Below, piece after piece: positions 1 to 64,000 of a DNA stretch of 64,000 bases. Source of the DNA: Acetobacter tropicalis (GTDB taxonomy: Bacteria; Pseudomonadota; Alphaproteobacteria; Acetobacterales; Acetobacteraceae); assembly GCF_001580915.1 (NCBI RefSeq), contig NZ_LHZQ01000211.1, positions 1-64,000 of the forward strand, given 5' to 3'. The translations under genes and the position numbers were made by a program. Position 1 is the first letter of the stretch. Every line of letters starts with the position of its first letter. The notes below the pieces were generated by a model that ran no database searches, was not told the origin of the DNA, and worked only from the letters and a program-made list of their open reading frames with translations.

Positions 1-2060
<2,060 letters not shown>

Positions 2061-2103
2061 GAAGGGATAAAGCCTGATTTCTGCTGCCGATTGCTTAAAA
2101 AAA

Positions 2104-2799
2104 TCAGATGCCCGGCAGTTCGTTGACGGTTACAACCCGCCATCCCTCTTCCAGCCGTTCCAGGATGGTGAGAGATAGATTCTGGATGGAAAAATGCAAA
2201 GCTGTTTCAGCATGAATACGCAGAGCATGGGCCAAAGCCGCACGAATGGCACCGCCATGGCTGACAGCAATCATATCCTGCCCGGCATAGGTTTCTGCCA
2301 GACGATCCAGCCCGCGCCCCACACGGGCGCAGACATCAATCATGCTTTCCCCTTTTGGGGGGCATTCAGAGGCCGCAACGGACCAGAACGGATGTGGCGC
2401 AAGATGCAGGTGATCCGGCAATTCCTGATGCGCCATTCCCTGCCATTCCCCCAGATTCTGTTCAATCAGGGCTGGCTCAACCTTTAGTTCGGCAGGCCCA
2501 TATCCGGCATCCTGAATGGCTTCCGCCGTGCACCGCGTGCGCGAGAGGGGGCTGATCAGCCAGCGGGCCTTGCGGGGCAGGCGTGCCGCCAGCGCTTCAT
2601 ACATCGGGCGCTGGGCAATCAGGCTATCCGGGCAAAGGGGCACGTCCAGCGTGCCATACAGGCTCATTCTGGCGTTTTGTTCCACCAACGCATGGCGGAT
2701 AAGCCAGAAGCGGGTCACGCCTGTCGCCAGTTGAGGCGTATCCAGAAAGTTGCCCTGATTGGATTGTACGATTTTGGGAGACGTTACAGATGCACTCAT
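2104..2799 (-). CDS. Histidine phosphatase (phosphoglycerate mutase-like) family protein
   Basis: A 231-residue protein of the histidine phosphatase superfamily (GpmB/CobC-like branch), whose members move or remove phosphate through a phospho-histidine. The N-terminal motif reads WLIRHALVEQ, so the catalytic His is kept but the usual RHG is RHA. The second catalytic His is in VSHGGAIRAALAHAL, and a typical acidic region, LIEQNLGEWQGM, lies between. No signal peptide is evident. It follows the 727-residue PLP-like gene by 15 bases, so the two are probably co-transcribed. The substrate cannot be told from sequence; alpha-ribazole phosphate, a sugar phosphate or another small phosphoester are possible. 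No clear Shine-Dalgarno precedes the chosen ATG. Confidence 0.8.
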   Translation of the reverse strand: MSASVTSPKIVQSNQGNFLDTPQLATGVTRFWLIRHALVEQNARMSLYGTLDVPLCPDSLIAQRPMYEALAARLPRKARWLISPLSRTRCTAEAIQDAGYGPAELKVEPALIEQNLGEWQGMAHQELPDHLHLAPHPFWSVAASECPPKGESMIDVCARVGRGLDRLAETYAGQDMIAVSHGGAIRAALAHALRIHAETALHFSIQNLSLTILERLEEGWRVVTVNELPGI

Positions 2800-2814
2800 G
2801 CTGCTGTTGTGCGA

Positions 2815-4998
2815 TCAGGAACGGCCCAAGGCAAGAGAAGAAATTGTAATGCCTGCCTGCTGCGAACCTCCACCATTTCCATGATGACATGATGAGCCAT
2901 CTGCACCCAAAGCCGGAAATCCCATACTGAACTTTGGAGCATAGGAAGGCAGCGGATCTGCCGTGGCAATAGCAGACCAATGTGCAAGAATCAGGCTGAT
3001 TTTTTCCAGAACCTTACGGGCATCCGCTATTTCGCGTGCCATTCTGGCCTTGGTACCCAATCCATCATGCGAAGGTTCACCCGATATCAGTCGGGCTCCG
3101 GCTGATAGGCGTAAGGCTGCCGCTTTTCCTCCACGCGCATGAGGGTGAGGTAGCGCAACTGGCTGCCCGACATGGCATAGAAGCGCGCCCAGCTTGCGGT
3201 CCACCAACGGCACGTAATCGGATACATCCGCATTTAGCCACTGATACAGTTTTCGACATCGATCAAAATCAAGCGGCGTATCAATATCTGGAGCCTCGGG
3301 AGCCCGGACCATGAAAGAAAGAATAGTCTGCCGTCTGTCCCAATCGTCCGGCAGAATGGGGCGTTGAGGCACGTAAGGGGTCAATAATTGCAGATCAGGC
3401 TGAGTCAGAATGGCCTGTGTCACGGCATGCAGAAAACTGTGGAGACGCTCTGACACCACATCCGCCGGGATCGCGGCAAACGCTTCCATCTCAGCCCGAG
3501 CCGCGGACCACCGGAGCAACAAACCATGATTAGCACCTGAAGCCAGCACCTGACACGCAGGGCTGGAAGGCCATTCACACTGGTTGGCGTAAGCCGCAAG
3601 CCCCGCAGGCAGCCCTCCGTGTGCGAGGCGTTTTTTCCAGGAGTCCGGCAGAAGCAACGCCCCACAGAATGGGGGGCCTGTATAGAACTTTGAGCCTGTG
3701 ACCATTACCGCCCACTCACGGTCCAGATAGGTTTTTACCCGCTGGGGCATAAGACGGGTCTGGCAAGCATCCACCACCACATCCAGACACCCCGGATAGG
3801 CAGCACACAAAGCGGCAATCGCTTCCATATCTGGCGCCAGCAGGCCAGTTTTCGACAAATCAAGCACATGAAGGAGAACCCGCCGTCCTGCCGCAACCTC
3901 TTCGGCCACCATAACCTGACAGGAATGAACAACGTCATCGGATAGACGTAAGCCCCCTTCCACATTGCGTAAGGGAAGCGTCAAACACCGTGTGTCCGCT
4001 GGAAAACCGTCTACAAGGCTACCTTTTTCCACCAAGACGCTACGAGCTGTTTCCTGCGCAAAATGGCAGCCTTGCGCAGCAAAAGGGACACCGCTTCCCG
4101 TTTCATCCGGCGCTGTCAGTACTGTTGTGACGGGCTTGTTGCAGGCCGCCGAGAATGCAAGCACAGCCAATGCGCTATCCGTGCCAGAAGGAGAGAGAAT
4201 AACCGCATCAGAATCCACAAGCCCAAAAAAACCGGCCAGATAGCCCCGTATATCTCGCGCCTTCTGCTTTAAAAACGTATGAGCATTCCCTTGTAGCACG
4301 GCCCGCATCAAAGCCAGTCGAGCAAGCTCCCCCCCTGTAAAACCGCGTTCAGATAGGGAAGAGGCCGTGGAGGAGGCGAACGTCACAGCCCATGGGCGCG
4401 GGCGGTGGGAACATCCGTAGTGATTCAGCCCTGTGCGCACGCCCACGCTCAGCCGCGCATCTCCTCCTTCTGCCATCAGCGCTTCAACCGGACCAATCAG
4501 AGACCAAGCTTTCACTAGCCAGTCGAAAATCTCATCCCACTCCCCAGAGGAAAGCGGTCTTTGTTCATGGCCCCCAGCCTCCGCCACAAGAGGCTGAAAA
4601 ACTGGATAAACAGCCTTCAAGGCCGCTTTTGTGGGTACATCGGCTGCTGAAAAGACACGAACCCACGCTTCAGGTGGAGGCTGGTCGGCACAACTGTCCA
4701 GCAACCAGAATCTGGCAGTTGTACGGGCGGCAGCCAAAATGATTCGGGTGGTTTCACGTTGCGATTCGGAGGTTTTTTTCAACAGAACGGCGAGCTCAAG
4801 CGCATGCCGCAGGTGAAACGCTACAACTGTCTCTTCCCCCAGGCAGGGTGCGCCAAGAGTGATGTCTCCCTGCCGATTAACCTGAAAAGGATGTCCGATC
4901 GAAGGGTTAAGCGTAATGCAACAGAATTGTGCAAGAACTTTCAGTTCCGGTCTTTCCAACACCCTCAACAGCGTTTCCGTCAGGTTTTCGGCAAACAT
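2815..4998 (-). CDS. Large PLP-dependent-transferase-like protein of unknown function
   Basis: I do not recognise this 727-residue protein as a named family. Its middle resembles the class V aminotransferase/cysteine desulfurase fold: SPSGTDSALAVLA (phosphate-binding region), VVVDACQTRL (Asp near residue 410, which would hold the pyridine nitrogen) and VTGSKFYTGPPFCGALLL (Lys near residue 437, the probable Schiff-base lysine). About 230 residues precede this core and about 220 follow it, so it is far longer than ordinary class V enzymes. The ATG at 4998 is preferred over a GTG at 5034 because AAGGA lies 8 bases upstream of it. The histidine phosphatase follows after 15 bases, suggesting a shared pathway. 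PLP binding is inferred from motifs; the reaction is unknown. Confidence 0.6.
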   Translation of the reverse strand: MFAENLTETLLRVLERPELKVLAQFCCITLNPSIGHPFQVNRQGDITLGAPCLGEETVVAFHLRHALELAVLLKKTSESQRETTRIILAAARTTARFWLLDSCADQPPPEAWVRVFSAADVPTKAALKAVYPVFQPLVAEAGGHEQRPLSSGEWDEIFDWLVKAWSLIGPVEALMAEGGDARLSVGVRTGLNHYGCSHRPRPWAVTFASSTASSLSERGFTGGELARLALMRAVLQGNAHTFLKQKARDIRGYLAGFFGLVDSDAVILSPSGTDSALAVLAFSAACNKPVTTVLTAPDETGSGVPFAAQGCHFAQETARSVLVEKGSLVDGFPADTRCLTLPLRNVEGGLRLSDDVVHSCQVMVAEEVAAGRRVLLHVLDLSKTGLLAPDMEAIAALCAAYPGCLDVVVDACQTRLMPQRVKTYLDREWAVMVTGSKFYTGPPFCGALLLPDSWKKRLAHGGLPAGLAAYANQCEWPSSPACQVLASGANHGLLLRWSAARAEMEAFAAIPADVVSERLHSFLHAVTQAILTQPDLQLLTPYVPQRPILPDDWDRRQTILSFMVRAPEAPDIDTPLDFDRCRKLYQWLNADVSDYVPLVDRKLGALLCHVGQPVALPHPHARGGKAAALRLSAGARLISGEPSHDGLGTKARMAREIADARKVLEKISLILAHWSAIATADPLPSYAPKFSMGFPALGADGSSCHHGNGGGSQQAGITISSLALGRS

Positions 4999-5168
4999 TC
5001 TCTTCGTCCTTACCAGCCAGCCACGCTGCGTCACTTCGTCTTTTTCATACTGCGCACCGGCCTAATTGCGCAAATTGTGCATGATTACTGGCGAATGGGA
5101 ATTTTCTGCGTTATGCCTGTTACGTAAGAATTTAAAAGTTTTCTTTGGTCCACAAAAGCGGAAACTCT

Positions 5169-6227
5169 ATGCGTATCTTATTAACGGGCGGATGCGGATT
5201 TATCGGGTCTGCGGTAATCCGACACATTATTCGGTCAACCGATCACTCTGTTCTCAATGTTGACTGCATGACCTATGCAGCTTCTGAAGAAACAGTGGAA
5301 AATGCCCCCTCCAGCGGACGCTACGAGTTTGCACGGGCCAATATTGTCAATGGTAGCGAGATGAGCCGTCTGTTCGAGACGTTCCGCCCGCACGCCGTGA
5401 TGCATCTGGCCGCGGAAAGCCATGTAGACCGCTCCATTGATGGCCCTGGTGTCTTTATCCAGACCAACGTGGTCGGCACCTATTCCTTGCTTGAAGCAGC
5501 ACGGAAATACTGGCTCACGCTGGACAAGGCCGACCGTGAAACCTTCCGGTTCCATCATATCTCAACCGACGAAGTATTCGGTGCACTGGAACCCAATGAT
5601 CCACCGTTCACGGAAACTACGCCTTACGATCCGCGCAGCCCCTATTCCGCCAGCAAAGCCTCTTCAGACCATCTGGTGCGAGCATGGTACCATACCTATG
5701 GTCTGCCCACTTTTGTGACCAACACAACCAACAATTACGGCATCTGGCATTTCCCGGAAAAACTGATCCCGTTGATCACCATCAACGCCATTGAAGGCAA
5801 GGAACTGCCTGTTTACGGCGATGGCGCCAACGTGCGGGACTGGCTGTTTGTGGAAGACCACGCAGAAGCACTCGTCAAGGCCGTGGAAAAAGGTGTGCCG
5901 GGCGAAACATACGCCATTGGCGCCCGCCAGCCACGCAGCAATCTGGAAGTGGTCAAGACCATCTGCGCCGTTCTGGACGAACTGGCCCCGGATACCGCAG
6001 GGCCGCGCGAGCGTCTGATCCGTTTTGTATCCGATCGCCCTGGCCATGATTTCCGGTATGAAATTGATCCGTCCCATGCCGAACAGGCGCTGGACTGGAA
6101 AGCCAAGCATGATTTTGAAACCGGAATCCGCCGTACCGTGCAGTGGTATCTGGATAATCGTGACTGGTGGGAAGCTATCCGCGCCCGCCGCTATACCGGA
6201 AACCGCCTGGGAACCGCCGCAGAATGA
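5169..6227 (+). CDS. rfbB: dTDP-glucose 4,6-dehydratase
   Basis: Second step of dTDP-L-rhamnose synthesis: converts dTDP-glucose to dTDP-4-keto-6-deoxyglucose in the cytoplasm with bound NAD. The 352-residue protein starts with the nucleotide-binding motif [10 protein letters not shown], followed by [11 protein letters not shown], the catalytic STDEVFG segment, and YSASKASSD holding the YxxxK pair. The ATG at 5169 gives the normal family N-terminus MRILLTGG; a TTG eight codons earlier is less likely. Its stop overlaps the rfbA start (ATGA), indicating coupled translation. It is the first gene of a cluster matching polABCDE of Acetobacter, where polABCD correspond to rfbBACD. Confidence 0.96.
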
Positions 6228-7135
6228 CACAGAAACCCGCAGTCGCCACGCCCATGAAGGGCATCCTGCTGGCCGGTGGTTCCGGCACGCGCCTTTACCC
6301 CATGACTCTGGCTGCCAGCAAACAGTTGCTGCCGGTTTATGATAAACCGATGGTCTATTATCCGCTCTCCACGCTCATGCTGGCGGGCATCAAGGATATC
6401 ATGATCATCAGCACACCTGCTGACCTGCCGCAGTTCAAACGCCTTCTGGGAGATGGGTCCCAGTTCGGCGTACGGTTTGAATACCGGGTACAGGCTTCTC
6501 CCGATGGTATTCCGCAGGCGTTCCTGATTGCGGAAGACTGGTTGGGGAACGCCCCCTGTGCACTGGCTTTGGGCGATAACCTTATTTTTGCTGACCACCT
6601 GAGCGCCGCCCTGCAAACTGCGGCCCTCCGCCCGACGGGCGCTACGGTCTTTGCTTATCAGGTACGTGATCCAGAACGCTACGGCGTGGTCACCTTTGAC
6701 AGCACAGGTCGGGCCCTGAGCATTGTGGAAAAACCGAAGGAAGCCCCCTCCAACTGGGCGGTTACCGGGCTCTATTTCTACGATAACCGGGTGCTGGACT
6801 TTGCAAAACGAGTGAAGCCCTCTGCCCGTGGTGAACTGGAAATTACGGATCTCAACCGCTTCTATCTGGAAGAAGGATCCCTGCATGTTGACCGCCTTGG
6901 CCGTGGCTGCGCTTGGCTGGATGCCGGCATTCCCGACAGCCTGATGGAAGCCGGTCAGTTTGTGCATACCATTCAGGCACGTCAGGGCATGCTGGTCGGT
7001 TCTCCGGCTGAAGTCGCCTATCGCATGGGCTTTATTGATGCAGACCAGTTGCGGGCTCATGCACAGCGCATGATCAAAACCGAACTGGGCCGCCTGCTGA
7101 TGCTGGTTGCCGATTCTGCTCCCGTGGGCTGCTGA
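6224..7135 (+). CDS. rfbA: Glucose-1-phosphate thymidylyltransferase
   Basis: First step of dTDP-L-rhamnose synthesis: joins dTTP and glucose-1-phosphate to give dTDP-glucose. The nucleotidyltransferase signature [14 protein letters not shown] lies near the N-terminus, followed by [16 protein letters not shown] and the [19 protein letters not shown] region. The ATG at 6224 overlaps the rfbB stop by four bases and gives 303 residues; an ATG ten codons later (6254) would also give a full domain. The stop codon sits inside the loop of a strong hairpin followed by six T, so part of the transcription should end here before rfbC. Confidence 0.96.
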
Positions 7136-7152
7136 TCAGGCAGCCCTTTTTT
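7126..7152 (+). terminator. Intrinsic terminator overlapping the end of rfbA
   Basis: GGGCTGC (7126-7132) and GCAGCCC (7140-7146) form a perfect 7-base-pair stem with a 7-base loop, followed at once by TTTTTT (7147-7152). The rfbA stop codon (7133-7135) is in the loop. All genes on both sides run in the same direction and appear to form one pathway, so this is either an internal attenuator or the boundary between two transcription units. Confidence 0.8.
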
Positions 7153-7203
7153 CTATGCCCGCCTTAATTTTATGCCAGTCTTAATTTCTGGAGATCTGCC
7201 TTC

Positions 7204-7761
7204 ATGAAAGTTGATCGTCTCGCCATTCCGGACGTCATCCTTGTTACGCCGCCGCGCTTTGGAGACAATCGGGGGTTCTTCTCCGAAACCTACAATATCG
7301 ACCGCATGCGTGACGCAGGCATTACCCAGCCATTCGTTCAGGATAACCAGAGCCTTTCCCGCCAGAAAGGTGTTGTTCGTGGCCTGCATTGCCAGCTTGA
7401 ACCATATGCTCAGGGAAAACTGGTACGCTGCACCAAAGGGGCCATCTGGGATGTCGCAATTGATGCCCGCACTGGCTCCCCGACCTATGGCAAATGGGTT
7501 GCGGCTGAACTGTCAGAAGAAAACTGGTCCCAGCTCTGGATTCCGCCGGGCTTCCTGCACGGTTTCTGCACCCTGACTGAAAACGCGGAAGTTCAGTACA
7601 AATGCACCGGCCTTTACAACAAGGCTTCTGAACGGGCGGTAATCTGGAACAGTGCGGAACTGGCCATTGACTGGCCTGTCAAACCTGAAGACGCCATTTT
7701 GTCAGAAAAAGATCTGGAAGCACCGGAATTTTCTGCCGCCAAAAGCTGGTTTCAATTTTAA
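7204..7761 (+). CDS. rfbC: dTDP-4-dehydrorhamnose 3,5-epimerase
   Basis: Third step of dTDP-L-rhamnose synthesis: epimerises C3 and C5 of dTDP-4-keto-6-deoxyglucose. It has 185 residues, the normal length of this cupin-fold family. Visible family marks are DNRGFFSETYN near the N-terminus, QDNQSLSRQKGVVRGLHCQ with the active-site His, and IPPGFLHGFCTL. CTGGAG lies about 9 bases before the ATG. It starts 52 bases beyond the rfbA terminator, so it may need its own promoter or read-through; I see no convincing promoter in the gap. rfbD follows after 15 bases. Confidence 0.96.
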   Translation: MKVDRLAIPDVILVTPPRFGDNRGFFSETYNIDRMRDAGITQPFVQDNQSLSRQKGVVRGLHCQLEPYAQGKLVRCTKGAIWDVAIDARTGSPTYGKWVAAELSEENWSQLWIPPGFLHGFCTLTENAEVQYKCTGLYNKASERAVIWNSAELAIDWPVKPEDAILSEKDLEAPEFSAAKSWFQF

Positions 7762-7776
7762 GAACGGGAGCACGTC

Positions 7777-8688
7777 ATGAGCATTCTGGCATCTGAAGGT
7801 GGTCCCATTCTGGTCACCGGTGGCACCGGGCAGCTTGCAACATCTCTGGTCACGCTTGGTGGTCCGCGCATTCATTGCGTTGGGCGTCCCGGTTTTGATT
7901 TTGACAAACCTGAAACATTGGCTGCCACGCTGGAAGCCGTCAAACCGGTTGCCGTAGTCAATGCCGCAGCCTGGACTGCTGTTGATCTGGCGGAAAAGGA
8001 ACCTGAAGCAGCCGCCCGCGCCAACACGAGTGGTCCGGCAGAACTGGCCCGCCTGTGCGCCCAGCAGAATATTCCGCTGATCCATGTTTCCACTGATTAC
8101 GTCTTTTCCGGAGACAAAGGCACGCCGTATGTGGAAACAGATGCGGTCTCCCCTGACACGGTTTATGGCAGCACAAAGGCTGAAGGCGAAAAACAGGCAC
8201 TGGCCGCCAATCCCAAGACCCTGATTTTCCGGACATCCTGGGTGTATTCGGCTCATGGCAAGAACTTTGTTCGCACCATGCTGAACGCAGGGGCCAAAAA
8301 TCCGGCTCTGAAAGTGGTCGGGGACCAGAAAGGCAATCCCACCAGTTCCGATGATCTGGCGCGCGCCATTCTTTCCGTTCTCGCCATTCTCGAAAAAGAC
8401 GGCTGGAAAGATGATTTTGCCGGGATCTACCATGTGTGCGGAACAGGTGAAACCACATGGCACGGTCTGGCGGTAGAAGCACTGAAAGATGCGGCTGACC
8501 ATGGGCAACCCATGCCCACAGTTACAGCCATTCGGACAGAAGATTGGCCTACTCCCGCCAAACGGCCTGCTGATTCACGGATGGACAATTCCAAGCTCAC
8601 CCGTGTATTTGGCGTAACCATGCCCGCGTGGGAAGAAAGCGTGAGGCAGGTTGTAAACCAGATTTTTGCCCAGACCCCGGCAGCCTGA
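7777..8688 (+). CDS. rfbD: dTDP-4-dehydrorhamnose reductase
   Basis: Last step of dTDP-L-rhamnose synthesis: NAD(P)H-dependent reduction of dTDP-4-keto-L-rhamnose. The 303-residue short-chain dehydrogenase-type protein shows the cofactor motif TGGTGQLATS, NAAAWTAVDLAE, STDYVFSG, and YGSTKAEGE with the YxxxK pair. GGGAG precedes the ATG by 6 bases. It completes the four-gene nucleotide-sugar set. A hairpin follows 16 bases after the stop codon, before the glycosyltransferase. Confidence 0.96.
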   Translation: MSILASEGGPILVTGGTGQLATSLVTLGGPRIHCVGRPGFDFDKPETLAATLEAVKPVAVVNAAAWTAVDLAEKEPEAAARANTSGPAELARLCAQQNIPLIHVSTDYVFSGDKGTPYVETDAVSPDTVYGSTKAEGEKQALAANPKTLIFRTSWVYSAHGKNFVRTMLNAGAKNPALKVVGDQKGNPTSSDDLARAILSVLAILEKDGWKDDFAGIYHVCGTGETTWHGLAVEALKDAADHGQPMPTVTAIRTEDWPTPAKRPADSRMDNSKLTRVFGVTMPAWEESVRQVVNQIFAQTPAA

Positions 8689-8704
8689 GTAAAAAAAGGC
8701 ACCC

Positions 8705-8733
8705 ACTGCTTCTGACTACGTTACGGAAGCAGT
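8705..8733 (+). terminator. Hairpin after rfbD, weak terminator
   Basis: ACTGCTTC (8705-8712) and GAAGCAGT (8726-8733) form an 8-base-pair stem followed by CTTTTC. The short T run makes it a weak terminator. It lies between rfbD and the glycosyltransferase. Confidence 0.45.
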
Positions 8734-8762
8734 CTTTTCATCCCCCTGTCAGAGGACCCCGA

Positions 8763-9755
8763 GTGCAGGATAACAGTCAGAGCAGCATGCCCGGACGCCT
8801 TTTTCCTGCACAATCGGGGCTTTCAGAGGGCCCGGTTGCTATTCTGCTTTCGCTTTATAATGGAGCAACCTATTTAAGCGAACAGCTTGCCTCCCTTGAG
8901 GGCCAAACCCACACTAACTGGGTACTTTACTGGCGGGATGATGGCTCTACGGATACGACCCTCACCCTGATGCAGCGTTTCAGCCAGAAACTGGGAACAC
9001 GCTGCATTCTGGTCACCCCTCACAATGGGCGGCATCTGGGGGTAACAGCGTCTTATTCAAAACTTCTGGCAGCCGTTCCACCGCATGTTCCTGTGGCATT
9101 CTGTGATCAGGATGATGTCTGGCTTCCGGACAAACTAGCGCGTGGCCTGAAAGCGCTGGCGGCCCTCCCGGCGACACACGCCGCACTTTATTGCGCCAGA
9201 CAAACCCTGACGGACAAAAACCTCACCCCCTTGGGGCTGTCTCCACGCCTGCCAGCCTCCACCTCTTTTCTGGCGGCTCTCACACAGAATATTGCAACCG
9301 GCTGCACGATCATGCTTTCTCCTGCCGCTTGTGATCTCCTGAAAAAAGCCATGCCCGCGTCCCCCCATATTCTGCATGACTGGTGGGCCTATCTGCTGGT
9401 GGCCGGCGCAGGCGGAAACATCCTGACAGATAATCACCCTGTTCTGCTTTACCGGCAGCATGGACAGAATGCTGTGGGTGCCCCAGCCCGCTTTCTGCAA
9501 CGTGCCATGGGGGCCCTGCGGCGCGGCCCCAGCCTGTTTATGGATATCTTTCGGGCCAATACGCTTTATCTGCTCAGCCGCCAGACATTGCTGACTCCGG
9601 AAAATCAGGAAAGCCTGCACACCATTCATAAAGGGCTCCGCCATGGGTGGCATGGTGTTGCTGCCCGATTCTCTCTCCTGCGGGAGATGGAACAATTACA
9701 GCGACACGAAAAACTGGAGCAACTGGTGTTCCGGTTATGGTTTTTGCTCGGCTAA
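8763..9755 (+). CDS. polE: Family 2 glycosyltransferase, probable PolE of the pellicle cluster
   Basis: A 330-residue GT-A glycosyltransferase, probably adding a sugar (perhaps rhamnose) to a surface polysaccharide. Motifs: VAILLSLYNGATYLSEQL at the start of the domain, WRDDGSTDTT (nucleotide-binding Asp) and CDQDDVWLPDKL (DxD-type metal site plus the DVWLP segment common in rhamnosyltransferases). The GTG at 8763 is chosen because AGAGGA lies 6 bases upstream; an ATG at 8787 is the alternative. It follows rfbBACD directly, as polE follows polABCD in Acetobacter, where polE mutations change colony type and pellicle formation. A run of six C (9361-9366) and one of six A (9342-9347) are possible slippage sites. 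Family is sure; the PolE identity rests on gene order. Confidence 0.7.
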   Translation: MQDNSQSSMPGRLFPAQSGLSEGPVAILLSLYNGATYLSEQLASLEGQTHTNWVLYWRDDGSTDTTLTLMQRFSQKLGTRCILVTPHNGRHLGVTASYSKLLAAVPPHVPVAFCDQDDVWLPDKLARGLKALAALPATHAALYCARQTLTDKNLTPLGLSPRLPASTSFLAALTQNIATGCTIMLSPAACDLLKKAMPASPHILHDWWAYLLVAGAGGNILTDNHPVLLYRQHGQNAVGAPARFLQRAMGALRRGPSLFMDIFRANTLYLLSRQTLLTPENQESLHTIHKGLRHGWHGVAARFSLLREMEQLQRHEKLEQLVFRLWFLLG

Positions 9756-9935
9756 ACTGCAAAAAACGGGCATTTTGCCAAAACTCTGCCTTACAAACCT
9801 TCTTTACAGCAGAAGTTCACGGTAGGTTGGGCCACCGTTTCCGAACGCTGTTTTTGTGATAACTGCCCTGAAAGAAACAGGCTGCCCTTTGGGCTGCAAG
9901 ATCTTCAGGGCCTTTTGGAGTCAGGATCCAGACCC

Positions 9936-12530
9936 TTGGCGCGAGCGAGCCACACACGATCTGCAGACTATGTCCTTCCCACTTACAAGAGCACGCTTCG
10001 GCTGCGGCTGGAAGAAGGAGGCGGTCTCCTTCTCTGTGTGCTTGCCTGCGCGCTGCTGGTTGCTCTGGCCACGTACAACCCGAAAGACCCCTCTTTCAAT
10101 ACGGCAACAGGCCAGCCACCCACCAACCTGCTGGGCATGGTAGGAGCAGTGCTCTCAGACACATTGCTTCAGGGTATTGGCATGGCGGCGGTCCTGCCCG
10201 CCTTCATTTTGATGGCATGGGGCTGGCGCTTCATGAGCCACCGGCTTCTGGGCCATGAATCCCTTGTGGTATTTGGCTTGCGGTTTGTAGCCATTCTTTG
10301 CCTTCTGCCGGTCAGCGGGGCTTTATTCGCGGCCATTCCGCTGCTGTTTACCGCGTTACCGCCTCTGCACTGGCCGACAGAAGCCGGAATTGGAGGCGGC
10401 ATCGGGTTTTCCATCGCCCAGACCTCTCTCTCCGCGGGTACGGCGGCCATTGGGCCTGCTGGCGGGATGCTGGTCTGGATTCTGGGGCTGCTTCTGTCCT
10501 GCCTGTTGCTGGCGCTCGCCACCGGCCTGCGCCGTCAGGAATGGGCTACTCTCTGGCGAGGCGTCATGATTGTGCTGCGTCTGCCGGGTCAGCTTGGCAT
10601 GCGGTTTGTGCGCTATTACGCCAGCCGTAAACCACGCGAAGACACCCCCATCAGCACGGCTGGCCGGTTTGCTACCAGTGAGGAAACATCCTTCGCAGCA
10701 AGCAACGCTGCTCCTCACTCTCTTTTTGCGCAGGACGACGAGGAAGACGATCTCTCCTTTTCCGAACATCCTGTGGCTTCTGGAACTGCACTGGCCCTAC
10801 GGGACGACGTGCCAGCAGCCGCACCTACCGCTGCCAACGCCCCTCCCGCCTTGCGGGAGTCACCTGCTCCTACACCCACACCGGCTATTGTGCCGCAGGC
10901 TGCGTCTTCCGCACCCGTTGCTGGTGCCAAAAGTGGACTTTTGGGGCGTCTGTTTACCGGTAAGGAAAACGCAACCGGCCTTGGTACACCCAAAGCCACA
11001 GCGGCACCCGCCAAGAAAGGCGGCTGGGAACTGCCACCCCTTGATCTGCTGAAACCAGCCCCCGCCCACACGCAATATGGCCCCTCCGCCGAAGCACTGA
11101 ACGCCACGGCGCGCCTGCTGGAACAGGTGCTTTCTGATTACGGTGTGCAGGGAACCATTGTGGGCATGAGCGCTGGCCCTGTGGTCACGCTTTATGAACT
11201 GGAACCCGCTGCCGGTATCCGCTCCGCCCGTGTGATCGGGCTGGCGGATGACGTTGCGCGCTCGCTCTCGGTTCTGAGTGTTCGTATCGCCACCGTGCCC
11301 GGGCGGAATGTGATTGGTATTGAAGTACCAAACCAGACACGCGAGACAGTTTATCTTTCTGAACTGCTCAGCCAGCCGGATTGGCAGAATGATCCCGCCC
11401 ACCTCTCCCTTGCTCTGGGGAAAGACATTGCGGGCGAGCCCGTGTTCAGTGATCTGGCCCGCATGCCGCATCTGCTTGTTGCGGGCACCACGGGTTCAGG
11501 GAAATCGGTTGGCGTAAACGCCATGATCCTCTCGCTGCTTTATCGGCTTTCCCCCGATGAATGCCGCCTGATCATGATTGACCCCAAGGTGCTGGAACTT
11601 TCCATTTACGATGGCATTCCGCACCTGCTCACCCCGGTTGTGACAGAACCCCCAAAAGCCGTGAACGCCCTGAAATGGGTGGTGCGGGAAATGGACCGCC
11701 GCTACCGCACCATGGCGCACATGCAGGTGCGAAACATTGCCGGCTATAACGCCCGCGCGGCCGAAGCCCGTGCTGATGGTGAAGTAGTGGTACGCCGTGT
11801 GCAGACGGGCTTTGACCCTGAAACCGGCAACCCCGTGTTTGAGGAACAGTCCGTCACGCTGGACCCGATGCCCTATATCGTCGTGATTATTGACGAAATG
11901 GCGGATCTGATGATGACCGCCGGCAAGGAAATTGACGCGTGTGTGCAGCGTCTGGCCCAGAAAGCGCGTGCCGCTGGCATCCATGTGATCATGGCCACGC
12001 AACGCCCCTCCGTGGATGTGATTACCGGCACCATCAAGGCCAACTTCCCCACCCGTATCTCCTTTCAGGTGATCAGCAAGTTTGATAGCCGCACCATTCT
12101 GGGTGAACAGGGTGCGGAACAATTGCTGGGCCAGGGTGACATGCTGTTCATGCAGGGGGGCGGCCGCATTACCCGCGTGCACGGTCCGTTTGTGGCCGAT
12201 AGCGAAGTGGAGCAGGTTGTCAGCTTCCTGAAAGAACAGGGCGAACCCATTTACGATGATGACGTTCTGGCCGAACCCGTGGAAGAAGCGCCCGCTGGCG
12301 GCGGCAAGTCGGGCGGCGGAGATAGCGGCGAATCAGACATGTATGATGAAGCCGTAGCCATTGTAACGCGGGAAGGGAAAGCCTCGACCTCCTTCGTGCA
12401 GCGGCACCTCTCCATTGGCTACAACCGCGCCGCCAAGCTGATTGAACAGATGGAAAAGGAAGGCATTATCAGCCGGGCCGACCATGTAGGCCGCCGCAAG
12501 GTGCTGGTGGGGTCCGCCCGCGAGGAATGA
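9936..12530 (+). CDS. ftsK: DNA translocase FtsK
   Basis: Septal DNA pump that clears and aligns chromosome ends during division. The N-terminal part has several membrane segments ([65 protein letters not shown]). A Pro/Ala-rich linker of about 130 residues follows, then the motor with Walker A GTTGSGKS (about residue 515), Walker [13 protein letters not shown] and [12 protein letters not shown]. The C-terminus is a winged-helix gamma domain ([15 protein letters not shown]). No ATG occurs in frame before the first membrane segment. I prefer the TTG at 9936, with AGGA 9 bases upstream; a TTG at 9915 is also possible. The stop overlaps the next gene (ATGA). Confidence 0.93.
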
Positions 12531-13198
12531 GCATCCTTTCAGCTCCGCCCTTTCCTCTCTCCGTGCTGTATCAGGACCAGCATGTGGTGATTCTGGACAA
12601 ACCGGCGGGTATCCCTGTGCATGCAGGGCCGAAAGGTGGCCCCTGTGTGGAGGATTGCTTTCCGCTCCTGTCGCGGCGCAAGGATGGACCATGGCTGGCC
12701 CACAGGCTGGATACGGAAACATCCGGCTGTCTGGCCATTGCACTGCGCAAGCAACCTTTGCTGGCTATGCAACAGGCTTTTGCCAGCAGGACAGCGCAGA
12801 AAACCTACTGGGCCGTTGTCCAAGGCGGCCCCAAGGACGATACTGGCGAAATTGATCTGCCCCTTGTCAAACAGACAGATCGCAGCGGTTGGCGGATGAT
12901 CACCAGCGAAAAAGGCACTCCTGCCCGAACGTCTTGGCGCGTGTTGGGTCGATCAGACTCACTCTGCTGGCTAGAACTTCATCTACACACGGGCCGGACC
13001 CATCAGGCCCGAGTCCATTGCGCCGCCATGGGCTGGCCCATTGTAGGGGATACACTTTACGGGGCGCCCCATCCGGAGGGGCTTCACCTGCTGGCGTGTA
13101 GCCTGACGTTGCCTTTTACGCCACCAGTGAAGGCCGTCGCCCCACCTCGCAAGGGTATGCAAGCAGCGTTACAAGCCTGTGGATGGAACTGTGGGTAG
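12527..13198 (+). CDS. RluA-family RNA pseudouridine synthase
   Basis: Isomerises a uridine in rRNA or tRNA to pseudouridine. The 223-residue protein has the family motif [15 protein letters not shown] with the catalytic Asp, an N-terminal [15 protein letters not shown] strand, and [24 protein letters not shown] near the end. There is no S4 domain, so it is a short RluA-type enzyme whose target position cannot be assigned. Its ATG overlaps the ftsK stop by four bases, so it should be translated together with ftsK. It is convergent with the GT4 gene. Confidence 0.88.
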
Positions 13199-13283
13199 AA
13201 TCGGGGCGACTCCTTTGAAACCCCTTTTATCCTGCGAAAAAAGACCTATTCGCCGAGTCTGAGTAAATTTTCAAAATTATCTT

Positions 13284-14384
13284 TCAGGCGTGGAAGGTGC
13301 CTTTCCAGCGCCATTCCCGCACAATGTCCTGATGCAGAAGACGCCGCTTTTCACGCACGATGGTTGTATCAAACAACCACGCCCGCTGGCGGGCATCCTG
13401 CCCCAAGGTCTGGCGCAGCGGTTCATCCAGCATCAGGCGTTCAATAACCTGAACCAGTTTGGGAAGATCATCCGGGTCTGCATACAGGCCTGTGTCGCCC
13501 ACAACATCGGGCAGGCTGCCTTTGCGTGATGCGACAAGGGCGGCCCCGCATCCCATAGCTTCCAGCGCGGACATGCCAAAAGGCTCCGGCCAACGGCTGG
13601 GCACAACCACAATGGCGTCATGCGCCATGGCGTTCAACACGACCTCATGCGGTTGGTAGCCATGCAATACTACCCCTGCTTCAATCGCCTTGGGGCGGAG
13701 TGCTGCCAGAAAGGGAGTCTCTGGCGAATCCGGGCCAAAACGGTCCGCACCGATCATATCCGCCCGCCATTCCGGGTACCGGGGCAGAAGCTGGGCACAG
13801 GCCGCAACAAACGCATCGGCCCCTTTGTCCGCCACAACCCGGCCTGCAAACAGCAGGCGTTTTTCCCGCTGGTCCGGTTGGGCAGGGAGAGAGGCCATAG
13901 TCAAACTATTGGGCAGAACCCGCACACAGGCTTTGACATTCTGGCTGACAAAGCGCGAACGCACCCATTCTGACACGGCCACAATGGCGACCGCCTGCCC
14001 CAGCTTGTCGCGCTCCCCCGATGTTCGCGCGCGCCGCATGCCACAGGGATCATTATGCAGCACCAGTACAACCGGCACGGTAGGACACAGTTTGCGCAAG
14101 GCAAGCGCCACATCCGGACGATTATGCACTTCCAGCAGATCAGGCTGCACCTGCCGTGCCAGACGCGCCACCCCACCAGCGTAACGGTGAATACGGCTGA
14201 AAGGCCGAAAAACGCGCTGCACGGGCAGAAAAGAAATACCAGCAAAGGGTGCGCTGTCCGGCGGCAACCCCACCACAATTTCTCCCGGCGCAGCCATGCG
14301 CTGCACCAGCAGAGAAATTGCACCAGCCTCCCCCACCGCAAAGCGCTCTCTCGGGGGCAGGACAGTCATCACCTTCAACGGCAT
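13284..14384 (-). CDS. Family 4 glycosyltransferase
   Basis: A 366-residue GT-B fold glycosyltransferase of family GT4. The C-terminal half holds the donor-binding segment VVVPSRWPEPFGMSALEAMGC with the EPFG and E-x7-E features, followed by ASRKGSLPDVVGDTGLY; LLFAGRVVADKGADAFVAA opens the C-terminal domain. The ATG at 14384 is preferred over one at 14432 because GAGGA lies 5 bases upstream and the protein then starts MPLKVMTVLPP. Acceptor and sugar are unknown; cell-envelope polysaccharide or LPS is likely. It is last in a minus-strand run after the glutathione S-transferase. Confidence 0.85.
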   Translation of the reverse strand: MPLKVMTVLPPRERFAVGEAGAISLLVQRMAAPGEIVVGLPPDSAPFAGISFLPVQRVFRPFSRIHRYAGGVARLARQVQPDLLEVHNRPDVALALRKLCPTVPVVLVLHNDPCGMRRARTSGERDKLGQAVAIVAVSEWVRSRFVSQNVKACVRVLPNSLTMASLPAQPDQREKRLLFAGRVVADKGADAFVAACAQLLPRYPEWRADMIGADRFGPDSPETPFLAALRPKAIEAGVVLHGYQPHEVVLNAMAHDAIVVVPSRWPEPFGMSALEAMGCGAALVASRKGSLPDVVGDTGLYADPDDLPKLVQVIERLMLDEPLRQTLGQDARQRAWLFDTTIVREKRRLLHQDIVREWRWKGTFHA

Positions 14385-14456
14385 TGCGTCCTCATCCTGT
14401 GGTCTTGAGGCAGAAGCCTGCATCGACACCATAAGTCTGATGCCTCCCGTCAGGGA

Positions 14457-15128
14457 TCACGCAATGGATTCGTACATGTCCAGATGCCACGCTTCCGGCT
14501 CACGCGCCGCAGCCTCGTACCATTCCTGCATCAGGGGATGATGACGCACTGCCTGCATATAGGCCCGAGACGCCTCGGAAAGCCCTGGCACGGAATAGGA
14601 CAAAAAGCGCGAGACAACTGGCGCGAACATGGCATCCACATTGCCGAACTGCGCCCCGAACAGGAAGGGTCCACCCTGACCATAACGCGTACGTGCATCG
14701 GTCCAGATGGCATCAATACGCGTAATATCTTTCAGAACATCCGCATCAAGGGGTGTTGCCAGAGGACGAGCATCTCGCCCCAGATTCATGGGGAATGTGG
14801 AGCGTACACCACGAAACCCCGAATGCATTTCCGCAGAGAAAGACCGTGCAACAGCGCGCTCGCACCGGTCTGCAGGCCACAGGGCCGGGGCCTGCTCCGC
14901 ACAATATTCAGCAATGGAAAGCGAATCCCACACCTGCGCCCCGTTGTGCTCCAGATAGGGGACGCACCCGTTGGGAGAAAGGGTTTTAAGCGCCTTGGTC
15001 TGGCCAGCCCCTTCAAGCGGAACAACCTGTGTGGCGACGTTCAGCCCTGCCAGCTTCACCATAAGCCACCCACGCAGAGACCATGATGAATAACGCTGCG
15101 TGCCGATAACAAGACGACCATCTGCCAT
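14457..15128 (-). CDS. Glutathione S-transferase family protein
   Basis: A 223-residue cytosolic GST-like protein. The N-terminal thioredoxin-like part shows IGTQRYSSWSLRGWLMVKLAG, with Ser residues where beta/zeta-type GSTs place the catalytic residue, then GCVPYLEHNGAQVWDSLSIAEYCAE containing the cis-Pro and the Asp-Ser pair that binds the glutathione glutamyl group. The helical C-terminal half contains FGNVDAMFAPVVSRF. It may detoxify electrophiles; the substrate is unknown. The start lies 12 bases after the mnmA stop, so it probably belongs to the desulfurase-ferredoxin-mnmA transcription unit. Confidence 0.88.
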   Translation of the reverse strand: MADGRLVIGTQRYSSWSLRGWLMVKLAGLNVATQVVPLEGAGQTKALKTLSPNGCVPYLEHNGAQVWDSLSIAEYCAEQAPALWPADRCERAVARSFSAEMHSGFRGVRSTFPMNLGRDARPLATPLDADVLKDITRIDAIWTDARTRYGQGGPFLFGAQFGNVDAMFAPVVSRFLSYSVPGLSEASRAYMQAVRHHPLMQEWYEAAAREPEAWHLDMYESIA

Positions 15129-15140
15129 GCTGTCTCTCCC

Positions 15141-16223
15141 TCAGGCTGCCGAGGCGGCTGCTTCCCGGCGGATAAAACCACCGCCCAGAATACGGCTGCC
15201 ATCATAAAACACACAGGCCTGACCGGGCGCAGGCATTGCCGGTTCGGTCAGTTGCACCAGCGCCCCGTCTGCCGTGGGAATAACCCGGGCCGGACGCGGC
15301 ACTTCCCGCGCGCGCATCTGCACATGGCAAACAAGGCCCTCCGGCGGCGCATCCACCAGCCAGTTGACATCCCGCACGGAAAGAGAACTGACAAAAGAGT
15401 GCTCACGCGGGCCGATAATCACACGGCGGCGGCCCGGTTCCACGCCCACCACCATCTGACGCTCACCATTCAGGCGCGCCGCATTGCCCAGCCGTTTGCT
15501 CTGCCCCACGGTAAAGCGCATCACGCCCTCATGGTGGCCCACAACCTGCCCGGCGCTGTCCACAATTTCGCCCGGACCGGCCATTTCCGGGTGCATGCGC
15601 TCAACCAGATCCACATAGGACCCATCGCTAACAAAGCAGAGATCCTGGCTGTCGGGCTTGCCTGCAACAATCAGACCAAACTTTTCCGCTTCCGCCCTTA
15701 CGGCACCCTTGTCTGGCATGTCACCTAGAGGGAAGCGCAGAAACGCCAACTGTTCGCGCGTGGTGGCAAACAGAAACCAGGATTGATCCCGCGCGCTGTC
15801 CACCGGGCGGTGCAGTTCCACGCCATCGGGGCCTTCCACGCGCCGCACGTAATGGCCTGTGGCCATGGCATCCGCGCCGATTTCCTTGGCCAACCCCAGA
15901 AGATCAGTAAATTTCACGCCCTGATTGCAGGCCACGCAGGGCACTGGTGTTTCACCCGCCGCATAGGCATCAGCAAAACGCTCTATCACGCTGTCCTGAA
16001 AGCGGCGCTCGGCATCAATCACATAATGCGGAAAGCCAAGGCGATCAGCCACGGCCCGAGCATCGCGGATATCCTGCCCCGCGCAGCAGGCCCCCTTTTT
16101 GGCGGCTCCGCGCGAATCATAAAGCTGGAGGGTGGCGCCTATCACCTCGTGCCCCTCTGCCTGAAGGCGGGCGGCAACCACGGAACTGTCCACCCCCCCG
16201 GACATGGCCACAAGAATGCGCAT
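15141..16223 (-). CDS. mnmA: tRNA-specific 2-thiouridylase MnmA
   Basis: Puts sulfur on C2 of the wobble uridine (U34) of tRNAs for Lys, Glu and Gln, using ATP and persulfide sulfur from a cysteine desulfurase. The PP-loop SGGVDSS is at residues 8-14. The catalytic Cys pair is Cys99 in CVACNQGVKF and Cys196 in SQDLCFVSDG. A run CCAG near residue 46 is also cysteine-rich. At 360 residues it is the usual length. It lies 34 bases after the ferredoxin gene and downstream of two desulfurases, the sulfur donors it would need. Confidence 0.96.
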   Translation of the reverse strand: MRILVAMSGGVDSSVVAARLQAEGHEVIGATLQLYDSRGAAKKGACCAGQDIRDARAVADRLGFPHYVIDAERRFQDSVIERFADAYAAGETPVPCVACNQGVKFTDLLGLAKEIGADAMATGHYVRRVEGPDGVELHRPVDSARDQSWFLFATTREQLAFLRFPLGDMPDKGAVRAEAEKFGLIVAGKPDSQDLCFVSDGSYVDLVERMHPEMAGPGEIVDSAGQVVGHHEGVMRFTVGQSKRLGNAARLNGERQMVVGVEPGRRRVIIGPREHSFVSSLSVRDVNWLVDAPPEGLVCHVQMRAREVPRPARVIPTADGALVQLTEPAMPAPGQACVFYDGSRILGGGFIRREAAASAA

Positions 16224-16257
16224 GGGCGCTCCCTTTCTTACGTTAAACGGTGTGTGT

Positions 16258-16572
16258 TCAGGCCGTACGCGGCAGACGCACCACCAGCCCGTTCAAATCT
16301 TCGGTCATCACGATCTGGCACCCAAGGCGAGAAGTTTTTTCAAGCCCGAACGCCAGATCAAGCATATCTTCTTCGTCATCCGTCGGCGTATTGAGCTTCG
16401 GCGCCCAGGACGGATCAACAATCACGTGGCAGGTGGCGCAGGCCAGAGAGCCCTCGCAGGCACCTTCAAGATCAATACCGTGCTTATGGGCAATTTCCAG
16501 CACGGAAAGGCCAAGCGGCGCATCAACCGTACGCTCTGTTCCGTCCTGCTCAACAAACGTCATCTGGGGCAT
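16258..16572 (-). CDS. [2Fe-2S] ferredoxin, adrenodoxin/ISC type
   Basis: A 104-residue electron carrier with a plant/adrenodoxin-type [2Fe-2S] cluster. The ligand loop [15 protein letters not shown] supplies three Cys, and the fourth is in [18 protein letters not shown] near the C-terminus. These features match the Fdx of ISC clusters. It sits between a cysteine desulfurase and mnmA, so it probably supplies electrons for Fe-S assembly or sulfur transfer. Scaffold and chaperone genes (iscU, hscA, hscB) are not in this window. Confidence 0.92.
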
Positions 16573-16615
16573 TCGTCTTTATATCCTGCCAAGGCTGTCT
16601 CAACTGCGGTGAGGG

Positions 16616-17800
16616 TCACACGCATGCGGTCTCTTCGGGCATGCGTTGGCCGCGTACCCGCAGGGCGGCCTGCGCCAGCACATCCGCCGCACGCTCCGCC
16701 TCGGCGGGTGAGGTAAAACGTCCGGGGGAGAGACGCAAGCTTCTTCCCGCTTCTTCCCGCGTTAAACCCATGGCTTCCAGCACATAGGACGGTGCCAGTT
16801 CAGCCGAGGAACAGGCCGAACCAAGCGAGGCGGCAATGCCGGTTGCGGCCTCCAGCACATCAAGCGCGCGCAGCCCGGCTGGTAGACGCACACTGAACAG
16901 GCCGGGCAAATGGGGCGCATTTTCCGCGTTGATGCCAACACCCGGCAGGTGCTCCCTCAACCGTTGCATGAAGAGACTCCGCAGAGTCGCGAGATGGGTG
17001 GCATCCTTCGCCATCTCCTCCCGCGCAATACGACAGGCCTCTCCAAATCCGGCCAGCAAAAAGCCGGGCAATGTGCCGGAGCGCAGGCCGCGCTCCTGCC
17101 CGCCGCCGGAAAACAGCGGTTCCAACCGCACACGGGGCCGCCGCCGCACATACAACGCCCCGGCACCTTTCGGGCCATACAGTTTATGGGAAGAGACCGA
17201 GGCCAGAGCCAGCCCCATGGCTGAGACATCTACCGGTATCTTGCCTGCGGCCTGTGCCAGATCCGCATGCAGAAGTGCCCCTGCCTTCTGCACAAGAGGC
17301 GCCAGAGTCGTGAAATCCTGTAGCACGCCGGTTTCATTATTGGCCGCCATGAGGGAGACTAGCGCCGTCGGAATTTCCAGTGCGCGCGCCAGCACATCGG
17401 GCGCAAGTTGGCCGTCAGGCTGCACCGGCAGAATAACGGGCTCGAATCCCTCTGCGGCGAGATCACGCACGCTTTCCAGCACGCATTTATGCTCGGTCGC
17501 CACTGTAATGATGCGTTTGCGCGGGCTACCCTGTGCGGCAAGATGCCGGGCTGCACCCTTGATGGCCAGATTATTGGCCTCTGTCGCTCCAGACGTAAAA
17601 ATAATCTCACGGCTGTCGGCTGCCAGAAGATCGGCCACCTGCTGCCGTGCTGCCTCCACCAGCGCAGCCGCTCTCCGGCCCGAGTCGTGTGTTGCACTGT
17701 GGGGGTTGCCGTTTTCCTGCTCAAGGGCCGCCATCATCACAGCCTGTACCCGCGGGTCACAAGGGGTGGTCGCAGCGTGATCGAAATAGAGTTCTTCCAT
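16616..17800 (-). CDS. Cysteine desulfurase (IscS/NifS-like), copy 1
   Basis: PLP enzyme that takes sulfur from cysteine as an enzyme-bound persulfide for Fe-S clusters and tRNA thiolation. Motifs: FDHAATTP at the N-terminus, GATEANNLAIKG, HADLAQAAGKIPVD (pyridine-ring Asp), SSHKLYGPKGAGALYV (PLP Lys) and GSACSSAEL (catalytic Cys). The ATG at 17800 gives 394 residues and has GGGGGA 4 bases upstream; the ATG at 17812 is the alternative. It follows the second desulfurase gene by 57 bases. The two are clearly different in sequence, so this is an old duplication or two separately acquired types. Confidence 0.93.
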   Translation of the reverse strand: MEELYFDHAATTPCDPRVQAVMMAALEQENGNPHSATHDSGRRAAALVEAARQQVADLLAADSREIIFTSGATEANNLAIKGAARHLAAQGSPRKRIITVATEHKCVLESVRDLAAEGFEPVILPVQPDGQLAPDVLARALEIPTALVSLMAANNETGVLQDFTTLAPLVQKAGALLHADLAQAAGKIPVDVSAMGLALASVSSHKLYGPKGAGALYVRRRPRVRLEPLFSGGGQERGLRSGTLPGFLLAGFGEACRIAREEMAKDATHLATLRSLFMQRLREHLPGVGINAENAPHLPGLFSVRLPAGLRALDVLEAATGIAASLGSACSSAELAPSYVLEAMGLTREEAGRSLRLSPGRFTSPAEAERAADVLAQAALRVRGQRMPEETACV

Positions 17801-17857
17801 TTGGTCCCCCATCAGACGTCTGCGGAAAGGCTTTTTGAACAGCCAGCAGCCGGTATC

Positions 17858-19003
17858 TTATAGCCCCAGAACCGGGGAGGCACTTTGCGCCATACCAACA
17901 TAAGCCTGAATAAACCTATCTATGTCCTGTTCCTGCACATTCCAGGGCAAAGACACACGAATCGCCTCTCCAGCCAGAGTATCCAGCCCCATGGCCTGCA
18001 AGACATGGGAAAACGCCACCTTGCCCGAGGAGCACGCGGAGCCTGCCGATACACAGATATTGGCCAGATCAAGCCGCATCAACTGGCCTTGAGCCCGCCG
18101 CCCGGGCAGCGCCAGTGAGGTTGTGTTGCCCAGGCGCGGCGCTTCCGCCCCACACACCACAGCGCCCGCCGCTACTGCCGCTTGCTCCAACCTATTGCGC
18201 AAAGGACTGAGGTCACGCGGGGTTTCAACCGCGGCTTTCAAAGCGGCAGCCAGCCCGGCAATGGCCGGCAATGGCTGTGTGCCGCCCCGCCGCCCCTGTT
18301 CCTGCCCACCGCCTTCAAACAAAGGGGCTACCCGTGCCGGAGCAGGGCCAGCCAGCAGCAGGGCCCCCGCGCCTTTTGGGCCCCCAATCTTGTGGCCGGA
18401 AATCGCAACACTCTGCGCACCAATGGTTGCGACGGAAAACGCCATTCGTCCGGCTGCCTGCACGGCATCCACATGCAGGTGCGCCCCATAACGCTGGCAA
18501 AGTGCAGCAACTTCCGCCAACGGGTGCAGCACGCCTGTCTCATTATTGGCCAGCATCAGGCACACAAAGGCAGGCGACTCGTCCGCCGCCAAGGCTGCCT
18601 CAAATGCGTCCAGTTCTACCTGCCCATTGTGGGTGACCGGCAACCAGTTAACCAGTGCTCCATCCGGAACGCCTTTGCGCACGGCGTCATGTTCCGTCGC
18701 CCCCACCAGAAACCGACGCCCCTGCCCCAGACCATGCATAGCCAACACATTGGCTTCCGTGCCGCCTGAGGTGAAAATGCAGTTCAGCGGTTCAACCTCG
18801 AACATCTGGGCCACGGTATCCCGCGCGCTTTCCAGCACGGCCCGCGCCATACGGCCTGCCCTGTGCACGGAAGAGGGGTTTCCCGTCATGTCCGCCACTT
18901 CAAGCAGTGCGTCCCTTGCCTGTGGACGCAATGGTTCAGTGGCGTTGGCATCCAGATACACAACACGGCTCTGGCCATCCCTGCTGTGTGTATGTGCGGT
19001 CAT
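17858..19003 (-). CDS. Cysteine desulfurase (IscS/NifS-like), copy 2
   Basis: The first gene of the sulfur cluster, 381 residues. Key features: YLDANATEPLRP (the usual DHAATTP replaced by DANATEP), GGTEANVLAMHGLG, HVDAVQAAGRM, SGHKIGGPKGAGALLL with the PLP Lys, and GSACSSGKVAFSHVLQ with the catalytic Cys. All catalytic residues are present, so both tandem copies should be active. DANATEP and the short Cys loop resemble NifS-type desulfurases of Rhodospirillales. It is divergent from the alpha/beta hydrolase gene across a gap of about 460 bases that should hold the cluster promoter. Confidence 0.92.
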   Translation of the reverse strand: MTAHTHSRDGQSRVVYLDANATEPLRPQARDALLEVADMTGNPSSVHRAGRMARAVLESARDTVAQMFEVEPLNCIFTSGGTEANVLAMHGLGQGRRFLVGATEHDAVRKGVPDGALVNWLPVTHNGQVELDAFEAALAADESPAFVCLMLANNETGVLHPLAEVAALCQRYGAHLHVDAVQAAGRMAFSVATIGAQSVAISGHKIGGPKGAGALLLAGPAPARVAPLFEGGGQEQGRRGGTQPLPAIAGLAAALKAAVETPRDLSPLRNRLEQAAVAAGAVVCGAEAPRLGNTTSLALPGRRAQGQLMRLDLANICVSAGSACSSGKVAFSHVLQAMGLDTLAGEAIRVSLPWNVQEQDIDRFIQAYVGMAQSASPVLGL

Positions 19004-19467
19004 GATCCCGTTCCTGCCTGTTTCTGGGGTGCAATGGTGTCCTCTGCAAAGGGCACAAAACAGCCATTATAACGATTTATGTGGAAATTTCGGCTCCGCA
19101 CCCGTTATAGAGGGGCTTATGGTCGATACCATACAGCGCAGCAAGGCCGTCTTTTGTGGAAACACTGTTTCCATAACAGAAGGCCGCGAGACAGAACGAG
19201 GGGATTATGCCCTCATTTCCGACGCCGTCAATGCCGGAAAAACTGCCTCCCTCTTTTCCTGCGTCTTGCATGATACCATGTCCATACTGTATGCCCGCCG
19301 CCCTCTGCCTTCCCTCCATGGTAGCGGATGAACAGTTCTTGACCTTTTTGCGGGCCTGATAACCCGCCTGTTCCGGCACGGTGCGCGGCATCGTTCCATG
19401 CTGGGACCTTCGCCAAACCTGGATGCGTCATGCCCAAGGGCGCATTCAAAGATTATGCGGAATACAA
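19004..19467. other. Intergenic region between desulfurase and hydrolase genes
   Basis: These 464 bases separate two divergent genes and probably hold both promoters, but I cannot mark convincing -35/-10 boxes. A small frame, 19119-19331 plus, starts after AGAGGGG but encodes 70 residues with no recognisable feature. No IscR/Rrf2-type regulator gene is present, and I see no strong hairpin. Confidence 0.5.
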
Positions 19468-20133
19468 ATGCCTGAGGTTATGTTTGCCGGCCCTGACGGT
19501 CGCCTTGAAGGGCGTTACCATCACTCAAACGAGCCCAATGCGCCGCTTGCCCTCGTGCTGCACCCCCACCCGCTGCACGGCGGCACCATGAACAACCGTA
19601 TTACGTATGCGATGTACCGGTCCTTTGAAAAAATGGGCTTTTCGGTCATGCGCTACAACTCACGCGGCGTCGGCCGGTCTCAGGGCCGGTATGATGGCGG
19701 AATTGGCGAAATTTCAGATGCCGCCGCAGCACTGGACTGGATGCAGATGGTTAACCCCAATGCTTCCGGCCTGTGGATTGCTGGCTATTCCTTCGGGGCA
19801 TTTGTGGGCATGCAGCTTCTGATGCGCCGTCCGGAAATTACCGGGTGGATCAGTGTTGCGCCGCCTGCCACCTACTATGATTTCGGCTTTCTGGCTCCCT
19901 GCCCCTGTGGTGGGCTGATGATTGCTGGTGGCAAGGATGACATGGCTCCTGAACCTGCCATCCATAAACTGGTGGACAAACTGAACACCCAGAAGGGTGT
20001 GACGGTTGATTATCGCGTCTTTCCGGAAGCGGACCATATCTTTGCCAAGCAGGCCGACAAGATTACGGCTGCACTGGAAGACCATGTGACCACCGCCATG
20101 GCTCAGCGCAACATGCCGCTGGCTGCCGACTGA
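19468..20133 (+). CDS. Alpha/beta hydrolase (COG2945-like)
   Basis: A 221-residue alpha/beta-fold hydrolase. HPHPLHGGTMNN forms the oxyanion-hole region, FSVMRYNSRGVGRSQG follows, and GYSFGAF is the nucleophile elbow with the catalytic Ser. A late Asp-His pair is expected around PEADHIFAKQ. The ATG at 19468 gives the family-like start MPEVMFAGPDG, with GCGGAA upstream. Proteins of this kind are often found near Fe-S assembly genes in Alphaproteobacteria, but the substrate is unknown. It is divergent from the cysteine desulfurase cluster. Confidence 0.82.
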   Translation: MPEVMFAGPDGRLEGRYHHSNEPNAPLALVLHPHPLHGGTMNNRITYAMYRSFEKMGFSVMRYNSRGVGRSQGRYDGGIGEISDAAAALDWMQMVNPNASGLWIAGYSFGAFVGMQLLMRRPEITGWISVAPPATYYDFGFLAPCPCGGLMIAGGKDDMAPEPAIHKLVDKLNTQKGVTVDYRVFPEADHIFAKQADKITAALEDHVTTAMAQRNMPLAAD

Positions 20134-20141
20134 GGATTTTT

Positions 20142-20175
20142 TATCTGTCAGGTGTGTCCTCATGCCTGACAGATA
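20142..20175. repeat. 11-base inverted repeat after the hydrolase gene
   Basis: TATCTGTCAGG (20142-20152) and CCTGACAGATA (20165-20175) pair perfectly around a 12-base loop. The T run is upstream (20137-20142) rather than downstream, so it is not a classical intrinsic terminator for the plus strand. It may stabilise the 3' end of the hydrolase mRNA. Confidence 0.6.
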
Positions 20176-20547
20176 AACTCTCAACAGGGACCATAACCGG
20201 CCTCCCTGTTCTCTCGCAAAAACACGAACCCGGCCTTGGATGCTGCCTGAAAAGTCAGCACTTACGGGGCACGAGGGTTTTTAAGGCTGATAAAGCCGGT
20301 TCTGAAGGCTCCATGCCGGACGATCTGAACGAAAATCCTGCACACTCAGCCACCAAAAGAGAACCGGACCGACCCGAGCAGCTTTTTCAAACAGTTGTCT
20401 TGGATTTTCGATGAAGGCCGCAGCCTTCTGCGTAAGAGCGGGTCTGTAACTCACACACCCCGCTCAGGGTAACCGTAACCCCGCCAAAACCGTGTGCCCA
20501 AACGGGTCCGTCCTTGCCGGTCGCCTTGGGGAGTTGGCTCCTTTATT

Positions 20548-20581
20548 TCAAACCGTCTCCAACAGATCAGAGACAGTTTGA
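20548..20581 (-). terminator. Hairpin downstream of trmJ
   Basis: Read on the minus strand, the two arms at 20581-20570 and 20559-20548 form a 12-base-pair stem with one G-U pair and a 10-base loop, about 9 bases after the trmJ stop. The following bases, AATAAAG, lack a T run, so termination strength is uncertain. Confidence 0.5.
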
Positions 20582-20589
20582 AAAACCAG

Positions 20590-21363
20590 TCAGACTTTTG
20601 CGCGCCTCTTGTTGGCCAGTTCACGCACCACCCCATGCATGGTGCGCAGTTCCTGCTCGGTCACTTCCCCTCGCGTAAAGAAATGACGCAGATTCCGCAC
20701 CATGCCGGGACGTTTTTGTTCATTATGCAGAAAACCGCACTCATCCAGTTCCCGCACCAGATGCCCCATGAAATTTTCAAGCTCACCCTTGGTGGCAACA
20801 TGGGTTTCATTGGTCATGAGCTCACGCGGCGGGGTCTGATCCGCAGCAAGCCACCATTCATACGCCATGATCATGACGGCCTGCGCCAGATTGAGGGACA
20901 TGAAGGCCGGGTTGAGCGGATAGCGAATCAACCCATCCGCCCGCGCCATATCCTCATTATCCAGACCAGCCCGCTCCGGCCCGAACATAAGGCCCACACG
21001 CAGCCCTCGGTTGGTTGCAGCACGGAGTTCGGCAGCGCCTCCACGGGCGGTCATGACCTGCTTTACAATGTGGCGCGGGCGCGGACAGGTGGCGAACACA
21101 TGGTGTAAGTCCGCCACTGCATCATCCACCGTTTCGTGCACCGTTGCAGCATCCAGAATCCGGTCTGCGCCAGAGGCGGCACGCCATGCACGCTCCTGCG
21201 GCCAGCCATCACGCGGCGCCACAATGCGCATGTGAAACAGGCCGCCGTTAGCCATGGCCCGCGCAGTCGTGCCAATATTTTCAGCAAGCTGAGGCCGCAC
21301 CAGAATAACAACCGGCGTATTGCCTATCGGCTCCAGCGGCGCTCCGCCGTCACGCCCGGTCAT
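20590..21363 (-). CDS. trmJ: TrmJ/TrmH-family RNA 2'-O-methyltransferase
   Basis: SPOUT-class methyltransferase, probably making Nm32 in tRNA. The 257-residue protein starts with VVILVRPQLAENIGTTARAMANGG (motif 1, trimmed here to the part seen on the page), then GLMFGPERAGLDNEDM (motif 2) and PLNPAFMSLNLAQAVMIMAYE (motif 3, knot region), all typical of TrmJ. A C-terminal extension of about 80 residues is helical. The ATG at 21363 overlaps the cysS stop by four bases (ATGA), so the two are translationally coupled. A close TrmH-type rRNA enzyme is the alternative. Confidence 0.88.
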   Translation of the reverse strand: MTGRDGGAPLEPIGNTPVVILVRPQLAENIGTTARAMANGGLFHMRIVAPRDGWPQERAWRAASGADRILDAATVHETVDDAVADLHHVFATCPRPRHIVKQVMTARGGAAELRAATNRGLRVGLMFGPERAGLDNEDMARADGLIRYPLNPAFMSLNLAQAVMIMAYEWWLAADQTPPRELMTNETHVATKGELENFMGHLVRELDECGFLHNEQKRPGMVRNLRHFFTRGEVTEQELRTMHGVVRELANKRRAKV

Positions 21364-22730
21364 GCACGCCTCCAGGTGGTGCCGTCCTTGCTGTCTTCCA
21401 GCACAATCCCCTGCGCCTGAAGCTGATCGCGCAGCGCATCGGCCTTTGCAAAATCCCGTGCTTTCTTTGCTGCCAGACGGTTGGCTATCAGGGCTTCAAT
21501 GGCTGCGTCATCTTCTGAAGCATCCCCTTTGAACCATTTTTCCGGGTCTTCCTGCAAAAGCCCCAGCATGCCTGCTCCGGCCTTCAGAGCCCCCGCCGCT
21601 GCGCGGTCTCCCGCCAGTGCCAACCCTGCCAATGCATGCAGTTCGGCAATAGCCATGGGTGTATTGAGATCATCCGTCAGGGCTTTCAGCACACCCTCCG
21701 GCACATCCGCTTCAGGCACAGGGCCTGCGGCCAGCGCGCGGTAGAACCGGTCCAGCGTTTTGCGCGCTTCCTGCAACCCTGCCTGCGTATAATTCAGCGT
21801 GGAACGATAATGCGCCCCCAGCAGCAACAGGCGGAGCGCCTCTGCCGGAGCCTGCGCCAGCACATCACGGATGGTCAGGAAGTTGCCGAGCGATTTCGAC
21901 ATCTTCTCCCCTTCCACCAGCAGCATGGCATTATGCACCCAATAGTTGGCGAACTTGCCCTGAGGGAAACAGCACAGACTCTGGGCCCGTTCATTTTCAT
22001 GATGCGGGAACAGCAGGTCAGACCCACCACCATGAATATCAAAGCTCTCGCCCAGATAGCGGTGCGACATGGCTGAACATTCAATATGCCACCCCGGACG
22101 CCCGCGGCCCCACGGGCTTTCCCACCCTGGCTGGTCTGCATCGGAGGGCTTCCAGAGCACAAAGTCGCTAGGATCTTTTTTATAGGTGGCCACTTCCACG
22201 CGCGCGCCTGCCACCAATTCTTCAGGGTCACGCCCGGAAAGCGCACCATAAGATGGGAAAGAGGCGACAGAAAACAGCACGTGGCCATCGGCCTCATACG
22301 CATGGCCGTTTTCAATCAGGCGGGCGATCAGGGCCTGCATCTCGCCAATATTATGGGTGGCACGGGGTTCAATATCAGGCGGCAGCACGTTCATGGCAGC
22401 CAGATCGGCATGGAACTCTTCCGTGGTCCGCTGCGTCAGGGAACCAATATCCTCCCCGTTTGCGCGGGCACGGGCGGTGATCTTGTCATCCACATCCGTG
22501 ATGTTGCGCACAAACGTGACACGCGGGAACAGATGCCGCAGAAGCCGCACCAGAACATCCGCCGTCAACATGGCGCGCAGATTACCGATATGCGCCAGAT
22601 CATACACCGTAGGCCCACAGTAATAGACCTTCACATGGCCCGGATCGAGCGGTGTGAAAGGCACTGTTGCGCGGCGTTGGCTGTCGTGCAGAGAAAGAAG
22701 GGGCATTGGTGCAGGCTCTGAGTACGGCAT
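21360..22730 (-). CDS. cysS: Cysteinyl-tRNA synthetase
   Basis: Charges tRNA-Cys with cysteine. The 456-residue class I synthetase carries YYCGPTVYDLAHIGN (zinc Cys plus HIGH-type motif), RNITDVDDKI, WHIECSAMS and HGGGSDLLFPHHENE (zinc ligands), and EKMSKSLGNF (KMSKS loop). The C-terminal DALR-type part ends with AKKARDFAKADALRDQLQAQGI. The ATG at 22730 is used; an ATG eight codons later has no clear Shine-Dalgarno. It overlaps trmJ and is divergent from tRNA-Thr. Confidence 0.96.
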   Translation of the reverse strand: MPYSEPAPMPLLSLHDSQRRATVPFTPLDPGHVKVYYCGPTVYDLAHIGNLRAMLTADVLVRLLRHLFPRVTFVRNITDVDDKITARARANGEDIGSLTQRTTEEFHADLAAMNVLPPDIEPRATHNIGEMQALIARLIENGHAYEADGHVLFSVASFPSYGALSGRDPEELVAGARVEVATYKKDPSDFVLWKPSDADQPGWESPWGRGRPGWHIECSAMSHRYLGESFDIHGGGSDLLFPHHENERAQSLCCFPQGKFANYWVHNAMLLVEGEKMSKSLGNFLTIRDVLAQAPAEALRLLLLGAHYRSTLNYTQAGLQEARKTLDRFYRALAAGPVPEADVPEGVLKALTDDLNTPMAIAELHALAGLALAGDRAAAGALKAGAGMLGLLQEDPEKWFKGDASEDDAAIEALIANRLAAKKARDFAKADALRDQLQAQGIVLEDSKDGTTWRRA

Positions 22731-22810
22731 GATCGCCTAGATGCGCCAGCGCCTTGCGGGATGCAATATCATAACAGCCAAAAATCTGTACCAGGAGTGA
22801 AAACCAGCCC

Positions 22811-22840
22811 TTGACGTGCGTCAAAAATTGCCGTTTTAAT
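22811..22840 (+). promoter_or_regulatory. Probable sigma-70 promoter of tRNA-Thr
   Basis: TTGACG (22811-22816) followed after 17-18 bases by TTTTAA/TTTAAT (22834-22840). The -10 box ends 26 bases before the tRNA, a suitable spacing for a short leader. The GC-rich CCTGCCCC just after the -10 box would fit a stringent-type discriminator. Confidence 0.55.
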
Positions 22841-22866
22841 CCTGCCCCTGCACCAAGTTGTGCTGT

Positions 22867-22941
22867 GCCCTTATAGCTCAGTGGTAGAGCAACCGCCTTG
22901 TAAGCGGTAGGTCGTGGGTTCAAATCCTACTGGGGGCACCA
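22867..22941 (+). tRNA. tRNA-Thr (anticodon TGT)
   Basis: A 75-base cloverleaf with CCA encoded. The acceptor arm GCCCTTA pairs with TGGGGGC with two G-T pairs. The D arm is GCTCAGTGGTAGAGC. The anticodon stem ACCGC/GCGGT encloses the loop CTTGTAA, giving anticodon TGT. The T arm contains GGGTTCAAATCC. A T-rich stretch (TTTTT, then TTTTTT) follows and probably ends transcription. Confidence 0.97.
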
Positions 22942-23012
22942 TTTTTCTCCCCTTTTTTATTAAAGCCTCTTCCGCTTGGCGGACTGGTGACGGCTATGTC
23001 TGGCAGGCGCTT

Positions 23013-24371
23013 TTATGCGCCCGGTTGCCAGCCATCCTGCGTTAACGCCACACCAGCCAGATACAGACTGCCACAAATCAGCACCCGCGCCGGTTTTCCT
23101 TCAGACTGCGCCTTGAGGCCATCAAGCGCCTGCACCAGTGTTGGCCCAACCTGCGCCTTACCGCCGGATGCTGCCACAATGGCCTCTACCGGCAATGCCA
23201 GATGCTGCTTGGGTTCACTGATAGCCCAGACCGTCGTGGCGTACGGCAGCACAGGGTCAAGAAAACCGGATGCATCCTTGGTCTGCTTCATGCCCACCAG
23301 CAGGTGGAGCGGACGATCATCCCAGTTCTGAAGTTCCTTGGCCAGCGCATGGCCCGCACCGGGGTTATGGCCACCATCCAGCCAGACGTCCCACCCCTCA
23401 GGCACGCGCGCAGCCAGAGCGCCATGAAGGCGTTGCATGCGGGCTGGCCAGAAAACGTTCCCAATCCCCTGCCACGCCGTGGCAGGAACAGACAAACAGG
23501 AAACCCGCAAAGCCTCCACGGCCAGACCGGCATTTTCAATCTGCCACGGGCCAGACAACGCCGGCGCAGGCAGATGCAGGGTCCCTTGCCCATCCGTAAA
23601 GATGAGTGCGGAAGACGGTTTTGCGGTCTCGGCAGAACGTTCTGGCGTAATCTCCCACTCGTGCCCACGCCGATGCAAAGGTGCCCCGACCTTCTGCGCT
23701 TCCGCTTCTAAAACCTGCATCACGGCTTCCGGTTGTGCGCCTGTAATGGCCGGAACGCCGGGTTTGAAAATTCCGGCCTTTTCTGCCGCTATGGCCTGAA
23801 GCGTGTTGCCCAGAAAGGCCTCATGATCCATGGAAACAGAGGTGACAATGCATGCGGCCGGGTGTTTGAGCACGTTGGTAGCATCACACCGGCCACCCAG
23901 CCCGACCTCGATAATTGCCAGTTCTGCCGGATGGCGGGCAAACAGCAGAAAACCAGCGGCGGTCAGCACCTCAAAAACCGTAATGGGCGCGCCTGCGTTC
24001 ACCCGCTCGATCTCTTCCAGCGTGGAGACCAGTTCAGCCTCGCTGACCAATTTTCCCGCGATACGGAAGCGTTCAGTAACATCCACCAGATGCGGGGATG
24101 TCATGACATGCACACGCCAGCCTGCGGCCTCACCCATAGCGCGCAGCGTTGCGCAGGTGCTGCCTTTGCCATTGGTGCCCGCCACATGGATTACAGGAGG
24201 CAGTTTTTCTTCGGGGTTACCCAGCTTGGTCAGCAGGGCTTCAAGCCGCCCCAGCGAGAGATCAATCAGCGCGGGGTACAGATGGTTGAGGCGCTCCAGC
24301 ACCTCACCAGTGCGACCAGAAAATTCGGTTGTCGGCGCTGCGCCGGCGGCAGAAGCGGGCACGCTCGCCAA
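23013..24371 (-). CDS. folC: Folylpolyglutamate synthase / dihydrofolate synthase
   Basis: Adds L-Glu to dihydropteroate and extends glutamate tails on folates. The 452-residue Mur-ligase-fold protein has the ATP loop HVAGTNGKGSTCATL, TSPHLVDVTERFRI, EVGLGGRCDATNVL, VTSVSMDHEAFLGNT and a C-terminal domain with DGGHNPGAGHALAKEL. It starts 2 bases after the accD stop, so accD-folC form an operon, the common bacterial pairing of these two genes. Another folate gene, folP, is in the same window but in a different cluster. Confidence 0.95.
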   Translation of the reverse strand: MASVPASAAGAAPTTEFSGRTGEVLERLNHLYPALIDLSLGRLEALLTKLGNPEEKLPPVIHVAGTNGKGSTCATLRAMGEAAGWRVHVMTSPHLVDVTERFRIAGKLVSEAELVSTLEEIERVNAGAPITVFEVLTAAGFLLFARHPAELAIIEVGLGGRCDATNVLKHPAACIVTSVSMDHEAFLGNTLQAIAAEKAGIFKPGVPAITGAQPEAVMQVLEAEAQKVGAPLHRRGHEWEITPERSAETAKPSSALIFTDGQGTLHLPAPALSGPWQIENAGLAVEALRVSCLSVPATAWQGIGNVFWPARMQRLHGALAARVPEGWDVWLDGGHNPGAGHALAKELQNWDDRPLHLLVGMKQTKDASGFLDPVLPYATTVWAISEPKQHLALPVEAIVAASGGKAQVGPTLVQALDGLKAQSEGKPARVLICGSLYLAGVALTQDGWQPGA

Positions 24372-24373
24372 AC

Positions 24374-25294
24374 TCAGACAGACGGAGCCGCGGTGGGTGC
24401 TTCCTCTACCGGCGCAGGCCGATCAGGTGCTGATTTTTCAGCACCAACCGGCGCACGCGTCAGCAGCCCGATCACGCGGCCCAGCGTGGCACGCATGTCC
24501 TTACGCACCACCACCATGTCCAACATGCCGTGATCCAGCAGATATTCGGACCGCTGGAAGCCTTCGGGCAGTTTTTCACGCACGGTATCCTGAATAACGC
24601 GCGGGCCTGCAAACCCGATCAGGGCATTGGGTTCTGCAATCTGCACATCACCCAGCATAGCGAAGGAGGCCGTAACCCCGCCCGTTGTCGGGTTGGTCAG
24701 CACCACAATGTAAGGCAGACCGGCTTCTTTCAGCATCTGCACGGCAATGGTGGTGCGGGGCATCTGCATCAGGCTGATGGCGCCTTCCTGCATCCGCGCC
24801 CCACCAGACGCGGTGAAAACAACCAGCGGAGATTTCTGCAAAACAGCCAGCCGTGCGGCGGCCACAAAGCGTTCGCCAAAAGCCGCGCCCATGGTGCCTG
24901 CCATGAATTCAAACGCCATGACGGCCACCACGGCAGGATGCCCGCCAATGGTACCGTGCGCCACCACAAGGGATTCATCCACATGGCTTTTGGCGCGGGC
25001 GTCCTTCAGACGGTCCGTATATTTTTTCTGATCCCGAAACCCTAGCGGATCAACGGGAGCGGAGGGCAGTTCAATACGGGTGAACTCGCCGTTATCAAAT
25101 GTCCATTCAAGGCGTTCCGTCACAGGAGCCTTCATGTGATGGCCACAGTGCGGGCACACATTCAGGTTCTTGTGCAGTTCCTTGGTCAGAATCATCTGAC
25201 TGCAGGACTCGCAGTTGGTCCACAGATTATCCGGCACTTCACGGCGGAGAAGGCCGCGAATTTTGGGACGGACATATTCGGTGATCCAGCTCAT
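24374..25294 (-). CDS. accD: Acetyl-CoA carboxylase carboxyltransferase subunit beta
   Basis: Beta subunit of the carboxyltransferase that makes malonyl-CoA for fatty acid synthesis, working with AccA. The zinc ribbon is Cys28, Cys31, Cys47 and Cys50. The crotonase-fold core shows GASGGARMQEGAISLMQM-type sequence, VLTNPTTGGVTASFAML and FAGPRVIQDTV. The ATG at 25294 gives 306 residues starting MSWITEYVRPK, the conserved alphaproteobacterial N-terminus; the upstream in-frame start at 25378 is rejected. It is followed directly by folC. Confidence 0.96.
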   Translation of the reverse strand: MSWITEYVRPKIRGLLRREVPDNLWTNCESCSQMILTKELHKNLNVCPHCGHHMKAPVTERLEWTFDNGEFTRIELPSAPVDPLGFRDQKKYTDRLKDARAKSHVDESLVVAHGTIGGHPAVVAVMAFEFMAGTMGAAFGERFVAAARLAVLQKSPLVVFTASGGARMQEGAISLMQMPRTTIAVQMLKEAGLPYIVVLTNPTTGGVTASFAMLGDVQIAEPNALIGFAGPRVIQDTVREKLPEGFQRSEYLLDHGMLDMVVVRKDMRATLGRVIGLLTRAPVGAEKSAPDRPAPVEEAPTAAPSV

Positions 25295-25446
25295 TTTGAA
25301 CCTTGCAACTGCGAGACATGAAAATGGGCATGCAGCCCCAATGAGGCGTGCATTACGCTGCTTGGGCCTTCCTGCCAAGCATTATGCGCCGGAACGTGCC
25401 CCGCACACAGCCTGCCAGAAAAGCCCAACACTGAGTGTTTCAGGCG

Positions 25447-25773
25447 TTACAGAGCGCCTTCAACCCAGGCTTTAAGCTGGCTCTTGGGCAGAGCGCCTAC
25501 CTTGGTTTCCACCACCTTGCCATCACGCACCAGCATGAGGGTCGGAATGGAGCGCACGCCATAAGCAGTCGGCGTTGCGGGGTTTTCATCAATGTTCACT
25601 TTGGCAACCGTGACCTTGCCAGCAAAATCCTTGCCGATTTCTTCCAGTGCCGGGCCGATCATCTTGCACGGGCCACACCATTCCGCCCAGAAATCCACCA
25701 GAACCAGACCGGATGCCTTAAGCACATCGGCTTCAAAGGTGGAATCGCTGACAGCAAGCGTATGTTCACTCAT
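25447..25773 (-). CDS. trxA: Thioredoxin
   Basis: Cytosolic disulfide reductase of 108 residues, the normal thioredoxin length. The active site is WCGPC with Cys33 and Cys36, followed by the buried Lys and the cis-Pro in [12 protein letters not shown]. It lies 124 bases downstream of addA in the same direction, an arrangement common in Alphaproteobacteria (addB-addA-trxA). accD follows after about 150 bases. Confidence 0.97.
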
Positions 25774-25897
25774 TAACCTGTTCCTTTTTCTGGGCGGGAC
25801 ATTTCAGCCCCTGCCTCCTTGGCTGCCATAAACCGGATGCCGAAAAACGGTTCCGCATCATCTGATAGCCCTACACTTAAGGCGGCAACGCAGGCGG

Positions 25898-28800
25898 TCA
25901 AGATGCAGGGCTACCCGGAGCATGTGCATCCAATAGCGAATCAGGCAACACGTCCGCCCGCGGGCCTTCCGTCCACACCAGCACACAGCGCACAGGCTTA
26001 TCGGGATAAAGGCCCTGTAACAGAGCGCGATAGGCCGCCATCTGCCGCAGATACAGAACCGGCGTGCCCGCCACGGTACGGGGCGTGTGCCGACCAGTTT
26101 TGAAGTCACACACCACAATGCGGTCTGGCAGAACGCGCATACGGTCCACCTGACCCACAATCACCTGCCCGCCGGCTACGCCCGCCAAACGCTGCTCCGC
26201 ACGCGCCTCAGGCGTGAACAAGGGCGCAAGATCCGGCAGAGCCAGAACCCCCAGCACCTGATCTGCCAGCACTTTGGCCTCCTGCGGTTTGAGGCCACTA
26301 GCGGGGCGCGCCAGCCATCCGTGCGCCAGATCGGCCCATCGCTCAGGCGGGAGCCCCGGCAGATATTGCAACAAGGCATGCACCAGTGTGCCGCGCCGGA
26401 ACGCAGCCTCACGCGCTGCGGCAGGAGTCACGGCGGCAACATCCAATGGGGAACGCACAGGAGGCAACGGCCCCAGCATGGCATCATCCGGCCGGCTGGG
26501 GGCCAGAGGCCGGCCCAGTCTGGCATCAGGCACAGGTGGCACAGGCCGCCAGTCTGGGGCTCGCCCCATCCATGTGGGCAGAGAAGCGACTGTCAGTTTA
26601 CCGGTTTCGGGTAGCGCATTGGCATCCGCCTTTGGGGACTGCTCCTTGACCTCTGCCCGTTCTTCCAGAACCAGTATGGTGTCTGCCCAATCCCCTTCCG
26701 TCCACGGTTGGGGCTGGGCACCCGCAACGTCAAACCCCTGACGACAGCGCTCGTACCAGCTTTCAGCAGGTACATGCCGGCCCGGCATCCAGCCGCACAC
26801 AATCAGCCTTTCCGCCGCACGCGTCAGCGCCACGTAGAGCAGGCGATTGTACTCCTCTATGGCGCTAGCCTGCATGGAAGCCCGCAAGGCCTGCGTCAGC
26901 CCTACGGCAAGCGCCCCACGCGGCACATATACCGGCACATCCAGCCCTGTATGGTTGTCCTTTGCCCAGAACAGCCGATCCTCATACCGGGGCCTGCTGA
27001 CCGTGTCTGGGAGAATGACCAGCCGTGCCTGCAAACCTTTGGCCCCATGGGCTGTCATCACCCGCACGGAATCTCCCCCGGCTTCGGCCTCACGCTTCAC
27101 GCTTTCTTCCGAATTACGCAGCCAGTGCAGAAAGCCTTGCAGGGAAGGAGGATGCATGTCCTGATAGCGCAGGGCAGCGGAGAGAAGCTCATCTATGGAT
27201 TCCGCCGCTTCCGGGCCAAGCCGTGCTAGCAGACGCGCGCGCCCTCCGGCCCGCCCTAGGGCTTCAGACAACAATTCATGTGGGGTCAGGTAATCCACCC
27301 GCCGGAACAGGCTATCCAGCAATGCCCATGCCTGCGCCCAGTCTGGCCGCTCGGCATGACGATCCCTCAGGGCGGACCACAGAGGTTCGGCGGGTTTTCG
27401 TCCTGTCGCCAGCACCATCAGGCTGTCATCTGCCACCCCGCCCAGCGGGGAGGTCAAGACACAGGCCAGAGTCAGATCATCCTGCGGCAGCAGCAAAGCC
27501 GCACACAGCGCCATCAAATCCTGTACGGCGAGTTGATCCGCCAAGCCTGTGCGCACCAGAGTCGTGACTGGCACGTTCTCTGTTTTCAATGCCCGGATCA
27601 GCGCTGTAACAAACGGAGAGCGACGCGGCACCAGAATGAGGACATCTCCCGGCGTAAGCGGTTTCTGTCCCGGCGCAGGTGGCGCGGCCAGCAGGCGTGC
27701 AATATGGCGCCCCAACGTATCCGCCAGCTTCTGGCGCGGGTTCTGCCGTGTGGTATTGGCCTGCGGAGGCTCCCACGGGCTGGCCAAATCCGCCCCCTCT
27801 TCCATGGCTTCCGCCAGAGGCCAGAGTTCAACCCGGCCGCCCTGCCCCGGTCTGGCCGTGATATGGTGCATGGGCCGACCATCTTCTTCCGCCACCCCTT
27901 TCGCTGCCTCCGGAAGGGAGAAGACAGAATCAACCAGTTTCAGAACAGGTTCTGTAGAACGGAAGGAAACGGTCAGTTCCGGCTCCCGCCACGGTAAGCC
28001 GGCTGACACCGCACGTTCCTGAAACACACGCCGCCATGTGCGGAATGCTTCCGGGTCTGCGCCCTGAAAACCGTAAATGGATTGTTTATAGTCCCCAACA
28101 GCAAAAACAGTGCGTGGTCCTGCCTCTGGCGCATGAGTACCCTCACCCGCAAAAAACTCTTCTGTCAGGTCTCCAGCAATGCGCCACTGCTCACCGGAAG
28201 TATCCTGCACCTCATCCAGCAGAAGATGATCTATCCCGCCATCCAGTTTATATAACACCCATGCTGCACCGGGTTCTTTCAGAAGCCCTAATGTGCGATA
28301 AATCAGATCATCATACTCAACAAGCCCACGTTGGGTTTTTCTGGCCTCATAAAGAGCAGCGACAGGTGCAGCATTTTTTAGAAGAGAAACACCCAGCCGC
28401 GCCAACTCCCTGGCTCGCAAAGCGTCCTCAACCCCCTGAATACGGTCTGCTTCTCGCGCAAGACACTCCGCCTGATCGGTATATTTCTCCGTCAGCTTTT
28501 TGGTAATAAGGCCTGTTTTGCGCAGATTTCCGTCTTTGGTCAGAAACCCGTTGCGCCATACATCCCACTGCGCAGCCCGCTGGGCAGGTTCAAGGCTCAG
28601 CCAATCCAGTAACGCCAGCGCATTCCGTTTGACCGCCTCTGTGCCTTCATCCGCCAGCAACCGCAAGAAATGACGCAGCTTTTCTTCACCAGAAAATGCC
28701 ATACAGGCGCGCTGCACATAATCCTGATCTGTTCCCTTCAGCGCTCCGGTCTCAAGCCCCAGAACACGACAGAAAATTGCAGGCAATTCTCCTGGTTTTT

Positions 28801-29464
28801 TTGAAGTCCACTCCCGAATACGTTCAGCGCGCGAATCATGCCGTAACGCTCCTGCCAGACTAACAAAATCTCCCAGCCCAATCTGCCCCGCTACCGGTGC
28901 CAGCGTTGCGGAGGAGCGGCTACCCAGAACCGTTTCCACACAACTCTGCAAGGCCAAAGAGGCATCCGTTTCTTCCATGACCGTAAAGTGCGGGTTCATG
29001 GCCGCTTCCAACGGAAAACGACGCAGCAGAGACTGGCAAAACGCATGGATGGTGCCAATACGCATACCGCCTGGCAGATCCAGAACTTCTGCAAATAATG
29101 CCCGTGCGCGTCTCCGTGTTTCTGGTGTGCATGGCACAAAGAGGGCTGTCAGGTCTTTGTCCAGATCCGCATCCGATAACGTTACCCATCGCCCCAGCCG
29201 AGTTTGCAGGCGGATGGCCATTTCCGCCGCGGCTGCCTTTGTAAACGTGAGGCACAGAATACGGGCCGGATGGCTACCGGGTATAATCTCTCCGTCTGAC
29301 GTACGGCGCGGCAGCATCAAGCGAAGCAGGCGGTCAATCAGTAGTTTGGTTTTACCGCTTCCTGCTGAAGCGGATACAAATACGGAGGCCAGAGGATCAG
29401 ACGCCAGAGCCTGCTGCTGATTTGCCTGCTCAACAGCATCAGAAAAGACGTGGTTATTTCTCAT
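25898..29464 (-). CDS. addA: Double-strand break repair helicase-nuclease AddA
   Basis: UvrD-type helicase and nuclease subunit of AddAB, which resects DNA double-strand breaks for RecA. The 1188-residue protein has Walker A ASAGSGKT at residues 32-39, LCLTFTKAAAAEM (motif Ia), HLLLDEVQDTSGEQW (Walker B, motif II), FAVGDYKQSIYGFQGADP (motif III), MTAHGAKGLQARLVILPD (motif V) and LYVALTRAAERL (motif VI). The C-terminal nuclease domain has GQVDRMRV and VCDFKTGRH. The ATG overlaps the addB stop by four bases. Confidence 0.96.
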   Translation of the reverse strand: MRNNHVFSDAVEQANQQQALASDPLASVFVSASAGSGKTKLLIDRLLRLMLPRRTSDGEIIPGSHPARILCLTFTKAAAAEMAIRLQTRLGRWVTLSDADLDKDLTALFVPCTPETRRRARALFAEVLDLPGGMRIGTIHAFCQSLLRRFPLEAAMNPHFTVMEETDASLALQSCVETVLGSRSSATLAPVAGQIGLGDFVSLAGALRHDSRAERIREWTSKKPGELPAIFCRVLGLETGALKGTDQDYVQRACMAFSGEEKLRHFLRLLADEGTEAVKRNALALLDWLSLEPAQRAAQWDVWRNGFLTKDGNLRKTGLITKKLTEKYTDQAECLAREADRIQGVEDALRARELARLGVSLLKNAAPVAALYEARKTQRGLVEYDDLIYRTLGLLKEPGAAWVLYKLDGGIDHLLLDEVQDTSGEQWRIAGDLTEEFFAGEGTHAPEAGPRTVFAVGDYKQSIYGFQGADPEAFRTWRRVFQERAVSAGLPWREPELTVSFRSTEPVLKLVDSVFSLPEAAKGVAEEDGRPMHHITARPGQGGRVELWPLAEAMEEGADLASPWEPPQANTTRQNPRQKLADTLGRHIARLLAAPPAPGQKPLTPGDVLILVPRRSPFVTALIRALKTENVPVTTLVRTGLADQLAVQDLMALCAALLLPQDDLTLACVLTSPLGGVADDSLMVLATGRKPAEPLWSALRDRHAERPDWAQAWALLDSLFRRVDYLTPHELLSEALGRAGGRARLLARLGPEAAESIDELLSAALRYQDMHPPSLQGFLHWLRNSEESVKREAEAGGDSVRVMTAHGAKGLQARLVILPDTVSRPRYEDRLFWAKDNHTGLDVPVYVPRGALAVGLTQALRASMQASAIEEYNRLLYVALTRAAERLIVCGWMPGRHVPAESWYERCRQGFDVAGAQPQPWTEGDWADTILVLEERAEVKEQSPKADANALPETGKLTVASLPTWMGRAPDWRPVPPVPDARLGRPLAPSRPDDAMLGPLPPVRSPLDVAAVTPAAAREAAFRRGTLVHALLQYLPGLPPERWADLAHGWLARPASGLKPQEAKVLADQVLGVLALPDLAPLFTPEARAEQRLAGVAGGQVIVGQVDRMRVLPDRIVVCDFKTGRHTPRTVAGTPVLYLRQMAAYRALLQGLYPDKPVRCVLVWTEGPRADVLPDSLLDAHAPGSPAS

Positions 29465-32400
29465 ATTTCATCATCCACGCGTGCAGTGTTCCATTCCGGC
29501 ACACGGGCCAGACGGGCGTAATCTGCAAAGCGGGGCTCCTGCCCAGGATGAGGATGAGACAGGTAGGGTTGTGCCTGATTGTCATACGCCACCACACGCT
29601 CCCGCAAGCGTACCCATGTCTGCTCTGCCAAATCTGTCAGTGATATATCTTTCCCTGCGGAAATCGCCACCTCTGCGCCGGGCTCTGCACCCCCGGTCAG
29701 CCGCCAATATACCAGACCACCAATCTCCGCTGTTTTTTCCGTATCGATTTTCGGTAATTCCTTGAAACCGCCACGCAAGATCATGGCAGCTTCAAGCGGA
29801 AGCTGAGGGCTCCAGCCAAACTGGACGTCCCGCGCGGTTGGCAGCGTCCCTGTTTTGTAATCCCGTACAATCACACGGTTTTCTGCATCAAAATCAATAC
29901 GGTCTGCTCGCCCCACCAGCCGGAAAGGACCATGCGATGCGTCTGGCATATCCACCTGCCCGCGCAATTCTGTTTTAATACTGCGCGGCGTTCCTGCTGT
30001 TTCACGCCATGCTTCTTCCGCTTGAACAACCCAGGAAGCAATGCGCATCAGGCGTGGCTCCCACCACGCACGCAAAGCCGGGCGCAACGTTTGTGCGGCC
30101 AGCACATCCTGAAACATCTTTTGCAAGCCAGCCTCGGCATTAGCTGGCCAGGTTGTGCCATGCGTGCTGAACCACCGCTCAAGCGCTTCATGCACGATCA
30201 TCCCGTAATCAGATGCATCGGCAGGCTCCTCCAGTTCCGGCAAAGGTTGAAGCCGCAGTACATGGCGTGCGTAAATAGCGTAAGGGTCACGCATCCATGT
30301 TTCAATTTCCGTCACACTCAGGCGACGAGGCCGGAGAGCCACGGGCGGCGTGGGACGTGGAGGGGCAACAGGCCGCGCAGCCCCACCAGGCCGATCCACC
30401 TCATGCAGCCATTCCATAACCGGATGCGCCGGTACAGACAGGCCACGCCCGGCTAAAAACGCATCCAGCCGGGATAACCAACGCGCCGGTACCACGGGCG
30501 CACCCTCACGCCTTTTCGGGCAGGACAGCACAACGTTATCCGCCGCAGTTGCACAGGCAAAAAAATCATGCGCTGCCTGCCCCACTCCCTGTTCGGGTGA
30601 AGGCAGCCCCACACGTTGACGCATGGGGCGACTCATCCACGGACCGGCTTCTGCCACGGGCGGCCACACACCTTCTGCTAAACCACCCAGAATAACCGTA
30701 TCCGCCGTTTGCAGGCGAGCTTCAAACAGCCCCCAGATCAACACGCGCGGATGCAGGGCGGCCGGGTCCCCCCCACGGCGGCTGGCCACGCGCTCTTCCG
30801 CCAGAACGGCGCTCAACAAGCCATCCAGAACAGCGGGCGGCTGGGGTGGCAAAATATCTGATGCCATCATCAAATCTGTCAGACGGCTGGCCAGCAGGTT
30901 TCCTTCTTCCCCACGCCACAACCGTTCGGCCGGTTCTTCCGTATCCGTACGAACCAGCCGCTCAACCGTCCTGATCAAGGTTTCAAGCAGTTCCGGTACA
31001 GGCGCCCGATAGGTTTCTGTCACATCTTGCAAATGGTCGGGCATATCTTCCGCTGCGCTATCAGCCTGCGGCCATGCCAGAACAGGTGCAAAACACTCCG
31101 CCACTCTGTCCATGAACACAAGAAGAGGTTCCGGGCCAAAAGGGCGATCCGCCTCCGCACCGGCCTCAACCTGTTCTATTTTTTTCTCATTCCGCGTGTG
31201 TTCATCCAAGGCGCGTTCAACAGCCGCCCGTAAGGCCGCAAAACCCGGTGGGGGCGCAGGCCCTCGCAGAACCACACGCTCCAGAAGCCGGGCAGACGCA
31301 CGGCACACGCCTGCAGAAAGCCCACATGCTACCAAAGGATGTTTTAGAACTGAAAGAAGTGAAACCGGGGCAAACCGATTATCCACCAGTTGCGCCACCA
31401 GCCGCAATAGTACTCCGCCCGGCGTACCGATAAGAGAGGCCCCACCACTGTCATCCGCCAGAACACCCCAGCGCGAAAGTTCTGTCACCACGCGCGCCGC
31501 CAACCCCCGATCCGGGGTGATCAAAGCTGCCCGTTTGTGCGGCTGCTCAATCACATCCCGCATCAACATGGCGATGGCGACGGCTTCCTCCTGCTGGTCC
31601 GCCGGGTCTAACCGGGTAACATGAGGCAGGACAACGGGATCGGACCGCGCCCAGTCTTCCAGAGCAGAGGCGGGTAGCAATGCGCGGCACAGCGCCTGTG
31701 TGCGGGCTGGATAACCACCTTCTCCATCCCAGACGTGAACATCCGCCCTGACAGCATCCAAGGCCGCAAGCAGATGGCTCAGACCAGCCTGGGGGTGACT
31801 GTCTGGCAAATGGGCAAAGGTTTCTTCCGCCATGCCTGTATCCAGACCGGGAACCACCACCAGCCCCCCCGGGCAAGCCATAACGGCACGCAGGGCTTCT
31901 GCCGTAGCAGGCATCACATTAGTAAAACCGGCTGCCCACAAACGGGTTTTGTCCCCCTTCTCCGCCTGTTCATGCCATAACTTTGCCTGCGCCCGCAGCA
32001 GAGCAACCTGCCGGGCAACGGGGTTCATAAGCCCTTGCGCCCTCAACCATTCCGGCCACGCACGTGTGACAATATCCAGAAACTGCAAAATGGTTTGCCA
32101 GTGCTGAGCAAAATCATCCTGCACAGCGTCCGGTAGGCGGGCAGCAAGATCCACATCCGCCCATTCTGCTTCATCCATAAGGTCTGCCAGCGCCTTGGCC
32201 AGAGGCCATGCCTGATCAAGCGTGGGCCGTGTGCCAAACGCCCCTTCGGCCTGCAGAACCAGACGGGTCAACACAGCCAGACGCATCATGCTGGCAACGG
32301 GGGGAGGCAGGTCGATCCCTTCGGCTCCCCCTAGATCAGATGCAAGCCCCAGTTCTGCCTCATCCAGCGCACTGATTGGAATAATGCGAGGCAGCAACAT

Positions 32401-32577
32401 GGGGCTGCCATCCATATGGCGCAGAAACGCCTCTGTCAGCGCGCGTGCTGCACGTCGGCCAGGAAGAACAATAACCCCTTCCCCGATTGCCTGAGCGTCT
32501 CCTCCTGCTGCTTCAATCCACCGCTGCGCCAGATGATCCAGAAAAGGCAGATGGGCTGGAATTGTCGCCAAACTCAT
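29461..32577 (-). CDS. addB: Double-strand break repair protein AddB
   Basis: Second subunit of AddAB (1038 residues, alphaproteobacterial type). The N-terminal VIVLPGRRAARAL replaces a true Walker A, as in AddB proteins that have lost the helicase motor. Late in the protein LSVTEIETWMRDPYAIYARHVL leads into the nuclease domain, where GRADRIDF and VIVRDYKTGTLPT are the metal-site motifs. The stop overlaps the addA start (ATGA). Upstream lies tsaE after an 84-base gap with no gene in it; in many Alphaproteobacteria two cell-wall recycling genes (amgK and murU) occupy this position. Confidence 0.93.
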   Translation of the reverse strand: MSLATIPAHLPFLDHLAQRWIEAAGGDAQAIGEGVIVLPGRRAARALTEAFLRHMDGSPMLLPRIIPISALDEAELGLASDLGGAEGIDLPPPVASMMRLAVLTRLVLQAEGAFGTRPTLDQAWPLAKALADLMDEAEWADVDLAARLPDAVQDDFAQHWQTILQFLDIVTRAWPEWLRAQGLMNPVARQVALLRAQAKLWHEQAEKGDKTRLWAAGFTNVMPATAEALRAVMACPGGLVVVPGLDTGMAEETFAHLPDSHPQAGLSHLLAALDAVRADVHVWDGEGGYPARTQALCRALLPASALEDWARSDPVVLPHVTRLDPADQQEEAVAIAMLMRDVIEQPHKRAALITPDRGLAARVVTELSRWGVLADDSGGASLIGTPGGVLLRLVAQLVDNRFAPVSLLSVLKHPLVACGLSAGVCRASARLLERVVLRGPAPPPGFAALRAAVERALDEHTRNEKKIEQVEAGAEADRPFGPEPLLVFMDRVAECFAPVLAWPQADSAAEDMPDHLQDVTETYRAPVPELLETLIRTVERLVRTDTEEPAERLWRGEEGNLLASRLTDLMMASDILPPQPPAVLDGLLSAVLAEERVASRRGGDPAALHPRVLIWGLFEARLQTADTVILGGLAEGVWPPVAEAGPWMSRPMRQRVGLPSPEQGVGQAAHDFFACATAADNVVLSCPKRREGAPVVPARWLSRLDAFLAGRGLSVPAHPVMEWLHEVDRPGGAARPVAPPRPTPPVALRPRRLSVTEIETWMRDPYAIYARHVLRLQPLPELEEPADASDYGMIVHEALERWFSTHGTTWPANAEAGLQKMFQDVLAAQTLRPALRAWWEPRLMRIASWVVQAEEAWRETAGTPRSIKTELRGQVDMPDASHGPFRLVGRADRIDFDAENRVIVRDYKTGTLPTARDVQFGWSPQLPLEAAMILRGGFKELPKIDTEKTAEIGGLVYWRLTGGAEPGAEVAISAGKDISLTDLAEQTWVRLRERVVAYDNQAQPYLSHPHPGQEPRFADYARLARVPEWNTARVDDEI

Positions 32578-32661
32578 ATTGTCTTGACCTTACTGCGCGG
32601 AAACGAACCTGACATAAGAAAAGCCCCATCAGGCAACCAGACAGACGCTTCACAAAAGCAT

Positions 32662-33147
32662 TTACACATTGGTTTCTGGGCCCAAAGACAAACCAGCAGC
32701 GTCAAGCCGCTGGGACCAACCTTTAATCGAAACCTGTCGGTCGCCACCGGCCAGCACCGAAACGCCCAGATGCAAAGCGTCATCGGGTGTCAGATCTTCC
32801 AGTCGCTCAGGCCATTCCACCAGCACAATACCGTCCCGAGCTTCTTCCCAGCCCAGTTCTTCCAGTTCATCTGGGCCACCAAGACGCCACAGATCAAAAT
32901 GGGAGACGGCGCAAAGGGGGGCATCATAGGTTTGCACCAGAGTATAAGTCGGACTCGGCACATCCAGAGCAGGGTTCTCACAGAGTGCCCGCAAAAAAGC
33001 ACGTGCAAACACGCTTTTTCCTGCCCCTAACGGACCAGAGAGCAGAATGGTGTCTCCGGGTCGAACCACAGCGGCTATCTGCATAGCAAAGTGTTGTGTT
33101 GCTGCCTCATCTTTTAAAATCACGCTCGCACCCATAGACAGCCCCAC
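32662..33147 (-). CDS. tsaE: tRNA threonylcarbamoyladenosine ATPase TsaE
   Basis: ATPase needed with TsaB and TsaD for the t6A37 modification of ANN-decoding tRNAs. The 161-residue protein has Walker A SGPLGAGKSVFARAFLRAL, SPTYTLVQTY, FDLWRLGGPDELEELGWEE and VLVEWPERL, all TsaE marks. The ATG at 33147 is used; an ATG four codons later is possible. It is probably the first gene of the tsaE-addB-addA-trxA run. Its upstream region is AT-rich and shared with the divergent CtrA-like gene. Confidence 0.92.
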   Translation of the reverse strand: MGLSMGASVILKDEAATQHFAMQIAAVVRPGDTILLSGPLGAGKSVFARAFLRALCENPALDVPSPTYTLVQTYDAPLCAVSHFDLWRLGGPDELEELGWEEARDGIVLVEWPERLEDLTPDDALHLGVSVLAGGDRQVSIKGWSQRLDAAGLSLGPETNV

Positions 33148-33574
33148 CGCCTCTTACCTTGCATTGTCATACCTTCTCTAGGGCTTTTTATCAGATCAGC
33201 ACAGCATGTCAGAAGTCCACATGGCAAAAACCATCATAAAAAAGAGAATTTCTTCAGTATTTCAAAAAATAAAGCAAAGATTCAAAAAGTTATTATTTAC
33301 TTTCTTATTTATTACATTAACTTAATAAATATAAGATCAAGTGTGCCGTGATTTCTATTTATCAACACCAGATTGTAAGAAATTCTCAATCATAAGTTGC
33401 AACATTCAGATTCAAAACGCGTTATGCGTTAATTGCATACCCTTAAAAAGATACAACCAATGGTGGTAAAAAATTTGTTTACGTTATATGAAAGGGTATG
33501 AATTGATATTATAACACCTCGAACACAACCATTGGGTGTGTTTGTACTCTCTTCCGGGAGAAGGGACTAACGCC
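33148..33574. other. AT-rich intergenic region upstream of the CtrA-like gene
   Basis: These 427 bases hold no gene. From 33241 to 33360 I count 25 G or C in 120 bases (21%), far below the rest of the window. The region probably carries the promoters of tsaE and the CtrA-like gene. The TTAA words at 33317, 33322, 33429 and 33443 do not have the 7-base spacing of a full CtrA box. Two similar words, ACAACCAATGGTGGT near 33453 and ACAACCATTGGGTGT near 33525, may be regulator sites. Confidence 0.7.
33475..33502 (+). promoter_or_regulatory. Possible promoter of the CtrA-like gene
   Basis: TTGTTT (33475-33480) and TATGAA (33497-33502) are separated by 16 bases and lie about 70 bases before the start codon. 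In sequence this AT-rich such words occur by chance, so support is weak. Confidence 0.3.
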
Positions 33575-34297
33575 ATGCGAATTCTATTGGCCGAAGACAA
33601 CAATGCTGCAACTCAAACGATTCTTCCCGTTCTTATACACGCCGGACTTCACGTAGATGTGACCGAGACGGGGCGCGGCGCAATTGAAATGCTCCGCAAT
33701 TATACGTACGGTTTGGTAATTGTAGAGTTATTTCTGCCCGATATGGATGGCTACGACTTTATTGCCTCTCTCCGGGCGCGAAAAATTCAGACTCCTATCG
33801 TCATCTTATTTTCAATTGGTGCAGATGATTATCTGACAAAACCTTTTGACCCGGAAGAACTTGTTGCACGGGTTCAGGCTATTTTAAGACGGTCTAACGG
33901 TTATTGTCAGCCTATCACGGAAGTTGGCAATCTAGCTCTTGATCTCAACCAACATACCGTTACCGTGGCGGGCTTGCCCGTTCATCTAACAGGAAAAGAG
34001 TTTGCTATTCTCGAACTTCTTGTTCTGAGAAAAGGCGTTTCTTTATCCAAAGAAGCTCTCCTCAACCACCTTTACGGTGGGCATGATGAACCAGACATCA
34101 AGATTATTGATGTCTTTGTATGCAAATTACGCAAAAAACTTCAGGCTGCTGGAGCGGGAAACCTCATTTCCACCATTTGGGGACGTGGGTATGTTCTCAA
34201 TGACCCTCCGCCGAAAAAGCCCGCAGCGCACCAGATCAATGCCGCCAGGCATTATCAGGAAAGCCGGGCTCCTCAACTCCAGGCAGCCGGAGAATAA
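33575..34297 (+). CDS. CtrA-like response regulator with Glu in place of the phospho-acceptor Asp
   Basis: An OmpR/CtrA-family DNA-binding regulator of 240 residues. The winged-helix half is strongly CtrA-like: HLTGKEFAILELL, NHLYGGHDEPDIKIIDVFV, CKLRKKL and WGRGYVL. The receiver aligns without gaps to Caulobacter CtrA through residue 78. The position of Asp51 holds Glu (YGLVIVELFLPDMDGY), and about 12 residues between ILFS and GADDYLTKPF are missing, which removes most of the beta4-alpha4 loop and helix alpha4. Glu7, Asp8 and Lys89 of the acidic pocket remain. It should not be phosphorylated normally and may be permanently active. The C-terminus ends QAAGE, not the Ala-Ala that CtrA uses for ClpXP. 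The ATG at 33575 has AGAAGGG upstream. The gene stands alone after an AT-rich gap; it is probably a paralogue of the main CtrA. Confidence 0.85.
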   Translation: MRILLAEDNNAATQTILPVLIHAGLHVDVTETGRGAIEMLRNYTYGLVIVELFLPDMDGYDFIASLRARKIQTPIVILFSIGADDYLTKPFDPEELVARVQAILRRSNGYCQPITEVGNLALDLNQHTVTVAGLPVHLTGKEFAILELLVLRKGVSLSKEALLNHLYGGHDEPDIKIIDVFVCKLRKKLQAAGAGNLISTIWGRGYVLNDPPPKKPAAHQINAARHYQESRAPQLQAAGE

Positions 34298-34328
34298 GGA
34301 ATTACTTAAAAACCATTATGAAATAATT

Positions 34329-35174
34329 CTATTTCCGAAATGGATGCGCGTGCCATAGGGGGCCTGCCCCATGGCCCAATCCTGGCGCTGTAAGAATAGC
34401 GTTCCGCACATACTGACGGCTTAAGGAAATGGCATCTGCCATGGCATGATTTTGAGCAAGCAGCGTGGCCAACGCACTTGCCAGAGTACATCCTGTTCCA
34501 TGTGTATGGCGGGTAGGAATTCGTTTATCTGCAAATTCCGTAAAACCGGTATCATCCAGCAGGACATCTACCAGATCGTCACCTGATAAATGACCGCCTT
34601 TCAGCAGGACCGCTGCACCTGTTTCCTCTCGCAAATGGCGCGCCGCCACCCTCATATCCTGTATCGTCTCCACAGAACGACCCGTGAGACGTTCTGCTTC
34701 GGGCAGGTTGGGGGTCAGCACTGTCGCGAGCGGAAAGAGGTACGCCTTCAGCGTACTAATGGCGTCCTTTGCCAGCAAGGCTGCGCCCCCCTTAGCTACC
34801 ATAACGGGATCAAGCACGAAAAGCGTCTGGACGTTCTGCTGGCGATAGGCCGTAATTTCCTGCGCCACCACACGGATTTCAGCCGGACCACCCACCATAC
34901 CGGTTTTGAACGCATCTGTGCCCAGATCATTCAGAACGCTCCGAATCTGGAGGCGCAGAAAGTCCGGATCTACAGGATAAATTCCCTGCACACCTAAAGT
35001 ATTCTGGGCGGTCAAAGCCGTAATGGCTGTCATGGCGTAACCACCCAAAGCCGTAATAGCTTTGATATCCGCCTGAATACCGGCTCCGCCGCCCGAATCA
35101 CTTCCCGCAATGGACAGCACCCGCGCCGGAGCGCGTTGCTGCGATCCGGTGATCAAAGGTTCTGGTACCGTCAT
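34329..35174 (-). CDS. thiD: Hydroxymethylpyrimidine / phosphomethylpyrimidine kinase
   Basis: Phosphorylates HMP and HMP-P in thiamine synthesis. The 281-residue ribokinase-fold protein has SIAGSDSGGGAGIQADIKA near the N-terminus, TALTAQNTLGV, KTGMVGG, DPVMVAKGG, TPNLPEAERL, LLKGGHL and THGTGCTLASALA with the catalytic-base region. It starts 5 bases after the glmM stop, so it is co-transcribed with glmM. No TPP riboswitch or other thiamine genes are seen nearby. It is convergent with the CtrA-like gene. Confidence 0.94.
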   Translation of the reverse strand: MTVPEPLITGSQQRAPARVLSIAGSDSGGGAGIQADIKAITALGGYAMTAITALTAQNTLGVQGIYPVDPDFLRLQIRSVLNDLGTDAFKTGMVGGPAEIRVVAQEITAYRQQNVQTLFVLDPVMVAKGGAALLAKDAISTLKAYLFPLATVLTPNLPEAERLTGRSVETIQDMRVAARHLREETGAAVLLKGGHLSGDDLVDVLLDDTGFTEFADKRIPTRHTHGTGCTLASALATLLAQNHAMADAISLSRQYVRNAILTAPGLGHGAGPLWHAHPFRK

Positions 35175-35179
35175 CGTAC

Positions 35180-36538
35180 TCAGGCGGGTTCGCTCACAGC
35201 CTGAAGCGCGTCACACATCTGGGTGACAACCTCATCCACCAGCGCTGCATCCTCAGCTTCCGCCATCACGCGCACCAACGGTTCCGTGCCGCTCTTGCGC
35301 AGAACCAACCGTCCACGGCCTGAGAGTTTCTGCTCTACTTCCTTCTGTTTGGCCAGAACGCTGTCCGCTTCAAGCGGGCTGCCGCCCGTAAAACGCACAT
35401 TCTGCAACTTCTGAGGGAATGGGTTGAACATCCGGCAGACTTCGCTGGCAGAGCGTCCATCTTGCACCAGCACGGCCAGAATTTGCAGAGCAGCAATCAG
35501 GCCGTCTCCAGTGGTTGCAAAATCTGTCAGCACCATATGGCCAGATTGTTCACCGCCAATATTGCTGCCCAGTTCCCGCATACGTTCCACAACGTAGCGA
35601 TCTCCAACCGCCGTACGCTCCAGACCTACATTCAGCGTGTTCAGAAAACGCTCCAAGCCCATGTTGGACATGACTGTGGCCACAACCGACTCGCCAATCA
35701 GTCGCCCTTCCCGTGCCCAGGACTGCGCAATCAAGGCTAGAATCTGGTCACCATCAATCAGACGGCCCGTTTCATCCGCAATCAGAACGCGGTCTGCATC
35801 GCCATCCAGCGCGATGCCCAGATTCGCCTTATGCTGGACCACGGCTTTACACAGCGCCTCCGGATGCGTGGAGCCACATCCTTCATTAATGTTAACCCCA
35901 TCAGGCGTACACCCGATCCGGATGACTTCCGCTCCCAGTTCCCACAAGGCCGTAGGGGCCACCCGGTAGGCCGAGCCATTGGCGCAATCAATCACAATTT
36001 TCATGCCATCCAGCCGCAGTTTACGCGGAAAGGAAGCTTTCGCACTCTCCACGTACCGTCCGGCAGCGTCATTCAGGCGGGAGGCACGGCCAATCTTCTC
36101 CGGCGTTGCCAGGCGCCCAGTCAGATCAGCCTCCATCAGGTCTTCAATATCCGTTTCATCATGATCGGACAGTTTAAAACCATCTGGGCCAAACAACTTG
36201 ATACCATTGTCTCCAAACGGATTGTGAGACGCCGAGATCATGACACCCAGATCAGCACGGAGCGAACGGGTCAGCATGGCAATGGCCGGTGTGGGGAGCG
36301 GACCAACGAGCGTTACATCCATTCCGGCAGACAGAAAACCAGCAACCAGTGCGCTTTCAATCATGTAGCCGGACAGACGCGTATCCTTACCAAGAAGAAC
36401 GCTGTGCCGATGATCACCGCGTGTAAAGCGCAGTCCGGCAGCCTGCCCCAGCCTTTGAGCAGTTTCCACGGTCATGGGAGCAATGTTCGCAGTCCCCCGG
36501 ATGCCATCTGTTCCGAAAAGACGTCTTGTCCTGCTCAT
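35180..36538 (-). CDS. glmM: Phosphoglucosamine mutase
   Basis: Converts glucosamine-6-phosphate to glucosamine-1-phosphate for peptidoglycan and LPS precursors. The 452-residue protein has the phospho-serine loop [12 protein letters not shown] (Ser104), the metal loop [18 protein letters not shown] (sugar binding) and [12 protein letters not shown] (phosphate binding). The ATG at 36538 gives the conserved start [15 protein letters not shown], with GAGAGA upstream; an in-frame start at 36589 is rejected. It follows folP by 135 bases, the folP-glmM pairing also common elsewhere. Confidence 0.96.
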
Positions 36539-36673
36539 GTCATCTCTCTCCATGCCGTCGGGCCATTTTGCAGACGATGTGACGCCCAAAAATGGCTTTT
36601 TTCCTTCTTCTCTTCTCCCTAAAACGATTCAGGGTCTGAAGAAACCGCGAAGACCTGCACCGACCTTCTTTTT

Positions 36674-37708
36674 TCAGGCGACATGCACAGCCCGCCACAT
36701 CGTGACGGCCTGCACCATGCCCTCCACCTCATGCACACGCAAAATACTATTCCCCAAAGGCAAGGCCTCCAGCGTAGCCGTTTGAGTGGCAGGGTCTCGC
36801 CGTGCCGGGTCTGATACCCCCGTCAATTCCCCGATCATACGTTTGCGGGAAAGACCTAGCAGCACCCTGCACCCCAGATTAGCCAGCAGGGGAAGACGTG
36901 CCAGCATTTCCCGGTTCTGCTCGGTCGTTTTGGCAAACCCCAGACCGGGGTCAATCACCAGACGTTCGCGTGCAATGCCCGCATCCAAGGCAGCCTGCAC
37001 TCTCTGGCCCAACTCCCGCACCACCTCGTAACCTACATCCTCATATACCGCATGCTGCGCCATGGTTTCTGGAACACCACGCATATGCATCAGCACCACA
37101 CCACACTCGTGCTCGGCTAGAAGCGGCAAAGCATCTGGATCGTGCGCCAGAGCTGAAACATCGTTGATCACATCGGCCCCAACGGCCAGAGCCTGCTCCA
37201 TCACAAAGCTATTACGGGTATCCACAGAGAGAACCACATCTGGAGACTGCTTCCTTAGTGCGCGGAGGGCGGGGCCTATCCGGTGCCATTCCTGCTGCGG
37301 AGTGACAGGCAAGGACCCCGGACGTGTGCTTTCTCCCCCCAGATCAAGCACATCTGCCCCGGCGCGAACCATTGCCTGCCCCGCCTCTACAGCCTTGCTG
37401 GTTTCAAGGTGGGTTCCACCATCACTGAAACTGTCCGGTGTGAGGTTAAGGATACCCATGACCAAAGGCCTCTCGGGTAATTTTCCACTGACGGGCCTTT
37501 GGGCAACCCGCACCAGTTCTTTCTCCCACCCGGCAGGGACGGCAGCAACAGGCATAAAGCCGCTGCGGGTATTATCTTCTATCAGATCCACACAGGTAAA
37601 CGCTGCGGGACCACCCGCAAGTGGTAAGGCATCTCCTCGTTCCACCGCTTCCTGCGCGGCAACACCATAGAGCAGCCCTGCGGGTTCCACCAACCGTCTG
37701 AAATCCAT
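36674..37708 (-). CDS. folP: Dihydropteroate synthase
   Basis: Condenses p-aminobenzoate with the pterin diphosphate in folate synthesis; the sulfonamide target. Family motifs are MGILNLTPDSFSDGG, LDLGGESTRPGS, SVDTRNS, NDVSAL, LMHMRG and DPGLGFAKT. At 344 residues it is longer than the usual 270-280 because about 70 residues precede the catalytic barrel (FRRLVEPAGLLYGVAAQEAV and onward), probably an Acetobacteraceae-type extension. It sits between ftsH and glmM on the same strand and is separated from ftsH by a terminator hairpin. Confidence 0.94.
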   Translation of the reverse strand: MDFRRLVEPAGLLYGVAAQEAVERGDALPLAGGPAAFTCVDLIEDNTRSGFMPVAAVPAGWEKELVRVAQRPVSGKLPERPLVMGILNLTPDSFSDGGTHLETSKAVEAGQAMVRAGADVLDLGGESTRPGSLPVTPQQEWHRIGPALRALRKQSPDVVLSVDTRNSFVMEQALAVGADVINDVSALAHDPDALPLLAEHECGVVLMHMRGVPETMAQHAVYEDVGYEVVRELGQRVQAALDAGIARERLVIDPGLGFAKTTEQNREMLARLPLLANLGCRVLLGLSRKRMIGELTGVSDPARRDPATQTATLEALPLGNSILRVHEVEGMVQAVTMWRAVHVA

Positions 37709-37728
37709 TCTTCTCCCCCAAACGCAAA

Positions 37729-37752
37729 GAAGGCGGCATTGCTGCCGCCTTC
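37729..37752 (-). terminator. Terminator hairpin after ftsH
   Basis: GAAGGCGGCA (37729-37738) and TGCCGCCTTC (37743-37752) form a perfect 10-base-pair stem with a 4-base loop, 24 bases beyond the ftsH stop. On the minus strand it is followed by TTTGCGTTT, a broken T run. It separates ftsH from folP. Confidence 0.7.
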
Positions 37753-37776
37753 CCTTAACCTTAGCTGATCCTGCTC

Positions 37777-39723
37777 TTAGCCCGGCTGAGGCACGGGTGT
37801 CATGCCACCCTCATCCCCTTCCGGCTTGGAACCGGGCGGTGTGATATCCGGCCCGGAAACCTGAGGCACGGAAGACCGACGGTTCACGGGAGCAGAGTCA
37901 TCAATCTCCACCCGTTCAATCGGCTGTCCACGCATGATCTGGCGAATTTCCTCGCCTGTCAGCGTTTCAAACTCCAGCAGGGCTTCGGCCAGACGGTGCA
38001 GTTCATCCACGTGATCGTGCATGTAGTTGCGGGCCTGATCATAAGCCTCATCAATCAGACGCTTGATTTCAGCATCAATTTCCTTGGCCGTATGTTCAGA
38101 GAAGTTCTTGGCAGCCCCACCAAAGAAGCCCATGCCACCGCCCTGATCATCATTGGCAAAGGCGATCATGCCAACCTTTTCGCTCATGCCCCATTCGGTC
38201 ACCATGCTGCGGGCAACACGGGTCGCCATCTGGATATCACCCATCGCCCCGTTGCAGATGTTGTCCTTGCCGTAAACAACTTCCTCTGCCACGCGGCCAC
38301 CCATGGCCACCACCAGATGAGCAATACAGTTCTTTTTGCTCATGGACAGGCGATCACCTTCAGGCAGACGCATCACCATACCCAGTGCCCGCCCACGCGG
38401 AATAATGGTCGCCTTGTGAATGGGTTCACTTTCCGGCACCAGCACAGCCGTAATGGCATGGCCAGCTTCATGATACGCCGTGCGCTTCTTTTCCTCATCA
38501 CTCATGACAAGGGAACGACGCTCAGCACCCATCAGCACCTTGTCCTTGGCGTCTTCAAACTCACGCATGGCAACCGTGCGCTTGCCCAGACGGGCAGCAG
38601 CCAGAGCGGCCTCGTTCACCAGATTGGCAAGATCAGCCCCGGAGAAACCGGGCGTGCCACGGGCGATAATGCGAGGGTCCACATCAGATGCCAGCGGAAC
38701 CTTGCGCATGTGAACACGCAGGATTTTTTCACGGCCAGACACATCCGGGTTCGGCACCACAACCTGACGATCAAACCGGCCGGGACGCAGCAGAGCCGGG
38801 TCCAGCACGTCAGGACGGTTGGTGGCCGCAATCAGAATAACGCCTTCGTTGCTTTCAAAGCCGTCCATTTCAACCAGCATCTGGTTGAGTGTCTGTTCGC
38901 GTTCATCGTTACCGCCACCCATGCCTGCCCCACGGTGGCGGCCTACGGCGTCAATTTCGTCAATGAAGATAATGCACGGAGCCGCTTTCTTACCCTGCTC
39001 GAACATGTCACGCACGCGGGAGGCGCCCACACCTACGAACATTTCCACAAAGTCAGAGCCGGAAATGGTGAAGAACGGCACATTGGCTTCACCCGCAATG
39101 GCACGCGCCAGCAGCGTCTTACCCGTGCCCGGAGGACCACACAGCAGAACCCCTTTAGGGATTTTACCGCCCAGACGGGTGAATTTCTGCGGGTCTTTAA
39201 GGAAATCGACAATTTCCTGCAACTCGCTCTTGGCTTCATCAATGCCAGCCACATCCTCAAACGTGACGCGACCATGCTTTTCCGTCAGCATCTTGGCGCG
39301 GGATTTGCCAAAGCCCATGGCCCGACCGCCGCCGCCCTGCATCTGGCGCATCATGAACAGCCATGCCCCTACCAGCAGGATAATGGGCAGAGAGTTCAGG
39401 AAGTAGCGCAGCAGCGGGCTGCCTTCCTGATCCAGCGGCTTGGCCACAACCTCAACTCCCTTGCCGACCATACGGGTGACAAGTGAAGGATCCTGCGGCG
39501 CAAACGTCTCAAAGGCGGTCCCGTCGGTCAGAGTGCCGGAGATATTGTGATTCTGCATCACAACGGAGCGGACATGGCCTGAATCCACGTCTGCCACGAA
39601 ATCTGAATAGGCAAGCTGCTGGGCCGCATGCTGTGTGCTCCCCGGCTGGAAAACATCCACCAGCAAAAGCAGCAGCACGATGATGCTGACCCAGAGAGCC
39701 AAATTGCGGCCTAAATTGTTCAT
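37777..39723 (-). CDS. ftsH: ATP-dependent zinc metalloprotease FtsH
   Basis: Membrane-bound AAA+ protease that removes damaged membrane proteins and short-lived regulators. The 648-residue protein has two membrane helices (residues about 9-25 and 109-125), Walker A GPPGTGKT at 196-203, Walker [17 protein letters not shown], arginine-finger region RPGRFDRQV, and the zinc site HEAGH at 418-422. A Pro/Gly-rich C-terminal tail of about 40 residues follows the protease domain. The ATG at 39723 gives the family N-terminus [11 protein letters not shown]; an in-frame start at 39801 is rejected. It lies downstream of tilS across a 177-base gap. Confidence 0.96.
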
Positions 39724-39900
39724 CTTGGCTGTGTTTCCATACTTATCGTGCGAGAGCGCCGGAGAGCCCCCAATCTGAGCGGCAGATGCCGGAAAATGCA
39801 ACCTCTGCTGTTATAAATGGGACGCTGTACGGATATTCCTACCCCGCAAACAGTTTTTTCTGCCTGTTTGGGGGCCTGCGCCGCGCTTTTTTCTCCTGCC

Positions 39901-41130
39901 CTACTCTGGCAACTCTCCATACACACCGCTGCCAGAAACCGGAACAGGTGGGCGGAACGTAAACCGTGCTCCACACAGGGCCGGGTCTTCCCATATATTT
40001 AAATGAGGCACCGCAACACGCTGCCCCTCGCGCCACAAGGCTGGCAGGGTTGCGCATAAGCGCGCGGGCCAACCGGCACGGCTGGCGCGGGGCACGCCTA
40101 TCCCTGCCGCCCCCACCCGTAATCCTTCCGCCTCAAGCTCTGAAGGCAGGTGCAACACAAAACGGTTATCCCATAGGTTTCCATTCTGTGCGATCACACG
40201 ACCCTGCATGGCTGCGGCTTCACGCAGTAAAATCCATTGCCCTTTATGCCGAAGCATCTGCACCCCCGCCAGCGTGGCTGGTTGCGCTTCCGCACACAGG
40301 CGTGCGACGGCAGATGGAGATGGAGGATAAGGCAATCCGCCCACACTCCGGATAAGGGGAGAAAGCAGCGCTGGCTCCGGCAAGATAGACCCCAGACACA
40401 CCCACCCTTCTGGTAGAAACGCTGCGTGCTGCGCCAGATACTGCGTGTACTCCGCTTCCTGTTGCATGCGCGCCCGACCATAGCGGATGGCTTCTTGCCA
40501 TAAGGTGTCTCGCCTATCTCCGATGAGCAAAGCCTGCCGGACACGAACCCGTTCCGCTTTGGTATCCTCGTTGGAGGGATCATCCACCCACACAACACCG
40601 GCCTGCCGCAAGGTGTTGCGCAACGCCGCGCGAGAAAACCCCAGAAGAGGACGCACCAGCCGCATATCGGGCAGCACCGTGCTCCATCCCATCCCCGCCA
40701 GCCCTGTTGGACCGCTGCCTGCACGTTGCCGCATGGCAACAGTTTCGGCCTGATCATCCGCTTGGTGCCCCAAGAGGAGATCAAGGCAGCCCATCTCCCG
40801 GCATGCGTGTGCCAGCGCCGCATAGCGCGCCTGCCGGGCACGCTCTGCCATGCGCGGGCCTTTTGCCAGATCTGTCAGGGTCAGAATACGTCCGGGCACG
40901 CCCAGTTTCGCCAGACGACTTACCGTTAAACGGGCTTCTTCTGCGGATTCGGGGCGCAATCCATGGTCAACCACAAACGCAATAAGCCGCTTGCGCCAGC
41001 GCGATGCCAGCCACGCCAGACAAAGACTATCCCCCCCACCTGACACCGCAAGTGCGATAGGTGGAAAGGAGGAATCATCCGGCATCCATGGTCCAAGGCG
41101 TGTGATAATGGCCTGAAACTGCGCGGGCAA
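39901..41130 (-). CDS. tilS: tRNA(Ile)-lysidine synthetase
   Basis: Converts C34 of tRNA-Ile(CAU) to lysidine so that it reads AUA. The PP-loop is VSGGGDSLCLAWLA near residue 30. Further marks are VVDHGLRPES, ARQARYAAL, GHQADDQAETVAMR and VRPLLGFSRAALR. The 409 residues include a C-terminal part with low similarity, normal for TilS. It lies 89 bases downstream of cpoB and upstream of ftsH, the usual alphaproteobacterial order. Confidence 0.93.
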   Translation of the reverse strand: MPAQFQAIITRLGPWMPDDSSFPPIALAVSGGGDSLCLAWLASRWRKRLIAFVVDHGLRPESAEEARLTVSRLAKLGVPGRILTLTDLAKGPRMAERARQARYAALAHACREMGCLDLLLGHQADDQAETVAMRQRAGSGPTGLAGMGWSTVLPDMRLVRPLLGFSRAALRNTLRQAGVVWVDDPSNEDTKAERVRVRQALLIGDRRDTLWQEAIRYGRARMQQEAEYTQYLAQHAAFLPEGWVCLGSILPEPALLSPLIRSVGGLPYPPSPSAVARLCAEAQPATLAGVQMLRHKGQWILLREAAAMQGRVIAQNGNLWDNRFVLHLPSELEAEGLRVGAAGIGVPRASRAGWPARLCATLPALWREGQRVAVPHLNIWEDPALCGARFTFRPPVPVSGSGVYGELPE

Positions 41131-41219
41131 GACGGGAGTGTCAGAAAAAGGAGAGAGAGGAGGCAGAGCACCATCGGCTTGCCGGAGTCCCTCCCCTTCA
41201 AAGGCGGTCAGTCCAGAAA

Positions 41220-42107
41220 TTACTGGCAGCCGCCCCGACCGGCATAAATTTCAGCAGCATGAGAAACGCGCTGTGTTGGTGAGGGAAACTCTGACTTCAG
41301 TTTTCCCAGCGCCTGACACGCCGCCTTTTTGTCCCCCAACGCCAGCAGGGAAGCCGTAACACCCAGCAGGGCATCCGGCGCACGTGCACTTTTAGGAGCC
41401 TGACGGTACGCGTCATAATACGCTACGGCAGACTGGCGGTATTGCTTTTCCCCGGCCAGAGACTGCGCCAGCAGGAACTGGGCATCGACTTTGAAGCTGC
41501 CTTTGGCGTTTTTCAAAGCGCCCTCGGCGTTCTCGTGAGCGGTTGCGTAATCACGCTTCTGCAAGGCAGCTTTCCCGGCGGCTAGCATGGCGTCAGGCGT
41601 TGTCGGCTTGGCCGCAGCATCTGTTCCACTTCCGCTTGCTGCGGACGCGGTCGCTGCAGTTGCCGCCCCCGCTGCGGCACCAGCAGCAGCCCCACCGCCG
41701 CCGTTTTGCGCGGCAAACTGTGCATCCGCTACCTGTTTGGAAAGCGCGGCTGTCTGCTTTTGCAGATCATTGGTAAGCTGATCGATCTCACCCCGCATTT
41801 CACGCTGCTGCTGTTCCAGCGTGTTCACACGTTCCAGAAGCTGGGCTGTGAGATCCCCACCGCCACCGGATGACGGCGCGGGGGTAGCGGATGGCGCAGG
41901 CAGTGCGCCACTTCCCCCTGAAGACTGGATCTGGCTCAACTGCTGCTGAAGCGCCATGATCTGGTTTTGCAGAGCAAGCCCTTCACGGCTGGAAACTTCC
42001 TGCGCATGCGCAAGCGGTGTGCTGGCGGCCAGCACGGCAGCCAACGGAAGACCCAGCACGGCCATGCGCCCGCAGGCGGAAACTGATGTCATCACCAGGC
42101 GTTTCAT
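41220..42107 (-). CDS. cpoB: Cell division coordinator CpoB (YbgF)
   Basis: Periplasmic partner of the Tol-Pal system that links outer-membrane constriction with peptidoglycan synthesis. The 295-residue protein has a signal peptide ending near STPLAHA, a coiled coil (LLERVNTLEQQQREMRGEI and onward), an Ala-rich linker of about 25 residues, and C-terminal TPR repeats (LAAGKAALQKRDYATAHENA and ARAPDALLGVTASLLALGD). It follows pal by about 140 bases. Confidence 0.92.
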   Translation of the reverse strand: MKRLVMTSVSACGRMAVLGLPLAAVLAASTPLAHAQEVSSREGLALQNQIMALQQQLSQIQSSGGSGALPAPSATPAPSSGGGGDLTAQLLERVNTLEQQQREMRGEIDQLTNDLQKQTAALSKQVADAQFAAQNGGGGAAAGAAAGAATAATASAASGSGTDAAAKPTTPDAMLAAGKAALQKRDYATAHENAEGALKNAKGSFKVDAQFLLAQSLAGEKQYRQSAVAYYDAYRQAPKSARAPDALLGVTASLLALGDKKAACQALGKLKSEFPSPTQRVSHAAEIYAGRGGCQ

Positions 42108-42244
42108 AAAGACCTCACCCTTTTAAAAAAGCGGGCAAGGATTTCATCATTCCAGCCCGGAAAACAAGAGCCTGAACGCAAAAACAGGCTGGGCGAAAAC
42201 CACCCAGCCTGCTTTTTCAGACCAAATATGAACGAACTCGAAAC

Positions 42245-42721
42245 TTATTTGACAGAAGTAATCGCGTTACGGTTCTGGGCCCATGCGCTTTCATCATCAC
42301 CAACTGCGGTCGGGCGGTCCTTACCGTAGGAGATGGTGGAAATGCGGGAAGATGCAACACCTTTGGCAACCAGGAAGTCACGTGCCGCATTGGCACGACG
42401 CTGACCCAGAGCAATGTTGTATTCTTCCGTGCCACGGTCATCGCAGTTGCCAGCAACTTCAACGTTGACCTGCGGGTACTGAGCCAGCCAGGAGGCCTGC
42501 TTCTGCAGGGTGGTCTGGGCGTCAGAAGTCAGGCCGCTCTTGTTCAGATCAAAGAACACGCGGTCCCCAACGTTGGCGACCAGATCGGCTTCACTACCGG
42601 GAACAGGGCCGCTCGGCTGTGCCGTTGCTGCACCCGTGGACGCACCGGTATCGGCCTTTTCATGCGCACAGGCAGAAAGAAGGGCAACCATACCAAGTGC
42701 AGCGATAAACTTCAGTCTCAT
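42245..42721 (-). CDS. pal: Peptidoglycan-associated lipoprotein Pal
   Basis: Outer-membrane lipoprotein that grips peptidoglycan and is moved to the division site by Tol. The lipobox LLSAC places the lipidated Cys at residue 18. The OmpA-like domain shows VFFDLNKSGLT, VEVAGNCDDRGTEEYNIALG and RRANAARDFL. Its 158 residues are the usual length. A terminator lies between tolB and pal, so pal should have its own promoter in the 360 bases upstream. Confidence 0.96.
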   Translation of the reverse strand: MRLKFIAALGMVALLSACAHEKADTGASTGAATAQPSGPVPGSEADLVANVGDRVFFDLNKSGLTSDAQTTLQKQASWLAQYPQVNVEVAGNCDDRGTEEYNIALGQRRANAARDFLVAKGVASSRISTISYGKDRPTAVGDDESAWAQNRNAITSVK

Positions 42722-43159
42722 GTGTCGGATCCTGAGATTAGTTCAATATGAGAACTATTCGGAGAGAAAAAACAAACTTAAGTGCTTGCATCCCCGCGTA
42801 TTCTTCTGCTCCTCTCCGAAGCCTTCGAAGAGCCGACGAATTTTGGAGACCACCTTGCCCTAAGCCATAGCTTATTCTTCCGGTCAAGCGACATCTCAGA
42901 TTTAGATGACAGCCATTCGCAAACCGATGCCAAATAGCCACATAATGGCATCAAAGGCAGCAGTTTACTAAGCATGCGAAGTAATCGAATCGCAAATCTG
43001 GATTTTTATTTAGAAAAACGCTCCCTTCTCTTTGGGGAGTCGAAACCGTCATTTTCCTATTATCCGCCTCAATACGGCATAAAAAAGGCGGAGCGGGGTT
43101 TTTTCCCCGTCCCGCCTTCATTGGCTTTGGCTCGTGCCTTATGGCGCAAACCCGGACCG
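42722..43159. other. Intergenic region between pal and tolB
   Basis: These 438 bases contain the tolB terminator at 43085-43118. The remaining 360 bases upstream of pal are moderately AT-rich and should carry the pal promoter. No protein-coding frame here has recognisable features. Confidence 0.6.
43085..43118 (-). terminator. Intrinsic terminator after tolB
   Basis: On the minus strand AAGGCGG, a two-base mismatch and GGGG-type arms pair across an A-rich loop, with the far arm running into TTTTTT. The stem base is seven pairs (43085-43091 with 43112-43118). It lies about 42 bases after the tolB stop and separates tolQRAB from pal-cpoB. Confidence 0.75.
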
Positions 43160-44524
43160 TTACCCGTTAAGGGGTGACCATGCTGGATCAGACGCCTGAC
43201 CGGGTGTTGGCAGGACGCGATCATTGAAGCCCGTAATGTCCACCATACCGATGGTTGAATTAAAGCCTGCGCCCCCTGCGCCAGCGCGGGTCTGGCGGCA
43301 ATAGGCCAGAACACGGCCGTTGGGGCAGAAACTCGGGCTTTCCACTGTAAAGCCTTCGGTCATGATCCGTTCGCCCGTGCCATCCGGGTTCATGACCCCC
43401 AGAGAGAAGCTGCCATTGGCAATGCGGGTAAAGGCAATCAGATCCCCACGCGGAGACCATACCGGAGACCCATACGTGCCATTGCCGTAAGAAATACGGC
43501 GTGCCCCGCCGCCAGACGCACTCATGATGTACAACTGCGGGCTGCCGCCACGGTCAGAGTTGAAAACAATCTGTGAGCCATCGGGGCTGTAGCTGGGGCT
43601 GGTGTCAATGGCGCCGGATGCCGTGATCTGGCGACGCGAGCCAGAGGCCAGATCAACCACAAACAGGTCTGATCCACCATTACGGGTAACGGACAGAACA
43701 ACGGAGCGACCATCTGGAGAGAAACGGGGCGCGAAGGAAATGCCCGCAAACTCACCCAGAATCTGCTGGCGGCCACTGCCGAGGTCAAACAGATACACCC
43801 GCGGACGATTATTGGCGTAGGACATGAAGGCCACCTGATCCTTCACCGGGCTGAAGCGCGGTGTCAGGGTCAGCCAGTTGCCAGCCGTCAACATGCGGGC
43901 GTTCGCACCGTCCTGATCCATGATGGCAAGGCGTGTACGCTGATGGGCCCGCGCGCCAGAGCGGGAAATGAAGGCGATACGGGTATCAAAGTACCCTTTT
44001 TCACCCAGCATGCGCTCATAGATCACATCCCCCACAATGTGGGCAATCCGACGCCAGTTGGCGGAAGAGGTTGTGTAGGCCGTGCCCTGAATCTGCTGCT
44101 GTGTCAGTACATCCCACAGACGCATTTCCACCCGGACCGACCCGCTGCCGGAAACTGTGCCCGTTACCAGCGCCCGTGCACCGGTTGCTTTTGCGGTAGA
44201 GAAATCCGGCGCGCCCGTGGAGGCCCCACCCGGCAGAACCTTGAACAGGCCTGTATTGGTCAGATCATTGCTCAGCACTTCAGCAATCTGAGCACCCAAT
44301 CCACCACCAAAATTGGGCAGGATAATGGGGATCGGTGCCGTGCGGGCCTGATCAACGGTAATTTCCGCTTCCGGCGCGGCGGCAGCGGCAGCCATGGCGG
44401 AAAGCGGGGTTGCCAGCAGGCCCCCAGCTGCCAGCCCGGCTCCCATCACGGTACGGCGGCCCAGAAAAGACTTCAGGTTGTCGGCATCCTGGTCAGAAAT
44501 AATCGGCCGGGTATTCGTCAGCAT
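43160..44524 (-). CDS. tolB: Tol-Pal system beta-propeller protein TolB, with a Tat-like signal
   Basis: Periplasmic protein that bridges TolA and Pal. The 454-residue protein has an N-terminal domain (residues about 55-180) and a six-bladed propeller with repeats such as FSPDGRSVVLSVTRNGGSDLF, SPDGSQIVFNSDRGGSPQLY and WSPRGDLIAFTR. The N-terminus is unusual: about 20 polar residues, then LGRRTVMGAGLAAGG and LLATPLSAMA. The Arg-Arg pair before a mild hydrophobic stretch looks like a twin-arginine signal, whereas TolB is usually Sec-exported. It follows tolA by 25 bases. Confidence 0.95.
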   Translation of the reverse strand: MLTNTRPIISDQDADNLKSFLGRRTVMGAGLAAGGLLATPLSAMAAAAAAPEAEITVDQARTAPIPIILPNFGGGLGAQIAEVLSNDLTNTGLFKVLPGGASTGAPDFSTAKATGARALVTGTVSGSGSVRVEMRLWDVLTQQQIQGTAYTTSSANWRRIAHIVGDVIYERMLGEKGYFDTRIAFISRSGARAHQRTRLAIMDQDGANARMLTAGNWLTLTPRFSPVKDQVAFMSYANNRPRVYLFDLGSGRQQILGEFAGISFAPRFSPDGRSVVLSVTRNGGSDLFVVDLASGSRRQITASGAIDTSPSYSPDGSQIVFNSDRGGSPQLYIMSASGGGARRISYGNGTYGSPVWSPRGDLIAFTRIANGSFSLGVMNPDGTGERIMTEGFTVESPSFCPNGRVLAYCRQTRAGAGGAGFNSTIGMVDITGFNDRVLPTPGQASDPAWSPLNG

Positions 44525-44549
44525 ACGTTTTTTCTCCCTGTGGCCTGAA

Positions 44550-45542
44550 TCAAGGCCTGAATATAAATTTCAACTGCCGGGTCTGACCCAGAAGGTTTTT
44601 GGGAATTGGCAGCTTGGAACAGGTAGGGCTCAAAACCGCCGCCCGCGCCCGTTCCGCCAGAGCACGATAGGAAGGATCAGCGTTCATCTGTGCCTGTGTC
44701 TGCGGAGCAAACTGCACAATACGCGCCTCCCCTGTGGCATCCACCGTCACAATCAGGTGCGCCACAAAGGTCGCGTAATTCTTTGCGGCCGTATCTTCCG
44801 TATAGCAGCGGCGCACAGCTCCCCCGATGGCCTTCTGCTCACCCACACTCAGGCTGCGCGTAATATCCCCTGTGGGTGACCCACCCCCATTGGGCGCACC
44901 ACCCTGCACGGGGTTGGCCTTTGCCGTGGGCGCATGCGTCTGCTTCTGGTCCGACCGGAATGAATCCAGTGTCTCCAGCAGGGAATGGCTATCCGTCTGG
45001 GTTTTCTTCGCCTTGTTCGGCTGCGTGATATGCGACGGAATAGGCGTATCAGGCAGCGTATCCGTGGGTTCAGTCACGGGAGAAGGCGGCGCCACGCTCG
45101 GCGTCGCTTTTGGGGGCGACGGCGGAGACGGCGGCGTTTTCACCACATCCGGAGAAGGCTCATCCGCTTTGGGTGGAATGGGCGTATCAGGCAGCTTTTC
45201 CGCTTCTGGCACAGGCGGTGGCGGAATAGGCTGCGGTGGGGGTGGCGGAGGTGGCGATTCCTCGTTCGGAACAGGCTTGGGCGGTTCCGGCGTAGGGGGC
45301 GCATCATTCGGCACAGGGGCCGGAGCGGGCGCAGGTGTCGGGGAAGGCTTGTCAGCCTTGGCCGTGGAGCCGCCACTGTCAGCGCTTTCAAACTGCATTT
45401 CCACAACCGGAGGAGGTTCCTCCGGCGGCTTGGGGGCTGGCAGGGAAAGAAGAAGCGCCAACAGAAGCGCAATGTGCGCTCCGCCTGACAGATAGAGAGA
45501 CCGCCGAAGCAGAATCTGTTCGGAACGGCGTGGCCGCACCAT
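44550..45542 (-). CDS. tolA: Tol-Pal system protein TolA, proline-rich
   Basis: Inner-membrane protein spanning the periplasm from TolQR to TolB-Pal. A single membrane helix (residues about 18-36, LSGGAHIALLLALLLSLPA) is followed by about 150 residues rich in Pro, Glu and Lys (PPPPPPQPIPPPPVPEAEK), then a C-terminal domain with FVAHLIVTVDATGEARIV. Enterobacterial TolA uses a long Ala/Lys-rich helix in the middle; here it is an extended proline stretch, as in TonB. Position after tolR supports TolA rather than TonB. Confidence 0.9.
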   Translation of the reverse strand: MVRPRRSEQILLRRSLYLSGGAHIALLLALLLSLPAPKPPEEPPPVVEMQFESADSGGSTAKADKPSPTPAPAPAPVPNDAPPTPEPPKPVPNEESPPPPPPPQPIPPPPVPEAEKLPDTPIPPKADEPSPDVVKTPPSPPSPPKATPSVAPPSPVTEPTDTLPDTPIPSHITQPNKAKKTQTDSHSLLETLDSFRSDQKQTHAPTAKANPVQGGAPNGGGSPTGDITRSLSVGEQKAIGGAVRRCYTEDTAAKNYATFVAHLIVTVDATGEARIVQFAPQTQAQMNADPSYRALAERARAAVLSPTCSKLPIPKNLLGQTRQLKFIFRP

Positions 45543-45569
45543 GAGTTTGTCCTCTCCGCGTGGGAGAAT

Positions 45570-46001
45570 TTAGTGCCCGCTGCTGGCGGGTTGCTGCGCC
45601 AGCAGGGCCACGTGGGTGAAGCCGCCTTCGGTGATCTGCCCCATCACCTGCATGACACGCCCATAATCAATATGAGCATCACCACGGACAAAAATACGGT
45701 GTTCCGCATCGTTATTGGCAGCAGCCTTGAGCTGCGTCACCAACTGATCCGGCGAGACTTCGGAATCTCCCAGATAAAGCGTTCCGTCAGACTTGATGGA
45801 CACCGTTATGGGCTTGGTATCTGAATTAACGGGCCGGGCATCGGTCTTGGGCAGGTCCACGTTCACGCCGCTTGTCAACATGGGGGATGTGACCATGAAG
45901 ATGATAAGCAGAACCAGCATGACGTCCACCATAGGCGTCACGTTGATTTCGGCCATCGGACGCCGCCTGCGGCGCCCTCCTCCTCCCGACGGCATCGCCA
46001 T
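45570..46001 (-). CDS. tolR: Tol-Pal system protein TolR (ExbD family)
   Basis: Part of the proton-driven TolQR stator in the inner membrane. The 143-residue protein starts with a Gly/Arg-rich stretch, then INVTPMVDVMLVLLIIFMVT, a single membrane helix holding the proton-path Asp, and a periplasmic domain with VSIKSDGTLYLGD and VRGDAHIDYGRVMQVM. It starts 3 bases after the tolQ stop. Confidence 0.96.
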   Translation of the reverse strand: MAMPSGGGGRRRRRPMAEINVTPMVDVMLVLLIIFMVTSPMLTSGVNVDLPKTDARPVNSDTKPITVSIKSDGTLYLGDSEVSPDQLVTQLKAAANNDAEHRIFVRGDAHIDYGRVMQVMGQITEGGFTHVALLAQQPASSGH

Positions 46002-46004
46002 GGC

Positions 46005-46724
46005 TCAGGCCCTTTCTTCGGACTGGCGGGAAAGAATGGCCGCAAATTCCGTGCCAAACCCTTCCAGACGGTCCTGGAACAGATCAAGGCTGTTGCTGAT
46101 CACGTTATAGGCCACATAAGCAGGTACAGCCGTAAGCAGGCCAATGGCCGTTGCAAACAGGGCTTCTGAAATACCGGGGGCCACAACGCTCAGATTGGTG
46201 TTGTGCATGGCGGCAATGGACGCAAAGGAATGCATGATCCCCCACACCGTGCCAAACAGGCCGACAAACGGTGCAACGGGCGCCACTGTTGCCAGAAAAA
46301 TCACCCAACGGCGCAGGCGGTCCATTTCACGCGTCACCGTAATGCCAATGGCACGGTCAACACGTTCCTTCACGCCGCCGCGCACCAGATCCACACCGGG
46401 GATACGGGCAGAACGCCGCCATTCCCCCATAGCGGCACCAAATACGGCAGCCAGCGGGTGCACCGGCTTGGCGCCATCACTTTCATACAGATCATCAAGG
46501 CTGCCGCCAGACCAGAACCGGTCTTCAAAGGCTGAGGCCTGTTTGTTGATCCGCCGCAGTGTAACAATCTTGTCGAAAATAATGGCCCAAACCATCACGC
46601 TACACAGCACAAGCCCCAGCATGACCAGTTTGACCATAAAGGAGGCATTCATAAACATGCCCCATACCGACAGATCTCCCGCCGCTGCTACGCCGAGATT
46701 TGCCGCGTCAACCGCACGATCCAA
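46005..46724 (-). CDS. tolQ: Tol-Pal system protein TolQ
   Basis: Three-helix inner-membrane motor protein of the Tol system. Helix 1 is FMVKLVMLGLVLCSVMVWAII; the conserved pair of later helices lies in VIFLATVAPVAPFVGLFGTVW and ALFATAIGLLTAVPAYVAYN. I choose a TTG at 46724 because AGGAGG (46730-46735) lies 5 bases upstream, giving 239 residues; a GTG at 46766 in the same frame has no comparable site. ybgC lies upstream after a gap of about 115 bases. Confidence 0.94.
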   Translation of the reverse strand: MDRAVDAANLGVAAAGDLSVWGMFMNASFMVKLVMLGLVLCSVMVWAIIFDKIVTLRRINKQASAFEDRFWSGGSLDDLYESDGAKPVHPLAAVFGAAMGEWRRSARIPGVDLVRGGVKERVDRAIGITVTREMDRLRRWVIFLATVAPVAPFVGLFGTVWGIMHSFASIAAMHNTNLSVVAPGISEALFATAIGLLTAVPAYVAYNVISNSLDLFQDRLEGFGTEFAAILSRQSEERA

Positions 46725-46840
46725 AAACGCCTCCTGCCTCTGCACCCATAGTGGGCAACCAGTCACCGACTCGGGCTTTTACCTATGCTGCCCAACTGCA
46801 CCGTTTTTACTGTCTTCCGTGCGAAAGCAGAAGAGGGCCT

Positions 46841-47254
46841 CTACTCTTCCGCTTCAAGTCGGCGTAAAAGATCACGCCATAACGGCGGAAATCGGGCAGG
46901 ACGACCATCTTTTGCTTTGACGCAGGCCAGAACCACGTCAACGCGCGCGCAAAATTCATTACCGCGGGTAAAAACCTGCTCAAGCCTGCAACTTGCCGCC
47001 TTCTGCTCAAGCAGGCGCGTGGTGACAGTTGCAATATCATCAAGCGTGAGCGGCACCCGGTAATTGATCGTGGCGTCCCGCACCACAAACACCAGCCCGA
47101 ACTCTGACAAAAGGCTGGCCGCTGGCATGCCCAGGCTGCGAATGGCCTCCGTGCGGGCCCGCTCGGCAAACGCCAGATACCGGGCGTGATACACAATGCC
47201 CCCTGCATCTGTATCTTCATAATAAATGCGAAAATCGATGCTATGCGTGGTCAT
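46841..47254 (-). CDS. ybgC: Tol-Pal-associated acyl-CoA thioesterase YbgC
   Basis: Hot-dog-fold thioesterase of 137 residues encoded with the Tol system in most Proteobacteria. The family motif [19 protein letters not shown] contains the catalytic Asp, and [16 protein letters not shown] follows. Substrates are acyl-CoA or acyl-ACP species, with a role near phospholipid metabolism. The ATG overlaps the ruvB stop by four bases, so it is tied to the ruvCAB run upstream. Confidence 0.95.
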
Positions 47255-48330
47255 TCGCCCTCCTCATCTTCCGGCAGAAGATCCATCTGGGCTGAACGCG
47301 GCTCATCCGGTCTGGCCGGTGGGGTCAGACCCAGATGCCGCCAGCCCCGCTCCCCAAGCATGCGCCCCCGACTGGTACGCATAATGAGCCCTTCCTGAAT
47401 CAGATAAGGCTCAATCACGTCTTCCAGTGTGTCCCGCGCTTCAGCCAAGGCGGCTGCAAGTGTCTCTACACCAACCGGGCCGCCATGGTGGTATTCCGCA
47501 ATGCGACGCAGGTAACGGCGATCCATGGCATCCAGCCCCAGTGCATCCACTTCCAGACGACTGAGAGCCGCATCCGCAACCTCACGACTGACGGGAGCCG
47601 TGCCTTTGCCGCTTACCAACGCAAAATCCCGCACCCGGCGCAGTAGACGCCCCGCAATACGGGGTGTGCCACGGGAACGGCGGGCAATTTCCTCCGCCCC
47701 TTCGCTGCTAAGCGCAAAGCCGAGCTTTTCCGCACCGCGCGCCACAATCAGCCGGAGTTCATCCGGCGTATAGAACACCAGCCGAAGCGGAATACCAAAA
47801 CGGTCCCGCAAGGGCGTGGCCAACAGGCCCGCACGGGTTGTTGCCGCCACCAAGGTAAAGGGGGGCAGATCAATTCGTACAGACCGTGCGGCCGGGCCTT
47901 CCCCAATAATCAGATCAAGCTGGAAATCTTCCATCGCGGGATAGAGAATTTCCTCGATCGCGGGCTGCAGGCGATGAATTTCATCAATAAACAGCACATC
48001 CCGCGGTTGCAGGTTGGTCAGGATGGCCGCCAGGTCACCAGCCCGTTGAATAACCGGGCCAGATGTTGCCCGAAACCCGACCCCGAGTTCACGAGACACA
48101 ATCTGCGCCAGTGTGGTTTTGCCCAACCCCGGTGGCCCATGCAGAAGAACATGGTCCAGTGCCTCTCCCCGCTGGCGGGCAGCGGCAATAAACACGGCCA
48201 GATTTTCCCGACTCGCACGTTGCCCGGTAAAATCCGCCAGAGTTTGCGGGCGAAGCGACCCTTCTCCCGCATCATCCTCGTGGCGGCCGGCGTCGATTTC
48301 CCGTTCAGGCGTGAAGTCAGCACCGCTCAT
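47251..48330 (-). CDS. ruvB: Holliday junction branch migration ATPase RuvB
   Basis: Hexameric AAA+ motor that drives branch migration with RuvA. The 359-residue protein has [14 protein letters not shown], Walker [18 protein letters not shown], Walker [18 protein letters not shown], sensor 1 VAATTRAG, the arginine-finger region [11 protein letters not shown], and a C-terminal winged helix ending [18 protein letters not shown]. The ATG overlaps the ruvA stop (ATGA), and its own stop overlaps ybgC. Confidence 0.97.
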
Positions 48331-48935
48331 CGGGCCAGCTCCTTCAGGCTATCCCGCAGCACTGTATCCAGCGTGGCGGCTGCACCACGTTCGTCCAGCA
48401 AGCGCCGCACAACCGGCACTGCCTCCGAGCGACGGAAACCCAGACCGGCCAGCGCCATCAGGGCATCCGCCTCGATCCCGCCGCCCGGTGTGGCCGCAGC
48501 AGGGAACACAATCCCACCGCCGCCACCGGGCATTTTACCCGCTTTATCACGCAGTTCCGTCAGGATTCGGTCGGCCAGACGCCCCCCTACACCCGGTGCA
48601 CGGGTCAGGCTGGCTTTGTCCGCTGTGGAAAGCGCAGCCACCAGTTCACCCGGAGAAAGTGTGGACAGAATCCCCAAGGCCACTTTGGCCCCAACGCCCT
48701 GCACGCTGGTCAGGAGCCGGAACCATTCGCGTTCCGCGCTTTCCATGAAGCCGTACAGAAGAATGGCATCTTCCCGCACCACTGTTTCAATCAGCACGCG
48801 GGCTTTTTCCGGCGGATTGGGCAGCGCCGCCAAAGTACGTGTGGACGCCGAGACCAGATATCCCACGCCGTTCACATCAATAACGCACGATCCTGTTTCA
48901 ACCTGAATGACCAACCCGCACAGAAACGCAATCAT
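48327..48935 (-). CDS. ruvA: Holliday junction DNA helicase subunit RuvA
   Basis: Junction-binding tetramer that loads RuvB. The 202-residue protein starts [20 protein letters not shown] (OB-fold domain I), then [19 protein letters not shown] and [19 protein letters not shown] (two helix-hairpin-helix motifs), a flexible Gly/Pro linker, and domain III with [16 protein letters not shown], which contacts RuvB. The ATG at 48935 is chosen by homology and overlaps the ruvC stop by four bases. Confidence 0.96.
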
Positions 48936-49438
48936 GCCATTCTTACCCCGGCCGCAATGTGGCGGGCGCTGGCCCGATGATGCGCATGGCAAATGGCCAC
49001 CGCCAATGCGTCAGACGCATCTGCCCGCAAAACCTTAACCCCAGGCAGCAGACGGCGTACCATCATTTCCACCTGATCCTTATCGGCAGAGCCTGTGCCC
49101 ACAACAGATTTTTTAACAGACAACGCGCCGTATTCCGCCACGTCCAACCCGGCCAAAGCCGGAGCCAGAAGGGCCACGCCACGCGCGTATCCCAATTTGA
49201 GCGTGGCGGTGCCGTTACGGTTAACGTAAGTTTCTTCAACCGCCGCTTCAGACGGAGCCAGACGGTCTATCAGCAATGTCAGGTTTTCGTGCAGCACCTT
49301 CAGCCGGTCTGGCACGCTATCCGCGCTGTTGGTTGCAATCACGCCGTTTTCAACGTGCCGCAACCGGTTACCCTCGACATCAATCACACCCCAACCGGTA
49401 AACCGTAGGCCGGGATCAATGCCGAGCAGGCGCACCAC
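48932..49438 (-). CDS. ruvC: Holliday junction resolvase RuvC
   Basis: Endonuclease that cuts Holliday junctions after RuvAB migration. The 168-residue RNase H-fold protein has Asp7 in LLGIDPGLRFTGWG, a second acidic residue in AAVEETYVNRNG, and two more in ADASDALAVAICHAHH. These give the usual four-acid metal site. It starts 2 bases after the yebC stop and overlaps ruvA by ATGA, so yebC-ruvC-ruvA-ruvB-ybgC are translationally linked. Confidence 0.97.
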   Translation of the reverse strand: MVRLLGIDPGLRFTGWGVIDVEGNRLRHVENGVIATNSADSVPDRLKVLHENLTLLIDRLAPSEAAVEETYVNRNGTATLKLGYARGVALLAPALAGLDVAEYGALSVKKSVVGTGSADKDQVEMMVRRLLPGVKVLRADASDALAVAICHAHHRASARHIAAGVRMA

Positions 49439-49440
49439 TG

Positions 49441-50190
49441 TCAGGAAGACAGTTTTTCGGCCAGATCATCCGGCAGATCAAAATTGGCGTAAACGTTCTG
49501 CACGTCGTCATTGTCTTCCAGAACGTCCAGCAGCTTGAACACGCTGGTGGCTTTTTCTTCATCCAGCGTCACGCTGTTTTCCGGCCGCCAGTCCAGCTTG
49601 GCGCTTTCCGGCTCACCAAACTTGGCTTCCAGCGAATCCCGCACGGTAAAAAAAGATTCCACTTCACAGGTGATCTCATGCGTTGTGTCGGAAGACACAA
49701 CATTTTCAGCCCCTGCTTCAATGGCGGCTTCCAGCATGTCATCTTCTGAAGCCACAGAAAGCGGATAGGTGATCACACCAAGGCGACGGAACATAAAGGA
49801 GACCGAATTGGTTTCCCCCAGAGACCCACCATATTTGGAGAACGCCGCGCGCACATCAGATGCCGTGCGATTACGGTTATCGGTCAGGGCTTCCACAATA
49901 ACAGCAACGCCAGCCGGGCCGTAACCTTCGTAGCGCACTTCCACATAATCTTCACCGCCCGCAGCGCCCGTCGCCTTCTTGATGGCGCGGTCAATATTGT
50001 CCTTGGGCATGTTCACATCACGCGCGGCGGCAATAGCCGCCCGCAGGCGCGGGTTGGACGCAGGGTCAGGCAGGCCGGAACGGGCAGCAACCGTCAGTTC
50101 ACGAATAACCTTGGCAAACTGTTTGGCCCGCTTGGCATCCTGCGCACCTTTACGGTGCATGATGTTCTTAAATTGGGAATGACCCGCCAT
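49441..50190 (-). CDS. yebC: YebC/PmpR family regulator
   Basis: A 249-residue protein of the YebC/TACO1 family, described either as DNA-binding regulators or as factors that help ribosomes through difficult sequences. The N-terminal [20 protein letters not shown] is the family hallmark, followed by [20 protein letters not shown] and [19 protein letters not shown]. It is the first gene of the yebC-ruvCAB run, the common bacterial order. It is preceded by secA on the same strand. Confidence 0.95.
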
Positions 50191-50229
50191 AGTTCCTTAC
50201 CTAACTGTCCCGTCCACACTCCCGCCTGC

Positions 50230-52953
50230 TCAGATCAGGCGGCCATGACAATGTTTATATTTTTTGCCTGAACCACAGGGGCATGGCGCGTTACGCGGTG
50301 TTTCGCCCCAGCTTGACGGATCATCCGGCATGATGGCGCTGGCCCCGATGGGCACTGCCATTTCAGGCGCAGCACCCGGAGACAATCCCGGTCCGGGTTC
50401 GGACTCAAAGCCGGGAATTTCCGGGTTTGCGTGAACTTCTGCTGTATCCGCAAACGGATCAACCGTGCCAGCCGGAGCCACTTCCACGCGCGCCACCAGA
50501 GACACAACGCGTTCGCGCATTTCTTCAAGCATGATGGTGAAGAGCTGGAAGGCCTCATGCTTGTATTCGTTCAGCGGATCTTTCTGGCCGTATGCCCGCA
50601 GCCCGATGCCCTGACGCATCTGATCAAGCGCATGCAGATGCTCTTTCCAAACGGCATCATAGGTGGTCAGCAAGACCTGTTTTTCAATGAACCGCATCAG
50701 ATCCGGGCCAAGATTGGCAGCCCGGGCGGCATGTGCCTGCGTAGCAGCCTGACTGATGCGCTCAGCAACCTGCTCCGCATCCATGCCGTCTTCCTTCGAC
50801 CATTCGGCAATCGGCAGATCAAGTGCGAATGTCTTGTTTACAGCCGCATGCAGGCCGTCCACATCCCATTGTTCCGCAAAGGATTTTTCAGGAATATGGC
50901 GCGCCACCATGGCGTCAATCACATCTTCCTGCGCTTCCGCAATGATGGAGGACACATCCTCGGTAGACATGTATTCCCGGCGCTGGGCGTACACTTCCTT
51001 GCGCTGGTCATTCATCACGTCATCATATTTGAGCGTGTTCTTGCGCATGTCGAAGTTGCGGGCTTCAACTTTTTTCTGCGCCCGTTCCAGCGCCTTGCTC
51101 AGCCAGGGGTGAACAATGGCCTCGCCTTCTTTCATGCCCATTTTCTGGAACATGCCGCCCATACGGTCAGACCCGAAAATGCGCATCAGGTCATCTTGCA
51201 AGGAGATAAAGAACCGCGAATTGCCCGGATCACCCTGACGCCCGGCGCGACCCCGCAACTGGTTATCAATCCGGCGGCTTTCATGCCGCTCGGTGCCGAT
51301 AACAAACAGGCCACCGGCCTGCTTCACAATCTCATGGTCACGGGTCACACGGTCCCGAATGGCCTGCTCGGCCGCATCCCGTTCCGGTGACGGCTCCATG
51401 CCTTCAAGCTGCTGCTCTATCAGCATGTCAACATTGCCGCCCAGCTTGATGTCCGTCCCACGTCCGGCCATGTTGGTAGCAATGGTGATAGCACCCGGAG
51501 ACCCCGCCTGCGCCACAATCTTGGCTTCCATTTCATGGAAGCGGGCATTGAGCACATTATGGGGAATGTTTTCCTGCTTCAGCAGGGCGGAAAGCGCTTC
51601 ACTTTTCTCAATAGAGGTCGTGCCCACCAGAATAGGCTGGTTGCGCTCATGCACCTCACGGATAAGACGCGTGACAGCCGCGAATTTCTCCGCTTCCGTC
51701 AGATAGATCTCATCATCTTCATCTTTGCGGGCAACTGGCCGGTTGGTGGGAATTTCCACCACATCCAGCTTGTAGATTTCCGCAAATTCGTCGGCCTCGG
51801 TCATGGCCGTACCGGTCATGCCGGACAGTTTGGGATAAAGACGGAAGAAGTTCTGGAAGGTGATGGAGGCCAGCGTCTGGTTTTCCTGCTGGACCTCAAC
51901 ATGTTCCTTGGCTTCCAGCGCCTGATGCAGCCCATCCGAATACCGGCGGCCTTCCATCATGCGGCCGGTGAATTCATCAATAATCACCACCTTGCCGCCC
52001 CGCACGATGTAATCCACATCGCGCGAGAACAGGGTGTGGGCGCGCAGAGACTGCTGCACGTGATGAACCACAGCCACATGATGCAGGTCATACAACCCGC
52101 CTTCATCCAGCACGCCAGCCTCCCGCAGTAGCTCTTCCACCTTATCGGAACCAGCATCCGTCAGCACGACACTGCGGAATTTTTCGTCCTTATCGTAAGT
52201 GGAGAGGTCCTGCACCAGCCGGACCACCACTTCATCAACCGCCCGATACAATTCGGAACTATCTTCCGCCGGGCCGGAAATAATGAGCGGTGTGCGGGCT
52301 TCATCAATCAGGATGGAGTCCACTTCGTCCACAATGGCATGGTAGAAGGGGCGTTGCACCATCTCTTCCAGGCGATATTTCATATTATCGCGCAGGTAAT
52401 CGAAGCCGAATTCGTTATTGGTGCCGTAGGTGATATCCGCCGCATAAGCCGCACGGCGAGCTTCATCAGGCATGTTGGGCACGATCGTCCCGGTGGTCAG
52501 CCCAAGAAAACCGTAGAGCTTGCTCATCTCGGCAGCATCACGCGAGGCGAGGTAATCATTCACCGTCACCACATGCACGCCCTTGCCAGCCAAGGCGCTG
52601 AGGTACACTGCCAGCGTTGCCACCAGCGTCTTGCCTTCGCCGGTGCGCATTTCGGCAATACGGCCAGCCTGCAGCACCATGCCGCCAATAAGCTGCACGT
52701 CAAAATGCCGCATACCCAGCACCCGGCGGGATGCCTCACGCGCCACAGCGAACGCTTCGGGCAGGAGGCTGTCTAGCGTGGCCCCCTGGGCCAGCCGGTC
52801 ACGAAACTCTCCCGTCTTGGCTGCAAGCGCGGCGTCATCCAGCGCCTGCATCTGGGGTTCCAGGGCGTTGATTTCCGGCACGCGGCGCTGGAACATCTTG
52901 AGCGTCCGATCATTGGCAGTGCCGAACAGGGCGCGGACGAAGCTTGCGAGCAT
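50230..52953 (-). CDS. secA: Preprotein translocase ATPase SecA
   Basis: Motor that pushes unfolded proteins through SecYEG. The 907-residue protein has [13 protein letters not shown] (Walker A), [35 protein letters not shown] (Walker B), [31 protein letters not shown] (helicase motif VI region) and the C-terminal zinc-binding [14 protein letters not shown] that contacts SecB. The ATG at 52953 gives the family N-terminus and has GGAAAGG upstream; the in-frame start at 53085 is rejected. It is divergent from the isomerase gene. Confidence 0.97.
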
Positions 52954-53189
52954 GAAAACCTTTCCGGAACAATGCGCGACCCCTTCCGCCTTCCATCCGG
53001 AACCAGACCGGCGGAGACAGAACAAGGCATCAGCATGGAGTGGCTCGGGGGCAAAATAGGGCCGAGGCCGCCTGCGGTCAACCAATCACCCCGGTTTCTT
53101 GCCTTGCACCCGGCAAGAGGGCTTGCAGGGCTGGGGAGCCTCCTTCATAGAGGTAACACTGTTTAGTCCTTAGTTTAGGGTTTGTCCTC

Positions 53190-54146
53190 ATGCGGTTTAC
53201 CAAACAGGCCTTCGCTCTTGCAGCTACGGCCCTGCTTGCCTCCACTGCCTTTTCTGCTTCTTCTTTTGCGGCTCCTGCCGCACCGGCAGCAGCTCCTGCC
53301 ACACCAGCAGCTCCTCCAGCAAAGCCGGTAGACCCCAATGCCGTGGTCGCAACCGTGAATGGTGAAAAAATCACGGTGTCTGATGTGCAGGACGCCCTGT
53401 CCAACATGCCACCGCAGATGCGTCAGCTGCCGCCGAACCTGATCTTCCCGATGCTGGTCAATCAGCTGGCTGATCAGAAAGCCATCCAGATTGTTGCCCG
53501 CAAGGAAGGTCTGGACAAGACGCCAGACGTCAAGAAAATGATGGATGCTGCTTCCATCAATGCGCTGCAGAATGCATGGCTGTCCAAACAGGTTACGCCG
53601 CAACTGACGGATGCCGCCATTGAGCAGTATTACCAGCAGAATTACGCAGGCAAGCCGCCGGAACAGGAAGTGCATGCCCGCCACATCCTGCTCAAGACCG
53701 AAGCTGAAGCTACTGATGTTATCAAGAAGCTGAAAGCTGGCGCAGACTTTGGCAAGCTGGCTGCAGAAGTTTCAACCGATACCGGCAGCGCCAAGCAGAA
53801 CGGTGGTGATCTGGGCTGGTTCAAGAAGGAAGACATGATTCCGGCCTTCTCAACCGCCGCTTTCGCCATGAAAAAAGGCGAAATCAGCAGCACGCCGGTC
53901 AAGAGCCAGTATGGCTACCATGTCATTCAGGTGCTTGATACCCGCACCGATCCCGTGCCGTCCCTGGACAGCGTGAAAGACAAGATCCGTCAGGCTCTGA
54001 TCCAGAAATACGTGCGTGAAGCCGTTGGCAAAGCCACCAGTAATGTCAAGATTGTCCGGTTTGATCCCTCAACCGGCAAGCAGCTTCCTGATGCACCTCC
54101 TCCCGGCACACCGGGCGCGGCACCGGCTGCTCCTGCCAAAAAATAA
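53190..54146 (+). CDS. Parvulin-type peptidyl-prolyl isomerase, periplasmic
   Basis: A 318-residue PpiC/SurA/PrsA-like folding helper. A signal peptide (FALAATALLASTAFSASSFA) is followed by an Ala/Pro-rich stretch, a helical chaperone-like domain (residues about 50-150), and the parvulin domain with VHARHILLKTEAEA, GGDLGWFKKEDMIPAFSTAA and SQYGYHVIQVLDTR. The C-terminal tail is Pro/Ala-rich. Being divergent from secA fits a role in folding exported proteins. A hairpin follows the stop. Confidence 0.93.
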   Translation: MRFTKQAFALAATALLASTAFSASSFAAPAAPAAAPATPAAPPAKPVDPNAVVATVNGEKITVSDVQDALSNMPPQMRQLPPNLIFPMLVNQLADQKAIQIVARKEGLDKTPDVKKMMDAASINALQNAWLSKQVTPQLTDAAIEQYYQQNYAGKPPEQEVHARHILLKTEAEATDVIKKLKAGADFGKLAAEVSTDTGSAKQNGGDLGWFKKEDMIPAFSTAAFAMKKGEISSTPVKSQYGYHVIQVLDTRTDPVPSLDSVKDKIRQALIQKYVREAVGKATSNVKIVRFDPSTGKQLPDAPPPGTPGAAPAAPAKK

Positions 54147-54170
54147 TCTAACCTGCCCACCCTCTTCCAG

Positions 54171-54193
54171 CCGCCATGCCTCCTGCATGGCGG
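54171..54193 (+). terminator. Hairpin between the isomerase gene and argJ
   Basis: CCGCCATGC (54171-54179) and GCATGGCGG (54185-54193) form a perfect 9-base-pair stem with a 5-base loop, followed by TTCTGCCGTTTC. The T content is weak, so it may only reduce read-through into argJ. Confidence 0.5.
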
Positions 54194-54221
54194 TTCTGCC
54201 GTTTCAAGGACATAAAGCGTT

Positions 54222-55469
54222 ATGGCACACGCCCTCCCCGTTTCTCCTCTCGCCCGGCCTCTTCCTGAGCTTGGTGTTATTCGCGGGGTGCGCCTTGGCG
54301 CGGCGGAAGCAGGTATCCGTTACAAAGGCCGGACAGATTTGGTTCTGGCCGAGTTTACCCCCGGCACCACGGTGGCGGGTGTCTTTACCCAGACAAAATG
54401 TGCTGGCGCACCGGTTGACTGGTGCCGCTCCGTGCTACCGCACGGACAGGCAGGGGCGCTGGTGGTCAATGCCGGGAACGCCAACGTCTTTACCGGTCGC
54501 GCAGGCCGCGAAACCTGTGAAGCCACGGCGGAAACCGCAGCCAAACTGGCAGGATGTTCGCTGGATGCCGTCTATCTGGCCTCCACTGGTGTGATCGGGG
54601 CGATTCTTCCGCATGAGCGCATTACAAATGCGCTGCCCGCGCTGCACACTGCACTCAGCGACACCGGGTGGGAAGCCGCAGCACGCGGCATCATGACCAC
54701 TGACACGTTTCCGAAAGCCGCTGTGCGCACTGCCACACTGAACGGGACCACTGTGACCATTCAGGGCATTGCCAAGGGCAGCGGCATGATTGCGCCAGAT
54801 ATGGCCACCATGCTGGCGTTCGTGGCGACCGATGCCGCTCTTCCGGCACCTGTGTTGCAAAGCCTGCTTTCAGCAGATGTCAAAACCACCTTCAACTGCA
54901 TCACGGTCGATTCTGATACCTCCACCTCAGACATGGTTCTGCTGTTCGCCACAGGTGCGGCACAGAATCCGCCTGTTGCAGCAGAAATTGACGCCCTGAA
55001 TGACGCTGCACTGGCAGATTTCCGCGCAGCCCTGAAAGCGGTGCTGCATGACCTGGCACTTCTCGTCATTCGGGACGGAGAAGGGGCCACCAAGCTCATG
55101 AACATTCGGGTGACGGGTGCAGTCTCTGATGCGTCCGCATGGCGTGTTGGCATGGCCATTGGCAATTCCCCGCTGGTGAAAACCGCTGTTGCTGGAGAAG
55201 ACGCAAACTGGGGTCGCGTTGTCATGGCCGTAGGCAAATGCGGCGAACCGGCAGACCGTGACACACTTTCCGTTTCAATAGGCGGTGTTTGCATTGCCCG
55301 TGATGGCACGGTTGTGGCGGACTATGATGAAACCCCCGTGGTTGCCCATATGAAGCGGCAGGAAATTGATATCGCCGTTGATCTTGGCCTTGGCACAGGA
55401 TCAGCTCAGGTCTGGAGCTGTGATCTGACCCACGGCTATATTGATATCAACGGCTCCTACCGCAGTTAG
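54222..55469 (+). CDS. argJ: Bifunctional ornithine acetyltransferase / N-acetylglutamate synthase
   Basis: Recycles the acetyl group in arginine synthesis: moves acetyl from N-acetylornithine to glutamate, and in bifunctional forms also uses acetyl-CoA. The 415-residue precursor cuts itself before Thr196 in APDMATMLAFVATDA. Other family marks are VNAGNANVFTG, ASTGVIGAILP, TTDTFPKAA and VAGEDANWGRVVMAVG, and the C-terminus THGYIDINGSYRS is typical. AAGGACATAAAG lies upstream of the ATG. The RDD gene follows after about 70 bases. Confidence 0.96.
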   Translation: MAHALPVSPLARPLPELGVIRGVRLGAAEAGIRYKGRTDLVLAEFTPGTTVAGVFTQTKCAGAPVDWCRSVLPHGQAGALVVNAGNANVFTGRAGRETCEATAETAAKLAGCSLDAVYLASTGVIGAILPHERITNALPALHTALSDTGWEAAARGIMTTDTFPKAAVRTATLNGTTVTIQGIAKGSGMIAPDMATMLAFVATDAALPAPVLQSLLSADVKTTFNCITVDSDTSTSDMVLLFATGAAQNPPVAAEIDALNDAALADFRAALKAVLHDLALLVIRDGEGATKLMNIRVTGAVSDASAWRVGMAIGNSPLVKTAVAGEDANWGRVVMAVGKCGEPADRDTLSVSIGGVCIARDGTVVADYDETPVVAHMKRQEIDIAVDLGLGTGSAQVWSCDLTHGYIDINGSYRS

Positions 55470-55537
55470 CCCCGCCGCCCACACGGACGGTTCATGTTCG
55501 CTGCTTCGCCAGCAACAGTTTTTAAGGAACAGGCCTG

Positions 55538-56182
55538 ATGTCCGCTTCTGATCTGCCGCCCGGCTGGGGAGGCCCGTCGCAACATTCGGATAACGGTTTC
55601 TATACGCCGCAGGAGGGCATTGGCCGCCCGATGTGGATTTACGCTGGCTTCTGGTGGCGTGTGTGGGCTTTTATAATTGATAGCGTCATTCTGAGCGTGG
55701 TGGATGGCGTGCTGGGCTTCTTCATGCTGCCTGACCTGAAAGTGGAATGGGAGGAAACCCCCATTCCCGACGCATCCGGCCAGACCATGGATGTTGTGGA
55801 TATCGCCTCCTTCGTGCAGCCGGAAGCGGCTTCCGTCCTTATTCCGCATATTCATGCAGGCAACTGGCATCTGCCCAGCCTGTTTTTGGCACTGCTTCCG
55901 GCCCTGTATTTCATTTTCTTTGAATCGTCCTCCTTCCGCGCCACACCGGGCAAACGGCTATGCCGTCTGGAAGTCACCACCACCCGCGGCAGACAGATTT
56001 CCATTGGCCGGGCGACGGTGCGTTTTCTGGTAAAGGCCTTCATCTCGTTCCCGTTTTTTTACATCGGGGTGCTGATGGTGGCTTTCACCCGCCACAAACA
56101 GGCGCTGCATGACCTGATTGCGGATACGCTGGTTATCCGGTCTGAAACTGCACAGGTTGTGACTTTCGAACCCCGTTCCTGA
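55538..56182 (+). CDS. RDD family membrane protein
   Basis: A 214-residue inner-membrane protein of the RDD family. The first helix, WWRVWAFIIDSVILSVVDGV, carries the Arg and Asp that name the family. LFLALLPALYFIFFESS is the second helix, followed by TPGKRLCRLEV, and FLVKAFISFPFFYIGVLMVAF is the third, with RHKQALHDLIADTLVI at the end. Function is not established for most members; ion or small-molecule transport has been proposed for some. AAGGAA precedes the ATG. Confidence 0.87.
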   Translation: MSASDLPPGWGGPSQHSDNGFYTPQEGIGRPMWIYAGFWWRVWAFIIDSVILSVVDGVLGFFMLPDLKVEWEETPIPDASGQTMDVVDIASFVQPEAASVLIPHIHAGNWHLPSLFLALLPALYFIFFESSSFRATPGKRLCRLEVTTTRGRQISIGRATVRFLVKAFISFPFFYIGVLMVAFTRHKQALHDLIADTLVIRSETAQVVTFEPRS

Positions 56183-56308
56183 AACGCCGGCCATCCCTGC
56201 CCTCCGGCGGTCTTGATACTGCCGGAATTGCCCCCTACCCTTGAGCGCACTTATCGGGCATTCACCGCCCATTCTCTCATCGCGCTGAATACAAGGAGAC
56301 GGCACGCC

Positions 56309-58870
56309 ATGGCGGCAACAAGCCTGGAGCGGGGCTCGACCAGAACTCAATCTGCTTTTTCTTCGTCTTTATCTTTATGGAGCAGATCTTTCTTTACGCT
56401 CTGCTGCCTCTGCCTGTTTCTGGCAGGTCTGGCACCCGGTTTCGCCTCTCTGGCGCACGCGGCTGATACGACCCCGGCCTCAGCCTCCAGCGCAACAGGC
56501 TCGCTCAGCAAGGATGATGCCCAACAGCTTCTGAACGTGCTGAATGACCCGAAAAAGCGCGAGGATTTCACTCACACACTCTCCCTGATGGCAAAAGGCC
56601 TGCCTGCCGCAGCGCCAGCAGCCAAACCCGCCTCCTCCGCACCAGCCGTTGTAGATAGCGATGTCAATTCAGAGCTGGATAATCTGACATCATCCATGCA
56701 GGGATATGTTCAGAACTTTGCCGGTTTGTTCAAGGATCTGGGGTTTGTCGGCTCATGGTTCCGCAGCCAGATCAGCAATCCGGAAACCCGGAAAACCCTG
56801 CTGGACGCCTTCAGCCGCGCCGCAATCATTCTGCTGGCAGCTCTGGCTCTGGAACGCGGCACCAGCCTGATGCTGAAAAAGCCGCTTACCGCTGTCACCT
56901 CTCATGCGGAAGCCCGCGAACGCAAACAGGAAGCTTCGGCCGCAGTCGAAACCGTGCAGGCGGCAACCTCCACACCCGATGGAGACAACACTCAGACCCG
57001 CGCGGATGATCAGAGACGGCGGAATGAAGTCATGCGCTATCTGGTGCGTGTGCCTTACAATTTCCTGCACTTCCTGCTCAAACTGCTGCCCGTGGTTGTG
57101 GTTCTGGCCATCGGCTATCTGGGCGCGGAATTTCTGACCACCACATCGCAGGCGCGCACCGTCACCATTACGCTGACAAACGCCTATGTTGTGGCGCGTG
57201 GCCTGTACCTGCTTCTGGAAACAGGGCTCGCCCCTCGTTCTCCGGCCATCCGGCTTATCCCTGCGCAGGATAACACGGCACGGATGCTGACCCGGTGGTG
57301 GAACGTACTGGTTGCTGCTCCCTCTCTGGTCATCTGTCTTTCCACACTGGGCAGCGAATTCAATCTGGCCCCCCGCGGCACGGAAGCCATGCTCCGTGCA
57401 GTGGTGCTGGTGCAGCATCTGATCATTGCCGCCTTTATCTGGCGGGTGCGCCATATTGTGGCCAATTCGCTCCAGCCGTCCCCTGAACTCCGTAAGAATG
57501 CCTTCTGGGCCTTTGTCGGGGCCATGGCGCGCTTCTGGTGGATTCCCGTCCTGTTCCTGGATATTGCTCTGTGGTTTGTGTGGGCCGCACACCTGAAGGG
57601 CGGCTATCAGTGGATCCTGCGTGGCACCCTGCTCACGCTTGTCTGCCTAGTTCTCGCGCGTCTGATCGCTGTGCTGGCTTACGGGTTGCAGGATCGTCTG
57701 TTCCGTATCAGCGATGCCGTGGAGGCCGAATATCCCGGTCTGCAAAAACGGGCGGATTATTACTATCCCTTCGTGCGGCGCATGCTGACGGTCTTTATCG
57801 TCTTTGTTGCCGCCATCAGCATTGCGCAGAGCTGGAACATCCCCAGCTTCCATTTCTTCTTTGAAAATCCGCTTGGCTCGCGTCTGGTCAGCGCCGCCGT
57901 GATCCTGACACTGGGTCTGATCATCGCCTCCGTGGCGTGGGAAGTTATCAACGGCCTACTGAACAAGCAGATTGACCGTTACACAACATCCTCCCAGTCA
58001 GCTCGGGCCACGCGGCTACGCACCATTCTGCCCATTATCCGTACCGTGCTGCTGGTGTTCATTGTGGTGATTGTCACCGTCACAACGCTCTCCCAGATCG
58101 GGATCAATGTCACACCCCTGCTGACAGGTGCCGGAATTCTGGGTGTGGGCCTGTCTTTCGGGTCCCAGAGCTTGTGGAAAGACGTGATCACGGGCTTCTT
58201 CATGCTGGCGGAAGACGCCATTCAGGTAGGAGACTGGGTCACAACCAGCGGTGTTGCAGGCACAGTGGAACAGCTTTCGATCCGAACACTTCGTGTCAGA
58301 TCTTTTGATGGAGATCTACACATCATCCCGTTCTCATCCGTTACCTCCATCGCCAATACCGGCAAAGGTTTTAATCAGATCATTGTCCGACAGACACTTG
58401 ACCTGACGGAAGATTCTCAAAAAGTGGCTTATATTATGAGCACTGTGATCAAGGAGATGCGATCAGAAGAAGCGTTCCGTCATATTATTTTCTCTGATTA
58501 TAATGACCTCGGCGTGGACAGCAGCGACGGCAACGGTGCTGTGCTAATCGGCACCATCCGCACCGCTCCCATGATGAAGTGGAAGGTCCAGCGCGAATTC
58601 TATCGCCGTCTGGCAAATCGGATGGCCCAAGCCGGGGTCAAATTCTACACGCCAACGTCCTACTATACCACGCCACCGGGCAACGCCATGCATCTGGCGA
58701 TGGACGCCATGCCGGAATGGGTGCCACCCCAGCCACAAGGCACAGGATCAACTGCCGCACACTCAGCACCAGCCGCCTCCCTGGCGGATGCGCAGCCCAC
58801 TCAGGCCGTCTCGCCTTCTGACGAAAAGCCGCAGGGCAAACCCTCACCTCAAGGTCCAGCTCATGCCTGA
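56309..58870 (+). CDS. Large mechanosensitive channel of the MscS family
   Basis: An 853-residue channel, larger than E. coli MscS and closer to YbiO/MscM-type proteins. The signal peptide ends near ASLAHA. A helical periplasmic domain follows, then about ten membrane segments, including LLKLLPVVVVLAIGYLGAEF and LRTILPIIRTVLLVFIVVIV. The MscS core is LLTGAGILGVGLSFGSQSLWKD (pore helix TM3, trimmed), FFMLAEDAIQVGDWV, and GTVEQLSIRTLRVRSFDGDL in the beta domain. The ATG at 56309 has AGGAG upstream. It protects against osmotic downshock. The dioxygenase gene overlaps its last 8 bases. Confidence 0.93.
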   Translation: MAATSLERGSTRTQSAFSSSLSLWSRSFFTLCCLCLFLAGLAPGFASLAHAADTTPASASSATGSLSKDDAQQLLNVLNDPKKREDFTHTLSLMAKGLPAAAPAAKPASSAPAVVDSDVNSELDNLTSSMQGYVQNFAGLFKDLGFVGSWFRSQISNPETRKTLLDAFSRAAIILLAALALERGTSLMLKKPLTAVTSHAEARERKQEASAAVETVQAATSTPDGDNTQTRADDQRRRNEVMRYLVRVPYNFLHFLLKLLPVVVVLAIGYLGAEFLTTTSQARTVTITLTNAYVVARGLYLLLETGLAPRSPAIRLIPAQDNTARMLTRWWNVLVAAPSLVICLSTLGSEFNLAPRGTEAMLRAVVLVQHLIIAAFIWRVRHIVANSLQPSPELRKNAFWAFVGAMARFWWIPVLFLDIALWFVWAAHLKGGYQWILRGTLLTLVCLVLARLIAVLAYGLQDRLFRISDAVEAEYPGLQKRADYYYPFVRRMLTVFIVFVAAISIAQSWNIPSFHFFFENPLGSRLVSAAVILTLGLIIASVAWEVINGLLNKQIDRYTTSSQSARATRLRTILPIIRTVLLVFIVVIVTVTTLSQIGINVTPLLTGAGILGVGLSFGSQSLWKDVITGFFMLAEDAIQVGDWVTTSGVAGTVEQLSIRTLRVRSFDGDLHIIPFSSVTSIANTGKGFNQIIVRQTLDLTEDSQKVAYIMSTVIKEMRSEEAFRHIIFSDYNDLGVDSSDGNGAVLIGTIRTAPMMKWKVQREFYRRLANRMAQAGVKFYTPTSYYTTPPGNAMHLAMDAMPEWVPPQPQGTGSTAAHSAPAASLADAQPTQAVSPSDEKPQGKPSPQGPAHA

Positions 58871-59621
58871 TGATACAGACTGTCCTTCTGGTCAGACCAT
58901 CCTGCAAATGGTCAAAACTCTGGAAGACCCGCTGGCTGAGACGGGGTTCACTTACCAGCAGGAGACCTTCATGCGCCCCCTGCTGGAACAGTTTGGCCTG
59001 AAGCAATGGAATGACTTTGCCGAAAGCTGGAACCATCTGGGAGTAGATCGGTATATGGCGGATGGCGGCCGTTACCGCCGCCGCCGTTACGCCACATATT
59101 CCCTCACGCAGGACGAGATTCTGCGTAAGCCCCACCAGCCCCATTACCAGAGCCGAGACTACAATACCCTGAATGGAGGAATTGAACGCTGGTTCAAGCC
59201 AGTCACCGCCGCAACGGGCCACCACCCGGCACTGCTGGCAATTCTGAAACTGACACATCGCATTGCCTCAGACCTCACCCCCGCAGAACAGCGGCCACAT
59301 GCATGGCATGCGGAAGTGCACCAGTTCCGCATTGAGGCAAGCCCGGACTCCGCCGGTCAGCCAACGCCAGAAGGACTTCACCGGGACGGTGTGGACTGGG
59401 TGTGTGTTCTGATGGTGAGCCGTGAAAACATTGCGAGCGGGGAGACCACCATTCATGATCTCAATCGCAAGACGGTGGGCAGCTTTACCCTGACCCATCC
59501 GCTGGATACCGCTTTTGTTAATGATAGCCGGGTTTATCACGGGGTAACGCCCGTGAAACCCGTTGACGCATCCCGCCCGGCGCATCGAGATGTTCTGGTT
59601 GTCACTCTACGGCACCAATAA
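58863..59621 (+). CDS. 2OG-Fe(II) dioxygenase family protein (BsmA/PF10014-like)
   Basis: A 252-residue oxygenase-like protein. The metal site fits HxD...H: GLHRDGVDWV gives His and Asp, and NDSRVYHGVTPV gives the second His; a late Arg (RDVLVVTLRH) would bind 2-oxoglutarate. HAWHAEVHQFRI is typical of this family, whose members include free-amino-acid hydroxylases and the biofilm/stress protein BsmA. The ATG at 58863 overlaps the channel gene by 8 bases, so translation is coupled. Substrate is unknown; a free amino acid or a stress-related solute is possible. Confidence 0.82.
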   Translation: MPDDTDCPSGQTILQMVKTLEDPLAETGFTYQQETFMRPLLEQFGLKQWNDFAESWNHLGVDRYMADGGRYRRRRYATYSLTQDEILRKPHQPHYQSRDYNTLNGGIERWFKPVTAATGHHPALLAILKLTHRIASDLTPAEQRPHAWHAEVHQFRIEASPDSAGQPTPEGLHRDGVDWVCVLMVSRENIASGETTIHDLNRKTVGSFTLTHPLDTAFVNDSRVYHGVTPVKPVDASRPAHRDVLVVTLRHQ

Positions 59622-59730
59622 GGTGCCGTTTAAGGCAGCCGCCTACTGTTTATAGGATGTAAGAAGCAACTTGAAACGTCACACAGAGAGCACTGACGTA
59701 AAATCCAGATTCTATTTCTTCAGAACAGGA

Positions 59731-60027
59731 TCAATATCCTACATAAGAAATAGCGTGTAGGCCAAGGGCGGCAAAACCAAACACAAACGCCATTGCGCCC
59801 ACCATCTGAACAATTTCTTTCATACTAACGTCATGATCCTTCACTGGGGCCGCCTGAACGGGGGCAGGTGTTACAGGAATAACGGGGTCCGCCATCTCGG
59901 CGGAGGTTTCAGCCGTTACCGTGTTCCGTGTTTCTTCCACCGCTGCGTCATGTGCACTCGGTTCCTGCTGCGGCGTGAAGGGCTGCATGGGGACGGATGC
60001 ATCATAAGATGACTCTGTTCCTGTCAT
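59731..60027 (-). CDS. Small membrane-anchored protein of unknown function
   Basis: A 98-residue protein I do not recognise. About 70 polar residues rich in Glu, Pro and Thr are followed by one C-terminal hydrophobic helix, VQMVGAMAFVFGFAALGLHA, ending ISYVGY, so it is probably tail-anchored in the inner membrane. It is divergent from the small periplasmic protein gene and convergent with the dioxygenase gene. Coding status is supported by the clean hydrophobic helix and codon use; the role is unknown. Confidence 0.6.
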   Translation of the reverse strand: MTGTESSYDASVPMQPFTPQQEPSAHDAAVEETRNTVTAETSAEMADPVIPVTPAPVQAAPVKDHDVSMKEIVQMVGAMAFVFGFAALGLHAISYVGY

Positions 60028-60206
60028 GGCAAAACCCTTTCATTTTTTGCAATACAGACTTGTAATACACACTGATCTGGTGATCAATCATCCCTCCGTC
60101 AAGGGCGCTTGCCAAATAGTGAGCGCCCGCCTCCCACCCTCAGGGTATGGACGAACCGCGTCCAGGCAGGCACATGAAAGGAAGCCATCTTTTTGGAGAG
60201 CCTGCC

Positions 60207-60623
60207 ATGAAACGCCTGTTTGCTCTGTCTTTTGCCTGCGTAGCTGCATTGGGCACCAGTGCCGCCCTGCCCTCCACTGGGCATGCCGCAGATGCTCCTC
60301 CGCCGCTGGCGGATGCCCATACGCAATACCCCACCAGCCTGTTTGAAGGGCAATGGGCCATCATGGCCATGAGCCCTGTGACCGTAGCGGCCAACAAGGC
60401 GTTTGGACCGGCGGCCCGGTTGTTGGTGACACTGCCGGATTCCCTCAAGAAAATTGTTGGGCAGGATCGCTTTTCGCTCGCCCGTCAGTCCGGCACATCC
60501 TGGAAAGGCACGACAGCGGACGCAACGCTCACATTTTCCCTGATTTCAGAAAATAGCGCACAGATCCATATTACCGGGAAGGACAACCACAAGATGGATC
60601 TCCCTCTCTACCGCGATGACTGA
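60207..60623 (+). CDS. Small secreted protein of unknown function
   Basis: A 138-residue protein with a clear signal peptide (MKRLFALSFACVAALGTSAA, cleavage probably after STGHA). The mature part of about 110 residues has a beta-rich look (WKGTTADATLTFSL, AQIHITGKDNHKMDLPLY) and no known motif. The ATG at 60207 has GGAGAG upstream. A strong terminator follows. Export to the periplasm is inferred; the function is unknown. Confidence 0.72.
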   Translation: MKRLFALSFACVAALGTSAALPSTGHAADAPPPLADAHTQYPTSLFEGQWAIMAMSPVTVAANKAFGPAARLLVTLPDSLKKIVGQDRFSLARQSGTSWKGTTADATLTFSLISENSAQIHITGKDNHKMDLPLYRDD

Positions 60624-60648
60624 AGCCAGCAGAACCGAGCCCCCTCAA

Positions 60649-60687
60649 AAAAACGGCTCCCCTACTTTTAAGACGGGAGCCGTTTTT
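60649..60687. terminator. Bidirectional intrinsic terminator
   Basis: AAAAACGGCTCCC (60649-60661) and GGGAGCCGTTTTT (60675-60687) form a perfect 13-base-pair stem with a 13-base loop. A run of A on one side and T on the other lets it end transcription from the secreted-protein gene (plus) and from the dnaJ-like gene (minus). Confidence 0.9.
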
Positions 60688-60723
60688 GGTTAGACGGAGC
60701 AGATTTCAAAACAGCTTGGGGTC

Positions 60724-61650
60724 TCAGGATGCCGTTTCCGGTGTCCAGTTTTTCAAAAACTCTTCCAATGCCGCATCTGCCTTGCCAATCTTGATCTGCA
60801 ACGTGACATACAGATTGCCTGCTGCACGGGAGCCATGAGCCTGCACCCCTTTGCCGCGCAAACGCAGCTTGCTGCCACTGTCAGACCCGGCAGGGACGTT
60901 CATTTTCACATCCCCTGTTGGGGTTGGCACGGTAATGGAGCCGCCCAATACTGCTGTTTTCAAGTCCACCGGCAATGTTTCGTGCAGGTCAAATCCATCA
61001 CGCGTGTAGCGGGCATCTGGCAGCACCGTTACGGTAATCAGGGCATCCCCATGCGGCGCACCTTGCGCTCCGGGCTCTCCTTTGCCACGTAGACGCAGCA
61101 TTTGTCCGTCTTCTATGCCGGGCGGGATTTTAACATCCAGCGTGGCACCTTCTGGCAACGTAATGCGGGACGTGCCGCCATTCACTGCTTCCAGAAAGCT
61201 GACCTTGAGAGAATAGGACCGATCGGCACCCTTACGCGGGCCGGCACGGCGGCCCCGTGCGCCCCCGCCAAACATCCCCCCGAACAGATCGCTCAGATCT
61301 TCTTCCGAGAAACCGCCACCCGGACCACCGGGACCGCCAGGGCCACCATAACGGAAGCCCCCCATGCCTTCCCCAAAATCACGATAGCCTGCGCCACCGC
61401 CATAACCGGGATGCATACGCTCCTGCCCGGAGGCATCAATTTCACCCCGGTCAAATCTGGCGCGTTTTTCAGGGTCAGATAAAAGCTCGTTCGCCTGACC
61501 AATGGCCTTGAACTGCTCTTCCGCCTTTTTATCCCCAGGGTTCAGATCGGGGTGGTATTTTTTGGCCAGATTCCGATACGCCTTGCGGATATCATCCTGA
61601 CTGGCCGTTTTTGAGACGCCAAGCACCTCATACGGATCACGCGCACTCAT
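60724..61650 (-). CDS. DnaJ-like co-chaperone without zinc finger (CbpA type)
   Basis: Hsp40 that stimulates DnaK. The J domain (residues 4-70) has [20 protein letters not shown] and the HPD motif in [13 protein letters not shown] Gly-rich region ([18 protein letters not shown]) links to C-terminal domains I and II ([20 protein letters not shown], and [20 protein letters not shown]). The four CxxCxGxG zinc repeats of true DnaJ are absent, so it is a CbpA-type protein of 308 residues. Its ATG overlaps the stop of the 56-codon gene upstream. Confidence 0.92.
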
Positions 61651-61817
61651 GCCTTGTCTCCCTGTGCTGTATCAGAAGCCGGTGCGAAGTTGTCCGTATC
61701 AAGCAGACTGATCAGAAGAGCGATGGTCACATCCTGAGCAAACCCGGCTTTCTCTGCCTCCGCAACAAGAGCTTCTAGCCGAGGTTTCAGAAAAGCCTCC
61801 GCCGATAGCGTGTTCAT
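61647..61817 (-). CDS. 56-residue protein encoded upstream of the dnaJ-like gene
   Basis: A small protein, [17 protein letters not shown] and onward, predicted to be mainly helical ([20 protein letters not shown]), with an acidic tail. It shows no family I recognise. Its stop overlaps the dnaJ-like start by four bases (ATGA), so it should be translated with it. The ATG at 61817 is chosen because the upstream extension is low in coding character; GGAG lies 12 bases upstream. It could be a cofactor of the co-chaperone (CbpM is the analogous partner of CbpA) or only a coupling leader. Confidence 0.6.
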
Positions 61818-62218
61818 TATAGTCTTTTTCTCCACTTCCTTTTTGAAAGCACACCCGGTTTTTTGGTGTACCTTCAATGGTTTCAATATCTTGATAATAA
61901 TAATGGGAACGGGCTCATCCATGGTCAATGGACAAGGACGATCACCAGCCTCTCACTCCCGTCCGCAAATCCCTTCGCCCTGCCCGCCAGAAACACTCGA
62001 CCTTCTCTGCCCCCATATCTGCCTGCCACTGCGGGAAAGCACTTCCGCTACCGTAGGCCCGTTGCCTTGCGTTGCGGTGTTTGAGCAACAGGCGGCCCAG
62101 ACATTTCCAAAGAACCAATAGCCTCAGGCCATCATACTCACTATAAGCCTAAGGAGACTGAACAGCTTTGACAGAAAAACCAACCTGCCAAAGCGACTTT
62201 TTGAGTGGAGAACCGGTG
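61818..62218. other. Intergenic region between the dnaJ-like operon and ubiK
   Basis: These 401 bases separate divergent genes and should hold both promoters. The dnaJ side is AT-rich (61805-61915). I looked for a heat-shock type promoter and could not place convincing -35 and -10 boxes. A TTG at 62168 could extend ubiK but is less likely than the ATG at 62219. Confidence 0.5.
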
Positions 62219-62509
62219 ATGACTGACAAACCGCGCTTTTTTGATGATCTGGCCGGCGTAGCCGGTGGCGCTTTTTCAGCCCTGACCGGTGTGCGGGAAG
62301 AAATCAACGCCATTGTGCGCAGCCGCGTGGATGAAGTGCTGAGCAGCCTTCAGGTTGTACGCCGTGAAGAATTTGAAGTTGCGCGCGAACTCGCAGCGCA
62401 GGCCCGCATCGGGCAGGAAGAAGCCGAACGCCGCATTGCAGCCCTTGAAGCACGTGTGGAAGCACTGGAGCACAAGGCTCACGGTACCCACACTCACCAT
62501 CAGGCCTGA
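62219..62509 (+). CDS. ubiK: Ubiquinone biosynthesis accessory factor UbiK
   Basis: A 96-residue protein of the UbiK/YqiC (BMFP) family, which binds UbiJ and membranes and aids ubiquinone synthesis. RFFDDLAGVAGGAFSALTG is the amphipathic N-terminal part, and LAAQARIGQEEAERRIAALE leads into the C-terminal coiled coil. The His-rich end (GTHTHHQA) is not typical. The ATG at 62219 has GGAG 8 bases upstream. Confidence 0.85.
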   Translation: MTDKPRFFDDLAGVAGGAFSALTGVREEINAIVRSRVDEVLSSLQVVRREEFEVARELAAQARIGQEEAERRIAALEARVEALEHKAHGTHTHHQA

Positions 62510-62601
62510 ACCGTTCCGCTTTTTCCGGGAATGGCGAAAGCAGGCTTTTGCCATTCGGCCAGAACATCTGCCCGCATCACCCCCGCAGCTGAGAGTGAGC
62601 C

Positions 62602-63102
62602 ATGCCCGCGTTAAGCACTGATACCACCTTGTCCCCCGCCAACCCGCTTGATCTGATGGAACAGGTTATTGGCGGCCTAGGTTGGAACTTTGAACGCTGC
62701 AACCTGACAGAAATGGCCGTGGAAGCACCCGGAAAATGGTGTGACTACGGGTTGTTCTTCTCATGGTCGGCAGAACTGGGTGCCATTCATTTTACGTGTG
62801 CGTTTGATCTGAAGGCCCCGGCCCCGCAGCAACGCACCCTGTATGAACTGATCGGCATGGCCAATGAACGCATCTGGATCGGGCATTTCAGTCTGGATCA
62901 GGAAGACGGCGTCCTGCTGTTCCGCCACGCCCTGCTTCTGCGCGGCGCACACCTTTCCGTAGAGATGTTTGAAGACCTGATCGACATCGCCCTGACAGAG
63001 TGTGAGCGTTTTTATCCCGCATTCCAGTTTTTCCTCTGGGGTGGGCAGAACCCGGCAGATGCGCTGGCGGCCGCCATGCTGGATTGCGTGGGAGAAGCCT
63101 GA
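62602..63102 (+). CDS. YbjN domain-containing protein
   Basis: A 166-residue protein resembling the YbjN/type III chaperone-like fold. Features are an N-terminal helix (NPLDLMEQVIGGLGWNFERC), a central beta sheet (DYGLFFSWSAELGAIHFTCA), and NERIWIGHFSLDQEDGVLLF followed by RHALLLRG. YbjN homologues have been linked to motility and stress in E. coli, but the biochemical role is not known. Its stop overlaps the proC start by one base (TGATG), so it is coupled to proC. It lies 92 bases after ubiK. Confidence 0.82.
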   Translation: MPALSTDTTLSPANPLDLMEQVIGGLGWNFERCNLTEMAVEAPGKWCDYGLFFSWSAELGAIHFTCAFDLKAPAPQQRTLYELIGMANERIWIGHFSLDQEDGVLLFRHALLLRGAHLSVEMFEDLIDIALTECERFYPAFQFFLWGGQNPADALAAAMLDCVGEA

Positions 63103-63923
63103 TGAACACCAGTTCTCTTCTGCCATCCGTACTGCTGGTTGGATGCGGCAAAATGGGCGGAGCCATGCTGGAAGGCTGGATTCGCCATGGGCTTGCTCCC
63201 TCTGTGGTCATGGATCGTCATGACCACACGCTACCCGCGCCGCACCAGCATGCCCGCACACTGGCCGATATTCCGGCAGACTTCACGCCAGACATTATTA
63301 TTCTGGCTGTAAAGCCACAGAAGGCCAATGAGGTTCTGGGGGAACTTGGGCAACGCTTCCCCACAACGCCCCTGCTATCCGTGATGGCGGGACGTACGGT
63401 TGAAAATCTGGCGCAACGCTTCAGCGAGGCCAACAGTGCAGCCAAGCCAACCATTATCCGCGCCATGCCCAATACACCCTGCGCCATTGGGGCAGGCATA
63501 AGCGGGCTCTACGCCGCTCCCACCGTAACAGATCAGCAAAAGCAGTATTGTGACCAGCTTTTGCAGGCTGTGGGAGAAACCGTATGGGTGGAGCAGGAAG
63601 ATCTGATCGATTCCGTAACCGCCGTCTCTGGCAGTGGGCCCGCCTATGTCTTTCTGCTGGCCGAACTGATGGAAAAAGCTGGCGTGGAGCAAGGGCTTCC
63701 TGCCGAGACTGCCAGAAAACTGGCGCGCCGGACGATATTCGGCGCGGGTGCCCTGATGGATCAGTCGCCGCTTGATGCGGCTGAACTCCGCACACGTGTC
63801 ACCAGCCCTGGTGGCACCACGGCTGCAGCTTTGGCTGTTCTGATGGCCCCGGATGCCTGGCCTACCACGGTTTCCAAAGCCATACAGGCTGCGGCACGCC
63901 GCGCCAAAGAACTTTCTTCCTGA
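63102..63923 (+). CDS. proC: Pyrroline-5-carboxylate reductase
   Basis: Last step of proline synthesis: NAD(P)H reduction of pyrroline-5-carboxylate. The 273-residue protein has the Rossmann motif LLVGCGKMGGAMLEGW, IILAVKPQK, IRAMPNTPCAIGAGISG, and the signature AVSGSGPAYVFLLAELMEKA with VTSPGGTTAAAL near the end. The ATG at 63102 overlaps the upstream stop by one base and has GGAGAAG upstream. It is the last gene of the window; no further gene starts before base 64000. Confidence 0.96.
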   Translation: MNTSSLLPSVLLVGCGKMGGAMLEGWIRHGLAPSVVMDRHDHTLPAPHQHARTLADIPADFTPDIIILAVKPQKANEVLGELGQRFPTTPLLSVMAGRTVENLAQRFSEANSAAKPTIIRAMPNTPCAIGAGISGLYAAPTVTDQQKQYCDQLLQAVGETVWVEQEDLIDSVTAVSGSGPAYVFLLAELMEKAGVEQGLPAETARKLARRTIFGAGALMDQSPLDAAELRTRVTSPGGTTAAALAVLMAPDAWPTTVSKAIQAAARRAKELSS

Positions 63924-64000
63924 CTTTTCTGACCGCTGGCCTTTTCTGCCCGCATACCACCATGGTGTCCGGACAGAATGGGCCGCTCTCTGATTGATTT

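Follow-up and report, generated by a model that had tools for sequence, protein, structure and literature searches.

CtrA is a cell-cycle and motility regulator of Alphaproteobacteria, controlled by the CckA–ChpT–CtrA phosphorelay. The CtrA box is TTAA-N7-TTAA, the Ala-Ala end of the protein is its ClpXP signal, and in Caulobacter the D51E substitution mimics phosphorylated CtrA. Atypical OmpR/PhoB regulators such as ChxR of Chlamydia and HP1043 of Helicobacter, which have lost the phospho-acceptor site and kept the DNA-binding domain, are reported to form dimers with constitutive activity (PMC3960148). A review of pseudo-receivers gives Glu as the commonest replacement of the Asp, able to activate in part, and records that a Glu at this position was disproved as a phosphomimic in some response regulators (PMC12632262). 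Members of the relay are absent to varying degrees in Rhodospirillales (Brilli 2010, PMC2877005), where a 2021 location study found ctrA, gcrA and ccrM in 72–82% of genomes and chpT, cckA and divL in 27–36%, with hard-to-find homologues as a possible cause (PMC8116508). A replacement of Asp51 goes unmentioned in the accessible portions of these two papers (PMC2877005, PMC8116508), and the accessible portions of the open-licence literature yielded no report of such a replacement in CtrA, or of CtrA control in Acetobacter.

The gene described here lies in the window, i.e. the whole 64-kb stretch of DNA that was analysed, which is contig C79 of a 3.56-Mb genome in 222 contigs (99.99% complete) from the family Acetobacteraceae. 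The closest named ctrA is that of A. senegalensis LMG 23690 (86% in the best segment), and the DNA identity of ~83% over 10.8 kb around ctrA suggests that the two belong to different species. The features are as follows.

33575 to 34297, forward strand: ctrA orthologue, 240 amino acids (MRILLAEDNN...QLQAAGE), from the ORF translation.
33575 to 33892, forward strand: pseudo-receiver domain, residues 1–106 (PF00072 at residues 3–101, 66.1 bits).
33725 to 33727, forward strand: codon GAG for Glu51, the phospho-acceptor position (ORF translation and alignment).
33806 to 33811, forward strand: junction of a 36-base in-frame gap between codons 78 and 79, with Ser79, the β4–α4 loop and helix α4 missing.
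33923 to 34207, forward strand: winged-helix DNA-binding domain, residues 117–211 (PF00486 at residues 135–208, 75.1 bits).
33523 to 33541, no strand assigned: imperfect inverted repeat ACACAACC-ATTG-GGTGTGT, ~50 bases 5' of the ATG, found by eye.

The three CtrA strings named in the first-pass annotation are all present in this ORF, and among NCBIfam models that of CtrA (NF045991) is far ahead (280.3 bits over residues 1–211, the next family reaching 143.5). Since 280.3 bits falls short of the equivalog cut-off of 350, descent from CtrA is claimed and standard-CtrA status is not. The view that the protein is a paralogue, which might compete with a normal CtrA, has to be given up: searching the entire genome at the protein level returned the window ctrA and nine weaker matches (best 36% identity, E 3.1e-30). 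No second CtrA was found and, the genome being nearly complete, the window gene is the CtrA orthologue. A single ctrA match each (threshold 1e-40) was found in 33 of the 36 same-genus relatives, and 357 of the 397 family genomes, our own counted, have a match. The three same-genus genomes in which a match is absent at this threshold are G011, G015 and G019, two of them only 1.5–1.7 Mb in size.

The top Foldseek matches of the window protein are OmpR/PhoB-type regulators. Its receiver retains Glu7, Asp8 and the Lys of the KPF motif, residue 51 is Glu and Ser79 has gone with the gap; a receiver fold is thus recognised and phosphorylation residues are missing, which makes the protein a pseudo-receiver regulator. 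The DNA-binding domain is identical to that of A. senegalensis at 89 of 95 residues. The neighbours of ctrA in the window look like tsaE, thiD, glmM, folP and ftsH. Among 29 loci from Acetobacter (L009–L037), one pattern picks out 19 with a repeat similar to that upstream of the window gene, at −43 to −52; the palindrome centres on ACAACC-n3/4-GGTG, a looser form being visible by eye in other Acetobacteraceae. It is possibly an operator or an RNA hairpin, and Rfam returned no match around ctrA, this palindrome included.

That residue 51 is Glu, as the first-pass annotation had it, is borne out by the GAG codon and is not a sequencing slip, since Glu51 is common to relatives (A. senegalensis, A. 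fallax, A. musti and A. oeni). Elsewhere in Acetobacter the residue is Asp (A. orleanensis, A. indonesiensis), Thr (A. lovaniensis, A. okinawensis, A. syzygii, A. lambici, A. fabarum), His (A. pasteurianus), Asn (A. garciniae) or Ser, so that Glu is not strictly required there. Lys101 and Asp8 are missing in many of the aligned CtrAs. A full E7 D8 D51 K101 site is found in a group that includes A. orleanensis (L009, L011–L014 and L081), whose genomes have no ChpT match and, in the three tested, no CckA match either. Glu51 together with His8 is seen in L199 (genome G141) and L132 (a Proteobacteria MAG), both apparently outside the Acetobacter clade and possibly a second, independent D51E, G141 being placed by a weak fork of the FtsH tree discussed below. 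L218, L220 and L221 (G128, G156 and G083) form a separate relay-less lineage, in which residue 51 is Arg or Ser and the receiver is strongly altered. At L405 (G122:C1:2264000-2265300) the ctrA frame is broken within the receiver in a genome with ChpT and CckA matches, and its sister G244 is intact.

The Pfam ChpT family has no match in any of the 37 genomes of the genus Acetobacter (our own included), and is matched in 18 of 24 genomes from elsewhere in the class (the Caulobacter control being positive) and, above cut-off, in 219 of the 397 family genomes. Pfam alone was found to be too weak in the family, G087 for example being matched at 4.7e-4 by Pfam and at 5.2e-43 by a family-built model. 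The NCBIfam CckA model (NF046020) was rejected as a presence test since it is noisy and kinase scores run together: its scores in our genome are 309–340 bits at most, and the two most clear-cut CckA candidates among relatives, with 430 and 475 bits, are also below its cut-off of 1000. A CckA model was therefore built from three candidate rows, alongside a ChpT model from five Acetobacteraceae rows, and both were run on 80 genomes picked by hand, 51 of which had been chosen for lacking a good Pfam ChpT match (including G153, 79% complete). The ChpT model matched 24 genomes at 91–300 bits, the other listed matches scoring no higher than 45.7 and lying nearly all in long kinase frames, and the CckA model matched 23 at 431 bits or more, with other matches at 373.1 or less. 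Genomes that supplied model rows match by construction (two of the 24 for ChpT, G066 and G400; three of the 23 for CckA, G066, G081 and G091).

ChpT, CckA or both are thus present in 25 of the 80 genomes. Neither was matched in any of the 51 genomes selected as lacking ChpT; for ChpT this confirms a choice, while CckA had played no part in choosing. Among the other 29, ChpT is absent in five (G099, G101, G135, G147, G222) and CckA in six (G079, G099, G101, G135, G202, G222), these genomes being 73–92% complete with the exception of G202. Within the genus, the two family-built models matched none of 14 genomes. In our own, the best ChpT score is 37.6 bits, within a 770-residue kinase frame, Pfam ChpT gives nothing, and the CckA model has no match at 1e-90; nor was ChpT or CckA matched in any tested genome of the Acetobacter-containing clade. 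The suggested freedom from CckA–ChpT is supported by these searches and by the sharing of Glu51 among relatives. In one relay-bearing genome (L262, G400:C34), ctrA and chpT are ~6 kb apart and flank a che cluster made up of cheB, a cheY-like receiver, cheW and cheA, an arrangement that agrees with a role of CtrA in motility in Acetobacteraceae.

CtrA was readable in 77 of the 80 genomes, 24 relay-bearing and 53 relay-less. All 24 of the former have Asp51 and a complete E/D7-D8-D51-K101 site. Asp51 has been lost in 38 of the 53 relay-less genomes (Glu in 27, Ser in three, Asn, Ala and Arg in two each, His and Thr in one each), and the site is complete in seven; the 27 with Glu51 span 18 genus codes among the 77. 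The survival of Asp51 in the other 15 means that Glu51 is no necessary outcome of relay loss and that another phosphodonor is possible there, five of these 15 being drafts 73–90% complete, as are three of the seven with a full site (77–90%). A wider set of 135 rows, in which many ChpT calls come from Pfam alone, comprises 80 relay-less and 48 relay-bearing rows and, counted apart and all with Asp51, five unsure drafts and two genomes of the class without ChpT. The site is complete in 48 of 48 relay-bearing and 7 of 80 relay-less rows. L213, L215, L216 and G029 (receiver start misaligned) were left out before both counts.

The order of events was approached by parsimony on a tree of FtsH from 76 of the 80 genomes (three without a match and one matched at 47% being dropped), which was rooted on the relay-bearing core and carried 73 known residue-51 states. 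Asp comes out as ancestral, with 15 changes. In the Acetobacter-containing clade, where Glu51 is found in 24 of the 36 readable tips, one of these changes, from Asp to Glu, falls near the base. Asp51 was lost separately in G141 (Glu), in G128, G156 and G083 (Arg, Ser) and in G061 (Ala), and apparent returns from Glu to Asp occur in G004 together with the A. orleanensis group, in G120 and in G106. The relay-less G116, G131 and G240, which branch before the Glu step, retain Asp51 and have Gly at position 8, from which relay loss seems to be earlier than the change of Asp51 to Glu. Across the tree set, all 38 non-Asp51 CtrAs are in genomes without relay matches, and all 22 relay-bearing genomes have Asp. 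Only four independent pairs can be drawn on the starred branches, Asp51 tracking the relay in one or two of them with no difference in the others, so that significance is out of reach (the sign test on these four pairs is not significant). As 21 of the 73 inner branches are open, some branches are long and the fork at which Glu becomes certain has a support of 55, the association between relay loss and Asp51 loss is best described as suggestive, resting as it does on few independent events and falling short of statistical proof.

These observations are brought together in a reading that we hold to be likely from the sequences, in which the window CtrA is an orthologue that has turned into an orphan pseudo-receiver regulator, its DNA-binding half conserved and its activity probably phosphorylation-independent. 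The ancestor in Acetobacteraceae would have had the CckA–ChpT–CtrA relay, which relatives in the family and class retain, and CckA and ChpT would have been lost en route to the Acetobacter-containing clade, in which models that detect the relatives' copies find no matches. The phosphorylation site would then have been free to change, as suggested by early relay-less branches in which Asp8 is gone and Asp51 still present, before Asp51 became Glu, presumably once, near the base of the clade. Glu51 may have yielded a CtrA that is phosphorylation-independent and at least partly 'on', with its DNA-binding half under constraint and its output determined by synthesis and breakdown of the protein instead of by a kinase; in many response regulators, though not in all, Glu at this position is a partial phosphomimic. 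After CtrA had become independent, the receiver could have drifted, residue 51 included, and α4 would have been deleted in the lineage of the window. It is more tentatively proposed, as a possibility we would not yet favour, that selection fixed the phosphomimetic Glu51 in the clade ancestor after the relay was lost, so that CtrA stayed on, leaving a constitutive factor for which dose is the signal and of which intermediates and Asp51 returns survive.

Much of the divergence has been borne by the receiver, which has a mean pairwise identity of 0.495 against 0.715 for the DNA-binding domain in relay-less rows, and of 0.754 against 0.827 in relay-bearing rows of the family. Where the DNA-binding domains are 0.70–0.75 identical, the mean receiver identity is 0.488 for relay-less pairs and 0.655 for relay-bearing ones, and this extra divergence is gone in the 0.90 and 0.95 bins (0.867 and 0.935 relay-less, 0.824 and 0.939 relay-bearing). 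When 14 named or uncultured Acetobacter loci are set against the window, the receiver is the protein segment with the lowest conservation in 13 of them, or in 11 once the window gap is disregarded. Such a pattern could also be expected if a relay-less CtrA were drifting to oblivion, Glu51 being a neutral stop, the loss of α4 the next step, and the protein doing little. A single third-base substitution turns Asp into Glu, and was followed by a drift to Thr, His, Ser and Asn (and Ala), with which relaxed constraint and activity are equally compatible. The many losses of Lys101 and Asp8, the varied residue 51, the three same-genus relatives without a ctrA match and the broken ctrA frames at two loci (L215 and L216) point the same way. 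CtrA boxes are also few: the genome has 12 TTAA-N7-TTAA sites where the reversed control has 35, inspection of the neighbours of these 12 by eye led to no recognised flagellar or cell-cycle gene, and the window has none, a zero that carries no information with 0.23 expected. The box search therefore lends no support to activity of the Glu51 protein. We nevertheless regard decay as unlikely, because a ctrA match is retained in most genomes of the family and the relay-less DNA-binding domain, at the identity given above, holds 22 of the 30 positions that are invariant in relay-less CtrAs. Moreover, the frame is intact with a dN/dS of ~0.03 between the window and A. senegalensis genes, a rough value since dS is saturated (~1.9 overall and not computable for the DNA-binding part). 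Glu is also the commonest replacement of Asp51 in the wider set (43 of 65), although a single change passed on by descent accounts for many of the 43.

The C-terminus bears on the orphan CtrA proposed here in a different manner. As the first-pass annotation had noticed, it is not Ala-Ala: the window protein ends in Gly-Glu, and so does that of A. senegalensis. The escape from ClpXP that had been read into this fares less well, the signal being indeed absent but its absence weak as evidence, since relay-bearing CtrAs often do without it too. A final Ala-Ala is found in 28 of 37 relay-bearing CtrAs of the family and 18 of 80 relay-less ones, and is thus missing in nine and 62, respectively, and in 10 of 11 relay-bearing CtrAs of the wider class.

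The deletion over the β4–α4 loop and α4, put at about 12 residues in the first-pass annotation, amounts to exactly residues 79–90 of L112, the ungapped A. senegalensis orthologue (252 residues, Glu51), and is in frame. In AlphaFold2 models, both built on an alignment of 21 rows, α4 spans residues 84–93 of L112 and is lacking in the window protein, for which mean confidence is 51 in residues 81–90. In the alignment of the window protein with 167 other rows (168 in all, some being the same gene from two collections), all 12 columns are missing in one other row, L213, which was rejected as a truncated CtrA because its contig ends there; L215, with its broken frame, lacks five of them. Glu51 is kept in relatives whereas the deletion is found in none with a complete frame, and the two features can no longer be seen as one design, the gap being confined to the window genome and A. 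senegalensis having Glu51 without it. Judged from these alignments, the gap is a private, probably later change that needs confirmation, and Glu51 an old one. The presence of the gap in a single draft genome of 222 contigs would be accounted for if it were an artefact of assembly or sequencing and the true protein a 252-residue Glu51 CtrA as in A. senegalensis; this is improbable given that the gap is in frame, its junction clean and contig-internal, and the gene otherwise undamaged. Least probable of all is that the relay has been swapped, another kinase phosphorylating the Asp51 forms and a partner protein or ligand controlling the Glu51 forms, an idea to which the full site and inferred Glu-to-Asp return of the relay-less A. 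orleanensis group and the 13 HisKA matches in our genome (two in one frame) might appeal, and with which the impossibility of an aspartyl phosphate on Glu51 and the lack of a regulator or kinase frame beside ctrA, adjoined by presumed tsaE- and thiD-like genes, are at odds.

An orphan, probably phosphorylation-independent CtrA is best appreciated next to the systems it resembles. It shares with relay-controlled CtrA, whose phosphorelay is present in other Acetobacteraceae, the domain plan, the status of single orthologue and long identities in the DNA-binding half, and differs in the absence of CckA and ChpT matches, in Glu51 instead of Asp and in its missing α4 and Ala-Ala end. The residue and its replacement are identical to those of the laboratory D51E mutant of Caulobacter, but here the change is natural, the relay itself is gone and residue 51 has changed again in several species. 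Like ChxR and HP1043, the window protein has lost the phospho-acceptor site and kept its DNA-binding domain. While these regulators dimerise via α4–β5–α5, the window protein is without α4, which would weaken the usual dimer, so that it probably binds DNA mainly via its effector domain. With respect to the Rhodospirillales studies, the family-built models tie the absence of the relay to the fate of the phosphorylation site. Models of CtrA control from Caulobacter should thus not be transferred unchecked to acetic acid bacteria, a label that we infer for the Glu51 clade from Acetobacter, its one named genus. The route from receiver to pseudo-receiver is little understood, and its steps stand here side by side in one family and in a single-copy orthologue: relay with Asp51, relay lost with Asp51, Glu51, other residues and Asp51 again. 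It could thus be asked directly whether a phosphomimic that arose in nature carries a regulator through the loss of its kinase. The kind of protein is a known one, the pseudo-receiver regulator; what is new is that it is CtrA, with relay loss and site change traceable and, unlike for ChxR and HP1043, with the ancestral relay and the intermediate states still visible in its relatives.
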